Source: Paludibacter propionicigenes WB4 (GTDB lineage Bacteria; Bacteroidota; Bacteroidia; Bacteroidales; Paludibacteraceae). From it: 64,000 nt of DNA. This document shows, piece by piece, positions 1 through 64,000 of this stretch. Under the pieces are notes generated by a model. It had not been told where the DNA came from and searched no databases. It was given only the letters and a program-made list of their open reading frames with translations. The translations under genes and the position numbers were made by a program. Where the stretch lies: assembly GCF_000183135.1 (NCBI RefSeq), contig NC_014734.1, positions 3,596,001 to 3,660,000 on the forward strand, read 5' to 3'. The stretch's first letter is position 1. Every line of letters starts with the position of its first letter.

Positions 1-2
1 GT

Positions 3-1262
3 GGATACGGTAATACGTTCTTCCTTTCTACCAACGCTATGGCTTCTAACGGTTCGGCTGCTATTCAGATGTATAAAAAAGGGGCTTATTTCTCTAACCC
101 TGCTTACGCTCAGATTCACCCTACCTGTATTCCTGTTCACGGAGAATTTCAATCGAAACTGACTTTGATGTCAGAATCTCTTCGTAACGATGGTCGTATC
201 TGGGTGCCTAAGAAAAAAGAAGATGCAGAAGCTATCCGCGCCGGAAAGAAAAAAGCTACCGACCTGAAAGAAGACGAACGTGATTATTATTTGGAACGTC
301 GTTATCCTGCTTTTGGTAACTTGGTTCCACGCGACGTGGCTTCACGTGCAGCTAAAGAACGTTGCGATGCAGGATTTGGAGTAGGTAACACCGGTTTGGC
401 CGTTTATCTTGACTTCTCGGCAGCTATCGAGCGTCTGGGCGAAAATGTAGTTCGCGCACGCTATGGTAACTTGTTCCAGATGTACGAAAAAATTGTTGAT
501 GAAAATCCGTATAAAACACCAATGATGATTTATCCTGCTATTCACTACACTATGGGTGGTATCTGGGTTGATTATGAACTACAAACTTCTGTAAAAGGAT
601 TGTTCTGTATTGGTGAAGCTAACTTTTCTGACCACGGAGCGAACCGCTTAGGTGCTTCGGCGTTGATGCAGGGATTGGCAGATGGATATTTCGTATTGCC
701 ATATACTATCCAGAATTATCTGGCAGATCAGATTCAGGTACCTCGTATGAGTACAGATTTACCTGAATTTACTGAAGCTGAAAAAGCAGTAGAAGAAAAA
801 ATCAAGAAATTGATGAGTATTCAGGGTAAGAAATCGGTTGATTCTATCCACCGTGAACTTGGTTTGATCATGTGGGACTTTGTAGGAATGGGTCGTAATA
901 AAGCCGGCTTAGAAACAGCATTGGAAAAAATTAAAGAAGTTCGTAAAGAATTCTGGACCAATGTTTTCATTCCCGGTAAAGACTCTGATTTGAATAATGA
1001 GTTGGAAAAAGCACTTCGATTGGCTGACTTTATCGAAATTGGCGAATTGATGGCACGTGACGCGTTGATGCGCGAGGAATCGTGTGGTGGTCACTTCCGT
1101 GAAGAGTATCAAACTCCCGAAGGTGAAGCATTGCGTAACGACGAGGAATTCTCATTTGCTTCTTGCTGGAAATTTACCGGCGAAGGTAATGAGCCTGAAT
1201 TGTTGAAAGAAGCGTTGGATTATGAATTTATCCACCGTCAACAACGTAATTATAAAGCATAA
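3..1262 (+). CDS. frdA/sdhA: Fumarate reductase/succinate dehydrogenase flavoprotein subunit (5'-truncated)
   Basis: This is the C-terminal part (about 419 residues) of the FAD-bearing catalytic subunit of fumarate reductase/succinate dehydrogenase; the reading frame is open to the left edge, so the true start lies outside the window. Visible signatures are the stretch [11 protein letters not shown], the [17 protein letters not shown] segment with the substrate-binding arginine region, and the FAD-contacting [18 protein letters not shown] motif. The insertion rich in Lys/Glu after [15 protein letters not shown] is typical of the long class B (Bacillus/Bacteroides-type) flavoproteins. The iron-sulfur subunit follows at 1796, as in the usual C-A-B order; the cytochrome b subunit would be upstream, outside the window. 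In anaerobic Bacteroidales this enzyme normally works as fumarate reductase, ending the route to succinate and propionate (family knowledge). Confidence 0.95.
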
Positions 1263-1265
1263 TTA

Positions 1266-1293
1266 GTTACGGGTTTCAAGTTACGAGTTACGA
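1266..1293. repeat. Degenerate heptamer array GTTACGA, left flank of S23 gene
   Basis: Four adjoining 7-base units (GTTACGG, GTTTCAA, GTTACGA, GTTACGA) begin right after the frdA stop. The related array at 1758-1785 carries the complementary sense (CTTGTAA), so the S23-type gene between them is bracketed by inverted arrays. Confidence 0.7.
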
Positions 1294-1355
1294 GACGGAA
1301 GGACAAACGTGTTCTCGAGTAATAAGTAATCTTGAGATAGATATAAGATAAGAAT

Positions 1356-1730
1356 ATGACCAGTCATAAAGATTTGAAAGTTTGGCAAAAAGGAATTGAA
1401 TTGGTGAAATCTATTTATGAAATCACCCAATTATTTCCTTCTAACGAACAGTTCGGATTGGTATCGCAAATGAGAAGAGCTGCAGTTTCAATTCCTTCAA
1501 ACATAGCTGAGGGTTGTGGACGAAATTCCGATAAGGAGTTGATTCATTTCCTATATATTGCTTTGGGTTCAGCTTCTGAATTGGAAACGCAAATAATTAT
1601 TTCACAAGAATTAGGCTTCATGCAAATTGAGAAATCAGAACAAATGCAAAGCTTGATTTTTGAAATTATTAAAATGACTTCTTCGCTTATTAAATCTATT
1701 AGAATCCGTGATGAAAAATCAATCAACTAA
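1356..1730 (+). CDS. Four-helix-bundle protein (S23/23S-IVP family)
   Basis: This 124-residue protein matches the four helix bundle family (TIGR02436, 'S23 ribosomal protein'), first known from intervening sequences inside 23S rRNA genes of some bacteria. Recognisable family landmarks are the N-terminal KDLKVWQKGIELVKSIYE helix, the SQMRRAAVSIPSNIAEGCGR signature and the FLYIALGSASELETQ helix. No catalytic residues are apparent; relatives form pentameric helical barrels and are related to the Avd accessory proteins of diversity-generating retroelements (family knowledge). The exact role is unknown. The unusual point is its site: it splits the frdA and frdB genes and is flanked on both sides by heptamer arrays in opposite orientation, suggesting arrival as a small mobile cassette. 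It is read in the operon direction, so frdB transcription probably continues through it. Confidence 0.85.
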   Translation: MTSHKDLKVWQKGIELVKSIYEITQLFPSNEQFGLVSQMRRAAVSIPSNIAEGCGRNSDKELIHFLYIALGSASELETQIIISQELGFMQIEKSEQMQSLIFEIIKMTSSLIKSIRIRDEKSIN

Positions 1731-1757
1731 TATACTAACAACGGTTACTGTTCGGTT

Positions 1758-1785
1758 TTCGTAACTTGTAACTTGTAACTTGTAA
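1758..1785. repeat. Heptamer array CTTGTAA, right flank of S23 gene
   Basis: Four 7-base units (TTCGTAA then three CTTGTAA) end 10 bases before the frdB start codon, so the array forms most of the frdB leader. It is the inverted counterpart of the array at 1266-1293. Confidence 0.75.
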
Positions 1786-1795
1786 CTAAAAAGAT

Positions 1796-2551
1796 ATGGA
1801 CAAAACGATAAATTTAACGCTGAAAGTTTGGCGTCAAGCTGGTCCAAAAGCCAAAGGCAAATTTGAGACCTATAAAATAAACAATGTTTCTACTGATAGC
1901 TCATTCCTTGAAATGATGGATGTGCTTAACGAGCAATTAGTGTCTGAACGTAAAGAGCCGGTTGCTTTTGATCACGACTGCCGCGAGGGTATCTGCGGTA
2001 TGTGTAGTATGTACATCAACGGTCATCCTCACGGACCTGATGGCGAAATTACAACCTGCCAGCTGCATATGCGTAACTTCAGCGATGGACAAACTATCAC
2101 AATTGAACCTTGGCGTTCGGCTGCATTTCCAGTTATCAAAGACTTGATGGTAGATCGTAGCGCTTACGATAAAATTATTCAGGCCGGTGGATACGTAAAT
2201 GTAAATACAGGTGGAGTCCCTGATGGTAATGCAATTCCTATTTCGAAAATTGATGCTGATGAGGCTATGGATGCTGCTTCATGTATCGGTTGTGGAGCTT
2301 GTGCTGCTGCTTGTAAAAACGGTTCGGCTATGTTGTTCGTAGCAGCTAAGGTAAGTCAGTTGGCATTGCTTCCACAGGGAAGAGTAGAGGCTGCTGCACG
2401 TGCTAAAGCTATGGTAGCCAAAATGGATGAACTGGGCTTTGGTAACTGTACCAATACAGGAGCTTGTGAAGCAGAATGTCCTAAAAACGTTTCTATCTCG
2501 CACATTGCCCGTATGAACCGTGAGTTTATCGTAGCAAAACTGAAAGACTAA
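1796..2551 (+). CDS. frdB/sdhB: Fumarate reductase/succinate dehydrogenase iron-sulfur subunit
   Basis: The 251-residue protein is the electron-transfer subunit that links the flavoprotein to the membrane cytochrome b. The N-terminal ferredoxin-like domain carries the 2Fe-2S cysteines in CREGICGMC plus a later TTCQ cysteine. The C-terminal domain carries [11 protein letters not shown], which binds the 4Fe-4S cluster, and [12 protein letters not shown], which supplies ligands for the third (3Fe-4S) cluster. Length and cysteine spacing fit the family; the ATG at 1796 gives the expected N terminus. It follows the flavoprotein gene but is separated from it by about 530 bases holding the S23-type gene. 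A strong hairpin terminator follows. Confidence 0.96.
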
Positions 2552-2577
2552 TACGTCCTTTCGGATATAAATACTGA

Positions 2578-2622
2578 AACCGGCTGAATTTCAATAAAGA
2601 AATTCAGCCGGTTCTCTTTTTT
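2578..2622 (+). terminator. Rho-independent terminator after frdB
   Basis: A perfect 14-bp stem (AACCGGCTGAATTT at 2578-2591 paired with 2600-2613) has an 8-base loop and is followed by CTCTTTTTT. It lies 26 bases after the frdB stop and ends the frd operon. Confidence 0.93.
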
Positions 2623-2704
2623 GTCCTTGCTCTAAAAATGTATTGATTCTTTTTAGAAAGTGTACGGGAGTCTTTTCCTCTTGCATTTGAATTTAAATGC
2701 CGAT

Positions 2705-4438
2705 TTATTTCTTATCAATTACCATCATGACGGCACCTCTTGCAGGTACTGTTACAAATATACCATTAGTAATTGTTGCCGAGCGTGCTTTAAGACTGCT
2801 ATAATTGCCTGGACCGCCCGCTACAACACTTGGACCGGCACCGTTAATGATTACCTGACGTGAAAACTCCGCATTATCTGTTCCCCCCTGAAAAGAGTAC
2901 CAGTAATAACGACTCCCCTTATTGAAATTTTTTATATCTAATTGTACGTTAACAGCTGTTGTACCAGAATTAACCAGATTGGCATTTACCTGACCCGATG
3001 AATACGTTGATGCATAAGCTTTAACATTGGAAGTGCCGGTGGCTGTAACCATTCTGTCGCCTAACATTTTTTGTAAGAAATACAAGTAGTAGAAGGCCGG
3101 GCGCGGATTCCATTTGTCAATGCCAGGTTCGTCTCCTGCACTAAAAAGTCCCATGTCATCTCCATTGCTCCAACCATTGAGTAAATCCCAACGGGTAGCC
3201 ATGCCAAATTTGTTGGTTATTGCTTCACCCATAACTAACACTGCAAAAAGCCCACCGATGTTCGATACTTGTTGTTTAGAGCCTTGTGCAAACATATTCC
3301 ACTCATCCATAACAATGGGTTTGACACTCGCACCGTTTGATTGTAAGGTTTGCGTTACGTAGTTTATTATAGTTCTTGGAACTGATACTGCGGCCGAGAG
3401 AATAACCGAGCTGCTTGAATTTTCGTTGTATGGTGTAAAATAACTATGTACAACATAGAAATCGGCTTTGTTATTAATACCTGTCATCATACCTGTGTTC
3501 CATGTTTTGAGACAAACTGTTTGCCATGACTCTGTTGCAGGAGATTCAACCGTAACGGCTCCAATCCGAATGTTGTTTCCGACTTCTTTAGCCGCTTTGC
3601 GCATTGAATCTGCAAAAACCTGAAAGTGTTGAGCATATAAAGCTCCGGTTAATAGCTCGGGCTGATTGTCTTGGTTTGTAGCAGTGTTTATTCGGTAACC
3701 CCATTCCCAATTTCCGAAATTTTCGTTTCCAATTTCCCATAGTTGAGTACGATTATTATCGTATCTAACCCAGTCGGCAGCAAGATGAGCTGCTGTTGCA
3801 ACCGGATTTTTACCTGTTCCGTACCGGGCATAACCATAATTGACAGTGATAATACCTTTGTTGTTGGTTTTGCTTATCATTTTGTAATAATTATCTAGCG
3901 AACATTGCCAGTTTGCATCGGTCATTCCATAATTATAGCCGGGGTCTGTTGCCACTCCGTCTGCGTTGAATATCTTGTACGGAGCATCTGCCGGATTAAT
4001 TCCCTGTTTGGCGTTCCAGAAATATGCATCGCTTGCACTACCACCCGGAAAGCGTATAATGTGAGGTTGTAAATTATTAATAGCTGTAAGGAAATTTGCA
4101 TTGTCGGCTACCGGACCCATCCACATATTAGCATTGTGACCGAATACAGATAATGGAATTTTGGTAATGATTGAGGTTGCATCGACTGTAACGACAGAAG
4201 GCTGACTTGTTGATACTGTTACTTGATCGTACGATGGAGGGGTGAACGTTTTAGGTTGCCAACCATCAAGAAAAAACCCAATAGTATTGGCTGTAGCCGG
4301 ATCTACTCCGGGAGTAATGGAATCCAGCGCTGTTACTGGTGGAGTGACAGGTTCGTTCTCTTTGCTTTGACAGGAATAAGATAAAACAAGAGCAAATAGG
4401 AGAGTTATTTTAAAGATATATTGAGAGTTGTGTAACAT
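2705..4438 (-). CDS. Secreted glycoside hydrolase lipoprotein, clan GH-A, arabinofuranosidase-like
   Basis: The 577-residue protein begins with a hydrophobic signal ending in a lipobox (LSYSC, Cys23), so it should be an exported lipoprotein. After a Pro/Thr-rich linker, a (beta/alpha)8-type catalytic region runs from about residue 95 to 480. It contains RFPGGSASDAYFW (about 129-141), the acid/base motif WEIGNENFG (Glu239) and the nucleophile motif PIVMDEW (Glu379), the layout of clan GH-A retaining enzymes such as GH51 alpha-L-arabinofuranosidases and GH39/GH79 relatives. A beta-sandwich C-terminal domain follows, as in GH51. The exact family and substrate cannot be fixed by eye; a plant or algal polysaccharide side chain is likely. 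It is transcribed alone, converging on frdB. Confidence 0.8.
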   Translation of the reverse strand: MLHNSQYIFKITLLFALVLSYSCQSKENEPVTPPVTALDSITPGVDPATANTIGFFLDGWQPKTFTPPSYDQVTVSTSQPSVVTVDATSIITKIPLSVFGHNANMWMGPVADNANFLTAINNLQPHIIRFPGGSASDAYFWNAKQGINPADAPYKIFNADGVATDPGYNYGMTDANWQCSLDNYYKMISKTNNKGIITVNYGYARYGTGKNPVATAAHLAADWVRYDNNRTQLWEIGNENFGNWEWGYRINTATNQDNQPELLTGALYAQHFQVFADSMRKAAKEVGNNIRIGAVTVESPATESWQTVCLKTWNTGMMTGINNKADFYVVHSYFTPYNENSSSSVILSAAVSVPRTIINYVTQTLQSNGASVKPIVMDEWNMFAQGSKQQVSNIGGLFAVLVMGEAITNKFGMATRWDLLNGWSNGDDMGLFSAGDEPGIDKWNPRPAFYYLYFLQKMLGDRMVTATGTSNVKAYASTYSSGQVNANLVNSGTTAVNVQLDIKNFNKGSRYYWYSFQGGTDNAEFSRQVIINGAGPSVVAGGPGNYSSLKARSATITNGIFVTVPARGAVMMVIDKK

Positions 4439-4497
4439 GATATCAGATATAGTTTAATTTATTGTTTGCAGCCTGAAGAGCCGGAATTACAGACTTG

Positions 4498-4505
4498 CAA
4501 AAGTA
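4498..4505 (-). promoter_or_regulatory. Probable -7 element for the GH-A lipoprotein gene
   Basis: Read on the minus strand this is TACTTTTG, a full match to the Bacteroidota -7 consensus TAnnTTTG, about 60 bases upstream of the start at 4438. No clear -33 TTTG is seen. Confidence 0.5.
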
Positions 4506-4643
4506 ATTATTAAACAAGAAAAGAATGGTATTTTTTTAGCCTTATGTGATACTAATAATATTGCTGTATTTTAGTGAAATTAGGTTGTTGCACTTAATTA
4601 TACCGACAATACAATTCAAGTTTAAATATTCTCTCAAATCTTG

Positions 4644-4651
4644 TATCTTTG
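4644..4651 (+). promoter_or_regulatory. Probable -7 element for the gamma-carbonic anhydrase gene
   Basis: TATCTTTG matches TAnnTTTG and lies 46 bases before the start codon at 4698. Confidence 0.55.
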
Positions 4652-4697
4652 TACGGAAATATAAGTTTAACTGATAAATAGTAATTAAAAATAGACT

Positions 4698-5222
4698 ATG
4701 GCATTAATAAAATCTGTGCGGGGATTTGATCCGCAAATAGGAAAAGACTGCTTTCTGGCTGAGAACGCTACCGTGGTGGGCGATGTGATTATGGGTGATG
4801 GTTGCAGTGTGTGGTTTAACGCTGTGTTACGCGGCGATGTAAATTCTATCAGAATAGGAAACCACGTCAATATTCAGGATGGATCGGTGCTGCACACGCT
4901 CTACGAAAAATCGACGGTGGAGATAGGCGACTATGTTTCGATAGGGCATAACGTGACGGTACACGGTGCGAAAATAGATAATTACGCTTTGATAGGTATG
5001 GGTGCCATTTTGCTGGATTATGCCGAAGTGGGCGAAGGAGCTATTGTAGCTGCCGGTGCTTTGGTGCTGAGCAATACAAAAATTCCACCTTATACTTTGT
5101 GGGCGGGTGTTCCAGCTAAGTTTGTGAAGAATGTGGAACCGGCACAAACAAACGAAATGAACCGCAAAATAGCACATAATTACGCCATGTATGCCGGCTG
5201 GTTTAAGGAAGAAGAAAAATAG
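4698..5222 (+). CDS. Gamma-carbonic anhydrase family hexapeptide-repeat protein
   Basis: This 174-residue protein is a left-handed beta-helix of the gamma-carbonic anhydrase/YrdA/PaaY group. Hexapeptide repeats run from about residue 12 to 140 (for example VVGDVIMGDGCSVWFNAVLRGDVNSIRIG). Putative metal-binding histidines are visible in the VLHTLYE segment and in GHNVTVHG. Family members form trimers and bind Zn or Fe between subunits; some hydrate CO2, others have no shown activity. The short C-terminal helix (NEMNRKIAHNYAMYAGWFK) is typical. It appears monocistronic, with its own -7 promoter element. Confidence 0.9.
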   Translation: MALIKSVRGFDPQIGKDCFLAENATVVGDVIMGDGCSVWFNAVLRGDVNSIRIGNHVNIQDGSVLHTLYEKSTVEIGDYVSIGHNVTVHGAKIDNYALIGMGAILLDYAEVGEGAIVAAGALVLSNTKIPPYTLWAGVPAKFVKNVEPAQTNEMNRKIAHNYAMYAGWFKEEEK

Positions 5223-5247
5223 TTTATTGATTCTCGATAAAATATAG

Positions 5248-5277
5248 TTGTTGTTCAATAACTATTTCATATCTTTG
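5248..5277 (+). promoter_or_regulatory. Promoter of the DUF5687 permease gene
   Basis: TTG at 5248-5250 and TATCTTTG at 5270-5277 are 19 bases apart, matching the Bacteroidota -33/-7 arrangement, 31 bases upstream of the start at 5309. Confidence 0.65.
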
Positions 5278-5308
5278 CAACTTAAAATATAACAAATAGT
5301 ATAAACAC

Positions 5309-6793
5309 ATGCTGATACAGAATTTAATTACGCAAGACTGGAAGAAGGGCTTCAGAGCTCAGGGCTTCTACAAGAATTTGGCTGTAAGTATCATGATGGG
5401 ACTTTTTGGCCTGTACATGGCAGCGTCTTTTTTGTTTTTGGGTTTTTCGTTGAATGAGATACTCGAAAAGGCTGATGACAAGCTCAATCCTACGGAATTG
5501 TTCAACGGGGCAATGTTGTATATTATGATAATTGGCTTGGCTTTGCGATTTTTTTTGCAACAGCTCAATACGTTGAATCTGGCTTCTTATCAGGTTTTGC
5601 CAATTAAGCGGTCGTCACTTATTAATTTTCTGATACTGAAACCACTTGCCAGTCCGGCTAATTATTTCATGTTGCTGGTGGTGGTTCCGTTTGCCGTCAA
5701 ATCGGTGGTAGGGTACTACAGTGCAACGGTAGCTTTACGGTTTGTGCTGAGTTTTATCTTCCTTGTCTGGTTCGATTCGCTTACTGCTGCTTTTCTAAAA
5801 CGCAAATTCGGTTCCGGTGTGCTGTCGGGTGTGATTGTGCTGCTTATACTGGTTTCTGTAATAGCGCTCGAGTACTTTAAAATCTTTTCGCTTTTCCACT
5901 ATTCGGGACTGTTTTATGGTTTTATTGTCTTTAAACCCTACGGATTGTTGGTAGCGTTGTTGATGGTGGCAGTTGCCTATTTGCTGAACAGATGGTTCTT
6001 CTCTGTGAATTATTATGCCGAAAAATTCAACCAAAAACTGGAACGTAATAAAACGGTCGCTACCGATTTGTCGTTCCTGAATCGTTTTGGCATTATCGGT
6101 GAACTTATCGGAATGGAAATAAAACTGATTTTACGCCATAAACGTACCAAGAGTCTGTTGTACATGTCCGGTATCTTTCTGCTTTACGGTTTAATGTTCT
6201 ATACCCAGAAAGTATATGCTGATAGTTATAGTATGCTCTTTTTCGTGGCTATGTTTATGACCGGGTTGCTTATGTTGATGTTTGGTCAGTGGTTTATCAG
6301 CTGGGACAGTTCGCATTTCGACTGTTTGATGACCCGCAATATCCCTGTACGAACTTATATGAGTGCCAATTACTACCTGATGATTGCATTCAATGTGCTG
6401 TGTTTTGTACTCACTACGCCTTATTTCCTGTTCGGGATGAAGATAGTGTACCTGCACGTAGCCGCATTTATATTTAATGTAGGTGTGAATATCTTTCTGT
6501 TGATGTTCCTCACCACTTTTAATACCAAACGTGTTGACCTCTCCAAACCCAATGTGATGAACTATCAGGGAACTACCTATAAGAGTTTCTTAATCGTGTT
6601 GCCTATCATGTTTGTACCGATGGCTATTGTGGGTATTATGTCCAATTTTCTGTCGGTGGGCGCTGCCTTGTGGACATTGACGATAATGGGACTTGTGGGC
6701 ATTCTGCTGCGCAAGCAACTGCTGACCTTGTGCGTTAATCAGTTCAACCGCCGGAAGTATAAACTGGCCGAAGGATTTAGGGAAGCGGAATAA
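5309..6793 (+). CDS. DUF5687 family membrane protein, ABC transporter permease-like
   Basis: The 494-residue protein has many hydrophobic segments (roughly ten or more) with short charged loops, and fits the Bacteroidota DUF5687 family. Landmarks are the N-terminal LITQDWKKGFRAQGFYKNLA, the central MEIKLILRHKRTKSLLYMSG segment and SWDSSHFDCLMTRNIPVRTYMSANYY. Its position upstream of an ABC ATPase (7202) suggests it is the membrane partner of a two-gene ABC exporter. The substrate is unknown. A 62-residue membrane peptide gene lies between the two, so the operon is looser than usual. The start at 5309 follows a clear promoter with a 31-base leader. Confidence 0.8.
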   Translation: MLIQNLITQDWKKGFRAQGFYKNLAVSIMMGLFGLYMAASFLFLGFSLNEILEKADDKLNPTELFNGAMLYIMIIGLALRFFLQQLNTLNLASYQVLPIKRSSLINFLILKPLASPANYFMLLVVVPFAVKSVVGYYSATVALRFVLSFIFLVWFDSLTAAFLKRKFGSGVLSGVIVLLILVSVIALEYFKIFSLFHYSGLFYGFIVFKPYGLLVALLMVAVAYLLNRWFFSVNYYAEKFNQKLERNKTVATDLSFLNRFGIIGELIGMEIKLILRHKRTKSLLYMSGIFLLYGLMFYTQKVYADSYSMLFFVAMFMTGLLMLMFGQWFISWDSSHFDCLMTRNIPVRTYMSANYYLMIAFNVLCFVLTTPYFLFGMKIVYLHVAAFIFNVGVNIFLLMFLTTFNTKRVDLSKPNVMNYQGTTYKSFLIVLPIMFVPMAIVGIMSNFLSVGAALWTLTIMGLVGILLRKQLLTLCVNQFNRRKYKLAEGFREAE

Positions 6794-6912
6794 GTTCAGA
6801 GTTTGTAGTTAGTTTCGGGGTATAGTAGAAAATGAAAACATACTGACTTGTAAGGTAAAAATCATTGACGAACTGTCCGTATTAATGACAAAATATCAAA
6901 AATCAAATAAAT

Positions 6913-7101
6913 ATGAATAAGACAATCAAAATTTTCCCTTTTATTTCCCTAATATTAACTGCTATGGCTTCAGGGGACAAGTTTTTGTCGTTTCCCTATT
7001 GTATAAAAATGGGGTCGGCCTTATTATTAATTATTATTGCAGTTTTTAGTTACGTACTGTTTCTACGAATGAAATTAAAAACCAAATCTGATATTGGTTA
7101 A
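6913..7101 (+). CDS. Small two-helix membrane protein, unknown
   Basis: A 62-residue reading frame encodes two hydrophobic stretches (about residues 6-20 and 33-53) ending in a basic tail. I do not recognise it. It lies in the same direction between the DUF5687 permease and the ATPase, and its strongly membrane-like composition is more than expected from chance. No good ribosome binding site is visible, but Bacteroidota rarely use one. It could be a small subunit of the transporter or a spurious frame. Confidence 0.45.
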   Translation: MNKTIKIFPFISLILTAMASGDKFLSFPYCIKMGSALLLIIIAVFSYVLFLRMKLKTKSDIG

Positions 7102-7201
7102 TTATACGCATGGCCTCGGTCGTTATTGGTTGACCGTGAACAGCTGATAGAGGGAGTTTTCATTTATAATTTACAATTGATTATTTATAATTACAAAGGA
7201 T

Positions 7202-7897
7202 ATGATACAAGTAACCGATTTACAAAAAGCTTATAACGGGGTGACCGTATTGGATATTCCGGGACTGACAATTGCTCAGGGCGAAAGTTTTGGTTTGGTG
7301 GGTAACAACGGTGCCGGTAAAACTACTTTTTTCCGGTTGATTCTGGACTTGATTGAACCTACTACCGGCGAAGTGAAAATTGAAGGACAGCGGGTCATGC
7401 GTAACGATGCCTGGAAAACCATTACCGGATCGTTTTTGGACGAAGGTTTCCTGATTGATTTCCTTACCACCGAAGAATATTTTACTTTTGTAGGAAAGCT
7501 GCATCATAAGTCAGAAGGGGATATCACTTTGTTTCTTGATGGAATGAAAGAGTTTTTCAACGACGAAATTTTAGGTACTAAAAAACTTATTCGCGATTAC
7601 TCCAAAGGTAACCAGAAGAAGATAGGCATTGCTGCTGCACTTATCGGTGACCCGAAAATACTGATTCTGGACGAACCGTTTACTGCCCTCGATCCTTCGT
7701 CGCAAATTCGCCTGAAACGCTTCCTGATTGATTTGCAAACCCGCCTGAATATGACCATGCTTATCTCCAGTCATGATTTGAATCACGTGACTGAGGTGTG
7801 TAAACGCACCGTGGTGCTGGAAAAAGGCAAAGTGGTGCGCGACCTGCAAACCAACGAAGATACGCTCAAAGAACTGGAAGCATATTTTGCAGTATAA
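7202..7897 (+). CDS. ABC transporter ATP-binding protein
   Basis: The 231-residue nucleotide-binding subunit shows all ABC motifs in order: Walker A GNNGAGKTTF (about 34-43), signature YSKGNQKKIGIA (about 137-148), Walker B ILILDEP (about 157-163), the D-loop ALDPSS and the switch His in SSHDL. The compact single-domain form matches ATPases of exporters paired with separate permeases. The nearest candidate partner is the DUF5687 permease upstream. The signature is YSKGNQ rather than LSGGQ, as is common in this type of exporter. Confidence 0.93.
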   Translation: MIQVTDLQKAYNGVTVLDIPGLTIAQGESFGLVGNNGAGKTTFFRLILDLIEPTTGEVKIEGQRVMRNDAWKTITGSFLDEGFLIDFLTTEEYFTFVGKLHHKSEGDITLFLDGMKEFFNDEILGTKKLIRDYSKGNQKKIGIAAALIGDPKILILDEPFTALDPSSQIRLKRFLIDLQTRLNMTMLISSHDLNHVTEVCKRTVVLEKGKVVRDLQTNEDTLKELEAYFAV

Positions 7898-8050
7898 GTA
7901 AATCCCTTTGAGCCTCATTAGTTATTCAGGTGCAGAGAACCAAAATCTTTGTAGAATAACATAGAAAAGAAAAAGTAGGTGCAGCGCACCGAAAGATAGT
8001 TTTCCTAGATACAGAATAGCTGATAAAACGGATATTTATAAAAACAGAAA

Positions 8051-8083
8051 GAGGAAATCAGGGTGATGCTGATTTCCTCTTTT
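8051..8083 (+). terminator. Hairpin terminator downstream of the ABC ATPase
   Basis: A perfect 10-bp stem (GAGGAAATCA at 8051-8060 with 8070-8079) has a 9-base loop and is followed by TTTT. It lies 154 bases after the ATPase stop. Confidence 0.75.
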
Positions 8084-8167
8084 CAGTTTTATTTCCTCAC
8101 TTTATGTCTATTCAATCTTTGTGAGGAAAAAACTATTGTATAAGTTAAGTTGCGCGAAATGAATTCG

Positions 8168-8175
8168 TATATTTG
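8168..8175 (+). promoter_or_regulatory. Probable -7 element for the MutS-like gene
   Basis: TATATTTG matches TAnnTTTG, 110 bases upstream of the start at 8286. A nearly identical TGTATATTTG context occurs at 10356-10365 ahead of the gene at 10434. Confidence 0.45.
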
Positions 8176-8285
8176 CTGACGTTAATGAAATTTGTGCAGA
8201 AAGTGTATGCTCAGTTGAGCGTATATGTTTGTTCTGTATTATAAGTTAACCGAAGAATGAACAATAACGATACAAAATTACTATC

Positions 8286-10085
8286 ATGACTTCTTGCTCA
8301 CCAATTGCATATTACCAAAATAGAATAACCACACTGGAGGATGAATACAAGCGACTTAAGAAAAGAAGCAGGATGTATTCGTTGGTGCGATTTTGTTTGT
8401 TCACGAGTTTTGCAGGTTCGTTGTACTTGCTTTTTAAGACTGATTATATTGTTCTTCCGCTGATTGTGGCGATTGTATCACTGAGTTTCTTTGTTCTGTA
8501 TATCGTCAGATACAACAGACTCGAAGGCACCATTGCCCGACTTTCATCAAAGATTCAGATAAACAGGGATGAGTTGCTGTACCTCGACTATAATTTCTCC
8601 GACCGTAACGCCGGCGAAAAATACGCAACGCTCAATCCGTCTCTTTCCGCAGATTTTGATTTGTTTGGTAAAGGGTCGTTGTATCAATACATCAGCAGGT
8701 GCTATACGCAAAAAGGAAGCGACATTTTAGCGCAAAAACTTAGCAACCCCGATAAAGATCCGGAGTTGATTAAAGAGAAACAAGGTGCAATCCATGAATT
8801 ATGTGAGAACAATGAATTTGTCCAGAATTTTCTGTCCATTTCCAGGTTTATTCAGGGCGACGTAACTGAATCTGTTTTGCAGGGTTGGATGGATGAAACG
8901 GCAAAAGATTTCACTGCTATCAGAATCGTTGCCATAGTGTTGGGAGCCGTCAATATTGTTTGCACACTTTTGTCGGCCTTTGCCGATGTGCCGTGGACAC
9001 TCCCGGGTTTAACGGTCACCATTTCACTTGCTTTTGTGACGTTTCACAGCAAGAAGATTTTAAAAATACACTCTCAATTAATCAGTATTGCCAATCATTT
9101 GGAGAATTATATTGCCGCTTTTGCACTTACGGAAGAGCAATCTTTTCAGTCGGCTCATTTACAGTCTCTCAAAAAATCACTGACGCTGAATGACAGCACG
9201 GCAAGTCAAACGCTGGGGGCTTTGCACCGTATTTTGGCTGTGTTTGAAATCCGGCAGAATAAACTGCTGTCTTTCCTGCTAAATGCATTCATATTATTTG
9301 ACATACATCTTTTTTATTCTTTCTCGCACTGGAAGCTTCGGTTCAACAGTAATACATCGGTCTGGTTTGGGGCGTTTCATGAAATGGAAACCTTGATTAG
9401 TTTTGCCACTTTTGCTTTTAATAATGCGGAGCATGTTGCTTATCCTGCTATCTCCTCCGATGGTTTTTGTGTTGAAGCGCAGGAGATGGGTCATCCGTTA
9501 CTAAATCAGCGTGTCAGGGTCAACAATACTTTCAGCATGTCAGGTATGCCATCGGTTTTAATTATTACCGGAGCTAATATGGCAGGCAAAAGTACGTTTT
9601 TGCGAACTGTAGGAGTTAATCTGATATTGGGCATGAACGGAGCACCGGTAGTGGCCGAATCGTTTACGTTCACTCCGTGCGATATCTTTTCCTGCCTCAA
9701 AATTCAGGATTCGCTCATAAACAATGAATCTTATTTTTATGCGGAACTGCTCCGATTAAAAGAGATTATTGAGCATACCCAAAAGCACCCCAAAACACTG
9801 GTGATTCTGGATGAGATATTGCGTGGCACCAATACGAAAGATAAACAAACGGGTTCGCTCGGATTTCTGGAAAAGCTGATCCATCTCAATGTTCCGGTGA
9901 TAGTAGCTACCCACGATTTGATTATAGGAGATCTGGAGCAGAAATATCCGGGAATTGCAGTCAACCGATGCTTTGAGGTGGAGTTGGTCGATGACCAGCT
10001 TTATTTCGACTATAAGCTAAAAAAAGGGGTTAGTCAAAAGCTGAATGCCTCTTTTCTGCTAAAGAAAATGGAGATTATCGACTAG
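8286..10085 (+). CDS. Membrane-tethered MutS-family ATPase
   Basis: The 599-residue protein ends in a MutS-type ATPase: Walker A ITGANMAGKSTFLR (from about residue 427), the segment DSLINNESYFYAELLRLKEII, Walker B VILDEILRGTNTKD and the ATHDL switch region. The N-terminal half lacks the mismatch-recognition domain (no Phe-x-Glu motif seen). Instead it has four hydrophobic stretches in two pairs, around residues 36-77 and 212-250, which suggest membrane anchoring, with a helical clamp/lever-like part between. Such proteins are widespread in Bacteroidota and are often labelled MutS; they are unlikely to do canonical mismatch repair. The role is unknown. It stands alone between a terminator-like hairpin and an accessory region. 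Confidence 0.85.
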   Translation: MTSCSPIAYYQNRITTLEDEYKRLKKRSRMYSLVRFCLFTSFAGSLYLLFKTDYIVLPLIVAIVSLSFFVLYIVRYNRLEGTIARLSSKIQINRDELLYLDYNFSDRNAGEKYATLNPSLSADFDLFGKGSLYQYISRCYTQKGSDILAQKLSNPDKDPELIKEKQGAIHELCENNEFVQNFLSISRFIQGDVTESVLQGWMDETAKDFTAIRIVAIVLGAVNIVCTLLSAFADVPWTLPGLTVTISLAFVTFHSKKILKIHSQLISIANHLENYIAAFALTEEQSFQSAHLQSLKKSLTLNDSTASQTLGALHRILAVFEIRQNKLLSFLLNAFILFDIHLFYSFSHWKLRFNSNTSVWFGAFHEMETLISFATFAFNNAEHVAYPAISSDGFCVEAQEMGHPLLNQRVRVNNTFSMSGMPSVLIITGANMAGKSTFLRTVGVNLILGMNGAPVVAESFTFTPCDIFSCLKIQDSLINNESYFYAELLRLKEIIEHTQKHPKTLVILDEILRGTNTKDKQTGSLGFLEKLIHLNVPVIVATHDLIIGDLEQKYPGIAVNRCFEVELVDDQLYFDYKLKKGVSQKLNASFLLKKMEIID

Positions 10086-10109
10086 CGGATAATTTCCAAT
10101 TCCTCTTCA

Positions 10110-10316
10110 GTGCTTGGTGATCGGCTGTCAAAGAACTTCACCCTCGCCGAAGGGACCAACTCCGTTGCGCATCTGCCCTTCGACCAACTGATATGGGAAA
10201 GCGGCAACAAACGCCAACCCGCCTGGGTACACGTAAGCTACAGCACCAAGCACAACTGTAAAGAAGTACTGAGAATGAAAGTAGTAGGCGGAGAGAAGAA
10301 ATATAGTGCGTATTAA
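10110..10316 (+). pseudogene. Peptidase M15 (D-Ala-D-Ala carboxypeptidase-like) remnant with internal deletion
   Basis: A 68-codon frame from a GTG joins two ends of an M15A-type peptidase. The first part, LSKNFTLAEGTNS, resembles the N-terminal 'L(S/T)xNFTLxExxxS' opening, and the second, LPFDQLIWESGNKRQPAWVHVSYS...CKEVLRM, resembles the C-terminal end of the catalytic domain, including the WVHVS histidine. The middle, with the zinc-binding SxHxxGxAxD motif, is missing, so the gene cannot be functional. Such peptidases are frequent in Bacteroidota prophages and mobile elements. It marks the left edge of the accessory region. The assignment rests on remembered family patterns. Confidence 0.65.
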
Positions 10317-10357
10317 ATTTTTACGTCCAATAACTTAAGTTATGTAAAAGTTATTTG

Positions 10358-10365
10358 TATATTTG
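10358..10365 (+). promoter_or_regulatory. Probable -7 element for the gene at 10434
   Basis: TATATTTG matches TAnnTTTG, 68 bases upstream of the start. Confidence 0.45.
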
Positions 10366-10433
10366 TGGGCGTTAATCATATAGTTTAATGTATAAGAGAT
10401 ACATAGGTAATTAATAATTTAAATACAACAGCA

Positions 10434-10979
10434 ATGAAGCTAAAAATAGACATAGAAAAATCGATAGAAAAGGGGAAAGTTTATCCGATGTCGTGGTTTA
10501 GCCGCTATTCAGATTTTCTCATGTACGGATTCTTTGCGACGGCATTTCTTTTTTTTATTATAATGGACATACTGAGTGATAGTAATCATGACATAACGCC
10601 AATTAGAATTTTCTGGATTTCAATTTACATAATAATCTGCTCATTGACATTCTTTGCAATTGACAAAATGAAGAAAATAACCGTGTTGACTGTCAAAGAC
10701 CAAACAACAGCCAAACAATTTATTCATAACCTGACAACTGATTCTGACTGGAGAATTCAAAAAGAAGAAGATGAAATAATAATCTTTCAAATAAATCCTG
10801 ACTTTAGTAACGATAGACAAGTAACTTTTATAATTAGAACTGGCAATCTATATATTAACGTAATGAGTTTTGGACGAGAAATAACTTCCCCAATCTATTA
10901 CTTCTCAGACAAAGATGTACTTAAAACCATTATCGACACATTGAAAGAAAACAAAATCGTTCAGTACGACTTTTCTTAA
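10434..10979 (+). CDS. Hypothetical protein with two membrane segments
   Basis: This 181-residue protein is not recognised. Two hydrophobic segments (about residues 25-46 and 57-76) are followed by a soluble, mixed alpha/beta C-terminal half with several Trp/Phe/Ile-rich strands (DWRIQKEEDEIIIFQINPDF, RQVTFIIRTGNLYINVMSFG). The design, a small anchor plus cytosolic domain, is common in accessory genes. It is AT-rich, has its own promoter element, and is followed by a degenerate dispersed repeat. Confidence 0.7.
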   Translation: MKLKIDIEKSIEKGKVYPMSWFSRYSDFLMYGFFATAFLFFIIMDILSDSNHDITPIRIFWISIYIIICSLTFFAIDKMKKITVLTVKDQTTAKQFIHNLTTDSDWRIQKEEDEIIIFQINPDFSNDRQVTFIIRTGNLYINVMSFGREITSPIYYFSDKDVLKTIIDTLKENKIVQYDFS

Positions 10980-11015
10980 ACTTGAATTGCAGACTGATTG
11001 TAGAGTAATACCCTC

Positions 11016-11050
11016 CCGCTAGCGCAGATTTGTAATCCGTGCAAATAGTA
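11016..11050. repeat. Dispersed repeat copy 1 (CCGCTAGCGC type)
   Basis: The sequence CCGCTAGCGCAGATTTGTAA continues as TCCGTGCAAATAGTA. Related copies lie at 16616-16656 and 18561-18600, each just after a gene. GC-rich arms around an ATTTG centre suggest a hairpin-forming REP-like element. Confidence 0.65.
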
Positions 11051-11074
11051 ACCACATACTTAAAATCAAAAATC

Positions 11075-11299
11075 ATGAAAGAATTATTAATTATTGACAA
11101 GCAGAAGTATCTCGAAGAAAATTATCCATTCAGCGACATACCAAAACTAACTGACAAAAAACGCTGTATTCATTGCGACGGTATTATTACAGTAAAAGAT
11201 TACAAAGTTTTTGTGGACGAAGACGGTGAAGAATATATTTGCTGTCCTAACGCACCAGAGTGCAATGGTGCTGTTATTGATTGGATTGATTTGGACTAG
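11075..11299 (+). CDS. Small CxxC-containing protein, unknown
   Basis: I choose the ATG at 11075, giving 74 residues (MKELLIIDKQKYLEENYPFS...); an in-frame upstream ATG at 11039 lies within the dispersed repeat and is less likely. The protein has CIHCDG and a later CCPNAPECNG, two cysteine pairs that resemble a zinc-ribbon knuckle arrangement. It is acidic at the end (DWIDLD). The function is unknown; small zinc-ribbon proteins of this kind often occur in accessory islands. Confidence 0.65.
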   Translation: MKELLIIDKQKYLEENYPFSDIPKLTDKKRCIHCDGIITVKDYKVFVDEDGEEYICCPNAPECNGAVIDWIDLD

Positions 11300-11386
11300 T
11301 ATCATATCTTCTTCTCGCTACTGCGCGAATTGCGTTGCGTAGTTGGTAAATGCAGGTTATGGAATGATGTATTGGTTTAAAGGCCT

Positions 11387-11411
11387 TGTCACAGGGTGAA
11401 ATACTGTGACA
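11387..11411. promoter_or_regulatory. Inverted repeat upstream of the 11444 gene
   Basis: TGTCACAG and CTGTGACA form perfect 8-base arms 9 bases apart, 33 bases before the start at 11444. This may be an operator or a transcript hairpin. Confidence 0.4.
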
Positions 11412-11443
11412 GCTGTGAAATGTAAAAAAACAAAGCACTAAAT

Positions 11444-12160
11444 ATGGATAGAATTAAGACTATAGAAATATTGGAAGCTTTAGCTTCAGGTTGTTCTCCT
11501 ATTACTGGCGAAACGATAAATGAGAGCATAATAAATGAACGTGTTGTAATTAGAGCATTACAATCAGCTATTGATTTAATAAATAGCAATACAACGAATA
11601 TAATAACAGAAATAGAAATCAGTGAAAAAGACATTAAATCAGCCATACAACTTTATAAACAACAAAATCAAAACCCGACCTCTCACAAATTGACTGGTCT
11701 TTTCTTGGGTACAAGGAAATTTAAGAATAACTTTCTAATTACTAACCAACTCTATGGGAAGTATAGAGATCAATATACAGAAGGTCAATTGTTAGACTTT
11801 TTTACTGAGTATTTTGCAGAAAATAAAGTGCCCCGAAACTCTAAAGACGATTTATATAGTGAGATTGATTTCTTTAGAAAAGAGAAATTCAATAGACTTT
11901 CTGAGAATGCAATAAAACAATTAAAAGAAAAAGTCAACGAACTTGGTATAGAAAAAACAGAGAATCTTACTGAATATATTTTAAATGCCAGGATTATTCA
12001 CCCAAGAGCTTACGAATCTTGGAGTGACAAAGAAAAAACACTTTTAAGTAAAGCGCTTGAGTACACTAATGACTTGGATTTACTTTCAAGTTGTTTCCAA
12101 AGAGGTAAAGGTTCTATTGAAACTTGTGGACAAAAAATAATTTATGAATCGCAGAAATAG
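11444..12160 (+). CDS. Hypothetical protein with Myb/SANT-like C terminus
   Basis: The 238-residue protein is not firmly recognised. The first 40 residues (ILEALASGCSPITGETI...ERVVIRAL) resemble a short conserved module that I associate with nucleic-acid enzymes in Bacteroidota and elsewhere. The middle is helical and Lys/Asn-rich. The last 50 residues (YESWSDKEKTLLSKALEYTNDLDLLSSCFQRGKGSIETC) fit a Myb/SANT-like helix-turn-helix, 'W..kEk.lL......dl..la..f.R...sI'. A DNA- or RNA-binding role is therefore inferred. It precedes a toxin-antitoxin pair in the same direction but has its own upstream region. Confidence 0.6.
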   Translation: MDRIKTIEILEALASGCSPITGETINESIINERVVIRALQSAIDLINSNTTNIITEIEISEKDIKSAIQLYKQQNQNPTSHKLTGLFLGTRKFKNNFLITNQLYGKYRDQYTEGQLLDFFTEYFAENKVPRNSKDDLYSEIDFFRKEKFNRLSENAIKQLKEKVNELGIEKTENLTEYILNARIIHPRAYESWSDKEKTLLSKALEYTNDLDLLSSCFQRGKGSIETCGQKIIYESQK

Positions 12161-12199
12161 AAAAATGCCAATTCTCACAGCATATTAAGATTAATATCT

Positions 12200-12207
12200 T
12201 ATTTTTG
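12200..12207 (+). promoter_or_regulatory. Probable -7 element of the HTH-ImmA/PIN operon
   Basis: TATTTTTG matches TAnnTTTG, 35 bases before the start at 12243. Confidence 0.55.
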
Positions 12208-12242
12208 CAACACGAACCTGAAACAAACATTATCAAAGCGTT

Positions 12243-13421
12243 ATGGCTGACAAGGCATATATAACACCCAACGTACTTCAATGGGCAAGAGAATCGGCCA
12301 GAATGACCGAAGAAATTGCTGCATCCAAAGTTTCGGTGTCGGTGGAAAAGCTTAAGGAATGGGAAGAGGGAAAAGATCAACCGACTATTCATCAGGCTCA
12401 GACGCTGGCTAAAGCCTATAAACGTCCTTTTGCTTTATTCTTTTTGCCTGAAGTTCCACGAGATTTTCAGCCCTTGCAGGACTTCAGAAGTACAGGTTCA
12501 AAACAGCTTACAACTTCCTCCATCTTCATTATCCGCGAGGTACAACAAAAACAGGCATGGATTAGTGATGTGAATAAAGAAAACAATGAAGACAAACTTT
12601 CGTTTGTCGGTCGCTTTAGCATGAATGATAATCCGGCTATTGTTGCACGTGATATATTAAATACGCTTGGTATTAATCCACTACATTATCGAACAGTCAA
12701 TCCTATTAAAGAATGGATTAATGCTGCCGAAGCTAATGGTATATTTGTATCAAGAACAAGTTTTATAAATTCATACCTGACATTGGATTCAGAGGAGTTG
12801 CAAGGTTTTGCTATCTCAGATCCTTATGCCCCCTTTGTATTTGTGAATTCGGTTGATTGGAATGCTCCTCAGCTCTTTACTCTTGTTCATGAGCTTGCCC
12901 ATATCTGGATTGCCGAAACAGGCATATCAAATGATGTAGAACCAGAAATAAGAAATAATCAAAAACATCATCCGGTGGAATTGTTCTGCAATGAAGTTGC
13001 GGCAAATGCTTTAATGCCAGCCGAGTTTTTTGATGGATTAGATGCTACAACTTTTAGTAATGCCAACGTACTTTTCAGAACAGCAAGACTACTAGGAGTA
13101 AGTTCATTTGCGTTGTTGGTTCGTTCGTTTAATTTGAATAAAATTTCTGATTCACATTATCATAAACTCAAACAAGAAGCAGATGCAGAGTTTGCCGCTT
13201 TTTTGCTACGAGAAGCCGAAAAGAAGCTAAAACAAAAAGATAAAGAAACCTCAGGCGGTCCTAACTACTATATGTTGCAGTTAAACCGCAATGGCAGACT
13301 TTTCACACAAACTGTAATTGATTCTTTCAAAGGTGGATTTATTGAGCCAACTATGGCAAGTCAGTTGTTGAATGTACAGGTAAATAAGTTCTCAAAATTA
13401 GAAGCACAATTATTCGCATGA
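12243..13421 (+). CDS. HTH-XRE / ImmA-IrrE metallopeptidase protein (putative antitoxin)
   Basis: The 392-residue protein has an N-terminal Xre-type helix-turn-helix (about residues 8-62; ESARMTEEIAASKVSVSVEKLKEWEEGKDQPTIHQAQTLAKAY) and a COG2856/ImmA-IrrE peptidase domain with the zinc motif HELAH (216-220) and a downstream FCNEVAANALMP glutamate. Family members cleave or bind repressors and often act as the antitoxin-like partner of PIN-type or other toxins. The last four bases of the gene overlap the start of the DUF4411 PIN-like gene (ATGA), showing translational coupling. The predicted role is a DNA-binding, autoregulating partner controlling the downstream toxin. Confidence 0.88.
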   Translation: MADKAYITPNVLQWARESARMTEEIAASKVSVSVEKLKEWEEGKDQPTIHQAQTLAKAYKRPFALFFLPEVPRDFQPLQDFRSTGSKQLTTSSIFIIREVQQKQAWISDVNKENNEDKLSFVGRFSMNDNPAIVARDILNTLGINPLHYRTVNPIKEWINAAEANGIFVSRTSFINSYLTLDSEELQGFAISDPYAPFVFVNSVDWNAPQLFTLVHELAHIWIAETGISNDVEPEIRNNQKHHPVELFCNEVAANALMPAEFFDGLDATTFSNANVLFRTARLLGVSSFALLVRSFNLNKISDSHYHKLKQEADAEFAAFLLREAEKKLKQKDKETSGGPNYYMLQLNRNGRLFTQTVIDSFKGGFIEPTMASQLLNVQVNKFSKLEAQLFA

Positions 13422-13924
13422 GCATGATAGCACCGCTTTACTGTTTGGATGCCAATGTGCTTATACAAGCCTGGCAAAAGTATTATTCTCCCGCTTTATG
13501 CCCTGACTATTGGGACAGACTTAACGATTTAGGAGAACAGGGGTTGATCTTTATTCCGGCAGCAGTAAGGGATGAAATTACAAAAACCGAAGATGAATTA
13601 TCCCAATGGTTGAAGACGAGTAAAATACAGATTAGAAGTATTACTGAACCGGTGACATATTATCTCAGACAAATTTACCAAGCGAACCCTATTCACAAAG
13701 GCTTAGTTGATAACGTGAAAGGTCGCTCACTGGCCGATCCGTGGGTTATTGCTCACGCCATGTCGGAGTCGGCTGTTGTAGTAACAAAAGAAGAGAAAAT
13801 AACTGCTGCTAATTCAAATCGCATTAAAATACCGAATGTTTGTGATAATATGGGTATTCGGTGGATGAACGATTTTGAGTTTATTGCTGAGGTAGGAATT
13901 AGATTCTCCTGTAGGATTGAATGA
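13418..13924 (+). CDS. DUF4411 family PIN-like protein (putative toxin)
   Basis: The 168-residue protein fits the DUF4411 group of PIN-like nucleases. The usual acidic residues are in place: YCLDANVLIQ (first Asp), VRDEITK (Glu), LADPWVIAHAM (Asp) and VVVTKEEK near the end. PIN enzymes cut RNA with Mg2+. Start overlap with the HTH-ImmA gene (ATGA) shows one operon with the regulator first. A second ATG 6 bases downstream is an alternative start. Pairings of Xre-COG2856 proteins with PIN-like toxins were predicted as type II toxin-antitoxin systems (family knowledge); activity here is inferred. Confidence 0.85.
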   Translation: MSMIAPLYCLDANVLIQAWQKYYSPALCPDYWDRLNDLGEQGLIFIPAAVRDEITKTEDELSQWLKTSKIQIRSITEPVTYYLRQIYQANPIHKGLVDNVKGRSLADPWVIAHAMSESAVVVTKEEKITAANSNRIKIPNVCDNMGIRWMNDFEFIAEVGIRFSCRIE

Positions 13925-14038
13925 GTTTATCTTCATTTATCCATTAAACGTGGAATTTTGCAATAATGATGTTTAATGAATAAATAGTAAAAGTAATTTT
14001 ATAACATTTAATTAAAATCGTATTTCAGTAATTGTTCG

Positions 14039-14171
14039 CATACCCAAGAGACCTGAGAAATTTCCAATAGCGAACCACAGAAATAGAATGATTTAGCAAA
14101 ATGCTTACGTCTAACAGCGTGAGTTTTTGGCTTGTCATTTCTGTGTACCTTTCTCAGGGGGCTTGGGTATG
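14039..14171. repeat. Large interrupted inverted repeat overlapping the start of the restriction gene
   Basis: Three nested perfect pairs share one axis: CATACCCAAG (14039-14048) with 14162-14171, CTGAGAAA (14053-14060) with 14150-14157, and CACAGAAA (14076-14083) with 14138-14145. The central loop is about 54 bases. The start codon I choose for the restriction gene, ATG 14169-14171, is the last three bases of the outer right arm. Confidence 0.8.
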
Positions 14172-16592
14172 GATGAGACAAAGCTCACGCTTTCTAAATA
14201 CAGAAAGAGTATGAGCCTTTATGAAAAGCTACAGCATGCCAAAAGCGAAGAAGATGTAAAAGATGCGTATATCAAAGCGCTCGGTCTGAAAGGGTACTCC
14301 AAAAACTTGATTGATATTCAGACCAAAGAAATCTGGTTCGAAGCAAAGGATGGAAGTAAAAACTCTAGCTATGCCATGTTTACACAGCTGATGCATTATG
14401 TGCAGGAAGCATTAAACAAAGGAGAGAAAATTCCCCCTTTTCTCTGTGTCATCGATACTCAGAAGGCAGCCATCATGAAAAGCGAGGATGTGATTCCTTT
14501 CCTTGCTAAAAAAACGATTAAGTGGGGTAAGTCTGCCAGCAGTTATACGCAGGAAGCCTTAGAAGCTATTTCAGCTCATATTGGTACGCACTTTGTTTCG
14601 TTTCGCATCGAAACCCACGAGGTTGAATTTATTTCCACTATCAAAAGTGCTATTAAAAACGGCGATATTATCCGCACCCAAATTACACCCGATAATCTGA
14701 AGCAGGTTTTTGATAAATGGGTAAAAATGGTAGGGCAGGAGATAAAAGGGGTAGTAGTCGAAGATTACGCTTTATTGTTTTTTGCTGACATTATGCACGA
14801 TGGTACAGCTGCCACACACGATGGGCTATCTGCAGAACTGATGTTTAAAAATACAGCTCCGGTATTCTGTTTGAGGGGGAAAAACTATGAATTGGGCAAT
14901 CGAGAAGGCTATCGACAGTTTTGGGCTATCTATCATCGTCCACCTAAAGCCGAATACCGCAATTACCTGCTGGAACGGCGAGATAGTCTGATACCACTTG
15001 ACGAACGCAGTTTTAAAGGAGCATATTATACACCATTGGAAGTGGTGGATAAAGCTTATGATAAACTCACCGAAACGTTAGGTAAAAACTGGCAGAAGGA
15101 ATATGTTGTTTGGGATATGTGTTGTGGAGTAGGTAATCTGGAAGTGAAACACAGCAATCCCCGAAATATCTATATGAGTACTCTCGACCAGGCCGATGTG
15201 GATGTGATGAAAGCTACCAAAACCTGTGTTGCTGCTCAACGCTTTCAGTACGATTACTTAAACGATGATATTACCGACGATGGTCGGATTGATTACTCAC
15301 TGACCAATAAAGTACCAGAAAGCCTGCGTAAAGCCATCGCAGATGGAAAAAAGATTTTGGTGCTGATTAATCCACCGTATGCTGAAGTTGGCACTGGTGC
15401 AGATAGTGGAAATAAAGCGGGTGTTTCCAAAACAAAATTTGCGGCCACAGCAATGACTGATTATGGAAAAGCTAGTAATGAGCTTTTTACCCAATTTGTT
15501 GCTCGAATTGCTCGAGAAATGCCAACAGCAACTTTAGCTATGTTTAGTAAACTGAAATACGTTAATGCTCCCAATTTTGAGAAATTTAGAGCGGTTTGGA
15601 ATGCTCTATACATTGGAGGTTTTATTGTTCATAGTAAATCATTTGATGGATTAGCAGGTAATTTTCCAATAGGTTTTTTAGTTTGGAAAACAAACCAAAA
15701 CTCAAAGAATCAAATTGAGTTTTCTGAAGTTACTACCGAAGTTTTAGATAAATATGTTTGTCCGATTGGGGAAAAAACTTTTTTTAATTTACCCAATAGT
15801 ATCTTTTTAAATGTATGGCTTAATCGCCCCAAAAGGAATAATCAGCCGATGGTGCCATTAAAGAATGCAATAACAACAGCTACATCAAAACCTCGTGTAG
15901 ATTCGTGGTCAAATAATGCTATTGCATATATGTATTGTGGAAAAAATGATTTACAACATTCTGGCCAACAAACGGTTTTGTTTTCATCTCCATATGGGCA
16001 AGGCGATGGATTTTACTTAAATCCGGACAATCTTTGGCAAGGTGCTATTATATTTACTGTTCGCAGAATAATTAAACCAACATGGATTAATGACCGTGAC
16101 CAGTTTTTGCAACCCACCAAAGAACTAACCGAAGAATTTAAAACGGACTGTTTGGTGTGGATGCTGTTTAATGGCAGTAACCTCACTGCGGGAGCTAATG
16201 ACTTGGAATGGAACGGCAAGAAGTGGAGTATTGTCAATCATTTTATTCCGTATACCGAAGAAGAAGTGGGTGCGCCCGATAGGTTTGAATCTGACTTTAT
16301 GGTGCAGTATATGGAGGATAAAGAATTTTCATCCGAAGCTATTGCTGTATTTGATGCCGGTAGAATACTTTGGCAGGCTTACTTTGCCCATACCGATGTA
16401 CGTACTGTTCGGGATGAGTTGAAACTAGATCGTCCGGATGTTGGTTGGTATCAGATACGAAAAGCATTACAAGCTCGTAATGCCAGTGGAGATTTTCCAC
16501 CGATTAGTTTTAAATCATTTGAAACTGTATATAAAGCGTTAACAGAAAAACTGCAACCTATGGTGTATAAGTTGGGATTCTTGAAGATATAA
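14169..16592 (+). CDS. Type IIG-like restriction-modification enzyme (PD-(D/E)XK nuclease + N6-adenine methylase)
   Basis: With the ATG at 14169 the protein has 807 residues; a longer frame reaches a TTG at 14127 inside the inverted repeat and is less likely. The N terminus has DIQTKEIWFEAKDG (Asp49, Glu58, Lys60), consistent with a D...ExK nuclease core. The middle has the methylase landmarks GAYYTP (284-289), motif I WDMCCGVGN (from 315) and the catalytic NPPY (401-404) of gamma-type N6-adenine methyltransferases. The C-terminal 350 residues would hold the target-recognition part. A single chain with nuclease, methylase and specificity parts is the plan of type IIG enzymes (for example Eco57I/BpuSI-like), so no separate partner is needed. 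It is probably a phage-defence gene; the recognition site is unknown. Confidence 0.8.
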   Translation: MDETKLTLSKYRKSMSLYEKLQHAKSEEDVKDAYIKALGLKGYSKNLIDIQTKEIWFEAKDGSKNSSYAMFTQLMHYVQEALNKGEKIPPFLCVIDTQKAAIMKSEDVIPFLAKKTIKWGKSASSYTQEALEAISAHIGTHFVSFRIETHEVEFISTIKSAIKNGDIIRTQITPDNLKQVFDKWVKMVGQEIKGVVVEDYALLFFADIMHDGTAATHDGLSAELMFKNTAPVFCLRGKNYELGNREGYRQFWAIYHRPPKAEYRNYLLERRDSLIPLDERSFKGAYYTPLEVVDKAYDKLTETLGKNWQKEYVVWDMCCGVGNLEVKHSNPRNIYMSTLDQADVDVMKATKTCVAAQRFQYDYLNDDITDDGRIDYSLTNKVPESLRKAIADGKKILVLINPPYAEVGTGADSGNKAGVSKTKFAATAMTDYGKASNELFTQFVARIAREMPTATLAMFSKLKYVNAPNFEKFRAVWNALYIGGFIVHSKSFDGLAGNFPIGFLVWKTNQNSKNQIEFSEVTTEVLDKYVCPIGEKTFFNLPNSIFLNVWLNRPKRNNQPMVPLKNAITTATSKPRVDSWSNNAIAYMYCGKNDLQHSGQQTVLFSSPYGQGDGFYLNPDNLWQGAIIFTVRRIIKPTWINDRDQFLQPTKELTEEFKTDCLVWMLFNGSNLTAGANDLEWNGKKWSIVNHFIPYTEEEVGAPDRFESDFMVQYMEDKEFSSEAIAVFDAGRILWQAYFAHTDVRTVRDELKLDRPDVGWYQIRKALQARNASGDFPPISFKSFETVYKALTEKLQPMVYKLGFLKI

Positions 16593-16615
16593 GTTTATCA
16601 AAATGGCTGAACTCT

Positions 16616-16656
16616 CCGCTAGCGCGTATTTGCAATTCGCGCTAAAATTTATTGTT
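16616..16656. repeat. Dispersed repeat copy 2 (CCGCTAGCGC type)
   Basis: CCGCTAGCGCGTATTTGCAA continues as TTCGCGCTAAAATTTATTGTT. AGCGCG and CGCGCT form a perfect hairpin. It begins 24 bases after the restriction gene stop. Confidence 0.65.
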
Positions 16657-16689
16657 CTTCCGAACAACACATCGAGTATGAATAGGATG

Positions 16690-16714
16690 TAAGCGCAAGC
16701 TAAATCGGGGTGAG
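16690..16714. repeat. Short repeat AAGCGCAAGCTAAAT, copy A
   Basis: The segment AAGCGCAAGCTAAAT is followed by CGGGGTGAGG. A related copy, CAGCGCAAGCTAAAT followed by TGGCGCGGGG, lies at 17804-17828. Both are in non-coding gaps. Confidence 0.5.
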
Positions 16715-16801
16715 GGAGGTGGAATTGAATTATCAATGTATAAGAGAAGTATGTGCAATTACGCATATATGGGTGCTAGCAATTATTAAAAAACAATAAG
16801 A

Positions 16802-17242
16802 ATGATAATCAGACGAGCTACAATAGATGATATTAATGAATTAGCAAAACTTTTTGCTGATTATAGAGTTTTTTATGGACAGGATTTTGAATATATAAAA
16901 TCTATTCACTTTTTGAAACAACGGTTCGACAAAAAAGACAGTGTAATTTTTATTGCTACCGACAATGACAAGTTTTTAGGTTTCACCCAACTTTATCCTT
17001 CGTTCACATCAATCGGAATGCAGGGGATTTGGATTTTAAATGACTTGTTTGTGAATGACAAATACCGTAAACATGGCGTTGCTCAAACATTGATTGACCA
17101 TGTTCTAACATTCAGTAAAGAAACCAATAGAAAAAAAGTAATCCTATCTACGGCATACGGTAATGAAAAAGCACAGCAGCTATATGAAAAATTAGGTTTC
17201 AAAAGGACCGAATTTTATAATTACGAAAAACTTACTTTATGA
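16802..17242 (+). CDS. GNAT family N-acetyltransferase
   Basis: The 146-residue protein is a compact GNAT acetyltransferase that would transfer acetyl from acetyl-CoA to an amine. The acetyl-CoA-binding region is IWILNDLFVNDKYRKHGVAQTLIDHVLTF (about 76-104) with the pyrophosphate loop RKHGVA, followed by LSTAYGNEKAQQLYEKLGFKRTEFY, the typical beta5/beta6 end. The substrate cannot be read from sequence. The stop overlaps the start of the AhpD-like gene (ATGA), so the two are translationally coupled. Confidence 0.9.
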   Translation: MIIRRATIDDINELAKLFADYRVFYGQDFEYIKSIHFLKQRFDKKDSVIFIATDNDKFLGFTQLYPSFTSIGMQGIWILNDLFVNDKYRKHGVAQTLIDHVLTFSKETNRKKVILSTAYGNEKAQQLYEKLGFKRTEFYNYEKLTL

Positions 17243-17682
17243 CAATGAAACAACGGATCAATATAAAACGACTTGAACCAAAAGCGTATGAAGTATTGTA
17301 TGCCATGGAAAAATACTTATCTGCAACAGATTTAAGCATACAACTTCGAGAACTTATAAAAGTCCGAGTATCTCAAATAAACAAATGTGCTTTTTGTATT
17401 GAAATGCACACGAAAGACGCAAGAAAGGAGGGTGAAACAGAACAAAGACTTTATGCTTTATCTGCATGGGAAGAAAGTCCGCTTTTTACAGACGAAGAAA
17501 AAGCAGTTCTGGCTATGGTTGAAGAAATAACTAAGATTTTTGAGCACGGAGTGAGTGACAGAACATTTCAAAACATTCAAAATTATTTTACTGACAATCA
17601 AATTGCTCAAATAATAATAGCCATTAATCAAATGAATTTTTGGAATAGAATAGCTGTATCAACAAAGATGTTTCATCCCTAG
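17239..17682 (+). CDS. Carboxymuconolactone decarboxylase/AhpD-like protein
   Basis: The 147-residue all-helical protein has the AhpD-type active site CAFCIEMHTKDARKEG (CxxC plus His), where the two cysteines act as a peroxidase or disulfide-reduction centre. Later helices (LSAWEESPLFTDEEKAVLAMVEEITKI) match the family. It overlaps the upstream GNAT gene by 4 bases; a second Met two codons later is an alternative start. GNAT plus AhpD-like pairing is common in small stress cassettes, but the substrate is unknown. Confidence 0.9.
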   Translation: MTMKQRINIKRLEPKAYEVLYAMEKYLSATDLSIQLRELIKVRVSQINKCAFCIEMHTKDARKEGETEQRLYALSAWEESPLFTDEEKAVLAMVEEITKIFEHGVSDRTFQNIQNYFTDNQIAQIIIAINQMNFWNRIAVSTKMFHP

Positions 17683-17803
17683 GTTTGAGAAAAAACGGTT
17701 GATAACAGACGCCTCGCTCTCGCAAGTTTGCACCTTCAGCGTTGCTTTGAAAAGGCAAATCATTATTGTTATATCGAACAAGACAGCGATTGAACCACAG
17801 GTC

Positions 17804-17828
17804 AGCGCAAGCTAAATTGGCGCGGGGA
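17804..17828. repeat. Short repeat AAGCGCAAGCTAAAT, copy B
   Basis: Matches copy A at 16690-16714 with a few changes. The surrounding gap 17683-17918 has no supported gene. Confidence 0.5.
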
Positions 17829-17918
17829 GTAACCGCCAATGCCCATAGACTCAGTTTTTAGGGGTTGGTATCTACTGGATACGAGTAAAGAATAAATAAC
17901 TTGGAAAAAATAAAATAT

Positions 17919-18554
17919 ATGACAGGAATAGTACATTTCGAGACATTTTTATTGGCTGGTATATTGTTGAACTTAACACCGGGCAATGACACCATTTTCA
18001 TTTTGACAAAAAGTATTGGACAAGGGAAAAAAGCCGGAATTATTTCTACTTTAGGAATTGCGACCGGAAGCGTTGGTCATACTATTCTTGCAGCATTTGG
18101 ACTTTCCATAATTATTGCTAAGTCAATATTGATCTTCAACTTAATTAAATATCTTGGAGCTGCATATCTTTTCTACATGGGCTATAAAATGCTGACAAAT
18201 AGAACTCAACTTAATACTGACGGAATAATAGAGACTAAATCAGTCAACTATTTGAAGATTTACAGAGACGGTTTCATTACGAACATTTTAAACCCTAAAG
18301 TTGCACTTTTCTTCATTGCATTTCTTCCTCAATTTATCGACCCGACATTTAGAAATACAGTTTTTCCATTTCTGCTACTTGGGACAACATTTATAACAAC
18401 CGGAACAATTTGGTGTTTGATTTTAGCGGTTTTCGCCTCAAGCATTTTCGCGAAATTGAAAAGCAACAGAAAGGTGTCGACTTATATAAACAAAATTTGC
18501 GGACTAACATTAATTGGACTTGGAATAAAAGTTGCTTTGATTGACCGGAAATAA
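17919..18554 (+). CDS. LysE/RhtB family amino-acid exporter
   Basis: From the ATG at 17919 the protein has 211 residues; a TTG six codons earlier is less likely. It is an inner-membrane exporter with about six hydrophobic segments. The LysE/RhtB signature NLTPGNDTIFILTKSIGQGKKAGI follows the first helix, and GAAYLFYMGYKM and NPKVALFFIAFLPQF are characteristic. Members export amino acids or related metabolites by proton exchange. The substrate is unknown. It stands alone, and a dispersed repeat begins just after the stop. Confidence 0.93.
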   Translation: MTGIVHFETFLLAGILLNLTPGNDTIFILTKSIGQGKKAGIISTLGIATGSVGHTILAAFGLSIIIAKSILIFNLIKYLGAAYLFYMGYKMLTNRTQLNTDGIIETKSVNYLKIYRDGFITNILNPKVALFFIAFLPQFIDPTFRNTVFPFLLLGTTFITTGTIWCLILAVFASSIFAKLKSNRKVSTYINKICGLTLIGLGIKVALIDRK

Positions 18555-18560
18555 ACTGCC

Positions 18561-18600
18561 TGCTAGTGCGGATTTGTAATCGATGCTAATAGTTATTGTT
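18561..18600. repeat. Dispersed repeat copy 3 (TGCTAGTGCG type)
   Basis: TGCTAGTGCGGATTTGTAAT continues as CGATGCTAATAGTTATTGTT. It aligns with copies 1 and 2 (GATTTGTAAT shared with copy 1, TTATTGTT with copy 2) and begins 6 bases after the LysE stop. Confidence 0.6.
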
Positions 18601-18718
18601 TTACGGTACAATACAGCGAATGGGAATAGGAGGGAAGCAGGGAGAGAAACGAAAGAAGTGGCAACAATTAAATGAAACAGAATTAATAAATTAGTAATAA
18701 CCAATAAAATTTAGCACT

Positions 18719-19288
18719 ATGTATTTATTTTTTGATACTGAGACAACGGGATTACCTCGGGACTGGAAAGCTCCGGTTAGTGACTTGAATAATTGGCCAC
18801 GATTGGTTCAGTTAGCCTATTTATTCTTTGATAGCAATGGAAATAAAATTGCTGGAGGTGACTTTATTATTAAACCGGAAGGCTTTACTATACCAACTGA
18901 AGCATCCCGAATTCACGGAATTACAACAGAAAGAGCTAACCAAGAAGGTAAACCAATTCAAACAGTTTTGAGAGACTTTCAATCTATGATTAATGAGGCT
19001 CAATATCTTGTTGCGCACAATATGAGCTTTGACGAGAAAATTGTTGGAGCTGAATTCTTGAGGAATAATATGCCTGATAGCATAGCTCCTAAAAGAAAAA
19101 TATGTACAATGCAAAGTACGACTAATTTTTGTGCTATTAATGGTCCGTATGGATACAAATGGCCTAAATTATCAGAATTGCATTACAAACTTTTCAAAAC
19201 AGATTTTGAAGAAGCACATAATGCCGCAGCAGATATCCATGCCACTGCAAGGTGCTTTTGGGAATTGAGAAGACTAGGGAAGATATAA
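18719..19288 (+). CDS. 3'-5' exonuclease, DnaQ/DEDDh type
   Basis: The 189-residue protein is a stand-alone DEDDh exonuclease. It has FFDTETTGLP (Asp6, Glu8), AHNMSFDEKI (third acidic residue) and the HNAAADIHATA segment with the catalytic His and final Asp. Such enzymes trim 3' ends of DNA or RNA using two metal ions. There is no polymerase domain and no neighbouring polymerase, so it acts in repair, turnover or defence rather than as a dedicated proofreading subunit; the exact substrate is unknown. Confidence 0.9.
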   Translation: MYLFFDTETTGLPRDWKAPVSDLNNWPRLVQLAYLFFDSNGNKIAGGDFIIKPEGFTIPTEASRIHGITTERANQEGKPIQTVLRDFQSMINEAQYLVAHNMSFDEKIVGAEFLRNNMPDSIAPKRKICTMQSTTNFCAINGPYGYKWPKLSELHYKLFKTDFEEAHNAAADIHATARCFWELRRLGKI

Positions 19289-19397
19289 ATTCTCTCTTGA
19301 TTTTAGATTATTCAATTCTATGTAGGAGAATATCTGTTACGTTTATTTGATAGATATTCAGTGCTATATACTCAATTCAGAACCTTATCAATATATT

Positions 19398-20450
19398 ATG
19401 AGATACACACTTTTTGCAGAAATTAATCTGCTTGACACATTTTTCGATTCACTGCGTGAGAGTTATGCTGAGTTTAATGATTGGTTTGCGCGCAAAGCTG
19501 CCGAAGGGGAATCGGCTTATATTTTGCCAAACCGTCGTGGTGGCTTGGATGCCTTCTTGTATTTAAAAATTGAAAATGATGTTGTAACAGATGTCGAGCC
19601 AAATTTGCCAGAAGGAATAAAAGTGAAAGTTGGCACATTGAAAGTAAATGCTCATGGAACACGGCTTGGAGAACGACTGGTGAAAAAGATATTTGACTTT
19701 GCAGTTGTAAACAATGCCGATTCTGTATATGTAACTGTCTTTGATGAACATGAAGCGTTAATTGAGTTGTTGTGTAGATATGGATTTGAAAAATATGGGA
19801 TCAAGGTTACAGCCAATGGAGCAGAACATGTATTAGTGAAAAATATGCGATTAATCAGAGATAATATTCTGAAGGATTACCCATTGATTGACGTTCGGGG
19901 GCGCAATAAATTTGCGTTATCAATTTATCCCGCGTTTCACACCCGATTATTTCCCGACTCAATTTTGAATAATGAACACTACGATATTATTACAGATATT
20001 TCTCCGACTAACAGTATCCATAAAACATATATCTGTTATATGGGAGATGTGATAAATCTTCATGCAAATGATATTGTGTTAATCTATCGGACAACTGATG
20101 GTAAAGGATCCGCAAGGTTCAGAAGTGTAATTACATCTATCTGTGTGGTACAAGAAGTTTTGACGCGGAGAAGCTTTGAGAACGAAGATCACTACGTAGA
20201 ATATTGCCGCAGAAATAGTATCTTTGCAGAAGCTGATTTAAGGCAATGGTACAGAAGAAGTGGTAATTTATTTGTTATTAAAATGACCTATAATGCTGCT
20301 TTCAGGAGACGAGTTACAAATGGAACTCTTATTGATACTGTTGGATTAAATCCGAATTACTGGGGATTCTTTAGAGTCACGGATGAACAATTTAATCAAA
20401 TAATTAATTTAGGGGGAGTGTATGAAAATCTTATTGTCGATAAAGCCTGA
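19398..20450 (+). CDS. GNAT-fold protein with PUA-like C-terminal domain
   Basis: From ATG 19398 the protein has 350 residues (an in-frame start at 19347 would add 17 residues without family support). Residues about 1-160 look like a GNAT acetyltransferase: VKVGTLKVNAHGTRLGERLVKKIF gives the acetyl-CoA loop and LIELLCRYGFEKYGIK the terminal strand-helix. Residues about 200-345 (TYICYMGDVINLHANDIVLIYRTTDG...RFRSVITSICVVQEV) resemble a PUA/EVE-like barrel used for binding modified nucleic acids. Its last 29 bases overlap the ASCH-domain gene. The pair may modify and sense RNA or control translation; this is inference. Confidence 0.75.
   Translation: MRYTLFAEINLLDTFFDSLRESYAEFNDWFARKAAEGESAYILPNRRGGLDAFLYLKIENDVVTDVEPNLPEGIKVKVGTLKVNAHGTRLGERLVKKIFDFAVVNNADSVYVTVFDEHEALIELLCRYGFEKYGIKVTANGAEHVLVKNMRLIRDNILKDYPLIDVRGRNKFALSIYPAFHTRLFPDSILNNEHYDIITDISPTNSIHKTYICYMGDVINLHANDIVLIYRTTDGKGSARFRSVITSICVVQEVLTRRSFENEDHYVEYCRRNSIFAEADLRQWYRRSGNLFVIKMTYNAAFRRRVTNGTLIDTVGLNPNYWGFFRVTDEQFNQIINLGGVYENLIVDKA
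20412..20418 (+). promoter_or_regulatory. Strong Shine-Dalgarno for the ASCH gene
   Basis: GGGGGAG lies 3 bases before the ATG at 20422, inside the end of the upstream gene. Purine-rich sites like this are uncommon in Bacteroidota and support internal initiation at the overlapping start. Confidence 0.5.
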
Positions 20451-20790
20451 ATATGCAAACAAGATATTCGATGGAACGAAAAAATATGAATTCAGAAAAA
20501 CAATTTTCAAAGATTCAACTGTAAATACTGTAATTGTTTATGCTTCATCACCGGTGCAACGAGTGATTGGTGAATTTACTATTGATAGTGTGATTTCAGA
20601 AAAGACAGAAGACTTATGGGCGATGACCAGAGAGTTTTCAGGTATTACTAAAGCTTTTTTTGATGAGTATTTTGCATTGAAAGATGTTGGTCATGCAATT
20701 AAAATAAGAGAAACAAAAAAATACAAAGAACCCAGACGTCTTGTGGACTATAATATAGATTTTGCACCACAATCGTTTGTCTATTTATAA
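20422..20790 (+). CDS. ASCH domain protein
   Basis: The 122-residue protein fits the ASCH fold (PUA superfamily, COG4933-like). The opening MKILLSIKPEYANKIFDGTKKYEFRK is the family hallmark 'lLSIkPeyA..I..G.K.yEfRk'. The later strands VNTVIVYASSPVQRVIGEFTID and the YKEPRRLVDYNIDFAPQSFVYL end are also typical. ASCH proteins bind RNA or modified nucleosides; some are ribonucleases or amidohydrolases. It overlaps the upstream GNAT/PUA gene by 29 bases, so the two are co-expressed. Confidence 0.88.
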   Translation: MKILLSIKPEYANKIFDGTKKYEFRKTIFKDSTVNTVIVYASSPVQRVIGEFTIDSVISEKTEDLWAMTREFSGITKAFFDEYFALKDVGHAIKIRETKKYKEPRRLVDYNIDFAPQSFVYL

Positions 20791-20798
20791 GAAATCTT

Positions 20799-20954
20799 AT
20801 GTCAATTTGGCGAGTACTTTTATGCATTTTGTTTCCACCCTTATCGATATTGGATAAAGGTTGCGGGTCGGTGTTGCTGGTGCTGCTGCTTACGCTGGCG
20901 GGCTGGGTGCCGGGAGCCATTGCTGCACTGATTATTAATACACGGAGAAAATAG
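20799..20954 (+). CDS. Pmp3/YqaE family small membrane peptide
   Basis: A 51-residue frame, MSIWRVLLCILFPPLSILDK followed by GCGSVLLVLLLTLAGWVPGAIAALIINTRRK, matches the Pmp3/YqaE family (PF01679): first helix with FPPL, a short polar turn, a second helix with GWVPGxIxA, and a basic end. These proteolipids lie in the inner membrane and are linked to salt or stress tolerance in other organisms. It begins 8 bases after the ASCH stop, so may be co-transcribed. Its shortness makes it easy to miss, but the family match is full length. Confidence 0.85.
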   Translation: MSIWRVLLCILFPPLSILDKGCGSVLLVLLLTLAGWVPGAIAALIINTRRK

Positions 20955-20990
20955 AGCGGATTTGACTTTGTTGATTTTCAATTCCGGTTT

Positions 20991-21335
20991 TTAGGAGAAG
21001 TGCAACATAATTCTGTCGCGGTCTTCGTTTTCTTTGTCGTTTTTGTGATACAGTTCCACCAATACGATTTTGCTCTCCTGCGGGTAATGTGCGTATATCA
21101 ATCGGAGTCCGGAATTCACCCCGCGTCCTTTCATCGATTTACAGGCTATTTTCTTTACTTTAATAATGCAGGTTGAAGTACCAAGATTATCTATTCGGAA
21201 GCTAAACGGAGGTCTTTCGTCGGGGGTCACAGTAAGCACACGCTTCACAATGGCTAAGTCATCGTTGAGTGTTCTGTATTTTTTCAGCAGACTTTTCAGA
21301 TCCTTTTTAAATTCGCTTAACTCCTCGAATATCAT
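20991..21335 (-). CDS. RelE/HigB-like toxin paired with Panacea antitoxin
   Basis: The 114-residue basic protein has the RelE/ParE-superfamily outline: an N-terminal helical pair (FEELSEFKKDLKSLLKKYRTL), then strands with IIKVKKIACKSMKGRGVNSGLRLIYAHY, IVLVELYHKND and a short tail. Arg/Lys residues on the core strands fit ribosome-dependent mRNA cleavage by RelE-like toxins. Its start overlaps the stop of the HTH-Panacea gene by 4 bases (ATGA), with the antitoxin gene first. Toxin action is inferred from family and context. Confidence 0.85.
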   Translation of the reverse strand: MIFEELSEFKKDLKSLLKKYRTLNDDLAIVKRVLTVTPDERPPFSFRIDNLGTSTCIIKVKKIACKSMKGRGVNSGLRLIYAHYPQESKIVLVELYHKNDKENEDRDRIMLHFS

Positions 21336-22132
21336 GGCTCCTGTATGTCTTCGTTATAGTTTCGTACCGAGTAGGGGGTATCTCTGTAGAAAACCAGTTC
21401 GTAATTAATCTCTTCACCATCGTTCGATGCAAGCCATGGCATATCTTTATGCGAATAATTGCTTATTGCTGATGCCGACCAATCGCTCATTTGTTCTATC
21501 ACCCGGTCGATAATTTCTTTTTCGCTAGCCTTTAAATTTGTAAGATCGGCCTTTACCAACGGGATATAGCGTGTCTGCGGAAATCCGTGATATTCTGACT
21601 TAAACCGTTTGATTTTATCCTGTTCTATCATTTGGTGAATAATAGATTCCAGTTTTTGAGGCACCGGACCGTAAGGAAGTTTGCGGTACTTCGCTCCGGT
21701 TAAATGTTCTTCGTAAAGCTCGTAGTAATTAAAGTCGGAAAAATAAAGCAATTTATAAAGCACTGTTTCTCCCACGTTGGGCTTCCCGGCACATTTTTCG
21801 AGAATGTAGAGCAGTACATTTTTAAATTTATCCAATTGCAGGGTTGGTACTGAAATACGCTCGGATATTTCTTTCGGCATGGCCGTTTCGTGCTTCAGTT
21901 CATGTTTACTGTTGAAATTTTCGGACATAATATCATCCAGCGAAAATCCTAACACGGTGGCTAACTTTTGCATTTCGAGTATGCCTATATTTCTGTTGCC
22001 AAGTTCAACCTGTGCCAGCGATGGACGGGAAAATCCTATACTTTTGGCCAGTTCTTCCTGCGAGAGTCCTTTTGTTTTGCGGAGTTCGGTTATTCTTTGT
22101 CCGATTTGTTTTTGCGACAGGGTATTATTCAT
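21332..22132 (-). CDS. HTH-Panacea antitoxin (Xre HTH + DUF4065/SocA-like)
   Basis: The 266-residue protein joins an Xre-type helix-turn-helix (about residues 8-64; IGQRITELRKTKGLSQEELAKSIGFSRPSLAQVELG) to a Panacea domain (DUF4065, about 112-235), shown by GETVLYKLLYFSDFNYYELYEE and KYRKLPYGPVPQKLESIIHQM. Panacea proteins were described as versatile antitoxins that neutralise many unrelated toxins; this one is coupled with a RelE-like toxin. The HTH would bind the two 21-bp operators at 22217-22260 and repress the operon. Confidence 0.9.
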   Translation of the reverse strand: MNNTLSQKQIGQRITELRKTKGLSQEELAKSIGFSRPSLAQVELGNRNIGILEMQKLATVLGFSLDDIMSENFNSKHELKHETAMPKEISERISVPTLQLDKFKNVLLYILEKCAGKPNVGETVLYKLLYFSDFNYYELYEEHLTGAKYRKLPYGPVPQKLESIIHQMIEQDKIKRFKSEYHGFPQTRYIPLVKADLTNLKASEKEIIDRVIEQMSDWSASAISNYSHKDMPWLASNDGEEINYELVFYRDTPYSVRNYNEDIQEP

Positions 22133-22205
22133 AGGACTTATTCAATTAATATAATTAGAAGAAACATAGAGTAGTACGCAGTATTTACTCACTTCTTAAA
22201 CACCA

Positions 22206-22213
22206 CAAAAGTA
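22206..22213 (-). promoter_or_regulatory. -7 element of the Panacea-RelE operon
   Basis: Read on the minus strand it is TACTTTTG, matching TAnnTTTG, 73 bases upstream of the start. The first operator starts only 4 bases upstream of it, so repressor binding would cover the promoter. Confidence 0.65.
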
Positions 22214-22216
22214 CAA

Positions 22217-22260
22217 ATTGTTTTGATATAAAACAATTATTTGTTGTTAAATAAAACAAT
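22217..22260. promoter_or_regulatory. Two tandem operators for the Panacea HTH protein
   Basis: Operator 1 (22217-22237) is ATTGTTTT-N5-AAAACAAT, a perfect 8-bp palindrome. Operator 2 (22240-22260) is TTTGTTGT-N5-AAAACAAT, nearly the same. They are two bases apart and overlap the likely -33 region. Confidence 0.75.
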
Positions 22261-22270
22261 TGGTTGTTCT

Positions 22271-23113
22271 CTAGTTGGATATTTCTTCCAGCCTCAGTGT
22301 TTTTCCTACTTTATGTTTGTGGTATTGAGCTTCGATGGTGCAGCACTCGGTGTAGGTGTCGTGCTCAAAGAACAGAATCTGGTGGCGGGCAGCAGCTTCG
22401 TCCAGCAGGGTTTTCTTTTCTTCCATAGCGGTAAGCGGGTCGGTGTCGTAAGCCGAAATCCAAGCCAGCGGCACATTGGCTGCCAGAGGAATAACATCGC
22501 CCACGTATACAAGCGTTTGGCTGCCGTAGTGGATGTAGCTCACCAGTTGCCCCACGGTGTGCCCGTTGAAAATGCGGATTTCCACTTCCGGGCAGATAAA
22601 CCGGTTTTCGGTTACCAGTTCCAGTTTGCCGGCTTCCTGCACGGGTAGCATGTTTTCGGGGAAGTAGGAGTCTCCTTCGCGGACGTTGGGGTTCAGAAAG
22701 TTGTTCCATTGCGTCGCGCCCACCCAGTGAGTGGCATTGGGGAAAACCAGTTCCACAGCCGATTTGTCCGCATTGTAGCGCGTGGTTCCGCCGCAGTGGT
22801 CGAAGTGCAGATGCGTAAACACCACGTCGGTAATATCGGCGCAAGTGTAGCCCAACCGGGCCAGTTCCGTGTCGAAACTGATCACTTCTTTGAACCCGTA
22901 ATACTTCAGATAGTTTAGTTGTTTGTCACCGGTGCCTGTGTCAATCAATATGCGCTTCAGTCCGGTGTCAATAAGCAAACAGCGCATGGACAGGCTGCAA
23001 TAGTTTTCGTCATCGCAGGGGTAACGTTTTTTCCAGACTTTCTTAGGCACTACGCCAAACACAGCGCCACCATCCACATGAAAGTTGCCGGCTTCAATTT
23101 TGTATAATTTCAT
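22271..23113 (-). CDS. MBL-fold metallo-hydrolase
   Basis: The 280-residue protein has the metallo-beta-lactamase fold signature HLHFDHCGG, the earlier CLLIDTGLKRILIDTGTGD, the later FNGHTVGQLVSYIH (third His) and GDVIPL (bridging Asp), enough for a two-metal site. It resembles the lactonase/quorum-quenching branch in layout, but the substrate cannot be named. Its stop is just beyond the Panacea operators, and it runs divergently from mpl. Codon use is more GC-rich than that of the neighbouring accessory genes, in keeping with a core chromosomal gene. Confidence 0.9.
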   Translation of the reverse strand: MKLYKIEAGNFHVDGGAVFGVVPKKVWKKRYPCDDENYCSLSMRCLLIDTGLKRILIDTGTGDKQLNYLKYYGFKEVISFDTELARLGYTCADITDVVFTHLHFDHCGGTTRYNADKSAVELVFPNATHWVGATQWNNFLNPNVREGDSYFPENMLPVQEAGKLELVTENRFICPEVEIRIFNGHTVGQLVSYIHYGSQTLVYVGDVIPLAANVPLAWISAYDTDPLTAMEEKKTLLDEAAARHQILFFEHDTYTECCTIEAQYHKHKVGKTLRLEEISN

Positions 23114-23236
23114 TTTTTTACGAGTTAAGCAGTGATAAATTGTGTCAGATACGAAGGTATAAAGTAAAAAAATGTAAACATCGTCTGTTTTTACTTTACA
23201 AACTTTATGATCTTCTAAACTTGACGAACTTTTTAC

Positions 23237-23244
23237 TACATTTG
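23237..23244 (+). promoter_or_regulatory. Probable -7 element of mpl
   Basis: TACATTTG matches TAnnTTTG, 54 bases upstream of the ATG at 23299, and supports that start over an upstream in-frame start. Confidence 0.6.
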
Positions 23245-23298
23245 TCTTCCGATAGAATTTCTGACAAAAATAAGCAAATTCATTTATCTTTCAATCGT

Positions 23299-24669
23299 AT
23301 GCAACGAGTTCATTTTATCGCCATTGGTGGAGCTGCCATGCACAATCTGGCTATTGCAATCTGCAAGAAAAATAATTTTCAGGTAACTGGCTCTGACGAT
23401 GAGATTTTTGAACCTTCATACAGTCGATTGAAAGAGCACGGCTTACTGCCCGAGCAGATGGGTTGGTTTCCCGATCGGATTCACAAGGGCCTGCATGCCG
23501 TGATTCTGGGAATGCATGCCACCGAGGACAATCCTGAATTGATCCGGGCCAAAGAACTGGGGCTTAAGATATACTCGTTGCCCGAATATCTTTTTCAGCA
23601 AACCCGCAGTAAAACGCGTATTGTAGTAGGCGGAAGCCACGGAAAAACGACTACCACCGCCATCATTTTGTTTGTGCAGAAACAGCTCCGCATAGATACC
23701 GACTACATGGTTGGTGCGCAAATCGATGGTTTTGATAATATGGTGCGCCTGTCATACGAGTCGAGAATAGCTGTATTCGAAGGCGATGAATATCTCACTT
23801 CACCCATTGACCCTCGTCCGAAGTTTCACCTGTACAAACCACATATAGCGGTGCTCACGGGCATTGCCTGGGATCATATTAATGTTTTTCCAACCTTCGA
23901 AAAATACGTGGAGCAGTTTCGGAAATTTGTTGATCTGATGGAAGTACAGGGTAGGTTGGTCTATTTTGAGGATGATAAAAACCTGAACGAGATAGCCGGC
24001 AATTTGCGTCGGGATATAGTGCCGTTTGGTTATACAACTCCTAAGCACGAAGTCAGAAACGGTGTTACCTATCTGATTACAAAATACGGCGATGTGCCGC
24101 TTAAAATATTCGGTCAGCATAATTTGCAAAATATAGAGGCTGCCCGTTTGGCCTGCAAGCAAATAGGTGTTACCGACGAGCATTTTTACTCTGTCATTTC
24201 GGAGTTCTCGGGGGCTGCAGGGCGTTTACAGAAAGTGGCCGAAACAGCTGCTTCGGTGGCGTTTGTTGATTTTGCCCATTCCCCGTCAAAGCTCCGGGCA
24301 ACGGTAAAAGCTGTGCGACAACAATTTCCCGACAAGAAACTGATAGCTTGTATGGAATTGCATACATTCAGCAGTCTTACCGACGAATTTTTGCCGCAGT
24401 ATGCCGATAGTATGGCCGAAGCCGATGTGGCTTTTGTTTACTACAATCCTGAAGTGGTGGAACAGAAACGACTGGCTGAAATAACTCCCGAACAGGTAAA
24501 ACAAGCCTTCGGAGGCGATAAACTGACGGTGTTTACCGATGCGCAGGCGCTACAAGCGGCACTCCGTGAACAGCAATACGATAACACCGCCCTGCTATTT
24601 ATGTCGTCCGGAAATTTTTCAGGAATCAATCTAACTGAATTGGCAAAGGAATTATTAAGCGGTAAGTAG
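23299..24669 (+). CDS. mpl: UDP-N-acetylmuramate:L-Ala-gamma-D-Glu-meso-DAP ligase (peptidoglycan recycling)
   Basis: From ATG 23299 the enzyme has 456 residues (an in-frame start at 23140 would precede the promoter). It is a Mur-ligase family member that reattaches recycled tripeptide to UDP-MurNAc. The N-terminal domain starts VHFIAIGGAAMHNLAIA, the Rossmann-like opening of the MurC/Mpl group. The ATP site is GGSHGKTTTTAI. The segment FEGDEYLTSPIDPRPKFHLYKPHIAVLTGIAWDHINVFP is typical of Mpl, with the catalytic His and Asp residues, and DFAHSPSKLRATVKAVRQ lies in the C-terminal domain. It implies meso-diaminopimelate in the cell wall. Confidence 0.92.
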   Translation: MQRVHFIAIGGAAMHNLAIAICKKNNFQVTGSDDEIFEPSYSRLKEHGLLPEQMGWFPDRIHKGLHAVILGMHATEDNPELIRAKELGLKIYSLPEYLFQQTRSKTRIVVGGSHGKTTTTAIILFVQKQLRIDTDYMVGAQIDGFDNMVRLSYESRIAVFEGDEYLTSPIDPRPKFHLYKPHIAVLTGIAWDHINVFPTFEKYVEQFRKFVDLMEVQGRLVYFEDDKNLNEIAGNLRRDIVPFGYTTPKHEVRNGVTYLITKYGDVPLKIFGQHNLQNIEAARLACKQIGVTDEHFYSVISEFSGAAGRLQKVAETAASVAFVDFAHSPSKLRATVKAVRQQFPDKKLIACMELHTFSSLTDEFLPQYADSMAEADVAFVYYNPEVVEQKRLAEITPEQVKQAFGGDKLTVFTDAQALQAALREQQYDNTALLFMSSGNFSGINLTELAKELLSGK

Positions 24670-25163
24670 TAAGTAGTAAGTAGTTGATAGTAGGTAGTAA
24701 TGTCGCGCAGCTAATATCGCCGCAGGCTAACTATTTAGTATACAAGTTGACGAGTTAACGAGTATACTTTCAATATATTTAAGAACGAACAATAACAACA
24801 AATAACGCGAAGCAAATATCGCGAACGCAGTGAGCAAGTATCGCACAGCTAATAACGCCGCAGGCTAACTATTTAGTATACAAGTTAACGAGTAAACAAG
24901 TAAACAACAACTATTCAAAAACGAATAATAACAACAAATAACGCGAAGCAAATATCAATTAATGTCGCGCAGCTAATATGGCCGTAGGTTAACTATTTAG
25001 TATACAAGTTGACGAGTTAACGAGTAAACATTCAATTATTGAAGAACGAATAATAACAACAAATAACGCGAAGCAACTATCAATTAATGTCGCGAAGCAA
25101 ATATCGCGAACGTAGTGAGCAAGTATCGCGAATGCAATGAGCAAATAACACGAAGTAAATAAA
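24662..25163. repeat. Composite repeat region between mpl and dCMP deaminase
   Basis: A heptamer array (five GTAAGTA-type units, 24662-24696) is followed by three direct repeats that start at TCGCGCAGCTA or TCGCACAGCTA (24703, 24841, 24965), about 124-138 bases each, and a partial fourth that runs into the next start codon. Each unit holds a GCxGTAGGxTAACTATTTAG-like block or its GCCGCAGGC variant, AAGTTGACGAGTTAACGAG, and AATAACAACAAATAACGCGA. GCGAAGC, a very stable DNA mini-hairpin sequence, occurs at 24807, 24943, 25068 and 25092. No gene is seen in these 494 bases. Confidence 0.85.
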
Positions 25164-25589
25164 ATGACTGAGAAACAACGATTACTGGATAACCGATATA
25201 TGCGCATGGCCCGGATATGGGCTGAAAATTCCTACTGCGAAAGACGAAAGGTAGGAGCGTTGCTGGTGAAAAATCAAATGATTATATCCGATGGGTACAA
25301 CGGAACGCCATCCGGATTTGAAAATAAGTGCGAGGACGAAAACAATGTATCCAAACCTTATGTTTTACATGCCGAGGCCAATGCCATCAGTAAAATAGCC
25401 CGATCGCACAACAGCAGCGATAATGCTACCCTGTATGTGACGGCGTCGCCTTGCATTGAATGTGCCAAACTCATTATACAGGCCGGTATTAAGCGGGTAG
25501 TGTATGGAGAGAAGTACCGCATAATGGATGGCGTGGAACTACTTGAACGTGCCAATATAGAAGTTCTTTTTCTGGAGGAAGAAAAGTAA
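25164..25589 (+). CDS. dCMP deaminase family protein
   Basis: The 141-residue zinc deaminase has the motifs HAEANAI (zinc His plus proton-shuttle Glu) and PCIECAKLI (two zinc cysteines), and opens with RYMRMARIWAENSYCERRKVGALLVKNQMIISDGYNGTPSG, as in dCMP deaminases of the ComEB/Dcd group. The reaction converts dCMP to dUMP for thymidylate synthesis. The repeat region reaches up to its start codon, so its leader is made of repeat sequence. CtpA follows in the same direction. Confidence 0.92.
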   Translation: MTEKQRLLDNRYMRMARIWAENSYCERRKVGALLVKNQMIISDGYNGTPSGFENKCEDENNVSKPYVLHAEANAISKIARSHNSSDNATLYVTASPCIECAKLIIQAGIKRVVYGEKYRIMDGVELLERANIEVLFLEEEK

Positions 25590-25721
25590 GCCGTGCAAGG
25601 ATTGAGAGTTTAAATTATAGTTGAAAATTAATAGTTTGTGAAGTCTTTGTGAAATGATATTCTGTTGAAGAAGTTGATTGACAAAGATTTCGGAGAAAAG
25701 ACAAAAACAAGTATTTATCGT

Positions 25722-27314
25722 ATGAATAAGAAGAATTTATTTCTGGTTTTGATTATATTTATTTCCGTTTTTGGAGGGCTTTTGCTTGGTAACATCATTG
25801 CTAACAGGGCTAATAGGTCAGGCTTTTCAATGTCATCACACAATAAAGTGGATGAATTGCTATCAATCATAAATTCGCAGTATGTTGATACAATGAACAT
25901 GAAAGAAATGACCGAGGAGTTGATGACGGACGTAGCCGGAAAGCTTGATCCGCACTCGGTTTATATCCCTGCTGCCGATCTGGCAAACGTGAACAGCGAG
26001 CTCGAAGGAAGTTTCAGTGGTATTGGGGTTCAGTTTAATATACAGAATGATACGGTGATGATAGTGGCCATTGTGAGTGGAGGTCCTTCTCAAAAAGTGG
26101 GACTTTTAGCCGGCGACCGCATTGTGCAGGTAGATGATTCTGCTTTTGTGGGTAAGAAAATAACCAACGAAAAGGTTATGCGTAAACTCAAGGGAAAGGC
26201 CGGAACAAAAGTAAAACTCGGAATTCGCCGTCATGGAACACGCGAAATATTGCATTATTCTATCACCCGCGGTGAAATTCCGGTAAACTCTGTGGATATA
26301 GCTTATATGATTGAACCCGGCGTCGGATTTATCAAGGTAAGCAAATTTGCAATGACAACTTTTTCCGAGTTTCTGGATGCTATTGCTAAACTGCGCAGCC
26401 AGGGTGCCCGTAAATATATTATCGATTTGCGCGAAAACAGTGGTGGTTTTATGGATCAGGCTGTTAATATGGTGAATGAGTTTTTGCCGGCCGGAAGAAT
26501 GATTGTTTATTCGAAGGGTAAAGCGTACCCGCGTGCTGAGGCCAAATCGGATGGAAAAGGAAGTTGTATTAACCTGCCGATGGTGGTTTTGATTGATGAA
26601 TTCTCGGCTTCGGCCAGTGAAATCTTTTCGGGAGCCATACAGGATAATGACCGTGGACTGATTATCGGTCGACGCTCTTTCGGAAAAGGACTTGTTCAGC
26701 AACAAATGAATTTATCGGACGGTTCGGCCATTCGCCTCACTGTAGCCCGATACTACACACCATCCGGACGCAGTATTCAGAAACCCTATGAAAAGGGTAA
26801 AGCACAAGACTACGAAATGGACATTGTGAAACGTTATATGCACGGTGAGATTGACAGTAAAGATAGCATTCATGCTGCCAAATCGCCGAAGTATAAAACT
26901 TTTGGAGGCAGAACGGTTTATGGCGGTGGTGGCATTATGCCCGATATTTTTGTACCGAGGGATACCTCCGAATACACTCCTTATCTGAACAAGGTGATTA
27001 ATTACGGCTATTTGTATCAATTTGCATTTCAGTACACCGACCAGAATCGCGCTAAACTGAAAAGCCAAAAGAACTGGCAGCAAATGGATAAATACCTCGA
27101 TACTCAGAATTTATTGCCGCAGTTTGTGGCATTTGCCAAAAGCAAAGGTGTAAACCCCGATGCCAGACAGATAAACAGCTCCAAAAGATTCTTGCTGATG
27201 CAGTTGAAGAGTTATATTTCCCGAAATAGTATTGGCGATGAAGGTTTCTACCCGATGCTTTACAAAGACGATAAAACAGTGAAAACTGCATTGGAGCAAT
27301 TAAGAAAGAAGTAA
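25722..27314 (+). CDS. ctpA: S41 family C-terminal processing protease
   Basis: From ATG 25722 the protein has 530 residues and starts MNKKNLFLVLIIFISVFGGL, a signal anchor; a TTG 19 codons upstream is less likely. A PDZ domain (about residues 70-150; GSFSGIGVQFNIQNDTVMIVA...GDRIVQVDD) precedes the S41 domain. Catalytic Ser is in DEFSASASEIFSGAI and Lys in GRRSFGKGLVQ. The C-terminal extension (about 380-530) is usual in Bacteroidota. The enzyme works in the periplasm and trims or degrades proteins. A perfect bidirectional terminator lies between it and the converging amylase gene. Confidence 0.93.
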   Translation: MNKKNLFLVLIIFISVFGGLLLGNIIANRANRSGFSMSSHNKVDELLSIINSQYVDTMNMKEMTEELMTDVAGKLDPHSVYIPAADLANVNSELEGSFSGIGVQFNIQNDTVMIVAIVSGGPSQKVGLLAGDRIVQVDDSAFVGKKITNEKVMRKLKGKAGTKVKLGIRRHGTREILHYSITRGEIPVNSVDIAYMIEPGVGFIKVSKFAMTTFSEFLDAIAKLRSQGARKYIIDLRENSGGFMDQAVNMVNEFLPAGRMIVYSKGKAYPRAEAKSDGKGSCINLPMVVLIDEFSASASEIFSGAIQDNDRGLIIGRRSFGKGLVQQQMNLSDGSAIRLTVARYYTPSGRSIQKPYEKGKAQDYEMDIVKRYMHGEIDSKDSIHAAKSPKYKTFGGRTVYGGGGIMPDIFVPRDTSEYTPYLNKVINYGYLYQFAFQYTDQNRAKLKSQKNWQQMDKYLDTQNLLPQFVAFAKSKGVNPDARQINSSKRFLLMQLKSYISRNSIGDEGFYPMLYKDDKTVKTALEQLRKK

Positions 27315-27325
27315 TCGACGGAATA

Positions 27326-27372
27326 AAAACAACAAGAGCTTGTCACTATCAGCGGCAAGCTCTTGTTGTTTT
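27326..27372. terminator. Bidirectional terminator between ctpA and the GH13 gene
   Basis: A perfect 17-bp stem (AAAACAACAAGAGCTTG with 27356-27372) has a 13-base loop. A-tract and T-tract arms make it effective in both directions between two converging genes. Confidence 0.93.
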
Positions 27373-27387
27373 ATGGGTAAAGGATAT

Positions 27388-30126
27388 TTACTGTTTAATA
27401 ATCTTGTGCAGGCTTTTTCCTTCGGTAGTTTTCACTTCCATAAGGTAAATCCCTTTGACAAAATTCCGAACATCCACCTCGGTCACATTGGTTGCAGTTT
27501 TGATAAGTGAACCTTCTACATTATAAACCTTTACACTGTTTACTCCGTCAGGAGACGTGATATATACTTTGTCTTCCGTAATGGTGGGTGATACGCTGTA
27601 GTTTAAAGCTTTATGATCATCAATTCCGTTTACCACATTCGGGGCTTTGTCCGTAAAAATCAATAAATCGCCGGCTTGCATGCTCATTGTCATAGCTGTG
27701 TTGGTGACATTCAATTGTTCTCCTGTCAATACGTTATACCAAATTCCGGTTTTAGGGAAATTGGGCGTTGCAGTTATGGTGGCTGATGCATTGAAGTTAC
27801 CCAGAACAATCATATTCAGATCGGAACTGGTCAAAGCAATGCGTCGTCCGGTATTCCAGTCGTTAAGTCCGATACTCAAAGTGAATGTTCCTGTTGTGAA
27901 TGCTGCGGGATATGTTTTTCGAAGCGATATTATTTTAGCACAGGCATCCGATGCCGCTTTTCTGTGAGCTAAGCTCAACCAGTCCCAGGCCGAAGGCTTA
28001 GGGTTCGTGCGTCCACCGTTAGAATTAATAGAATAATCGAATCCCATTTCGCCGAATTCGTAGATCATTTTAGGTCCGGGAATAAGAGTAGCGAAGGCAA
28101 TATTCAATGGCACACGTTTTATTCTTACAATAGAATCGGTGGTAATGTTGCCGATACCTGATATTTTGGCATTGTAGAAATTACGTTCTTCATCATGACT
28201 CTCGGCATAGCCTACCCAGTTGCGCGGCGTGGCATTCATGCTGCTGAAATCACTGCCGGATTGGTATCCTTCTGCCGACTGTGAAAATTGAGGGTTTACA
28301 TTGCGCCACAGGTACATGCCTTTGTTAGCCAATGCGGTTTCTTCATCATTATTGCAGAAATGTTCAAGAATAAACATAACATCGCTTTTTACCGCCTTAG
28401 CAGCATCATAATAAGCACTTAGGTTGTCAATACGCGATTGATCGTAATTGCCGGCAGTGCTTTCGGTACTAGAATTCTGAGTGAAGCCTTTGGTCAAATC
28501 CATTCGGTAACCATCTACTTTATATTCCGTAATCCAGTATTGCAGTACACGTTTAAAGTACTCTTTAGTTCCGCTAAAGCTATGATTGAAATCATTGAGC
28601 ACACTGTAAGGATGCGGTGCCACAGGATTCATCCACGGATTATTTGCTGCCGGTCTGTTATTTGTTCCATCCCAATACAGCAAGGCAAAAGGAGATAAAC
28701 CGGAAGCCTGATTAAATACCATATCCAACAATACAGCCATGCCGCGCTTATGACATTCGTCAATGAATTTTTTATAGGTGTTGGCATTTCCGTAAGCTTT
28801 ATCCGGTGCAAAATAGTGGTTCGGATTATATCCCCAGCTGTTATTTCCGTCGAATTCTGTAATCGGCATAAGTTCAACGGCTGTGATTCCGAGGTTTTTC
28901 AGATAATCCAGTTTGGTAATGGCTGCATCTAGGGATTTTTCTTTTGTGAAGTCGCGAAGTAACAGTTCATAGATAACCATATTTTCACGCGCTGGTATAG
29001 TGAATGTCGGAACTTCCCAATTGTAGGCAGTTTTGGTCGTTTGTAAAGTAGCTACCAATCCAGTGGTCTTTCCTGTCGGGTAGGTTGGTAAATTAGGATA
29101 GATTGTCGAATTTGCATTTATATATTGGTCATTCCAAGGGTCTAATACCATTTCGGTATAGGGATCACTTACTTTCAAAGTGCCATCAACTAAATACTGA
29201 AAACCATACAATTTACCCGGGGTGAGTCTGGTAAGTGTTATCCACCAGTAGTTTCCATCTTGTTTCAACTGGTAAGCATTCAGCTGTGTCCAGTCATTGA
29301 AATCGCCCAACAAGAATACGTTTGTTTTACCGGGAGCATACATTACCAAAGTAGCTGTGGAGTTGTCCGTGTACGTAATGCCATCTTTAATGCCGGCTGG
29401 GCGTGCTTGTGATACCACCGGAGCGGGGACACAAATCTGAATGGTATCGGAAACAGTTGTTCCGTTGAGACTTGCCTGTGCAATTATTCTATAATCGTTG
29501 GCAGTTGCAAAGTTGTATGAATAGCTCAGTGATGTAGCTGCGGTTGCAGTCTGAACACTGACACCGTTAATCAACAGATTCAAGTTGGCTGCTACCGATG
29601 AGGCAAGCTGGATATTGATTGACGAGCCGGCAGTTACGCTCTGGCTGTTAGTAGGATTGGTAAATGCAACGTTCAGTCCGGCCTGATACACATTTACAAA
29701 AATATCAGTTCCACCGGTGTCTTTTCCTTCTTTCGTTGCTAAACCGTTTCTGAATACGAATGCCATTTTAGAAACCACTTCGCCGGCTGACAAGCCATAA
29801 TAGGTAGCCATATCGGGGGTAATAGATAGTTTCCATTTATTATTACCCAGTGATGTCATTTTGTATTTGGCTGAATTATCTCCCCAGGTAGGTGCATGCT
29901 TCCAGTCCGAACTGCTCGTACTGGCCGATGTAATGACACCTGTATGTGCATACACACCGTCCGAACCGGTATAATCTTTTAAGCCGGCTGTGCCTAGTGT
30001 GGCATCGTAAATGATATCTATGGCTCCGTTATTCTGGGTTACAAAAGCAGGAGTGGTAGTTATAATCTGAGCCTGACCTGTTAGAAACAAGAACAGAGAC
30101 AGCGCGATAAGAGTAATTTTTTTCAT
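27388..30126 (-). CDS. Secreted GH13 alpha-amylase-type enzyme with T9SS sorting domain
   Basis: The start is taken at 30126 (912 residues), where MKKITLIALSLFLFLTGQAQ is a clean signal peptide; a frame 30 codons longer lacks one. Order: N-terminal DUF4961-like region, beta-sandwich segment, E-set/CBM48-like module (about 250-340; FLLGDFNDWTQ), GH13 barrel (about 380-760) and a T9SS type A sorting domain at the end (VKVYNVEGSLI...FVKGIYLMEVKT). Catalytic residues: nucleophile Asp543 (YRMDLTKGF), acid/base Glu588 (FILEHF), and Asp645 (ESHDEE). In region I the usual DxxxNH reads DMVFNQ, with Gln473 replacing His. It likely cleaves starch-like glucans at the cell surface and lies downstream of the Sus operon. 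Confidence 0.88.
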   Translation of the reverse strand: MKKITLIALSLFLFLTGQAQIITTTPAFVTQNNGAIDIIYDATLGTAGLKDYTGSDGVYAHTGVITSASTSSSDWKHAPTWGDNSAKYKMTSLGNNKWKLSITPDMATYYGLSAGEVVSKMAFVFRNGLATKEGKDTGGTDIFVNVYQAGLNVAFTNPTNSQSVTAGSSINIQLASSVAANLNLLINGVSVQTATAATSLSYSYNFATANDYRIIAQASLNGTTVSDTIQICVPAPVVSQARPAGIKDGITYTDNSTATLVMYAPGKTNVFLLGDFNDWTQLNAYQLKQDGNYWWITLTRLTPGKLYGFQYLVDGTLKVSDPYTEMVLDPWNDQYINANSTIYPNLPTYPTGKTTGLVATLQTTKTAYNWEVPTFTIPARENMVIYELLLRDFTKEKSLDAAITKLDYLKNLGITAVELMPITEFDGNNSWGYNPNHYFAPDKAYGNANTYKKFIDECHKRGMAVLLDMVFNQASGLSPFALLYWDGTNNRPAANNPWMNPVAPHPYSVLNDFNHSFSGTKEYFKRVLQYWITEYKVDGYRMDLTKGFTQNSSTESTAGNYDQSRIDNLSAYYDAAKAVKSDVMFILEHFCNNDEETALANKGMYLWRNVNPQFSQSAEGYQSGSDFSSMNATPRNWVGYAESHDEERNFYNAKISGIGNITTDSIVRIKRVPLNIAFATLIPGPKMIYEFGEMGFDYSINSNGGRTNPKPSAWDWLSLAHRKAASDACAKIISLRKTYPAAFTTGTFTLSIGLNDWNTGRRIALTSSDLNMIVLGNFNASATITATPNFPKTGIWYNVLTGEQLNVTNTAMTMSMQAGDLLIFTDKAPNVVNGIDDHKALNYSVSPTITEDKVYITSPDGVNSVKVYNVEGSLIKTATNVTEVDVRNFVKGIYLMEVKTTEGKSLHKIIKQ

Positions 30127-30282
30127 GCGTTCATTTTTATTTTTAGATAGTTGTCGCATGGAACTCGCAATGAACATGGTCTTTGGTTTGAATACCTGTT
30201 TAAATGCTCGTTTCATATACCTGTTTTGATAATTAAATACCAGTTAGAATATTAAGCTAAAGCAACTTACCTTTGTTTGAAA

Positions 30283-30316
30283 GAAAAGTCTGAACTTAAG
30301 TTAGTCCAGACTTTTC
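30283..30316 (-). terminator. Probable terminator of the Sus operon
   Basis: GAAAAGTCTG (30283-30292) pairs perfectly with 30307-30316 around a 14-base loop; on the minus strand it ends in a T-rich stretch (TTTTCTTT). It lies between the SusF-like gene and the amylase gene. Confidence 0.65.
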
Positions 30317-30339
30317 TATTTTATTCTAGTTTATCATTA

Positions 30340-30411
30340 TTACTGTTTTATAGAATAATAGCTGCCATCAATATCATTAAAGATAATGACGTGAATTACT
30401 TCTTTACAGGG
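30340..30411 (-). pseudogene. Remnant of a SusE-type C terminus
   Basis: On the minus strand this short open stretch ends with VIIFNDIDGSYYSIKQ and a stop. It nearly copies the C terminus of the SusE-like protein (TIIFNDIDGSYYFIKK). There is no start, and an in-frame stop lies upstream at 30412-30414, so it is a gene fragment left by duplication or recombination just past the SusF-like stop. Confidence 0.75.
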
Positions 30412-30419
30412 TTAGATAG

Positions 30420-31799
30420 CTACTGAATTGTACCGGTTCCGTTGTTAAAGTTTAGTGATACAACTTTTCCGGCTGCGACTGTTGCTCTGGTTTGGTCGCC
30501 ACCATTGCCACGATAGGCAATTTTGCCATCCAAAATAACAAACTCCATGCGCCACCAATCACCACCTACGCCTGCGGCAGACGAATTTGCATAAATTCTT
30601 AATTCACCGCTGTTGGTAGTAGTGAGTTTCATAACATTGCCATCAGCAACAAATGGATATTGTCCAGCATTCCAACCTCCGAAACAATCGCCAATACCAT
30701 AAACCTGAGCAGGTTCAATGGTTATTTTGTTGGTTGTATAGTCTACTAAAACAATGTAGAAGCCTGCAGCAGCAACGTAAGCATTGCCATCGTGAGTTGT
30801 AAATCCGGCATTGGTTCCTAATGAATTGAAGTCTCCCCCCCATGCTTTGGCTGTATTCCATTTAAAGCCATCGGTCGCATTTGCAAAATATCGTATTGCC
30901 CAAAATTTACCAGGATTACCATTAACCGGAGTCATTTCTGCAACACCAGAATTACTCCAATCCCAACCACCAAACTCTTGTCCAATCATATAGACATAGT
31001 CAGGATAAAGCGGTTTCACCAAATCTACATTAGCTGTACTTGTATTACCGTTCCCATCACTGATGGTATAGCTAAAGTAATCAGTACCGGAATATCCTGC
31101 ATTCGGTGTATACAGCACTTTTTTTCCATCTGCCGAAATTGTTGTAGTACCGTGTTGTCCTGCGGTCACTGCGGTTACTGTTAATTCATCTCCTTCAGGG
31201 TCAGTGTCATTGGCTAACACACTAATGGTTGTTGTAGTGTTCATATTCAAATTTGCTACATCATTTACCGCAGTTGGAGCATAATTGTAAGGGGTAACCA
31301 GCAATGTCGCAGTTTTTGAAGTGTAACCGCTTTTTAAACCTCCTTTTACAATGAAAGACAATAAACGAATGTAAACCGTTTGTTGAATTGCATTCTTATT
31401 GAAAGTTTTAATAGAATCATTAAATTGCTTGCAGCCTACAGACACATCAGAACCTGCTTTACCATTGAAGGTAATAGGAATAGTAATAGATTTTGAAAAA
31501 TCAGCAACCTTTGAGAATTGAATCATATACTGACTTCTTGCTGCAGTATCAACAAGATTAAGTACTGATGAGCAAGTCAGCAAAGATAATTGAGAGCCTA
31601 ATTTATCAACTTGAATAGTTAGTGGGCTTACACCTGTTTTAAGCGCTGCTGCAAAACCTGTTGTATCTTGAAGTGATATTTGGTCATAGCTTCCAGGTTT
31701 AGCCACAGTTTGATTTGCATATGGATCTTCGCATGAGGTAAACGCCATACATCCAATGATAAATGCTAATATATAGTTGATTGTTTTTTTCATTTTCAA
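30420..31799 (-). CDS. SusF/SusE-like outer-membrane glycan-binding lipoprotein with Ig/cadherin-like insert
   Basis: The 459-residue protein has a lipoprotein signal (AFTSC, Cys23) and a SusE/SusF N-terminal Ig-like domain. From about residue 155 to 245 a Ca2+-binding-looking tandem, PTAVNDVANLNMNTTTTISV with LANDTDPEGDELTVTAV, typical of bacterial cadherin-like/VCBS adhesin repeats, is inserted. The C-terminal half has two SusE/F-type starch-binding-like modules opening with YMIGQEFGGWDW and YGIGDCFGGWNAG. It is the fourth gene after SusC, SusD and SusE and would hold glucan at the cell surface. Confidence 0.8.
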   Translation of the reverse strand: MKMKKTINYILAFIIGCMAFTSCEDPYANQTVAKPGSYDQISLQDTTGFAAALKTGVSPLTIQVDKLGSQLSLLTCSSVLNLVDTAARSQYMIQFSKVADFSKSITIPITFNGKAGSDVSVGCKQFNDSIKTFNKNAIQQTVYIRLLSFIVKGGLKSGYTSKTATLLVTPYNYAPTAVNDVANLNMNTTTTISVLANDTDPEGDELTVTAVTAGQHGTTTISADGKKVLYTPNAGYSGTDYFSYTISDGNGNTSTANVDLVKPLYPDYVYMIGQEFGGWDWSNSGVAEMTPVNGNPGKFWAIRYFANATDGFKWNTAKAWGGDFNSLGTNAGFTTHDGNAYVAAAGFYIVLVDYTTNKITIEPAQVYGIGDCFGGWNAGQYPFVADGNVMKLTTTNSGELRIYANSSAAGVGGDWWRMEFVILDGKIAYRGNGGDQTRATVAAGKVVSLNFNNGTGTIQ

Positions 31800-31834
31800 T
31801 TAGTTTTAATGGTGAAAAACAGAATTAATTTTTG

Positions 31835-33046
31835 TTATTTTTTAATAAAATAATAACTTCCATCAATGTCGTTAAATATGATAGTATAGCTACCTTTCTT
31901 AAATGAGATATTTTTACCTTTATATCCACCAATACCAGCTAGTCTATATCTATCGTCACGATGATCTGGACTGGGTGCTCCCCAATCATCTGTCCACGCA
32001 GAATTGGCTCTAAATTTGCAGCCTCCATCACTTGCATTGTCAGCTGCGAATGTGTAAGTAGTGTACCATAAATGACCACCGGCATTTGTATTTGCTGTGA
32101 AAAATTCCTCATTATTGCCACCCCAGTTATCAAAGTCGCCTACTAATCCAATTTTAGCATAGTTGCTTGTTGGTGCTGTAGTTGCTGCAATAGTGAGTTT
32201 ATTATCAATCGAGTTCAACGTTAATGTATACCAACCATCAGCAGCTACTGTTATGTTATCATTTCCATTATATTTCAGCGCTCCGCCAGTCATTGCCCAT
32301 GAAGGTGACCATGCACTAACATCACGAATTAATTTAAAGGAATCTGAAGATTTAATGTACACAGTAGTCGCAAATGTACCATCACCTGTTCCTGGATCAT
32401 AGGATTTACCATTAATTACGCTTAATGGAATTAACGAACTTCCCAAACCGGCTACTGAATTATCCCATTTTCCACCTAAACCAACAATATACCAAGGACG
32501 TAAAGTTACATTATAATAATAATCCAATGGTTCAATATAAGGCTTGATTTTCAGTGAAATTACATTTGAATACAAAGGTTTTACTATTAAACTGTCTTTT
32601 ATAGCAGAGTAACTTGCGTCACTAACATAAGCTTTAAGTCTGACATAAACAGTTTTGAACGACAAAGGTTCTGAAAAGGCACCACCATTAAATGCAATAA
32701 GAGCTTTATTCATTTCTTTCGTGCTTACGCCAACTTTTTCCCCATTAACTGTTGTAGGCAAAGTTTGATATGTTCCTGCTGCAAAGTTAGCATTACCACA
32801 TACTTGAGTAGAGTAAGTAACAGCAGCGGTAAATCCGTAAGCAGGTTGTACGCAAGTAAGTGAATCCAAATCCTTAGATGAATTAGCAACATCCAGTACA
32901 TAATTTGCATAACGAGGTTGATTGAGTTTGAAGCTAAGACTTCCATCAAGCGCCTGACTGTTGATAACAGTGGTTATTTTGTCTTCGCAAGATGTAAACC
33001 CAATCAGGGTGAGCAAAACAATAAATAATATATTATATCTTTTCAT
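31835..33046 (-). CDS. SusE-like outer-membrane starch-binding lipoprotein
   Basis: The 403-residue protein has a short signal and lipobox (GFTSC, Cys20), then a SusE-type N-terminal domain (SLSFKLNQPRYANYVLDVANSSKDLDSLTCVQPAYGF), and two carbohydrate-binding-like modules (YIVGLGGKWDNS and KIGLVGDFDNWGGNNEEFF). Trp residues on these modules likely stack on sugars. It follows susD closely and is followed by the SusF-like gene. Its C-terminal sequence is repeated as a fragment at 30340-30411. Confidence 0.87.
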   Translation of the reverse strand: MKRYNILFIVLLTLIGFTSCEDKITTVINSQALDGSLSFKLNQPRYANYVLDVANSSKDLDSLTCVQPAYGFTAAVTYSTQVCGNANFAAGTYQTLPTTVNGEKVGVSTKEMNKALIAFNGGAFSEPLSFKTVYVRLKAYVSDASYSAIKDSLIVKPLYSNVISLKIKPYIEPLDYYYNVTLRPWYIVGLGGKWDNSVAGLGSSLIPLSVINGKSYDPGTGDGTFATTVYIKSSDSFKLIRDVSAWSPSWAMTGGALKYNGNDNITVAADGWYTLTLNSIDNKLTIAATTAPTSNYAKIGLVGDFDNWGGNNEEFFTANTNAGGHLWYTTYTFAADNASDGGCKFRANSAWTDDWGAPSPDHRDDRYRLAGIGGYKGKNISFKKGSYTIIFNDIDGSYYFIKK

Positions 33047-33082
33047 ATGATTACTTTTTTATTAATTAGAATTTTACAACTA

Positions 33083-34681
33083 TTAGAAACCCGGATTTTG
33101 TTTCAGGTTCGGATTTACATTTAAATCTGTTGCAGGGATAGGGTATAGATTATAAATACTGCTGAATTTTGTTCCGGCAGCTGTACCGCCTTTCCAATCC
33201 CATGTGTAGTCGCTTCCACCATAGTATCCAAAGCGAATAAGGTCTGTACGACGACGACCTTCGAAGTAGAATTCGCGAGACCATTCATCTAAAATTTTAT
33301 CTAAAGTAATACTCGATAAAGCAGGAGCACTTCCGCTTGTTCTGTCGCGCAACTGATTAATTGTAGTAAGAGCTGTTGGAGCATCTCCTAAACGAAATGA
33401 TGCTTCTGCATAAGTAAGATAAGCTTCTGCCAAACGGAAGAGAGGTACATCGGTATCAGTGAATTTTAAATCATTCGACACTTTACCATCTGACCGAACG
33501 TTTGAAAACTTGGTAACCGATAATCCTTGTTTGAAGACCGAATAGTTCAATATCGTCATCGGATCAGTCGATTTGCTGTCGGCTATATCCCAGCCCCAAA
33601 ACATTGCTCTTTTATCTCCGGCAAAGGCTGTCAGTTTAGTTAGATCAGTTCCTACAGGAATTCCATTAGGAAAGAACTTGCGAGCCAATGCGGCACGTGC
33701 ACGATTACCACCCCAACCTTCTGAGGTTCCCCATGCGGGCATTCCCGACGTATGGAAAGAGGCAATCATGAAAAGCGAATTTCCATAACTTTGAGTTTTT
33801 ACGCCATCACATGCTATCGGCAAGATAATTTCCTGAGGAGCTGTGTTTGTTGAAGCATCAAAAGCACCTGCATTGTCGGCCATAAAAAGTTGTGCGTAGC
33901 TTGGATTCAGCTTGTAGCCCGAATCCATCACTTTCTTTGCATAAGTCTTTGCTGCGCTCCAGTTAGCAGTACCGGTATAAACTTCGGCATTCAAATACAT
34001 GCGGGCTAATAACAACCACTCGGCAGCTTGATCTACACGATAGTATGTATTGGTGCGCGGTGCTGCTAAATCAGGTTCAATTGCTTTCAGTTCCTTTTCT
34101 AACCATGCAAATAAGTCGGCACGTCTCATTTGTTTTGGAGGATCAAGAGAAACAACTTCAGTAAATGGCACGTTTCCAAACAAATCCATCAAATAATAAT
34201 AATTCAATGCGCGTAAGAAACGTACTTCAGCACGTTGTTTTACTGTTTTAGTATCGGTTGCACTTGCAGTTTGTTCTAAGAACAGGTTGCAAAGTGATAC
34301 TCCAAAGTAAAAACGGGCATAGATACCGTTTACCTGGTCGTGCGATGCTGTCCATTTATTGAAATTTAGTTCGGGAATACCCGGGTCACCCCACGAACAA
34401 ATAGCCTCATCGGTTGAAAGTTCATTTAAGTTCCATATTAACCTGATAAAAGAAGATGTTCCTTCATCTACTCCTGCTAAGTCGCCTTTACCGGCAGGAC
34501 CCTGTTGTCCCGTAAGTGCCAACGATGCATATACCTTAGCAAATACGGCATCCTGATCAAAAGTTCGAATGGTACTTGGATCAATAGGTGTAACATTCAA
34601 GTCATTCACACACGATGACAGACCGATTGCAATTATAACGGACAAAATCGTGTTTGTTATTTTATTATGTTTTACATTCAT
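33083..34681 (-). CDS. susD: SusD/RagB family glycan-binding lipoprotein
   Basis: The 532-residue lipoprotein (signal ending LSSC, Cys24) has the SusD fold: helical TPR-like pairs (AEVRFLRALNYYYLMDLFGNVPF is the classic SusD segment), and the RagB C-terminal part with RDRTSGSAPALSS, DEWSREFYFEGRRRTDLIRFG and NLYPIPATDLNVNPNLKQNPGF. It caps the SusC pore and holds the glycan. It starts 25 bases after the susC stop, so both are co-translated from one message. Confidence 0.96.
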   Translation of the reverse strand: MNVKHNKITNTILSVIIAIGLSSCVNDLNVTPIDPSTIRTFDQDAVFAKVYASLALTGQQGPAGKGDLAGVDEGTSSFIRLIWNLNELSTDEAICSWGDPGIPELNFNKWTASHDQVNGIYARFYFGVSLCNLFLEQTASATDTKTVKQRAEVRFLRALNYYYLMDLFGNVPFTEVVSLDPPKQMRRADLFAWLEKELKAIEPDLAAPRTNTYYRVDQAAEWLLLARMYLNAEVYTGTANWSAAKTYAKKVMDSGYKLNPSYAQLFMADNAGAFDASTNTAPQEIILPIACDGVKTQSYGNSLFMIASFHTSGMPAWGTSEGWGGNRARAALARKFFPNGIPVGTDLTKLTAFAGDKRAMFWGWDIADSKSTDPMTILNYSVFKQGLSVTKFSNVRSDGKVSNDLKFTDTDVPLFRLAEAYLTYAEASFRLGDAPTALTTINQLRDRTSGSAPALSSITLDKILDEWSREFYFEGRRRTDLIRFGYYGGSDYTWDWKGGTAAGTKFSSIYNLYPIPATDLNVNPNLKQNPGF

Positions 34682-34705
34682 GATTTACAATTTTTTACAG
34701 GTTAA

Positions 34706-37687
34706 TTAAAAATTAAGGCTTAATCCAATCACTGCCATAATAGGGCGTGGGTAGATGTTGTTGTCTACTCCGGTGAAGACTTCAGGGTCTAATCCTTTGT
34801 ATTTTGTAAATACAAATGGATTTTGTACAGTGGCAGATAAACGTCCGCTTGAGATAGCATGGAACAGGTTCTTAAATGTGTATCCAACAGTTATATTGTC
34901 AACACGAACAAACGATGCATTCTGTACATAAAAATCAGAGAAGTACCAGTTTGTTCTTCCTACGAAATTTGTTTCCATAGCCGAAATTGGTTTGTTTACA
35001 AAGAAACCTGAAGTTGACCAAACTCCGCTGGCTCCAACATTAGCTTTGTTGGCTGCAACATCGTTGTACACGTAGTTACCTAAACTGGCTCTTAATGTAA
35101 CTCCAAAATCAAATTCTTTATAAACCAATTTTGACGATAGCCCCATGGTAACATCGGGTGCCGGATTATGATAATAATAACGGTCTGCATCATTTATTTT
35201 TCCATCACCGTTTCTGTCTACATATAACCCTTCAATTGGGTTGTGATTTCTGTCGTAAACCTGTTCGTAGACAAAGAATGAGTAAGCAGGGAATCCAACT
35301 TGATGAACTTCAACATAATTTCCGGTTCCGGAAGAAATATTTCTGTCGGCTACAGGAGTGCTGGCACCCGTACCGGTCAGCTTTGTAATTTTATTATAAT
35401 TGTAGGTCGCATTATAGCTAATGTCCCAGGTCAAATCTTTTGTGGATATGGCTTTACCGGTTAGAGTAAATTCAATACCTTTATTTTCGAGAGATCCGAT
35501 ATTTTGGGTAACAATATTACTAAAGTTGGTACCTGCAGCAACATTCACTCTACTAATCAGATTGTCTGTTGCACGATAATATCCATCAATAGATCCTGTA
35601 ATCCGATTGTTTAGTAACCCCCAATCTATACCTGCGTTGTAGGTTGTAGTTGTTTCCCATTTCAATTTTTTATTGTAAGGGTTTGGTCTGTAAGTCTGAA
35701 TATAATTACCATCAATCGGATATGTTGCTCCTTCAATATTGGTTACATATACTGGAATATAAGGATAATCACCAATATCAGAACCTAAATTTTGTTGGCC
35801 GGTTTCTCCGTAGCCTAAACGAAGCTTTAAATCAGAGAAGATAGTGTTATTTTTCATAAAACCTTCTTCATTTATTTTCCATGCAAAGGCTAGTGAAGGG
35901 AATAAACTGCTTCGGTTTTCTTTTGCAAAGCGTGAAGAGCGATCATTACGAATCGTTGCGGTTAACAAATATCTCTCTAATAGTGTGTAATTAGCTCTAC
36001 CAAAGAAAGAAACTAAGTAACTTTCTGTCTTAAATACATTGTTAGTTGTATTGGTAGTAAGATCCAATGCTGAATAGTGGCTATTTAGACTTCTGTAAAA
36101 ATGTTGCCATTCATATCCTGCCATTACATCAAACTTTTGTACACCAATTTCTTTGGCATAGTTCATATAGTATGATAATGATCTGTTGTATTTGTAGATC
36201 TTTTCGTATCCTGTCCGTCCAACTTGTCCATCGCTGGCATTGGTGGTAGGGATAAACAAGTTTTGTTTACCATCAGATATTTCTGTTCCTAACGATAGAT
36301 GTGCACGTAGTTCGGGTAGGAAATGTACTTTGTAATCAAATTCGGCATTTCCAATAAAGTCTTTCGAGTGTGCAATATCTTTCTTCAGGTTAAGTGTAGC
36401 AAGTGGGTTTGCCACTGATAAAGAATTCCATGTTGTTCCGGTTGTTATCCATTGCCAGTATCCCGCAAATGTTGTTTTGTAGGGTTCCTGAGTTGAAGTT
36501 ACGGGTTGAGTAGGATCCATAGAAGCAGCTGCACCAATTACACCGGTATCTGCATATCTGTTGTTTACATACATACCTTTAGCATTCAACGAAACTTTCA
36601 AATGATCGTCGAAGAATGATGGGTTAAGGTTTACAGAACCTGTGTAACGTTCAAAATTTGATGTTTTTATAATACCATCCTGATTGGTATATCCGAACGA
36701 AGCACGATAGGGCATGTTTTTCAAACCACCCATGATACTGATATTGTGATCGTGGTTGATGGCTGTTTGGTAAATCTGACGTTGCCAGTCTGTACTTTCA
36801 GTGCCTAGTTTAGAAAGAGTTCCTGTTTGTCCAGCATAAAGTTTGTTGGCGTAATCACGAAACTGATTTCCGTTCATAACATCCAACGTCTTGCCAACAA
36901 CGCTCATTGAAACATTTCCATCATACGAAACACGGGGCTTGGCTCCTTTTTCTCCTTTTTTGGTTGTAATAATAATTACACCGTTCGATGCTCTCGAACC
37001 GTAAATGGCAGTAGCAGATGCATCTTTCAGAACAGTAAATGATTCAATATCATTTGGATTGATCGTGCTTAATAAGTTTGATACTCCTTTGATGCCTTCA
37101 TTATCCATTGCTAATCCATCTATCACGATTAACGGATCATTACTTGCATTAAGCGAAGAGCCGCCACGGATACGAATTTTAGCGCCGGCTCCAGGAGCTC
37201 CACCGTCAGATACCACATTTACACCGGCAATTTTTCCGGTAATCATGTCCTGAGCATTGGTGGTAAGTCCCTTGTTGAGTTTGTCGGGTTTGATAGATGT
37301 AAGAGAACCTGTAGCATCATTTTTTTTGACGGTAGCATATCCAATTGCAACTACTTCGCCAAGTGCTATAGCGTCTTCGTGTAGTTGAACTGTAATTTTT
37401 GTTTTTCCTGCCACAGGAACTTCTACAGAAAGATAACCTAAGTATTTAATTACCAAGGTCGCGTTAGGGGATGCAGAGATGGTGAATTCACCGTCCATAT
37501 TGGTGATTACACCTTTTGAGGTGCCTTTTTCCAGGATACTTGCACCGAGAATGGTTTCTCCGGTTTTAGCATCCTTCACAATTCCTGAAACGGAAGTCTG
37601 TTGTGCATTGGCGTTAATTCCAAAAGCTAACATCGCTAAAACGGCTACAAATGCACGTAATTTGAGCTTAAAGTGATTGTACTTCAT
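34706..37687 (-). CDS. susC: SusC/RagA TonB-linked outer-membrane transporter
   Basis: The 993-residue protein has a signal peptide (to about residue 29), a carboxypeptidase-D regulatory-like domain (SVSGIVKDAKTGETILGAS), a TonB box region and plug (GKIAGVNVVSDGGAPGAGAKI, IRGGSSLNASNDPLIVIDG, DPNDIESF-like INPNDIESFTVLKDASATAIYGSRASNGVI), and a long beta-barrel ending in a C-terminal Phe (LSLNF). It imports oligosaccharides across the outer membrane using TonB energy. It is first in the operon, under a clear promoter at 37834-37862. Neighbours point to alpha-glucan as substrate. Confidence 0.96.
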   Translation of the reverse strand: MKYNHFKLKLRAFVAVLAMLAFGINANAQQTSVSGIVKDAKTGETILGASILEKGTSKGVITNMDGEFTISASPNATLVIKYLGYLSVEVPVAGKTKITVQLHEDAIALGEVVAIGYATVKKNDATGSLTSIKPDKLNKGLTTNAQDMITGKIAGVNVVSDGGAPGAGAKIRIRGGSSLNASNDPLIVIDGLAMDNEGIKGVSNLLSTINPNDIESFTVLKDASATAIYGSRASNGVIIITTKKGEKGAKPRVSYDGNVSMSVVGKTLDVMNGNQFRDYANKLYAGQTGTLSKLGTESTDWQRQIYQTAINHDHNISIMGGLKNMPYRASFGYTNQDGIIKTSNFERYTGSVNLNPSFFDDHLKVSLNAKGMYVNNRYADTGVIGAAASMDPTQPVTSTQEPYKTTFAGYWQWITTGTTWNSLSVANPLATLNLKKDIAHSKDFIGNAEFDYKVHFLPELRAHLSLGTEISDGKQNLFIPTTNASDGQVGRTGYEKIYKYNRSLSYYMNYAKEIGVQKFDVMAGYEWQHFYRSLNSHYSALDLTTNTTNNVFKTESYLVSFFGRANYTLLERYLLTATIRNDRSSRFAKENRSSLFPSLAFAWKINEEGFMKNNTIFSDLKLRLGYGETGQQNLGSDIGDYPYIPVYVTNIEGATYPIDGNYIQTYRPNPYNKKLKWETTTTYNAGIDWGLLNNRITGSIDGYYRATDNLISRVNVAAGTNFSNIVTQNIGSLENKGIEFTLTGKAISTKDLTWDISYNATYNYNKITKLTGTGASTPVADRNISSGTGNYVEVHQVGFPAYSFFVYEQVYDRNHNPIEGLYVDRNGDGKINDADRYYYHNPAPDVTMGLSSKLVYKEFDFGVTLRASLGNYVYNDVAANKANVGASGVWSTSGFFVNKPISAMETNFVGRTNWYFSDFYVQNASFVRVDNITVGYTFKNLFHAISSGRLSATVQNPFVFTKYKGLDPEVFTGVDNNIYPRPIMAVIGLSLNF

Positions 37688-37833
37688 GCATTAAGTTTTT
37701 TTAAGGTTGAAACTCGTAATATATTTATAATGAGAAAAAAATAGAAAACAATTTTCATTAATTAAAACAACGTATCTTTTGATTTGTTCGTTGTTGTTAA
37801 TCTTGAATATGTGTTGAGCATTTTTTATGGAGG

Positions 37834-37862
37834 CAAAAATAGATATAGATGTTTATTTGCAA
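37834..37862 (-). promoter_or_regulatory. Promoter of the susC operon
   Basis: On the minus strand the -7 element is TATTTTTG (37834-37841) and a TTG at 37860-37862 lies 18 bases upstream, fitting the Bacteroidota consensus. The leader to susC is about 140 bases. Confidence 0.65.
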
Positions 37863-37895
37863 TCTTTGTTTTATCATTATGACATGAATTTTGAG

Positions 37896-37909
37896 CGCAA
37901 ACGTTTGCG
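37896..37909. promoter_or_regulatory. LacI-family operator in the divergent susC-lacI region
   Basis: CGCAAACGTTTGCG is a perfect 14-bp palindrome with the CG centre and AAACGTTT core typical of LacI/PurR/CcpA-family sites. It lies 34 bases upstream of the susC -33 element and 63 bases upstream of the plus-strand TACTTTTG. Confidence 0.85.
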
Positions 37910-37971
37910 GCGGATATTTAGAATATTACGGCAAATAATTTTTTATTCGAATAATCTATTCTACTTTTGTA

Positions 37972-37979
37972 ATTGAAAT
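37972..37979 (+). promoter_or_regulatory. Probable -7 element of the lacI-MFS-GH65 operon
   Basis: TACTTTTG matches TAnnTTTG, 132 bases upstream of the LacI start at 38112. Confidence 0.55.
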
Positions 37980-38111
37980 CTTATTTTGACTTATTTAAGT
38001 ATCGAACAGCATAATCTATTAATGTTTAAAATACACTTATTTAGGATGTTGTGTTAGTCGGTACTTACTGTGAATTCAGTCAGGGGTTTCTGTAACCGAA
38101 AAATTTATAGC

Positions 38112-39122
38112 ATGAAAAAAACGCAAATTACCATCAAGGATATTGCCAGAGAACTCAATATTTCACCCTCTACAGTTTCTCGTGCGCTAAAGAATCATCC
38201 CGATATCAGTCAGGTTACAAAAGATCTTGTAAACAAGTATGCCAAGGATTTTCATTACAAGCCTAATGCGCTGGCTCTCAGTTTACGAACCAGTAAGAAT
38301 AACACCATTGGTGTGATAGTTCCGGAAATAAACAACTACTTTTTTTCATCCGTACTTTCGGGCATTGAGCAGATCGCCAATCAGGCAGATTATAATGTGA
38401 TTGTTTGTCAGTCGGGCGAAAACTACGAGAAAGAAGTAAGAGACACTAAAGCTCTGATTTCTAGTCGGGTTTCAGGCGTTCTGGCATCGTTGTGTAAACA
38501 TACGACTAACTACGACCATTTTCAGGATATTATTGACAGTGACATTCCACTGGTTTTTTTCGATAGAATTTGCATCGGTATTATTACCGACAGGGTGGTG
38601 GTGGATGACTACGCAGGAGCTTTTGCTGCTGTGGAGTATCTTATTCAGAGTGGGTGCAAGAGAATTGCTTTTTATAGTTCACCTTTTCATCTTGAAATAT
38701 CCAAAAACCGGAAAAACGGATATCTGGACGCACTCCGAAAGTACGGTTTGATGGTGGATGAGTCGTTGATTCGTGTATGTGATACCCGCGAGGAAGCCAT
38801 AATGATTACGCCCGAAATTTTAGACAGACCCGATAGGCCTGATGGATTTTTTGCCATCAATGATCATTGTGCCGCCGGAATAATGTATGCAGTCAAGTCG
38901 GCAAAACTAAAGGTGCCGGATGATATTGCAATTTTTGGTTTCTCCGACGGAGAATTGGCTAAAGCTTGCGATCCAATGCTTAGCACGGTAGAGCAGCATG
39001 GGTTTGAAATGGGGAAAAATGCAGCAACTCTGTTGCTCGACAAAATTGACGGAATAACGCACGGACAGTATACCAATAAAATCGTAAAAACAAATCTGAT
39101 AATAAGAGGATCCACCAAATAA
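38112..39122 (+). CDS. LacI family transcriptional regulator
   Basis: From ATG 38112 (336 residues; an in-frame start 14 codons earlier lacks family support) the protein opens with the LacI HTH, ITIKDIARELNISPSTVSRALKNHPDIS, and hinge helix (KPNALALSLRTSKNNTIGVIVPEI). Residues about 60-330 form the periplasmic-binding-like sensor domain (FFSSVLSGIEQIANQADYNVIVCQSG; DDIAIFGFSDGELAKACDP). By position it controls the sus-type locus; the palindrome at 37896 is the probable site. The ligand is likely maltose or a maltooligosaccharide (inference). Confidence 0.94.
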   Translation: MKKTQITIKDIARELNISPSTVSRALKNHPDISQVTKDLVNKYAKDFHYKPNALALSLRTSKNNTIGVIVPEINNYFFSSVLSGIEQIANQADYNVIVCQSGENYEKEVRDTKALISSRVSGVLASLCKHTTNYDHFQDIIDSDIPLVFFDRICIGIITDRVVVDDYAGAFAAVEYLIQSGCKRIAFYSSPFHLEISKNRKNGYLDALRKYGLMVDESLIRVCDTREEAIMITPEILDRPDRPDGFFAINDHCAAGIMYAVKSAKLKVPDDIAIFGFSDGELAKACDPMLSTVEQHGFEMGKNAATLLLDKIDGITHGQYTNKIVKTNLIIRGSTK

Positions 39123-39129
39123 TTATGTT

Positions 39130-40494
39130 ATGAATACACAATCTCATACCCTGAAAACAAAACCACATTTCAGTTTTTTTCAAATTCTCAGCCTTAGCAT
39201 GGGCTTTCTGGGAATTCAATTTGGCTATGCTTTGCAAAATGCCAATGCAAGTCGTATTCTTCAAACATTTGGTGCTGATATAGAACAGCTTTCGTGGTTC
39301 TGGTTAGCTGCGCCGATAACTGGGATGATTATACAACCGATTATTGGACATTATTCCGATCATACGTGGACTCGGCTGGGTCGTCGTCGTCCGTTTTTCT
39401 TAGCTGGTGCAATTTTGGCTTCAATTGCTTTAGTTTTGATGCCCAATGCTGGTGCTTTTGCCAGCTTTCTGCCGGCAATGTTTATAGGTGCCGGTTTTCT
39501 GATGATCATGGATGCTTCTTTCAATGTAGCAATGGAGCCATTTAGAGCCTTGGTTGCTGATATGCTTCCTGCCGATCAAAGTACGCTTGGTTTCTCGATA
39601 CAGACTTTTTTAATCGGGATAGGTGCAGTGGTAGGTTCTTGGTTGCCGTATGCTCTGGCTCAGTGGTTTGGAATTTCTAAGGTAAATGAAAATGGGGGTA
39701 TCCCTGATAATGTGGTGTTTTCATTTTATATAGGTGCAGCTGTCATGATTATCACGATTCTTTGGACAATATTTACCACCAAAGAATATTCTCCTGAAGA
39801 ATTATCTGCGTTTAATGAAGATAAAGAAATTCATAAAGAAGACAAAAGCCAGTTTTCCGATATCTTCAGAGATTTTGTAGCGATGCCCAAAACAATGAAA
39901 CAATTAGCTCCGGTTCAGTTCTTTTCCTGGATTGCTTTGTTTGGAATGTGGGTATTCACCACGCCAGCCGTTGCTCAGCATGTTTACGGTCTGGCAGTTA
40001 CGGATACAAAATCAGTCACCTATCAGGATGCCGGCAACTGGGTAGGTATTATTTTCGGGGTATACAATGCCGTAGCAATGCTGTATGCTTTAATGCTTCC
40101 TGCAATTGCTCATCAGATTGGACGAAAGCTGACACATAGCCTCTCGCTCACTGCCGGAGCCATAGGTTTGATTTCTATATATTTTATAAGTAATCCTACA
40201 ATTCTTATTGTTTCGATGGTAGGCGTTGGCATGGCTTGGGGAAGTATTTTATCCATGCCTTATGCTATATTGGCACCCGCACTACCAATACGTAAAATGG
40301 GTGTATACATGGGTATTTTTAATATCTTTATTACTGTTCCGCAGATTATCAATGGATTTTTTGGAGGTATGATTATCAAACGTTTTTTCGGCTCACAGGC
40401 AATTTACGCCTTGATTATGTCGGGTGTCTTTTTGCTATTAGCCGCATTGAGTGTCCTTTGGGTAGAAGATAAGCAACGGGATAATGTTCGTTAG
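39130..40494 (+). CDS. MFS sugar transporter, SLC45/maltose type
   Basis: The 454-residue protein has twelve hydrophobic segments and the features of the bacterial SLC45-like/maltose-transporting MFS group: LSMGFLGIQFGYALQNANASRILQ in helix 1, SDHTWTRLGRRRPFF in the first cytosolic loop (the DxxGRR-type A-motif) and NVAMEPFRALVADMLP in the following loop. It starts 8 bases after the LacI stop, so they form one operon. It would bring maltose-type sugars across the inner membrane. Confidence 0.9.
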   Translation: MNTQSHTLKTKPHFSFFQILSLSMGFLGIQFGYALQNANASRILQTFGADIEQLSWFWLAAPITGMIIQPIIGHYSDHTWTRLGRRRPFFLAGAILASIALVLMPNAGAFASFLPAMFIGAGFLMIMDASFNVAMEPFRALVADMLPADQSTLGFSIQTFLIGIGAVVGSWLPYALAQWFGISKVNENGGIPDNVVFSFYIGAAVMIITILWTIFTTKEYSPEELSAFNEDKEIHKEDKSQFSDIFRDFVAMPKTMKQLAPVQFFSWIALFGMWVFTTPAVAQHVYGLAVTDTKSVTYQDAGNWVGIIFGVYNAVAMLYALMLPAIAHQIGRKLTHSLSLTAGAIGLISIYFISNPTILIVSMVGVGMAWGSILSMPYAILAPALPIRKMGVYMGIFNIFITVPQIINGFFGGMIIKRFFGSQAIYALIMSGVFLLLAALSVLWVEDKQRDNVR

Positions 40495-40552
40495 TGCTAT
40501 ATTCTCAGGCTTATTCAGGAATTTTCAGTATAACTAATAATTGACAAAGCTT

Positions 40553-41536
40553 ATGCAAACTGATTCATGGAATATAATTGAAGACGATTTTCAACCAAGC
40601 AAACAACTAGAAAGAGAAATTGCTTTTGGCCTTTCAAACGGTTATATTGCTCAACGTGCTAACTTTGAAGAGTATTATTCCGGCGAAACCCGATTGGGAT
40701 CGTATGTAAATGGAATTTATTCTCAAAATACAGATACGGACGATAGCGGATTGTTGAAGGATGATTGCGGTTTGCTGAAAACGCCAAACTGGTGTGGTAT
40801 AATTGTTAGATTAAACGAAGAAGTTGTAGACTTGGCAACATGGGAGGTGTTGAGCTTTAAAAGTGTGCTGAATATACAAGAGGGAGTTTTGGAGAGATTT
40901 TTCGAGGCAGTTTCACCTCGCAAACATAAGATTGAAGTTACTGTCAAACGCTTTCTGAGTATGGACGAAAGAGAAGTCGCAGCGATAAAGTATTCAGTCA
41001 AATCGATTGATTTTGAGGGACGAATTTCATTCATGCCGGTGATAGACGCCAACGTAATAAATCCAAAGGATAATAATGAGCAATTGTGGAATGTTTTGCA
41101 GGTCAAAACTCAGCAAAATGTTTCATATCTTTGGGCGCAGGTTCGCCATCAAAAGGTTCAATTTTGTGGAGCGCATTCTTATGCATTGTATAAGAATAAT
41201 GAACAGCTAAAAGTGAATCCCACGAAAATAGAAAAGGAGAGAATTGCCGGGTTTAGCATGGGAGCGGATGTGAAAGCAGGAGATACCATTTATATGAACA
41301 AGTACATTGCGATAGCTGATTCGTTGACACGCCCCAACGAAAATCTTCCCGATTATGTTTGTCAATTGGCTCTGAATTCGAAGGAAAAAGGTTGGCAGAA
41401 ATTATTTGAAGAACACTGTGGTGTGTGCGTTGCGCGATGGTTTCAGGCGGGTTTGACTGCTGAAGATAACATTGAGAATCAACAAAATCTTATTCAAGCG
41501 GTGTTTATGAATAATATGAATATTCATTGTAAGTAA
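40553..41536 (+). pseudogene. Truncated GH65 maltose phosphorylase-type gene (N-terminal domain only)
   Basis: From ATG 40553 there are 327 residues. They match the N-terminal beta-sandwich of GH65 phosphorylases (WNIIEDDFQPSKQLEREIAFGLSNGYIAQRANFEEYYSG; GSYVNGIYS) and the linker helix before the catalytic barrel. The reading frame stops where full-length enzymes (about 760-780 residues) go on into the (alpha/alpha)6 barrel: the last residues read DNIENQQNLIQAVFMNNMNI, aligning with the start of the barrel. The catalytic Glu and phosphate site are absent, so no phosphorolysis is expected. The next gene begins 61 bases later. It is third in the LacI-MFS operon. Either a truncated relic or a binding-only protein. 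Confidence 0.8.
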
Positions 41537-41597
41537 ATAGTCCTCAAAGTATTTAAATAGAAGATTTGAAATAAGGAACAAAATTCAGTCACGCGTT

Positions 41598-43337
41598 ATG
41601 AAAAAACTCTCCCTACAAGTAATGATCTCCAGATTTCGTCAGGTTTTAATACGGTTTCCGTTTTCGCTGAGCTTTATTGTTGGATTTTCGGTGCTTTGTT
41701 TCATGTCTATTCAAAGGGTGAATGTAGATATTCAAGAGCGTTTGTGGGCATTCTTTGGTTTGGGCACACTATTGAACGTGGCAGCAACTTTATATCTTGA
41801 AGATTTAAAAAACTCGTTTCAGAAAATTTCGCTCAATCTGTTATTGATAATTATTTTTGCAGTGTATTGTTTTATGCTTCCCGAAAAACTGATAGAATTC
41901 CAGTATTATCAGTTGTTTTCACTGGGATTGGTGTTTACATTGGCTGCTTTTTTTATTTCATTTCTCCGTAAAAACAGTGAAATTCCTTTCTGGAATTTCA
42001 GTAAGCAAAGTATCATTCAGCTTATTATTACCGTTGTATTTGCTGCGGTGTTATATGGCGGACTTGGTTTGGCTATTTTGTCGCTTGATAAGCTGTTCAA
42101 GATCGAAATTAGTTCTAAAGTATATGCTCATCTGGCTGTGTTCAGTTTCGTGCTGTTTGCCCCAACTTACTTCTTGTCAAACATCCCCGATAAAATTGAA
42201 AAAAGGAAACAGGAATTTAGCTTTGAAAAAATTATAAAGATATTTGGTCTGTATATTCTGCTCCCAATCTTGGCAATTTATACCTTAATACTGTATGTTT
42301 ATTTAATCCAGATAGTTCTCAAATGGCAATTGCCAAATGGTTGGGTTTCTACCCTTGTTTCGGTACTCGGATTGGGTGGTTTCTTGTGTATGCTTATTTT
42401 GCATCCACTTTATTTGAGCAATAAAAATAAAGTGGTTGATGTATTTGTCAGACTATTTCCGGTATTGCTGTTTCCCCTACTGGTTCTTATGTCTGTGGGC
42501 ATTTATCGCCGTATCGCCGATTATGATTTAACTATCAACAGGCTGTATGTTATGATCCTGAATTTATGGTTTTACGGCATAAGTATTTACCTTCTTGTGT
42601 CAAAAGCTAAACAGATAAAATGGATTGTGATTTCTTTTGCAACGATTACCTTTTTAAGTTCAATAGGTCCTTGGAGTGTTTTTAGTGTGACCCGGAATTC
42701 TTTGAAAACCCAGCTGGAAAAGCAACTTACCGTTTTGCACATGTTGAAAGATGGAAAAATCGTTCCAAAGCAAACTCAACAAAAAGATACAGCTACGGTA
42801 CAAAGGGCGACTGAAACTGTAAGGTATCTGGTTCTGAGCTACGGAGCAGAAAGCCTTCAGCCATATTTTAGTAATTCGCTCAAAAATAAACACGTGTATG
42901 ATATTCTGGAACAACTGAATCTAAACACGAATGATATTGATGTTAACCGATATTTTCATCTGTATTTGGAAAATGATTCTTGTATCTTTAATACGGATTC
43001 TTATCCTGTTTTTGTAGATCTGAATGTTTTTAATTCGGGAAGTAATACCGATAGAGCAAAGAATATCTGCGAAAACAGTCAGCTAAAGGTTGAGTTTTAC
43101 AACGGTGATTTGCTTGTAACCAATAAGCTCATAAAGAACGGTACTTATACTATAGCACTCAGAAATAAGATAAAATCACTGTTGAAGTATAATATTGAGA
43201 AGATAAATTCGCCTGAAAAGATGACGATAAAGTCAGAAAATTACAAGTTAATATTAAAAACGGTGAGTGGTAAGCGCAACGCAACAAAAGAGGGAATAGA
43301 GTTGAGTAATTTTGATGCTTATTTATTCTTAAAATAA
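41598..43337 (+). CDS. DUF4153 family membrane protein
   Basis: The 579-residue protein has about eleven hydrophobic segments in the first 390 residues, then a soluble C-terminal part (from LEKQLTVLHMLKDGKIVPKQTQ) of strands and helices. This layout and the segment FVRLFPVLLFPLLVLMSVGIYRRIADYDLTINRLYVMILNLWF are typical of DUF4153. The role is unknown; Bacteroidota members are envelope proteins. It appears to stand alone. Confidence 0.85.
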   Translation: MKKLSLQVMISRFRQVLIRFPFSLSFIVGFSVLCFMSIQRVNVDIQERLWAFFGLGTLLNVAATLYLEDLKNSFQKISLNLLLIIIFAVYCFMLPEKLIEFQYYQLFSLGLVFTLAAFFISFLRKNSEIPFWNFSKQSIIQLIITVVFAAVLYGGLGLAILSLDKLFKIEISSKVYAHLAVFSFVLFAPTYFLSNIPDKIEKRKQEFSFEKIIKIFGLYILLPILAIYTLILYVYLIQIVLKWQLPNGWVSTLVSVLGLGGFLCMLILHPLYLSNKNKVVDVFVRLFPVLLFPLLVLMSVGIYRRIADYDLTINRLYVMILNLWFYGISIYLLVSKAKQIKWIVISFATITFLSSIGPWSVFSVTRNSLKTQLEKQLTVLHMLKDGKIVPKQTQQKDTATVQRATETVRYLVLSYGAESLQPYFSNSLKNKHVYDILEQLNLNTNDIDVNRYFHLYLENDSCIFNTDSYPVFVDLNVFNSGSNTDRAKNICENSQLKVEFYNGDLLVTNKLIKNGTYTIALRNKIKSLLKYNIEKINSPEKMTIKSENYKLILKTVSGKRNATKEGIELSNFDAYLFLK

Positions 43338-43387
43338 CCTGAGTTCGATATAAGCAAACAGCTAACAATCAATTATAAGTGGATTTA

Positions 43388-43604
43388 GAATCCTGAAAAG
43401 GATTCAATGTAAATAACCGCGGGTGTAACCCGTGGTATTTGTACAAAACAATCAGAACCCCGAATGGGGTTCAATATCATATTATTTATATATTGAACCC
43501 CATTCGGGGTTCGCATTCATGCCCTGTCTTTTCCACGGGTTACACCCGCGGTTATTCATATTCAAGTCCTTCGGACTTGTAAAATAGTGAGATTCAAAAG
43601 AATC
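43388..43604. repeat. Nested palindrome cluster (REP/BIME-like)
   Basis: From outside in: hairpin GAATCC-N6-GGATTC (43388-43405); a 24-bp perfect pair starting AATAACCGCGGGTGTAACCC (43412-43435 with 43533-43556); and a 23-bp perfect pair (43455-43477 with 43490-43512) whose arm is itself GAACCCC-GAAT-GGGGTTC. Then CAAGTCCTTCGGACTTG (43563-43579) and GATTCAAAAGAATC (43591-43604). No gene is seen in 43338-43731. Confidence 0.9.
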
Positions 43605-43671
43605 TTATATCTAACTCACGTTAAAATTGTATTGTTTGATCTTTTTAGCTGAAATCTATCTGTGATCTGTA

Positions 43672-43699
43672 TTGTTATCAGCATTTAATTCTAACTTTG
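43672..43699 (+). promoter_or_regulatory. Promoter of the DMP19-like gene
   Basis: TTG at 43672-43674 and TAACTTTG at 43692-43699, 17 bases apart, match the Bacteroidota -33/-7 arrangement 32 bases before the start codon. Confidence 0.6.
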
Positions 43700-43731
43700 C
43701 GGTTTCAAAAATAATACTTTAAACAAAGCAA

Positions 43732-44232
43732 ATGATTCAAATAAAAGACAGTGATTTGGCAGCAGCTGCCTGTAAGGGGATGGATGAATTCTTACAAGTG
43801 TTTACCGATGCTTATCTTCAGGCTTTGGGTGGAAAACTTACTGCCGATAACATGCAACTTTTAAATGGAAGTCAGCATACCTTGTTGGCGCATCGGTTTT
43901 TTCAGGACGAAATGCGCGATGGTGGTTTTGTTCAGCTCATTCAAAACGGGTATGGAGGGTATATTTTTGAAAATCCTTTTGCTAAAGCTATCAAACAATT
44001 TGGCGCTGCAGAACTGGCTAAACTGATATACAAAGCTAAAGAGATTTATGATCCTAATAAGACAGCGCTGGAACGCGAAACAACAGAGGAGGAATTTAAT
44101 GCGATGTATGTGGATTTTGAGGTTTTTGATGATCTGGAAGAACTCTATTTTGACATTGAAGAACAACAAACAGCTTTGATTGCTGCCTACGTGGATAATC
44201 ATATTGCTGATTTTGCCGAGATAGTAGACTGA
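43732..44232 (+). CDS. DMP19 family protein
   Basis: The 166-residue acidic protein matches the DMP19-like family (DUF4375): LLNGSQHTLLAHRFFQDEMRDGGFVQLIQNGYGGYIFENPFAKAIKQFGAAELAKLIYKAK is the characteristic helical core. The last third is strongly acidic (FEVFDDLEELYFDIEEQQ). DMP19 of Neisseria mimics DNA surface charge and binds a DNA-binding regulator; whether that holds here is unknown. It has its own promoter. Confidence 0.85.
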   Translation: MIQIKDSDLAAAACKGMDEFLQVFTDAYLQALGGKLTADNMQLLNGSQHTLLAHRFFQDEMRDGGFVQLIQNGYGGYIFENPFAKAIKQFGAAELAKLIYKAKEIYDPNKTALERETTEEEFNAMYVDFEVFDDLEELYFDIEEQQTALIAAYVDNHIADFAEIVD

Positions 44233-44253
44233 GACCTGTCAGTGCCATCAAAT

Positions 44254-44358
44254 ACATCAATCACTCGTCAGTGCTCATCAATCACTCATCAGCGCTCATC
44301 AATCACTCGTCAGCGCCTATCAATTGGCTGTTAGTGCTCTTCAATCTCTTGTTAGCAC
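44254..44358. repeat. 21-bp minisatellite, five units
   Basis: Five units of 21 bases, the second starting TCATCAATCACTC with the end ATCAGCGC, lie head to tail. Units 1-3 are nearly identical; units 4 and 5 have drifted. They lie between the DMP19-like gene and kdsB, which converge. Confidence 0.85.
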
Positions 44359-44383
44359 CGACTGACCGCTTGTTGCTTCTTGT

Positions 44384-45166
44384 TTAACTATCTTTCAGTA
44401 AATCTTTCACTTTTTCCAAATCTTCGGGAGTGTCAATACCCACAGTTTCTACGTCGGTAAAGCCAACTTTAATGCGATAGCCGTTTTCAAGCCATCGGAG
44501 CTGTTCCAACGATTCGGCAATTTCAAGTGGCGATTGTTCCAATAGCGTGAGTTCCCGAAGCACATCGGCCCGGTAAGCATAAATACCCACGTGCTTAAGG
44601 TAGGGGTGAAGTGAAATCCAGTCTTCCAGCTCTGCCCCGCGTCTGTATGGAATTACAGAACGGCTGAAGTACATTGCCTCATTGAGTTTATTTATAACCA
44701 GTTTTGGGTTATTGGGGTTAGTGATAAATTCTATGCTGTCCTTTGCAGTTACTTTTTTAGCCAACGTGGCAATCTGAGTATTGGTATCAGCAAAGCAGTT
44801 CTGCAGTTCAATGATCTGTTCCGGTTGTATGAAAGGTTCATCGCCCTGAATATTGACCACCACATCAAACCATTCATCCAATTTTGTAAATGCTTCAAAA
44901 CACCGGTCGGTTCCGCTTTTGTGTTTGTCGGAAGTCATTATTGCCTTGCCCCCGAAACTAATCACAGCTTCGAAAATACGGTTGTCGTCTGTAGCTACAT
45001 ATACATTTTCCAATGCTTTTGATACCTGTTCATACACGCGTTGTATCATCGTTTTTCCTCCGATGTCCACTAATGGTTTCCCCGGAAAACGGGTTGAAGC
45101 AAAGCGGGCAGGGATAATTCCTACAAATCGTAATGAAGCAGGTTCTTTTAATGAAGTTGGTGACAT
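44384..45166 (-). CDS. kdsB: 3-deoxy-manno-octulosonate cytidylyltransferase (CMP-Kdo synthetase)
   Basis: From the start at 45166 the protein has 260 residues, the usual size; a longer frame from 45244 would overlap the upstream gene by 53 bases. The nucleotide-binding opening is FVGIIPARFASTRFPGKPLVDIGGKTMIQRV, and later GTDRCFEAF, VVNIQGDEPFIQP and YKHVGIYAYR-like HVGIYAYRADVLREL are diagnostic of KdsB. It activates Kdo with CTP for lipopolysaccharide inner core. It follows the Lnb-like gene in the same direction with 25 bases between. Confidence 0.95.
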   Translation of the reverse strand: MSPTSLKEPASLRFVGIIPARFASTRFPGKPLVDIGGKTMIQRVYEQVSKALENVYVATDDNRIFEAVISFGGKAIMTSDKHKSGTDRCFEAFTKLDEWFDVVVNIQGDEPFIQPEQIIELQNCFADTNTQIATLAKKVTAKDSIEFITNPNNPKLVINKLNEAMYFSRSVIPYRRGAELEDWISLHPYLKHVGIYAYRADVLRELTLLEQSPLEIAESLEQLRWLENGYRIKVGFTDVETVGIDTPEDLEKVKDLLKDS

Positions 45167-45191
45167 AAAGTGTAAAGTAAGTGATTGTAAT

Positions 45192-46388
45192 TTATCTTCT
45201 GCGGCGGTAAATTTTTTTTCTGGATAATGATATCCAACTGACACTGCGCATGAGTAATAAAACTATTATTGGATAAGCTGCGATGTTTATTGACTGTACC
45301 GAAATGGCAAATGTAAACAGTGCAGCCAATAAGAAAACAACGTTTATAATTTGGTAGAAGAACAGAGCAACCCGCAATCTTCTGACCCAGAGTAACGAAA
45401 CAATTATCAAACTGAGCGGGTTGAGCCAGAGCAGATTTAAGTTCGATTTCACCAATGGATGCAACGAGAAGAACATCAGATAGGCAATGATTACTCCGGC
45501 CACACCGGTAAGTCCAAATAGAAATGCATCAAACGGTCTGTAATAATATCTTCGTTTGGTGTCCCAAAAGGTGATTGCCGATCCAATGATTAAAAGAATT
45601 ATCGAAAATGCCATCGGTTTAAAAAGCCAAAAAGTAGATTCTTCTTTCGTGTCTATTTTCTGAACTAATATCCGTCTTTCAGATATCAGTTTTTTAGTTC
45701 CTCCTTCACGTGCAGTTATTTGAGCTGTTTGAAATTCTCCCATCAGAACTTCAGGTAAAAACATACTTTCACTTTCAGACGCTATTCTGTCTGCTCTTAT
45801 CCCGAAAACCAAATCAATGCCGAATTTTAACCACGTGTCGTTCCCTACATAGGAACCGACTAATTGCCTAAATGTTTTGGATTCATAGTTTTCCTGAAAC
45901 TTCACGTAGCCATGAAGAGAGGCCAATATTTTATCGCGTGGGCGGGTGGCACAGTTGTCAAAAATAAAATTGTACCGATACGTTCTGTTTTCAGGCAAAT
46001 AATTCTGCATTAGAAGATTGAATAAATCTCTTTTTTCGGCTGCCGAAAGGTTCAAAACCTGCTCCACTACCATTGAGTTTCGTTGAGCGTATTCAGGCAG
46101 AAAGTTTCGGGTGTCGTATATACCAAGTTGATAGTCTGTTTCACCTTTTATAAATTTGTAATAAAAGTTGCTGGTCTCAAAACTAAAAATGCCATAGTTG
46201 AAAACAACATCAATGTTGTTTTTTTTGTCGGCAATTCGAATGGCAGTATGCCCGAACTTTGAATAAACTTCTTCACCCGGCGAACAAGTTAACAGGCTGA
46301 CAACTGCAGAGTCACTAATTGAAACTTGTTGGGCTTTTACATTCATTACGCACAAAAAAATGGCGATGACCAGAAAGGCTTTTTTCAT
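45192..46388 (-). CDS. DUF4105 family protein, Lnb-like (possible lipoprotein N-acyltransferase)
   Basis: The 398-residue protein has a signal peptide (MKKAFLVIAIFLCVMNVKAQ), a periplasmic domain of about 250 residues with the motifs SKFGHTAIRIAD and FIFDNCATRPRDKIL, then about five transmembrane helices (from FKPMAFSIILLIIGSAI) and an Arg/Lys tail. This is the DUF4105 family (PF13387), now linked to Lnb, a Bacteroides lipoprotein N-acyltransferase; the His and Cys of the two motifs are the likely catalytic pair by analogy with Lit. The role in lipoprotein maturation is from family knowledge and is not proven for this branch. It lies upstream of kdsB, another envelope gene. Confidence 0.78.
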   Translation of the reverse strand: MKKAFLVIAIFLCVMNVKAQQVSISDSAVVSLLTCSPGEEVYSKFGHTAIRIADKKNNIDVVFNYGIFSFETSNFYYKFIKGETDYQLGIYDTRNFLPEYAQRNSMVVEQVLNLSAAEKRDLFNLLMQNYLPENRTYRYNFIFDNCATRPRDKILASLHGYVKFQENYESKTFRQLVGSYVGNDTWLKFGIDLVFGIRADRIASESESMFLPEVLMGEFQTAQITAREGGTKKLISERRILVQKIDTKEESTFWLFKPMAFSIILLIIGSAITFWDTKRRYYYRPFDAFLFGLTGVAGVIIAYLMFFSLHPLVKSNLNLLWLNPLSLIIVSLLWVRRLRVALFFYQIINVVFLLAALFTFAISVQSINIAAYPIIVLLLMRSVSWISLSRKKIYRRRR

Positions 46389-46565
46389 ATGGAGCGGTAG
46401 TTAGTGTTTATTACAAAAGTAATAATTATTTTTATCTAAAAAAGACTTTTTGCAAACATGGTTAATAAATTCTAATAAAAAAGTGTTAAAAATGGTTGTT
46501 TGGCGCCGCTTTAAGCAACATTTGTCAGTATTTATAGATAATAAGTTGTTTTTTTCAACGCTTAT

Positions 46566-46596
46566 TGTGTTATTTCTCGAAAAATCACTAAATTTG
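46566..46596 (+). promoter_or_regulatory. Promoter of the Crp/Fnr gene
   Basis: TTG at 46566-46568 and TAAATTTG at 46589-46596, 20 bases apart, fit the -33/-7 consensus, 43 bases before the start codon. Confidence 0.65.
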
Positions 46597-46639
46597 TGCT
46601 TTATAACATTGTTGTCAAACATATTTCTGATAGATTTTT

Positions 46640-47341
46640 ATGGCAAAAAAACATGTTTCTGATTTAAAACCAATTGAAGAAATCTTTTCGGTTTGGGATG
46701 TACTTACACCTGATGAAAGGCAATTTGTACGCAGTAATTATTCAATTCACCACTTTAAAAAGAACGAATTAATACATTGCGAAAATGATCAACCAACACA
46801 CATGATGATTTTAGCAAGTGGAAAAGTAAAAGTCTATAAAGAGGGAGTTGGAAGTCGTTCTCAGATCATAAGAATGCTTAAACCGGGTGAACATTTCGGT
46901 TATCGTGCTATTATTGCCAACGAAAATTATAATACAAATACTGCTGCTTTTGAAGCTTCTACAGTGTATATGATTAAAGCAGAAATATTCCTGTCCATAC
47001 TCCGTCACAACAATTCTTTTTGCTATCGTTTTTTAGAAGAAATAGCTACAGATCTGGGAGCTTCTGATGCGCGGACTGTCAATTTGACACAAAAACATAT
47101 CCGTGGCAGGTTAGCTGAAGCCTTATTACTTCTCCGAAAAAACTATGGATTAGAAGAAGATGGAGCCACAATCAGTATTTACCTCTCTCGCGAAGATCTG
47201 GCTAATCTGTCTAATATGACCACCTCAAATGCCATTCGTACTCTCTCTAATTTTGTAAATGAGCATGTTATAGCCATGGATGGGCGAAAACTTAAAATTA
47301 TTGATGAAGAAAGACTTCGTAAAATAAGCAAAATAGGCTAA
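46640..47341 (+). CDS. Crp/Fnr family transcriptional regulator
   Basis: The 233-residue protein has a cyclic-nucleotide-binding-like beta-roll (about residues 20-135; LIHCENDQPTHMMILASGKVKVYKEG, PGEHFGYRAIIANE) and a C-terminal winged HTH (about 155-225; YLSREDLANLSNMTTSNAIRTLSNF). No cysteine cluster for an Fe-S sensor is present, so it is not an Fnr oxygen sensor of the classic type. The ligand and targets are unknown. It has its own promoter and a 251-base upstream gap after the Lnb-like gene, which is divergent. Confidence 0.92.
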   Translation: MAKKHVSDLKPIEEIFSVWDVLTPDERQFVRSNYSIHHFKKNELIHCENDQPTHMMILASGKVKVYKEGVGSRSQIIRMLKPGEHFGYRAIIANENYNTNTAAFEASTVYMIKAEIFLSILRHNNSFCYRFLEEIATDLGASDARTVNLTQKHIRGRLAEALLLLRKNYGLEEDGATISIYLSREDLANLSNMTTSNAIRTLSNFVNEHVIAMDGRKLKIIDEERLRKISKIG

Positions 47342-47504
47342 GCATTGGAATAGTTTTTGATAGATACATACCTACCATTAGGCATTGGTTTTATTTGAAG
47401 ATTAAAAATGCATTCTTCTTGTGATTCTTTGTTGCTGATAATGAGACTTATTTTCCTTACTTTACAGTTTAATTTTCATAAATCCGTTAGAAGGCAATAA
47501 AAAT

Positions 47505-49721
47505 ATGAATATCAATCAAATTCATGAAGCGTACACTGCTGCCTTACACTTTCTTGCGTCAGGGCAGTTGAATAATGCCTTTAATAAAACGGAAGATCTA
47601 ATCACTGAACTACAGTTGGGTGAATACTCAGATAGATTAAATGATCTGCGGCAAAATTATCAGTATTTATTGCAGTATTATATTTCCGGTGTTGATGATC
47701 CCGAACGGAAGTTGGTGTACAATAAATTGATAGCTAAAACTTTTGTGCTTAATTCTGATTTAAAAGAAGAAGTGCTTCTTCGGAATTCTTCGAACTATGA
47801 GTATTCTCAAAAACGATACTTTCCGCATACCAAACGACACCATTCTCCAGCCGAATTATTTGCATCTTTTCTGTATTTCTATAATCAAACCGAACTGCTG
47901 AGAAATGATGCCGAAAATCATGATGTAGAATTGAAACGACTTCGTACAAATTACGAGTTGTTATTGCCGGATATTTTTGGATTGTTTTGGTTGAAAACCT
48001 CGTATGGAACTGAAGAAAAACAACTCTTTGGCAAGATACTTGAAGATTCTTATCCGGGTTCGATCGAAAAATCGATAGTCATTTCGGCACTTACTCTTAA
48101 TCTATGGAGAATGTTTGATGAAGCCAAGCTCTCGTTACTCCTCGACGCATGTTTGAGTAAGAATCAGCAGATCAAACAGCGGGCTTTGGTCGGACTCTGT
48201 TTTGTGCTGGCCAAATACAATCAGTTTTTACCTTACTTCCCTGCTATCAGAAACCGATTGGTGCTGCTGGCAGACGACAGCCACGTGGTGGAAAACTTTC
48301 AAAATATAATCATACAGATTATAGCCACTGTAGAAACAGACAAAATCACTAAACGAATGCAGGAAGAAATTCTGCCGGAAGTGATGAAAATCAGCCCTAA
48401 ACTGAAGGATAAAATGGACGCTGATAGTTTGTTGAATTCTGATGAGTGGAACGAAGAAAATCCTGAATGGCAGGATATGCTCGACGAAAGTGGTGTGGGT
48501 GATAAACTAAAAGAGTTGAGCCAAATGCAATTGGAGGGAGCTGACGTTTATATGAGTACTTTTTCATTATTGAAAAGTTTTCCTTTTTTCTCCGAATTTA
48601 CACATTGGTTTATGCCTTTTGAACCTGCTTATTCGAGTGTAAATGAGCTTTTTGTCGGTGAAGATAATACTTTGTTGAGTGCTTTCTTGGGTAACAACAT
48701 GATGTGTAATTCAGATAAATACTCATTTTGTTTAAGTGTGCTTCAGATGCCTGAATCTCAGCGAGGAATGATAAAACAGTCATTCAAAATGGAGGCCGAA
48801 CAATTGAGCGAAATGGCTAAAGATGAGGCAATACTTACTCCCGACTTGGCTTCAAAGAATATTTCCAAACAATATATTCAGGATTTATTCAGGTTCTTCA
48901 AGCTGAATTCAAAGCATACGGATTTTGATGATATGTTTTCTTTGTCATTATTCATGCACCGTTCTTTTTTGTTCGATATTTTGTCTAATAATGCGGGTTT
49001 TAAATCAAATATTGCTGAATATTATTTTTCAAAAAACCATTATCATCAGGCACTTGATTTGTTTGAAGAAATTCAGTTGGAAACAGAACCGACTGCTGCA
49101 CTTTATCAGAAAATAGGTTACATGTATCAGCAAACGTCACAATTTCAAAAGGCGCTTGATGCTTATATGAAGGCAGATTTCATTCAACCGGATGATATCT
49201 GGACTGTTCGGAAAATAGCGTTGTGTCACCGTTTGTCTGGCAATTTTGAAAAAGCATTGGAGTATTATCTGCATGTGGATTATCTAAGACCTAATATCAC
49301 AAGCGTGATGATGCAGATCGGACATTGTTATCTGGAACTGAAAAAGTTTAATGAAGCATTGGGTATTTATTTTAAACTGGATGCTTTGGATGGTGAAAAT
49401 GTGAAGGTTTGGAGGGCTATTTCCTGGTGCTCTTTTGTTTCGGGCAATATAAAGCAAGCTCATTATTATAGCGAAAAGGTATTGGAGTATGCTGAGCCGG
49501 GAGCTCAGGATTATTTGAATGCCGGCCATGTAGCATGGTGTCAGCGAAAGATAAGTGCGGCGATAGAACACTATCGAATGAGCTTGAGTTTGCAGTTGAA
49601 TAATTGGGATATCTTCATCGAAACTTTTAATGAAGACAAACCATATTTAATTGCCAATGGTGTAGACAAAGATGAAATACCATTGCTGCTCGATGCGCTG
49701 ATGTCAACTCCTGATATCTAA
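47505..49721 (+). CDS. Large TPR-repeat protein, unknown function
   Basis: The 738-residue protein has no signal peptide. Its first 500 residues are helical and acidic and not recognised; the last 200 hold tetratricopeptide repeats, for example YYFSKNHYHQALDLFEEIQLE, YMYQQTSQFQKALDAYMKADFIQPDD, LCHRLSGNFEKALEYYLHVDYLRPN and CYLELKKFNEALGIYFKLDAL, each with the A/G-x-A-L spacing. It should be a cytoplasmic scaffold binding other proteins. It is monocistronic, convergent with the PagL-like gene. Long TPR proteins of this design recur in Bacteroidales. Confidence 0.8.
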   Translation: MNINQIHEAYTAALHFLASGQLNNAFNKTEDLITELQLGEYSDRLNDLRQNYQYLLQYYISGVDDPERKLVYNKLIAKTFVLNSDLKEEVLLRNSSNYEYSQKRYFPHTKRHHSPAELFASFLYFYNQTELLRNDAENHDVELKRLRTNYELLLPDIFGLFWLKTSYGTEEKQLFGKILEDSYPGSIEKSIVISALTLNLWRMFDEAKLSLLLDACLSKNQQIKQRALVGLCFVLAKYNQFLPYFPAIRNRLVLLADDSHVVENFQNIIIQIIATVETDKITKRMQEEILPEVMKISPKLKDKMDADSLLNSDEWNEENPEWQDMLDESGVGDKLKELSQMQLEGADVYMSTFSLLKSFPFFSEFTHWFMPFEPAYSSVNELFVGEDNTLLSAFLGNNMMCNSDKYSFCLSVLQMPESQRGMIKQSFKMEAEQLSEMAKDEAILTPDLASKNISKQYIQDLFRFFKLNSKHTDFDDMFSLSLFMHRSFLFDILSNNAGFKSNIAEYYFSKNHYHQALDLFEEIQLETEPTAALYQKIGYMYQQTSQFQKALDAYMKADFIQPDDIWTVRKIALCHRLSGNFEKALEYYLHVDYLRPNITSVMMQIGHCYLELKKFNEALGIYFKLDALDGENVKVWRAISWCSFVSGNIKQAHYYSEKVLEYAEPGAQDYLNAGHVAWCQRKISAAIEHYRMSLSLQLNNWDIFIETFNEDKPYLIANGVDKDEIPLLLDALMSTPDI

Positions 49722-49727
49722 AGGAAA

Positions 49728-50927
49728 TTAAAAGACATACCCGAGTCCCCATTCAATGAATTCAGCTTTCTGAAGGTGAGTTTTCAGCCCAAGCGAAAGA
49801 AAATAATGCTCGTTTAGCGCGTATTTTAAAGCGGCTCTGCTATAAAACCATCCATCTTCTTTGTCAATATCATATTTATATATGAGTGGCTTATGTAATG
49901 TGCCAACTTTAGCATCGTTGTAGGGTGACAGGTTTTTAAGCGGGTCGTAAAGATATAAGCCAAAATCAAATCCGGCAATAAATCGCCCGAGTAATATCTC
50001 GTGTTGCCACGAAACACCTACGCGAATTTTGTTTTTGAACTCATCTGTAGTGATGTAGGTTCTTTCAAATGATGTTCTTCCATTGTAAGCACCATCGTAA
50101 AAAGCATCGACTCCAAGTCCCATTCTGTAAAAGTTCGATAACGGTCGATAAACGCCAAAGGAGACTGAAGCGATTGGAAATGTTTTGTCGTCCTTGTAAT
50201 ATAGCTGCCTGAAACCTCCCGAAACAATGACTTCGTAACTAAATTTTCGAGGAATTTTTTGTACATAATGAGCTGTCGGAGATTGATAATTCTCGTAGTT
50301 CGGAAAGTATTTTACACCCACGAAACCATTTAGTAGATTTAGCCCCGAATTCGGTGCAACTGCACTTCCATTTGACATGTGATTCCAGGTATATTCGGCC
50401 ATTAAACTAAACCCTTTTGCAATGGGGATTTCAAGACTTCCGCCCCCGGCAAAATAAACATTTAGGGCAGAACCGATAGCGCCGTTGGTTCCAGTCAACG
50501 ATGGCAGTGTGTTGCCTTGCGAATCCTTGTTCGTGTTGTAATAGGTTTTCGTCAGATAGCTGGCTCCGGCACCTGCTTTCAGGCTTAGATTAAATAAATT
50601 CGTTCTTATCAAGGGAAAATTGATGTATGGATAAAGGGCAAATGCATTTCCAAGCTTTTGTGGATTTCCGAGATTCAGCCAAACAGCTCCAACTCCAACT
50701 GAGGGGAAACCCGTGAACTGATGCCACGATTTTTCACCCATGGTTTGAAATTCCAGAGATAATTCTGCTCCGGTCACAGGATTTGAAACCAGTTCCTTAA
50801 CGTGTTGGTCGTGAGGAAGAATTTTGCCATAAATGCCTTCCAGCTTCCAACTGTAGTTCTGATATGTCTGAGCACACAATGTGTTTACGCTTAGTATTAA
50901 GATAATAAAAAAGAGGTTTTTCTTCAT
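49728..50927 (-). CDS. PagL-like lipid A deacylase/acyloxyacyl hydrolase family outer-membrane protein
   Basis: The 399-residue protein starts with a signal peptide (MKKNLFFIILILSVNTLCAQ) and consists of amphipathic beta-strands. YTWNHMSNGS followed by PNSGLNLLNGFVGVKYF matches the catalytic HxSNG region of PagL-type 3-O-deacylases, with His and Ser in place; a second half extends the barrel beyond the usual PagL size (about 170 residues). It may remove an acyl chain from lipid A. The promoter is divergent from gldF. Confidence 0.78.
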   Translation of the reverse strand: MKKNLFFIILILSVNTLCAQTYQNYSWKLEGIYGKILPHDQHVKELVSNPVTGAELSLEFQTMGEKSWHQFTGFPSVGVGAVWLNLGNPQKLGNAFALYPYINFPLIRTNLFNLSLKAGAGASYLTKTYYNTNKDSQGNTLPSLTGTNGAIGSALNVYFAGGGSLEIPIAKGFSLMAEYTWNHMSNGSAVAPNSGLNLLNGFVGVKYFPNYENYQSPTAHYVQKIPRKFSYEVIVSGGFRQLYYKDDKTFPIASVSFGVYRPLSNFYRMGLGVDAFYDGAYNGRTSFERTYITTDEFKNKIRVGVSWQHEILLGRFIAGFDFGLYLYDPLKNLSPYNDAKVGTLHKPLIYKYDIDKEDGWFYSRAALKYALNEHYFLSLGLKTHLQKAEFIEWGLGYVF

Positions 50928-50944
50928 AAAAGCCTGATTAGTTA

Positions 50945-50992
50945 TTGCCGACGCATTCGATTTTTTTGGTTACCTTTGACACCACAAATGTA
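50945..50992. promoter_or_regulatory. Overlapping divergent promoters, PagL-like gene and gldF
   Basis: Plus strand: TTG at 50945-50947 and TACCTTTG at 50971-50978 (gldF). Minus strand: TACATTTG at 50985-50992 (PagL-like gene). The two -7 elements are 6 bases apart, so the transcripts' start regions probably interfere. Confidence 0.6.
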
Positions 50993-51031
50993 GTAAATTA
51001 TTTAGTAATTATAAATTATTAATAGACAGGC

Positions 51032-51757
51032 ATGTTTTCAATTTTCAAAAAAGAACTCAGGGCTTTTTTTAGCAATGCAACCGGTTATATTGTTATCGGT
51101 ATATTTCTAATCCTCAGCGGTCTGTTTCTGTGGGTGATCCCCGGAGAGTATAATATCCTCGATTCGGGATATGCCAATGTCGATGGTCTTTTTTATTTGG
51201 CTCCATGGCTGTTTTTGTTTCTTTGTCCTGCTGTCACAATGCGTCTTTTTGCAGAAGAAAAACAAAGTGGAACATGGGAATTTTTAACAACAAAGCCAAT
51301 AAGTAAACTGCATTTAACTCTTGGAAAATACTTTGCAGGTTGGGTGTTGGTTACGCTGGCCTTGTTACCTACGTTATTGTATTATTTTACGGTATCTCAT
51401 ATTGCAGAGCCAGTTGGCAATATTGATTCCGGAGCTTTCTGGGGTTCGTTTATCGGGCTTTTATTTCTGGCGGCAATATATGTGAGTATTGGTTTGTTTT
51501 CTTCATCGGTGTCAAACAATCAAATTGTTTCGTTTGTTGTGGCTGTAGTTCTTTCTTTCTTTTTTTACTACGGATTTGAGGTTATTACCAGCTTTTTTAC
51601 TTCTGGTGAGTCTATCCAGATTATTGAGAATCTGGGAATTCATTCGCATTATAAATCAATGAGTCGTGGGGTAATTGATTCTCGCGATGTGCTTTATTTT
51701 TTGCTGGTATGCACTGGATTTATATCGGCTACGGTCTGGAAGATAAAGAAGAAGTAG
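51032..51757 (+). CDS. gldF: GldF-type ABC transporter permease
   Basis: The 241-residue protein has six hydrophobic segments and matches GldF (MFSIFKKELRAFFSNATGYIVIGIFLILSGLFLWV, then RLFAEEKQSGTWEFLTTKPIS). In gliding Bacteroidota GldF forms an ABC transporter with GldA (ATPase) and GldG. Here no gldG or gldA follows: surE starts 60 bases downstream. Family proteins also occur in non-gliding species, so motility is not implied. Confidence 0.88.
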   Translation: MFSIFKKELRAFFSNATGYIVIGIFLILSGLFLWVIPGEYNILDSGYANVDGLFYLAPWLFLFLCPAVTMRLFAEEKQSGTWEFLTTKPISKLHLTLGKYFAGWVLVTLALLPTLLYYFTVSHIAEPVGNIDSGAFWGSFIGLLFLAAIYVSIGLFSSSVSNNQIVSFVVAVVLSFFFYYGFEVITSFFTSGESIQIIENLGIHSHYKSMSRGVIDSRDVLYFLLVCTGFISATVWKIKKK

Positions 51758-51816
51758 GTAGTAGGTGTAAAACGATTACGTCATTACACTATAAATAAAA
51801 AATTACACATTAAAAT

Positions 51817-52575
51817 ATGAATAAACCGCTTATATTAATAACGAATGATGATGGTCATGATGCAAATGGAATAGCAGTTCTGACACGGTTAATGATGAAA
51901 ATAGGGGATGTGGTTGTGGTTGCTCCCGATGGACCACGTTCGGCACAGTCGAATGCTCTTACAGTGACGCATCCGATTCGGTTTAAGAAAATTGAGGAGA
52001 CAGAAGGATTGATCCGGTATATTTGTACTGGTACTCCTACCGACTGTGTAAAACTGGCCTTGAATGAAATCGTTGAGCGAAAACCTGATTTAGTGGTAGC
52101 GGGCATCAATCATGGATCGAATGCAGCGGTTAATGTGATCTATTCGGGTACTATGGGTGCTGTCCTTGAAGGTTGCGAAAATGGAATTTTATCCATAGGA
52201 TTCTCTATCTGTGATCATTCTATGGATGCTGATTTTAGTGTTTTTGAACCCTGTATTCTCAAGATAACCCGTGAGGCATTGCGAAACGGATTGCCACATG
52301 CTACCTGTTTGAATGTGAATGCTCCGGTTGGAGAAATAAAAGGAGTTAAGGTTGCTCGCCAATGTGACGGAAGATGGACCAAAGAATATGCTAAGCGTAC
52401 CGATCCGCGTGGTGGTTCTTATTTCTGGCTTACAGGAAATTTTGAGAATCACGAACCCGAATCGACTGATACTGATGAATGGGCTTTGAGTCAGGGTTAT
52501 ATCTCAATTGTACCTACTAAAATTGACCTGACCGCATATCAGGCTATGGATGAGATTTGTGGTTGGGAATTTTGA
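51817..52575 (+). CDS. surE: 5'/3'-nucleotidase SurE
   Basis: The 252-residue enzyme opens with LILITNDDGHDANGI, containing the metal-binding Asp-Asp pair, followed by APDGPRSAQSNALT, and GINHGSNAAVNVIYSGTMGAVLEG with Asn and Ser ligands. SurE is a divalent-metal phosphatase for nucleoside monophosphates. It is placed before a small membrane protein and lpxB, an order often seen in this phylum. A heptamer array follows the stop. Confidence 0.96.
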   Translation: MNKPLILITNDDGHDANGIAVLTRLMMKIGDVVVVAPDGPRSAQSNALTVTHPIRFKKIEETEGLIRYICTGTPTDCVKLALNEIVERKPDLVVAGINHGSNAAVNVIYSGTMGAVLEGCENGILSIGFSICDHSMDADFSVFEPCILKITREALRNGLPHATCLNVNAPVGEIKGVKVARQCDGRWTKEYAKRTDPRGGSYFWLTGNFENHEPESTDTDEWALSQGYISIVPTKIDLTAYQAMDEICGWEF

Positions 52576-52580
52576 ATAGG

Positions 52581-52615
52581 GGTAAGGAGTAAGGAGTAAG
52601 AGGTAAGGGGTAAGT
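52581..52615. repeat. Heptamer array (GGTAAGG type)
   Basis: Five units (GGTAAGG, AGTAAGG, AGTAAGA, GGTAAGG, GGTAAGT) start 6 bases after the surE stop. Confidence 0.75.
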
Positions 52616-52718
52616 ACCTGATTTCAATATTCGAATATAAGCTCTTTTGTGAACGACAGTAGTTTTAATATAAAACCAATTCCCAATCAACTAATCAACC
52701 AATTCCCAATCAACCAAC

Positions 52719-53003
52719 ATGAAACGCTTCAATCATTTTCTTTATGGTTTTGTTCCGGGTTTAATACTGCCTGTACTATTTATGTGGGTGTATTTGAATC
52801 GTTTTTATCCGCATGATTTGTCTTTTATTGAAACGCTGAAAGAACTTTATCCGGGTATATTGTTGGGAAAATTGCTTCTGCTGTCAGCCATACCTAATCT
52901 GGTGCTTGTTTTTGTGTTTTATAAATCAGATAGCTTTAAAATTGCAACGGGAGTACTTATAGGCGGAATGCCTTATTTTATTGCTAGTATTTTTATGCTT
53001 TAG
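52719..53003 (+). CDS. Small membrane protein, unknown
   Basis: The 94-residue protein has three hydrophobic segments (about residues 7-25, 48-66, 75-93) and begins with MKRFNHFLYGFVPGLILPVLF. It is not recognised. It lies between surE and lpxB, with heptamer arrays on both sides, in the same direction. Similar small membrane genes at this place suggest a link to lipid A synthesis, but this is inference. Confidence 0.65.
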   Translation: MKRFNHFLYGFVPGLILPVLFMWVYLNRFYPHDLSFIETLKELYPGILLGKLLLLSAIPNLVLVFVFYKSDSFKIATGVLIGGMPYFIASIFML

Positions 53004-53007
53004 TTCA

Positions 53008-53073
53008 GAGGTAAGAAGTAAGAGGTAAGAAGTAAGAGGTAAGAAGTAAGAGGTAAGAAGCAAGAAGTAAGTA
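53008..53073. repeat. Heptamer array (GAGGTAA/GAAGTAA)
   Basis: Nine 7-base units alternate GAGGTAA and GAAGTAA (the eighth is GAAGCAA), forming a 14-base higher-order period, starting 5 bases after the preceding stop. Confidence 0.85.
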
Positions 53074-53134
53074 CCCGAACCAGCTTAAATCATTAACCAA
53101 CAAACATAATCAACAAAACATACCAACTAACCCT

Positions 53135-54283
53135 ATGCGATACTTTATCATAGCAGGAGAGGCTTCGGGCGATTTACACGCATCGAATTTAATGCGAGAG
53201 CTTTTTAAAGAAGATCCGGAAGCTAAGTTTTGCTTCCTGGGTGGTGACTTAATGCTTGCACAAGCTCATGGCGGAAAGATGGTAAAACATTACCGTGATA
53301 TGGCTTTTATGGGAATTATTGCTGTGCTGAGAAATGCCAAAACGGTACTGAAAAACCTAAGCGATTGTAAGCAAGCGATTGTTGATTTTCAGCCCGATGT
53401 ATTGATTTTGGTAGACTATCCAAGCTTTAATCTGCGCATGGCTCGTTTTGTAAAAGAGCATCTGAGTGCCAAAGTATACTTTTATATTTCTCCCAAAATA
53501 TGGGCGTGGAAAGAATATCGTATCAAGGAAATTAAGCGCTATGTGGACAAAATGTTTACTATTTTTCCTTTCGAAACAGCTTTTTATCGTAAGCATGATT
53601 ATCAGGTGGAATATGTTGGAAATCCTACTATCGATTCTGTTTATACACGCCCCAATCAACAACAAACATTCACTGAATTTTGCATAGAAAATCAATTGCC
53701 GGATAAACCCATTATTGCTATTCTGGCAGGTAGCCGTAAGCAAGAAATTGTGGGCTGCCTTCCACGAATGGTAGATGCCGGTTTGCGTTTTCCCGATTAT
53801 CAGGTGGTGATAGCCGGTGCACCGGGCATTGAAGCAGATTTATACAATTCTGTGTTGAAAGGCCGAAATGTTTCGGTAGTTTTTGGTAAGACTTACGAAT
53901 TGCTTCAGCAGTCGAAAGCAGCAGTAGTGAATTCAGGAACTGCAACTCTCGAAACAGCCTTAGTCGGTACTCCGGAGGTTGTAGTATATCATGTGCCAAT
54001 GGGAAGAATAGGATACTTTGTAAAGGAAGTGGTAGTCCGCGTAAAATTTGTTTCGTTGGTAAACATTGTTGCAGAAAGACTCATTGTAAAAGAACTGTTG
54101 GCACATTTATTTACCGTAAATAATATTGCCTCAGAACTGGACTTAATATTGAATAACTCAACCTACCGCCAAACCATGTTACAAAATTATTCGATAATTA
54201 AAGAAGCACTTGGTGAACCGGGAACGGCCGAACGGGCAGCAAAGAAGATGGTTTCGAGTTTGTTGTTGCAGGAGAATAATTAG
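53135..54283 (+). CDS. lpxB: Lipid-A-disaccharide synthase
   Basis: The 382-residue enzyme joins UDP-2,3-diacylglucosamine to lipid X, giving the lipid A disaccharide. Family marks are the opening MRYFIIAGEASGDLHASNLM, VLILVDYPSFNLRMARF, YFYISPKIWAWKEYRIKEIKRYVDKMFTIFPFE, ILAGSRKQEI and VNSGTATLETALVGTPEVVVYH. It is cytoplasmic and membrane-associated. With KdsB it shows a lipid A-based outer membrane. Confidence 0.97.
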   Translation: MRYFIIAGEASGDLHASNLMRELFKEDPEAKFCFLGGDLMLAQAHGGKMVKHYRDMAFMGIIAVLRNAKTVLKNLSDCKQAIVDFQPDVLILVDYPSFNLRMARFVKEHLSAKVYFYISPKIWAWKEYRIKEIKRYVDKMFTIFPFETAFYRKHDYQVEYVGNPTIDSVYTRPNQQQTFTEFCIENQLPDKPIIAILAGSRKQEIVGCLPRMVDAGLRFPDYQVVIAGAPGIEADLYNSVLKGRNVSVVFGKTYELLQQSKAAVVNSGTATLETALVGTPEVVVYHVPMGRIGYFVKEVVVRVKFVSLVNIVAERLIVKELLAHLFTVNNIASELDLILNNSTYRQTMLQNYSIIKEALGEPGTAERAAKKMVSSLLLQENN

Positions 54284-54316
54284 AAACTTTGGCTTGCTTT
54301 ATCTAACATTCAAGTT

Positions 54317-55228
54317 TCAACTTATCACACAAGCCATAGCGATGCTGTAGAACTTCGATTGTACGCTTTCGCTACGCGAGGTCAATACCACAGGTTTCTC
54401 AGTGCCTTGTAGTAATCCACCCATTTCGGCTCCTGCAAAGAGCGATAGGCCTTTATAAAAACAGTTTGCGCATTCAAAATTGGGGAAAATGAGGATGTCG
54501 GCATCGCCTAAAACGGGAGATGGTACATTTTTTATGCTTCCACGCTCTTTGTCTAACGCCAGAAAAATATCCAGCGGTCCATCCATGATGACATTTCCAA
54601 ATTCACCTTCACGCCACATCTGCATGATGTCAAGATAATCCTGCATATAATGAATCTTAGGATTTGCTACTTCGGTTGCATGGATAAGTGCCACTTTAGG
54701 TTTTGATATCCCAAATTTGTAGGCTGTCTTGATAGCATATTTTATCATGGCAATGCGTTGAACCAGATTTGGTGATGGAATCACAACCGGATCAGAGAAG
54801 AAAATCAATTTGTGATAGTTAGGAATCTGTAGAGCAGCATTGAACGTGAGAACATTGCCGGCTGGCAATATTCCTTTTTCCTTGTCCAAAATAGCCCGGA
54901 GCAATACATCAGTATTCACTAACCCTTTCATTAAAATGTCTGCTTCTCCGGCTTTTACCATGCGAACTGCTTCCAACGTAGCTAATTGAACTTCAGGAAT
55001 GTCTATGATATGAATAAAAGGAGATAAGTTATGTTCTTCAAAAAGATGAGGTGATTCAATGGAAGCGACATCGCCAATCAAAAAAGCTTCAACAATGCCC
55101 ATGTCCACTGCTTTTAGAACAGCATCCAAGGTGTGCGAATCAACAGCATTGGCAACCGCCAGACGTTTACGCTGGTTTATGTTTTTAAGATGTGAGGTGA
55201 GTTCGGCAAACGATGTTATTAGTTCCAT
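54317..55228 (-). CDS. ptb: Phosphate butyryltransferase/acetyltransferase family protein
   Basis: The 303-residue protein belongs to the phosphate acetyl/butyryltransferase family: ADILMKGLVNTDVLLRAILD, FFSDPVVIPSPNLVQRI, ATEVANPKIHYMQDYLDIM and FPNFECANCFYKGLSLFAGAEMGGLLQGTEKPVVLTSRSESVQSKFYSIAMA are characteristic. It would swap CoA for phosphate on butyryl- or acetyl-CoA. The usual partner, butyrate kinase, is not adjacent on either side. It converges on lpxB. Confidence 0.9.
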   Translation of the reverse strand: MELITSFAELTSHLKNINQRKRLAVANAVDSHTLDAVLKAVDMGIVEAFLIGDVASIESPHLFEEHNLSPFIHIIDIPEVQLATLEAVRMVKAGEADILMKGLVNTDVLLRAILDKEKGILPAGNVLTFNAALQIPNYHKLIFFSDPVVIPSPNLVQRIAMIKYAIKTAYKFGISKPKVALIHATEVANPKIHYMQDYLDIMQMWREGEFGNVIMDGPLDIFLALDKERGSIKNVPSPVLGDADILIFPNFECANCFYKGLSLFAGAEMGGLLQGTEKPVVLTSRSESVQSKFYSIAMACVIS

Positions 55229-55940
55229 TTAAACCAGATTAGTTTTGATTTCAGGACAAATGTATGAATAATATTTGTTCAATACAATATCTTAAATGCG
55301 AATCGGGCTCTGTGTTTAAATAATTGCAATACAGGTTTTTAATTGAGTTCTTTTGATTCATTTTTTTACTTTCGTTTTTTCGTTTTTTGCTCTAAAAAAC
55401 AGTCGTGTTTTTATTTTTTGTCTGTGCTTTGCTTTCAATTTGTTATGACTTATGTTTTACTTATGTTTTTTGATTATTTTACGATTGGAAGTTCTTTTAA
55501 CTTTTTTGTTGGAGCTATACTGTTCTTGAGTTGAAAATGTTTCAAGCATTGCTTCGGATTAGATTCTTTCTTACTGGCTTTCCAGCATAAAGTGATCAAA
55601 GAGAATTATAAGTATTTGCCCGAGTTAAAGAATGATTATTATTTGAATTCTCCCCGGTTTTTCTGATTAATATTTTCGTGTTTGAAAGATATAATGGACG
55701 GCTATATATTAAATATTGCTATTTATTTCCATGTTATTGTTAGTTATATCTTAAGGTTAACTAAAATTGAATTGGCTATTATTTGAAAAAGAAAATATGT
55801 TATAACTTTGACTTTTTTTATCAAAGCAGTATGATTGATATTCCGAATTTACTATAGCGTGTGTAGTGTTTCAATTGCTTCTTCCGATCAATTCGTAGTA
55901 ACCCGATTTTAAATATAAACAACAAAAAGCATTTCATTAA
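55229..55940. other. Long AT-rich intergenic region
   Basis: These 712 bases hold no gene I can support. A 63-codon frame (55343-55534) gives a Phe-rich sequence of low complexity. A start-less 43-codon stretch at 55535-55666 (ending YKYLPELKNDYYLNSPRFF) may be the relic of a gene. Otherwise only AT-rich DNA before a DUF2723 gene. Confidence 0.5.
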
Positions 55941-58900
55941 ATGAAACGATTTAAATTAATCAACAACATTTTCGGATGGTTTACTTTTGCGATAGCCGCT
56001 GTGACGTACTTACTCACCATGGAGCCAACAGCAAGTTTCTGGGATTGTCCGGAATTTATTGCCAGTGCCTTTAAGTTTGAAGTGGGTCATCCACCCGGAG
56101 CACCATTATCTGCTCTTTTTGGCCATTTCTTTTCTCTATTTGCCAAAGACAACAGTCATGTTGCTATTATGGTAAATTCGTTTACGGCTTTATGTAGTGC
56201 GTTTACCATTCTATTTCTATTTTGGACTATTACGCATTTAGCTCGTAAGGTTATTATAAAGTCGGAAGCTGATTTTACAAAAGCAAATATTATTGGAGTA
56301 ATAGGAGCAGGTTTGGTTGGAGCGTTAGCCTATACTTTTTCCGATACATTCTGGTTCTCGGCAGTGGAAGCGGAAGTGTATGGATTTTCGGCTCTTTTTA
56401 CAGCCGTGGTTTTCTGGTTGATACTGAAATGGGAAGATGTTGCAGATGAGCCTGGTTCAGATCGTTGGTTGGTGGTTCTTGCATACTTGATGGGACTTTC
56501 CATCGGTGTCCATTTGCTCAATTTGTTGGCTATTCCTGTTGTGGTAATGGTTTATTATTTAAAAAAATATACACCTTCATTTAAAGGGGTGTTACTGGCT
56601 TTACTAGGAGGTGGAGTAATTCTTGGAGCAATATTATATGGATTGATTCCCGGATTTGTGGAAGTAGCCGGCTGGTTCGAGTTGTTCTTTGTCAACCAAC
56701 TTGGATTTGCATTTAATACAGGTTTGTTTGTTTATATTATTTTAGTTTTTTCTTCTCTGATATGGGCAATCTACGAATCGTATGTCGATAAAAACAGACT
56801 GAGAATGTATGTGTCGTTTATATTGGCAGTTTCTATTACCGGCATTCCGTTTTTAGGCGCCCGGTTGTTGGTTGGGTTGATTATAATTATTGGTTTGTCC
56901 GTGTTCTTTTATTATCGTAGATCCAAAATTAGTGCACGCTGGCTGAATACCATTGTAATGATGGTTGTTATGGTCTTGATTGGATATTCCTCATACACCA
57001 TAATTATGATACGGTCGTCGGCCAATCCTACTATGGATCAGAATAACCCCGATAACCTATTTTCGTTAAGATATTATCTCAACAGGGAGCAGTACCCCGA
57101 TAGTCCTTTGCTTTTTGGCTCGACTTATAATGCTCCTGTGAAATTTGTAGCCGATGGGAATGGCTATGCACCGGTACAAAAAGAAAAAGGGCATTCTTTT
57201 TATAGTTTGAAAACCAAGAAATCGGCTGGTGATAAAGATGAATATATAGTGGTAGGTCATAAAGGTGATAATGAATATGAAATGGACGAGCATTTTGATA
57301 TGTTTTTTCCTCGAATGTATGATAGTAACCCAAGATCAATAGAAGCCTATAAATACTGGGGGAAAATTACCGGATTACCTGTGAGTTATGAATATTGTGG
57401 TCAACAAAAGACCGATATGAAGCCCACTTTCATAGAAAATATGCGTTTCTTTTTCAACTATCAGATTAATTTTATGTATTGGCGCTATTTTATGTGGAAT
57501 TTTAGTGGCAGGCAAAATGATATGCAGGGAAATGGTGAAGTTGAACATGGAAACTGGATAACGGGAATCAGCTTTATTGATAACCTTTTAGTCGGGAATC
57601 AGGAAAAAATGCCTTCGCAGTTAAAAGAAAATAAAGGCAGAAACACCTATTTTATGCTACCATTACTCCTTGGCGTAATAGGAATATTTTTTCTGCTTTA
57701 CGGAGGAAAATCCGGAATTGAAAAATTCTGGTTGATTATGTTGCTGTTTTTACTTACCGGTATCGCTATCGTAGTGTATCTTAATCAATCGCCATATCAA
57801 CCGCGTGAGCGCGACTATGCATATGCCGGGTCGTTCTATGCCTTCAGTATCTGGATTGGTATGGGCGTGTTGGGTATTATCCGATTGATAAATAAGTATT
57901 TGACAAAGTTGCCGCGAACGGTTACAGCTGCCATAGTTGTTGTCTTTTGTTTGGGGGTTCCTGCTTTGATGGCTCAACAAAACTGGGATGATCATGATCG
58001 GAGCAACCGGTACACTTGTAGGGATTTCGGGCAGAACTATTTGTCTTCGTGCAAAACCAATGCGATTATTTTTACCATGGGCGATAATGATACTTTTCCA
58101 CTTTGGTACAATCAAGAGGTAGAAGGTTTTAGAACTGATGTGCGGGTGTGTAATCTTAGTTATCTTCAAGCTGATTGGTATATTGGCCAAATGAAACGGG
58201 AAGCTTATTCATCAAAACCATTGCCTATATCGTGGGATCCGAAAGATTATGAACCCGGTAAAAATGAGATGGTTGAAGTGGATTCATTAATGCCAAGCCT
58301 CGATGTAAAAACGGCTTACAATTTTATTCTTAGTTCAGATCCTCAAACTAAAATACAAGGGCAATCTTTTATACCTACCAACCATTTGTTTTTGCCGGTG
58401 GATGCACAACAGGTCATTAAATCAGGAACTTTGCCTGCATCCAGAGCTTCGGAAATTATTCCACAGATTAATTTTGATCTTCGTCGGGGTGTAAGCAGAA
58501 GTGATCTTATGATTATCGAATTGTTGAAAGAAAATAACTGGAAACGTCCGGTTTATTTTGCAATATCAATTGGTGGAGAGTATCTTGGATTAAAAGATCA
58601 TTTCGAACTTACCGGTTTAACGTATCAGATTGTTCCGGTGGGAGCGAAAGGTGCTGGTGTAGGGGTTAATACTGATGAGCTGTATAATAACATGATGACT
58701 AAATTCAAGTTTGGAAATATAGCCGATCCCAAGGTTTATTTGGATGAAACCACTTTGAATATGTGTCACTCACACAGGGCTATGTTTGTTTATTTAATTG
58801 GTGATTTGATAAAAAAAGGAGACGTAGTGCGTGCTAAAAAAGCTTTGGATTACTGCAATAAAGTTATTCCGGGTTCAACGGTTCGACACGATTTCGGTTC

Positions 58901-59168
58901 ACTTCATTTGGCTGAGTTCTATTACATGCTAAATGAGCCAGCGAAAGGCAATGCAATCATGGATGATGTTGCTAATGATTGTGTTGAGAACCTTGATTGG
59001 TATCTGAGTTTTGATAAGTCCAAGCTTGGCGGTTTGTCGGATCAAATTAATCAGAATCTTGGAATCTTATATCAGATTTTACGCACATGCGACCAGGCCA
59101 AACAAAAGAATATTTTGAACAAATATCTCCCTCGATATACGGAATACACTAAAAGATTACAAATTTAA
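55941..59168 (+). CDS. DUF2723 membrane protein, TMEM260-like glycosyltransferase (copy 1)
   Basis: The 1,075-residue protein belongs to DUF2723 (PF11028), whose human member TMEM260 is an O-mannosyltransferase (CAZy GT117, family knowledge). The N-terminal half has at least ten membrane helices. The conserved first periplasmic loop reads EPTASFWDCPEFIASAFKFEV then GHPPGAPLSALFG, with the acidic residues expected for a GT-C catalytic site. The mid region has YQPRERDYAYAGSFYAF. The C-terminal 350 residues (from NLSYLQADWYIGQM) are soluble. Related families with lipid-linked sugar donors glycosylate exported proteins. A nearly identical gene follows at 59430. Confidence 0.9.
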   Translation: MKRFKLINNIFGWFTFAIAAVTYLLTMEPTASFWDCPEFIASAFKFEVGHPPGAPLSALFGHFFSLFAKDNSHVAIMVNSFTALCSAFTILFLFWTITHLARKVIIKSEADFTKANIIGVIGAGLVGALAYTFSDTFWFSAVEAEVYGFSALFTAVVFWLILKWEDVADEPGSDRWLVVLAYLMGLSIGVHLLNLLAIPVVVMVYYLKKYTPSFKGVLLALLGGGVILGAILYGLIPGFVEVAGWFELFFVNQLGFAFNTGLFVYIILVFSSLIWAIYESYVDKNRLRMYVSFILAVSITGIPFLGARLLVGLIIIIGLSVFFYYRRSKISARWLNTIVMMVVMVLIGYSSYTIIMIRSSANPTMDQNNPDNLFSLRYYLNREQYPDSPLLFGSTYNAPVKFVADGNGYAPVQKEKGHSFYSLKTKKSAGDKDEYIVVGHKGDNEYEMDEHFDMFFPRMYDSNPRSIEAYKYWGKITGLPVSYEYCGQQKTDMKPTFIENMRFFFNYQINFMYWRYFMWNFSGRQNDMQGNGEVEHGNWITGISFIDNLLVGNQEKMPSQLKENKGRNTYFMLPLLLGVIGIFFLLYGGKSGIEKFWLIMLLFLLTGIAIVVYLNQSPYQPRERDYAYAGSFYAFSIWIGMGVLGIIRLINKYLTKLPRTVTAAIVVVFCLGVPALMAQQNWDDHDRSNRYTCRDFGQNYLSSCKTNAIIFTMGDNDTFPLWYNQEVEGFRTDVRVCNLSYLQADWYIGQMKREAYSSKPLPISWDPKDYEPGKNEMVEVDSLMPSLDVKTAYNFILSSDPQTKIQGQSFIPTNHLFLPVDAQQVIKSGTLPASRASEIIPQINFDLRRGVSRSDLMIIELLKENNWKRPVYFAISIGGEYLGLKDHFELTGLTYQIVPVGAKGAGVGVNTDELYNNMMTKFKFGNIADPKVYLDETTLNMCHSHRAMFVYLIGDLIKKGDVVRAKKALDYCNKVIPGSTVRHDFGSLHLAEFYYMLNEPAKGNAIMDDVANDCVENLDWYLSFDKSKLGGLSDQINQNLGILYQILRTCDQAKQKNILNKYLPRYTEYTKRLQI

Positions 59169-59193
59169 ATAGACAGGTTTTTTTAGAGAGATG

Positions 59194-59237
59194 GAGCCAC
59201 GGTAGCAATTGTATTGTTATCGTGGCTCTTCTTTTTT
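59194..59237 (+). terminator. Terminator between the DUF2723 paralogs
   Basis: GAGCCACG (59194-59201) pairs perfectly with CGTGGCTC (59221-59228), with further pairing inside the loop (TAGCAA with TTGTTA), followed by TTCTTTTTTG. It begins 26 bases after the copy 1 stop. Confidence 0.9.
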
Positions 59238-59333
59238 GACGTAGGATATTTGTATATAGTTTTATAAAAAGGTATAGATTTTTTAATGTTAACTAAAAAA
59301 CGGCAAAGTTCGCTATCTGACTGAATTTTTTTG

Positions 59334-59341
59334 TATCTTTG
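59334..59341 (+). promoter_or_regulatory. Probable -7 element of DUF2723 copy 2
   Basis: TATCTTTG matches TAnnTTTG, 88 bases before the start at 59430. With the terminator upstream, copy 2 looks separately transcribed. Confidence 0.5.
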
Positions 59342-59429
59342 GACGTTTTTTTCAATGACAAAATATCGATGCTGAACAACGATATTACATTAACAGACCA
59401 TTATCAACTAACAACAATAATTAGCTTTC

Positions 59430-62400
59430 ATGAAACGATTTAGATTAATGAATAACATCTTCGGATGGGTAGCTTTTGCTATTGCTGCTTTGACGTATTT
59501 ACTCACTATGGAGCCAACAGCAAGCTTTTGGGATTGCCCTGAATTTATTGCAAGTGCCTTCAAATTGGAGGTAGGTCACCCACCGGGTGCTCCATTGTCA
59601 GCTCTTTTCGGTCATTTATTCTCATTATTTGCTAAAGATAATAGTCATGTAGCCATCATGGTTAACTCGTTTACTGCTTTATGTAGTGCATTTACCATTT
59701 TGTTTTTGTTCTGGACTATAACGCATTTAGCCCGTAAAGTTATTATAAAATCGGAAGAAAGCTATACTACCGGAAACACAATTGCAATAATTGGTGCCGG
59801 ACTTGTAGGTGCTTTGGCTTATACATTCTCAGATACATTTTGGTTTTCAGCTGTCGAAGCAGAAGTTTATGGTTTCTCTTCACTCTTCACGGCGTTGGTA
59901 TTCTGGCTTATTCTGAAATGGGAGGATGTGGCAGACGAAAAGGGATCAGACCGTTGGTTGATTCTGATAGCCTACTTAATGGGACTTTCCATCGGTGTTC
60001 ACTTGTTGAACCTGCTCGCTATTCCTGCACTTGTACTTGTTTATTATTTCAAGAAATATACTCCTTCTGTAAAAGGCACTCTTTTGGCTTTATTGTCAGG
60101 TGTGGTGATTTTGGGAGCTGTGCTTTATGGTGTGATTCCCGGTTGCGTTGAAGTTGCCAGTTGGTTTGAATTATTATTCGTAAATAAGCTTGGATTTGGA
60201 TTTAATACTGGTTTATTCGCTTATATTATTCTTTCAATTGCTATTCTGGTTTGGGCTATTTATGAATCAAACACAGCCAAGAGCAAGTTACGTATGGCAA
60301 TTTCTTTTATTTTGTCAATATCTCTTGCCGGCATCCCATTTTTGGGTGATCATGTGGTTGTGGGAATAGTAATAATTGCTGGTCTGGGAATTTTCTTCTA
60401 TATCAAAAGAAATTATATCAATCCACGTTGGTTCAATACTATAGTTCTTATGGTATCCATGGTTTTGATCGGTTATTCGACCTATGCCGTAATTGTTATT
60501 CGCTCATCGGCCAATCCTACTATGGATCAAAATAACCCGGATAATCTGTTCTCATTGAAATATTACCTCAACCGTGAGCAGTATGGCGATCGTCCGCTAC
60601 TTTATGGGGCTTGCTATAGTGCTCCTGTAAAACTTAAGGTGGATGGAAATACTTGTTCACCTGAACAGACTCAAGGTGCACCAACTTACGGTCAAAAGCC
60701 CAAAACGTCTGCTTCAGATAAAGATGAGTACATAATTACAGGATATAAAACTGATTATGTAATGGATGAACGTTTTAATATGTTTTTCCCTCGTATGTAC
60801 AGTAATCAGGAATCGCACGTTGCAGCCTACAAAGAATGGGGTAAAATTACAGGCGAAACAATTAGCTACGATTATTGCGGACAGCAAAAGAGCGATGTAA
60901 AGCCTACGTTTATAGAGAATATGCGTTTCTTCTTCGACTATCAGGTGAACTTTATGTACTTGCGCTATTTTATGTGGAATTTTAGCGGACGGCAAAATGA
61001 CCTACAAGGATATGGTGAAATTGATCGTGGTAACTGGATTACCGGTATCGGTTTTATCGATAATGCACTGGTTGGTGATCAAAAAAACTTACCTTCGGAA
61101 CTGAAAGACAACAAAGGACACAACACCTATTTCTTATTGCCGTTGATTCTGGGTATTTTAGGAATGGTATTCATGATTTATGGAGGAAAGCACGGTATTG
61201 AAGGGTTCTGGCTCATTATGTTGCTATTTATACTTACCGGTATAGCCATTGTGGTTTATCTCAATCAGACACCTTATCAACCCCGCGAACGTGATTACGC
61301 TTATGCAGGTTCGTTCTATGCGTTCTGTATATGGATTGGACTGGGTGTGTTGGGAGTTGTAAAAGCGCTTGATAAATACTTGCCTAAAATTCCCAAAACG
61401 GCTACTGCAGCTATTGCTACTCTTTTCTGTCTGGGAGTTCCGGCTTTGATGGCTCAGCAAAACTGGGATGATCATGACCGCAGCGATCGTTACACCTGTC
61501 GTGATTTTGGAAAGAATTATCTGACCTCGTGTGCGCCGAATGCAATTATATTTACCAACGGAGACAATGATACTTTCCCGCTTTGGTATAATCAGGAGGT
61601 AGAAGGTGAAGGAACTGATAAAAGGGTTTGTAACCTTAGTTATTTGCAAACTGACTGGTATATTGGCCAAATGCAGCGTGCGGCTTATAAATCGGCTCCA
61701 CTCCCAATTTCGTGGCAGCCAAAAGATTATGTCGCAGGTAAAAACGAAGTTCTATGGGTGGAAGATTTACTTCAAAAACCTCTAGATATCAAAACAGCGT
61801 TTGATTTCATCTTAAGTTCAGATTCTTCAACAAAAATGAATGGTGAAGGCTTTATTCCAACTAAGCAGTTGTACCTTCCGGTTGATGCTCAGCAGGTAAT
61901 TAATTCAGGAACTTTACCAGCATCAAGAGCTTCTGAAATTATTCCACAGATTAATTTCGACCTGAAGAGAAGATTGACTAAGAGTGAGTTGATGATTCTG
62001 GAACTGTTGAAAGAAAATAAATGGAAACGTCCTATTTACTTCGCAATGACTGTCGGAGATGAATATTATATGGGATTGAATGACCATTTTGAATTGACAG
62101 GACTTGCTTACCAAATTCTGCCAATCGGTGTAAAAGGTGCAGGTCCGGGTGTTAATGTGGATGTGATGTACGATAATTTGATGAATAAATTCAAGTATGG
62201 AAATATAGCTGACCCGAAAGTATATCTTGATGAAAATACAGCCCGCATGTGTCACACGCACCGTATGGTTTTTGCTCAAATGATTGGTGGATTAATGGCA
62301 AAAGGCGATACTGTAAGAGCTAAGAAGGCGTTAGATTACTGTAATAAAGTGATTCCCGGCACTACTGTACGTCATGATTATGTTTCTACGCAACTAGCCG

Positions 62401-62654
62401 ATTATTACTATAAACTGCATGAAACAGCTAAAGGAAATGCTATTATGGATGCAGTTGCCCGTGATTGTGTTGAATATCTTGATTGGTATTTGAGCTTAAG
62501 TACAGCTAGTCAAAATAGTGTTTCTTCAAGAATTGGTCATAATCTGGCTGTATTAAATCAGGTGTTACGTATTTGCGATCAGGCAAAACAAACTACCATA
62601 ATGAATAAATACATGCCTCGTTATATGGATTATACTAAAAGGGTTCGAATGTAA
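59430..62654 (+). CDS. DUF2723 membrane protein, TMEM260-like glycosyltransferase (copy 2)
   Basis: The 1,074-residue paralog of the preceding protein keeps the same N-terminal loop (EPTASFWDCPEFIASAFKLE, GHPPGAPLSALFG) and mid-region motif YQPRERDYAYAGSFYAF. The N-terminal 220 residues are almost unchanged between the copies, while the loop near residues 415-440 (CSPEQTQGAPTYGQKPKTS in this copy) and the C-terminal part differ more. It should be a GT-C-type glycosyltransferase acting at the periplasmic face (inference). The next gene starts directly after its stop, so the two are coupled. It has its own promoter element. Confidence 0.9.
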   Translation: MKRFRLMNNIFGWVAFAIAALTYLLTMEPTASFWDCPEFIASAFKLEVGHPPGAPLSALFGHLFSLFAKDNSHVAIMVNSFTALCSAFTILFLFWTITHLARKVIIKSEESYTTGNTIAIIGAGLVGALAYTFSDTFWFSAVEAEVYGFSSLFTALVFWLILKWEDVADEKGSDRWLILIAYLMGLSIGVHLLNLLAIPALVLVYYFKKYTPSVKGTLLALLSGVVILGAVLYGVIPGCVEVASWFELLFVNKLGFGFNTGLFAYIILSIAILVWAIYESNTAKSKLRMAISFILSISLAGIPFLGDHVVVGIVIIAGLGIFFYIKRNYINPRWFNTIVLMVSMVLIGYSTYAVIVIRSSANPTMDQNNPDNLFSLKYYLNREQYGDRPLLYGACYSAPVKLKVDGNTCSPEQTQGAPTYGQKPKTSASDKDEYIITGYKTDYVMDERFNMFFPRMYSNQESHVAAYKEWGKITGETISYDYCGQQKSDVKPTFIENMRFFFDYQVNFMYLRYFMWNFSGRQNDLQGYGEIDRGNWITGIGFIDNALVGDQKNLPSELKDNKGHNTYFLLPLILGILGMVFMIYGGKHGIEGFWLIMLLFILTGIAIVVYLNQTPYQPRERDYAYAGSFYAFCIWIGLGVLGVVKALDKYLPKIPKTATAAIATLFCLGVPALMAQQNWDDHDRSDRYTCRDFGKNYLTSCAPNAIIFTNGDNDTFPLWYNQEVEGEGTDKRVCNLSYLQTDWYIGQMQRAAYKSAPLPISWQPKDYVAGKNEVLWVEDLLQKPLDIKTAFDFILSSDSSTKMNGEGFIPTKQLYLPVDAQQVINSGTLPASRASEIIPQINFDLKRRLTKSELMILELLKENKWKRPIYFAMTVGDEYYMGLNDHFELTGLAYQILPIGVKGAGPGVNVDVMYDNLMNKFKYGNIADPKVYLDENTARMCHTHRMVFAQMIGGLMAKGDTVRAKKALDYCNKVIPGTTVRHDYVSTQLADYYYKLHETAKGNAIMDAVARDCVEYLDWYLSLSTASQNSVSSRIGHNLAVLNQVLRICDQAKQTTIMNKYMPRYMDYTKRVRM

Positions 62655-63260
62655 ATGAATATTCAGCTTGTTGATATATTTCGTCCTTTTTTAGGAAAAC
62701 TAACCTGGCGCAGGAGTTCTTCATCGAAAGTAATTTACCTTACTTTTGATGATGGACCGGTGCCTGAGGTTACTCCTTTAGTATTAGATTTACTTGATAA
62801 ATACAACGTTAAGGCGACTTTCTTTTGTGTGGGAGAAAATGTTCGGAAATACCCCGAACTTTATAAAGAAATTCTTCGACGAGGTCACAGAACCGGCAAC
62901 CATACATTTAATCATATAAAGGGATTTAATGTGCCAACCAGCGAATATGTAGCTAATGTGGATAAGGCGGCGGAATACATTGATAGCAAGCTTTTTCGCC
63001 CTCCGTATGGAAGGATAAAACGTAATCAAATAAGGAAGCTAAAATCCCGGTACGAGATTATTATGTGGGATCTGCTTACTTTTGATTATAGTCAGAAAAT
63101 GGAAAAAGAAGCTATAATGAATAGAGTGAAACATCAATCGAGAAATGGCTCTATTGTTGTCTTTCACGACTCACTTAAGGCTAAAAACAATATGTTAAGT
63201 GTGTTGCCTTTAGCTATCGAATTCTGGAACAGCAAGGATTATACTTTTGAGCTACTATAA
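62655..63260 (+). CDS. Polysaccharide deacetylase (NodB-type, CE4)
   Basis: The 201-residue protein is a single CE4 domain: motif 1 YLTFDDGPVPEVTPL (metal-binding Asp), motif 2 HRTGNHTFNH (two His ligands), RPPYGRIKRNQI and VVFHDS near the end. It removes acetyl groups from N-acetylated polysaccharides. No signal peptide is seen. The ATG lies directly after the preceding stop (TAA-ATG), so it is translated with DUF2723 copy 2, pointing to a shared glycan role. Confidence 0.93.
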   Translation: MNIQLVDIFRPFLGKLTWRRSSSSKVIYLTFDDGPVPEVTPLVLDLLDKYNVKATFFCVGENVRKYPELYKEILRRGHRTGNHTFNHIKGFNVPTSEYVANVDKAAEYIDSKLFRPPYGRIKRNQIRKLKSRYEIIMWDLLTFDYSQKMEKEAIMNRVKHQSRNGSIVVFHDSLKAKNNMLSVLPLAIEFWNSKDYTFELL

Positions 63261-63289
63261 AAACCAATCCGAGTTTATACTACTTACAG

Positions 63290-64000
63290 ATGAAAGAGTC
63301 CATCCTACATTATGTTTGGCAAAATAAACTTTTTAGTTTACAGAACCTGACTACAACCGATGAAGAACGGGTTGAGGTAGTTGATGTTGGTAGGATAAAC
63401 ACCGATGCAGGACCGGATTTTTTTAATGCAAAGATAAAAATAGCTGATACAATCTGGGCTGGAAATGTTGAAATTCACACCCATTCATCCGATTGGAATA
63501 AACACAATCATCAGTTGGATAAGGCTTATGATAGTGTTATTCTACATGTAGTGTCAACAGTTGATACCGAGATTTTCAGAACCGATGGGACAAAGATTCC
63601 TCAGTTAGAGTTGAAATTTCCTGACTTTATTGCTCATAATTATGAGCAGCTTTGCAGTCAGCAAAAATGGATTCCCTGTGCCGATAAAATTCATCTTATA
63701 CCCGCAATATTCATTCAAAGTTGGAAAAATGCTTTGCTGGCAGAACGGCTGGAGCAAAAGATGAATGCTATTGAAGTTTTGTTGAAGGACAATAATCAGC
63801 ATTGGGAAGAAGCATTTTACATAACGTTGGCCAGAAGTTTTGGATTTGGTATCAACAATCAAGCTTTTGAAAGTCTGGCTAAATCGCTGCCTGTTTCGAT
63901 ACTGGGAAAACATAAAGATCAGTTGTTTCAACTTGAGGCATTGCTATTTGGACAGTCCGGTTTATTGTGCCTGGATGAGCTGGACGAATACGCAACCAGT
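63290..64000 (+). CDS. DUF2851 family protein (3'-truncated)
   Basis: From ATG 63290 the frame is open to the window's right edge (237 codons). The opening MKESILHYVWQNKLFSLQNL, DVGRINTDAGPDFFNAKIKI, WAGNVEIHTHSSDWNKHNHQ and DKAYDSVILHVV are hallmarks of DUF2851, with a conserved D-x(n)-ExH arrangement that resembles nuclease-like folds; the function is unknown. It starts 29 bases after the deacetylase stop in the same direction, so may belong to that transcript. Confidence 0.88.
   Translation, partial: MKESILHYVWQNKLFSLQNLTTTDEERVEVVDVGRINTDAGPDFFNAKIKIADTIWAGNVEIHTHSSDWNKHNHQLDKAYDSVILHVVSTVDTEIFRTDGTKIPQLELKFPDFIAHNYEQLCSQQKWIPCADKIHLIPAIFIQSWKNALLAERLEQKMNAIEVLLKDNNQHWEEAFYITLARSFGFGINNQAFESLAKSLPVSILGKHKDQLFQLEALLFGQSGLLCLDELDEYATS

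Follow-up and report, generated by a model that had tools for sequence, protein, structure and literature searches.

Intrinsic-terminator attenuators are known both as the trp type and as the expression platforms of riboswitches. The element analyzed here lies ahead of a restriction/methylase-type gene of Paludibacter propionicigenes WB4, in a 64,000-nucleotide stretch of contig NC_014734.1 (the window, within which all coordinates are given). It belongs to a family of putative leaders that resemble these attenuators in having exclusive pairings that share segments, a terminator hairpin followed by a T-run, and a start codon not far beyond it. Unlike the trp-type and riboswitch attenuators, the leader comes without a known ligand or leader peptide, its long stems are hypervariable yet compensated, and it stands before unrelated accessory genes. 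The JUMPstart/ops (RfaH) and LoaP leaders provide a precedent for this last property, because there too one element is common to many unrelated accessory operons; the difference is that the present leader contains the terminator within itself. Integron attC sites offer a comparison at the DNA level, being folded inverted repeats whose structure is better conserved than their sequence. The leader is likewise a folded inverted repeat of similar length beside accessory genes, conserved more in structure than in sequence, but it differs from attC in its T-run, in its fixed spacing to start codons, and in the lack of any integrase match above the cut-off in the 48 genomes of the genus.

RNA control of restriction genes has been described for EcoRI and Eco29kI, which have antisense RNAs, and restriction systems with hairpins over start sites are also covered in the part of that source considered here (PMC12707154). 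The resemblance is that an RNA would limit restriction gene expression, as is proposed for the leader; those cases are single systems, whereas the leader is one conserved form common to a wide range of restriction families that are unrelated to each other. Words that begin with attenuat, riboswitch or leader are absent from the covered text of PMC12707154, which is a review. More broadly, the leader is not described in the portions covered of the open-licence literature (main texts without supplements), including PMC2864571, PMC7366714, PMC12707154 and PMC8040213. The covered part of PMC2864571 names two Bacteroidetes motifs that lack an Rfam number, Bacteroides-2 and GUCCY-hairpin, and these lie outside the comparison on which we base the statement that the family is seemingly undescribed so far. 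Attenuators as such are known; a leader of this structure and gene range was not found in the open-licence literature, which is no proof of novelty.

The inverted repeat and the gene behind it

The preliminary description reported three perfect arm pairs on one axis at 14039-14171, and the inverted repeat proved to be real. Its arms (14039-14060 and 14150-14171) are 22 nt each and 86% complementary. Two perfect pairs share the axis at 14105, namely the 10-bp stem a (CATACCCAAG at 14039-14048 with CTTGGGTATG at 14162-14171), which is hypervariable in the family, and the 9-bp middle stem (CCTGAGAAA at 14052-14060 with TTTCTCAGG at 14150-14158). The common axis does not extend to the third pair, the 9-bp stem b (CACAGAAAT at 14076-14084 with ATTTCTGTG at 14137-14145), which is centered on 14110.5 and hence 5.5 nt off; the pairs are nested, not strictly coaxial. 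When the whole window was dinucleotide-shuffled ten times, arms of equal quality turned up at three places in total; taken by themselves, the arms are therefore only slightly out of the ordinary. The predicted fold is another matter: the + strand reaches a minimum free energy of -54.3 kcal/mol (z -5.6, with none of 200 shuffles as good), and the - strand -43.6 kcal/mol (z -3.5, 1/200). The fold of the repeat region is not due to chance. The repeat forms the core of an element of about 160 nt, the putative leader RNA, which spans 14031-14190 on the + strand and is matched by a covariance model at 127.7 bits (see below).

The ATG at 14169-14171 does form the end of the outer arm, in the 3' arm of stem a, as had been stated, but its choice as the start codon is probably wrong. 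Four homologues (L032, L033, L038 and L053, the last two as partial matches) begin with MSLY..., which corresponds to an in-frame ATG at 14211-14213 here, and the gene therefore most likely starts there, outside the big repeat, and runs on the + strand to 16592. No copy of the element was seen in the 260-330 nt examined upstream of these four homologues. The earlier proposal that the outer arm hides the start codon, and thereby controls translation, gains something from the ATG within the arm and from another small predicted hairpin (14183-14216, + strand; z -2.7, seen in the window copy only), which would cover the ATG at 14211-14213 when segment t3' (see below) is free. Both the homologues that start at 14211 and the relatives of the element, whose start codon lies a median of 60 nt behind it, speak against translation control, which we regard as very improbable; for the outer arm in particular, the proposal loses its footing with the relocated start.

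The family assignment of the window protein as restriction/methylase-type rests on weak sequence evidence. It matches TIGR02987 (Alw26I-type methylase) at 4.3e-6, far below the cut-off of that model, and, at about 4e-4, models for type II methylases, with no Pfam match. Homologues are present in genomes and plasmids (matches in 15 plasmid records), and the protein found no match among phages. Just upstream of the leader, at 12243-13924, an HTH/ImmA-IrrE-type gene overlaps a DUF4411 gene; the two may form a toxin-antitoxin or regulator pair. Farther downstream, 19347-20447 strongly matches the PADLOC candidate defence protein PDC-M11A (4e-135), and 21332-22132 holds an HTH plus SocA/Panacea gene. 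The window also contains a second large inverted repeat, at 43403-43565, with arms paired up to 22/22; similar palindromes elsewhere in the same genome give 17 matches in all, some on both strands, and this repeat looks like a REP/MITE-type sequence unrelated to the leader.

Spread of the element and its two pairings

The element was found by BLAST in 21 of 149 relatives (its own genome included), 20 of these 21 belonging to the genus. An exact pattern for its 5' end picked out 64 stretches in a species-genome collection, all with Bacteroidota titles, among them Paludibacter, Bacteroidales, Prolixibacteraceae and Porphyromonas. Of 70 pattern matches, 8 lacked flank and 7 lacked the t3' motif, and two divergent copies among the remaining 55 (L080 and L097:3673) stayed outside alignment A1, a plain MAFFT alignment of 54 copies, the window's and 53 relatives. 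Covariance model R1, built from 54 sequences, had at least 108 matches within the genus, spread over 26 of its 48 genomes. In wider samples it matched 186 of 300 genomes from the family, a sample that includes the genus, and 82 of 344 genomes from the order at E <= 1e-5; in all of these searches the copies per genome are lower bounds. The score of the window copy is the third lowest among the 57 copies that reach at least 100 bits. Rfam had no match in the window at the gathering threshold, and over the element even E values up to 5 brought nothing close to it; over 20 element loci it returned only two tRNAs and a DUF805b RNA, and no family for the element.

Parts of the element also occur on their own. 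The 5' palindrome stands by itself ahead of some small genes, including DUF4160 genes; the 5' part alone precedes DUF4160-type genes at L074, L087, L092, L095 and L101, and at all of these except L095 a full element follows about 0.8 kb or less after the 5'-part-only copy. In the range L153-L199, a variable-stem hairpin of the form NNNNTGTAGCGACANNNN lies ahead of many copies of other subtypes.

Two pairings of the element draw on the same segments. In fold B, the 5' half would pair with the 3' half through stems a, middle, b, k and c, segment c5' (14103-14111) being the partner of c3' (14116-14124) and, in relatives, k1 (14131-14136) pairing with an upstream segment; t3' (14182-14190) is left free. 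In fold T, c3' and k1 would instead pair with t3' and k2 (14172-14177), respectively, producing a hairpin with t3' as the 3' arm of its stem and with the T-run (site 14191-14195) directly after it, that is, a predicted intrinsic terminator. The start codon would lie a median of 60 nt beyond it.

Both pairings are conserved. On A1, 96.9% of the cells of fold B (41 pairs, 54 copies) are paired, with 286 double-change cells against a shuffled mean of 71.9, and versions slid along the alignment are only 35-53% paired. For fold T the corresponding values are 97.1% paired and 27 double-change cells against 7.5 in shuffles, the terminator stem being paired in 98.8% of cells and k1:k2 in 100%; fold T is partly selected in A1, because the motif by which the relatives were chosen contains t3' and five T. 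In a wider set of 69 copies, in an alignment fitted to the model, 94.8% of the fold B cells are paired, and double changes number 673 cells compared to 181. The compensatory change anticipated for the arms is thus present, and massively so, in the stems of both A1 and the 69-copy set. Segments c5', c3' and t3' co-vary in L066, L117, L214 and L236, and c3' co-varies with t3' also in L119; in the window copy one position of the c3':t3' pairing is A-T, whereas it is G-C or G-T in the majority of copies. By comparative sequence analysis, then, the element has two mutually exclusive pairings that share segments and are both conserved, as is characteristic of an attenuator. A third partner for k2, 3' of the T-run, appears in 29 of 54 rows and is not claimed.

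A run of at least five T at the 3' end occurs in 66 of 69 copies that were not selected for it, compared to 275 of 4000 random 20-nt pieces of those loci, and in 53 of 53 A1 relatives, which were picked with a motif including the T-run. The row-by-row placement of the T-run is wrong in L215, L219, L229 and L230, and in some rows with c3' GCGTGG. The window copy has a degenerate TTTCT in place of the run, so that the terminator with T-run is a feature of the family and not of this copy. Its 3' half forms the T stem, yet no better than shuffles do (z -0.97, 37/200). One reading of these facts is that the family is a regulator while the window copy is a decaying relic, now just a long inert 5' untranslated region. 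The lost T-run, the low rank of its score and a degenerate 5' palindrome argue for a relic; on the other side, both pairings are kept, including the c3':t3' A-T pair, and the fold is strong. We consider decay a possibility to be taken seriously, albeit clearly the less probable state of affairs.

The pattern of G.U pairs bears on whether the element acts as RNA or as DNA. Stems k and c of fold B contain 140 G.U against 4 A.C cells, and fold T contains 162 against 5, two counts that are not independent, because c3' and k1 are common to both. Such an excess of G.U over A.C in k, c and fold T is what would be expected of + strand RNA or single-stranded DNA. The hypervariable stems a, middle and b, however, have only 24 G.U against 17 A.C cells, nearly all else being Watson-Crick. 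This scarcity of G.U is not predicted by ordinary RNA evolution; possible causes are the one-step replacement of both arms or a constraint at the DNA level. In the A1 copies, the same variants of these three stems recur in different genomes before different genes. Private stem codes for each genome were rejected: none of 49 within-genome pairs shares stem a or b, where 1.6 and 1.7 would be expected, a difference that is not significant.

The suggestion of a plain DNA operator or cruciform finds no support, since the G.U pairs are strand-specific in the central stems, though not in the hypervariable ones. A more elaborate DNA-level reading would have the element be a recombination site that folds as a single strand, in the manner of integron attC, or a transposable repeat, with the genes as its cargo. 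An attC-like site was considered because small same-strand genes precede the element and large genes follow it. The perfectly compensated stems without G.U/A.C asymmetry are consistent with such a site, as are the small same-strand genes upstream in 44 of 54 cases, several model matches at contig ends, and the tyrosine recombinases weakly matching the integron-integrase model in 48 of 48 genomes, some of them in two pieces (130 and 96 bits in G031). Weaker matches also occur in 14 of 14 control genomes, and no genome of the 48 has a match above the cut-off. Four integrase-like loci carry no element, and on these two grounds integron attC itself was rejected. The core sites of attC are GTTRRRY/RYYYAAC, and such sites were not apparent in the element copies on inspection by eye. 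The T-run and the spacing to start codons, the two exclusive folds with their G.U asymmetry, and the single copy in the element's own genome also stand against a DNA-level element, which we judge to be improbable. Unusual tyrosine recombinases are encoded by ORFs of about 520-608 aa in G001, G014, G015, G016, G018, G023, G025, G030, G031, G036, G045 and G046; their match to the integron-integrase model falls into two pieces and skips the middle part of the model.

A tiny insertion of the MITE type, raised earlier from the spacing of the arms, is likewise disfavored: both BLAST and the covariance model find one copy in the own genome, which rules out a MITE or dispersed repeat there, and across genomes the element keeps a fixed place and orientation before genes. 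The related idea of a dispersed repeat unrelated to the gene holds in so far as the element is dispersed, and fails in that its copies are not independent of genes. Invertible DNA was discarded as well, the core having a single orientation relative to the 5' motif in the A1 relatives. A phage or plasmid origin was rejected with the copies tried: exact element patterns had no match in viral contigs, BLAST with copy L228 had none in phages, and BLAST with copies L228 and L111 had none in plasmids.

Genes next to the element

The position of the element relative to genes was counted for copies with enough flank, scoring any ORF of 100 aa or more on the same strand that starts no more than 250 nt after the element. 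Such a gene start follows 48 of 49 copies of the window's subtype (median 60 nt), against 2 of 50 in the mirrored control; for other subtypes in the genus the figures are 36 of 46 against 1 of 40, and for family and order 21 of 25 against 1 of 22.

The downstream proteins of the window's subtype were drawn from 57 copies, of which L062, L112 and L080 gave none, with L119 added by hand. They were classed by their matches in Pfam and PADLOC, and BLAST clusters served to extend these assignments, not every member being scanned singly. On this basis, 48 of 54 are restriction-modification or related defence proteins, comprising 33 DNA methylases (the window's own protein is counted here on weak evidence), 11 helicase or restriction proteins and 4 TPR proteins; for two of the latter, L070 and L118, the next gene was tested and encodes a PLD-SNF2 helicase. 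The leader is thus present before methylase, helicase and Res-type genes alike. The remaining six are L061, L097:3673 (an HTH_17 protein), L085, L091, L093 and L123. Of the earlier interpretation, an RNA-type structure with compensatory change ahead of a restriction gene is supported.

The other subtypes present a different picture. Among their 42 downstream proteins, reduced to 40 by the exclusion of L167 and L185, only two are methylases (L178, and L159 by eye and tally), and the commonest families are Por_Secre_tail (9), Fib_succ_major (6) and Ion_trans (3). With 48/54 in one subtype and 2/40 in the other, the link to restriction genes is a property of the subtype, and what the whole family has in common is its place before accessory genes.

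On the upstream side, 44 of 54 neighbors share the strand of the element. The scan of these proteins covered 33 of them, from the 32 of the 44 same-strand neighbors that are no more than 200 nt away and, separately, the window's own. They include 9 DUF2442 proteins, 6 nucleotidyltransferases, 5 ORF6N, 3 PIN, 2 KilA-N and 2 ParE proteins, all families that are often found in toxin-antitoxin modules.

A free-standing small RNA, acting in trans and ending at its own terminator while the gene behind has its own promoter, would also account for the strong overall fold and for a terminator with a T-run. The fixed orientation of the element, the short distance to the next start codon, and the fact that copies precede many unrelated genes make such an RNA unlikely. 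A search for a standalone promoter found one sigma-70-like site, against 1.5 expected by chance, and identified no promoter.

Proposed mechanism and significance

As judged from sequence comparison, the element is probably, though by no means certainly, a cis-acting transcription-attenuation leader of the gene that follows, drawn from a large Bacteroidales leader RNA family. When fold B forms, the polymerase would read through, and when B is prevented or undone, it would stop at the terminator of fold T. A factor acting on the 5' half would then set expression. The mean energy of the free fold is -66 kcal/mol, compared to -40 kcal/mol with T enforced, and B is therefore taken as the stable state. 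Since the gap averages about 27 kcal/mol (range 8 to 39), T may rarely form. With B the more stable, read-through would be the default and a signal would bring about the stop, unless co-transcriptional folding reverses the order. The window copy keeps both folds and has lost the T-run, and because of that loss its own activity is uncertain; it may be weakened, or it may act via the hairpin over the start codon.

A bolder proposal is a defence regulon, in which a single family of RNA switches would govern many unrelated restriction and defence systems jointly. The hypervariable, perfectly compensated stems would be address codes, and their reader an RNA or protein that acts in trans and signals infection or the entry of DNA. 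We put this forward as speculation with a small chance of being correct. An RNA in trans as reader of these stems is possible, but the simple test for genome-specific codes described above gave no significant result.

The control of restriction is a long-standing question, told mostly in terms of C proteins, promoter methylation and antisense RNA. The hypervariable stems, nearly without G.U intermediates, are in themselves a puzzle of RNA evolution. If the attenuation model is true, otherwise unrelated defence systems, with type I, II and III methylases, SNF2/PLD helicases and Res-type proteins among them, would have one layer of control in common. The wider family also stands ahead of accessory genes of other kinds, those for secreted proteins included, which suggests a general gating of accessory genes in Bacteroidales.
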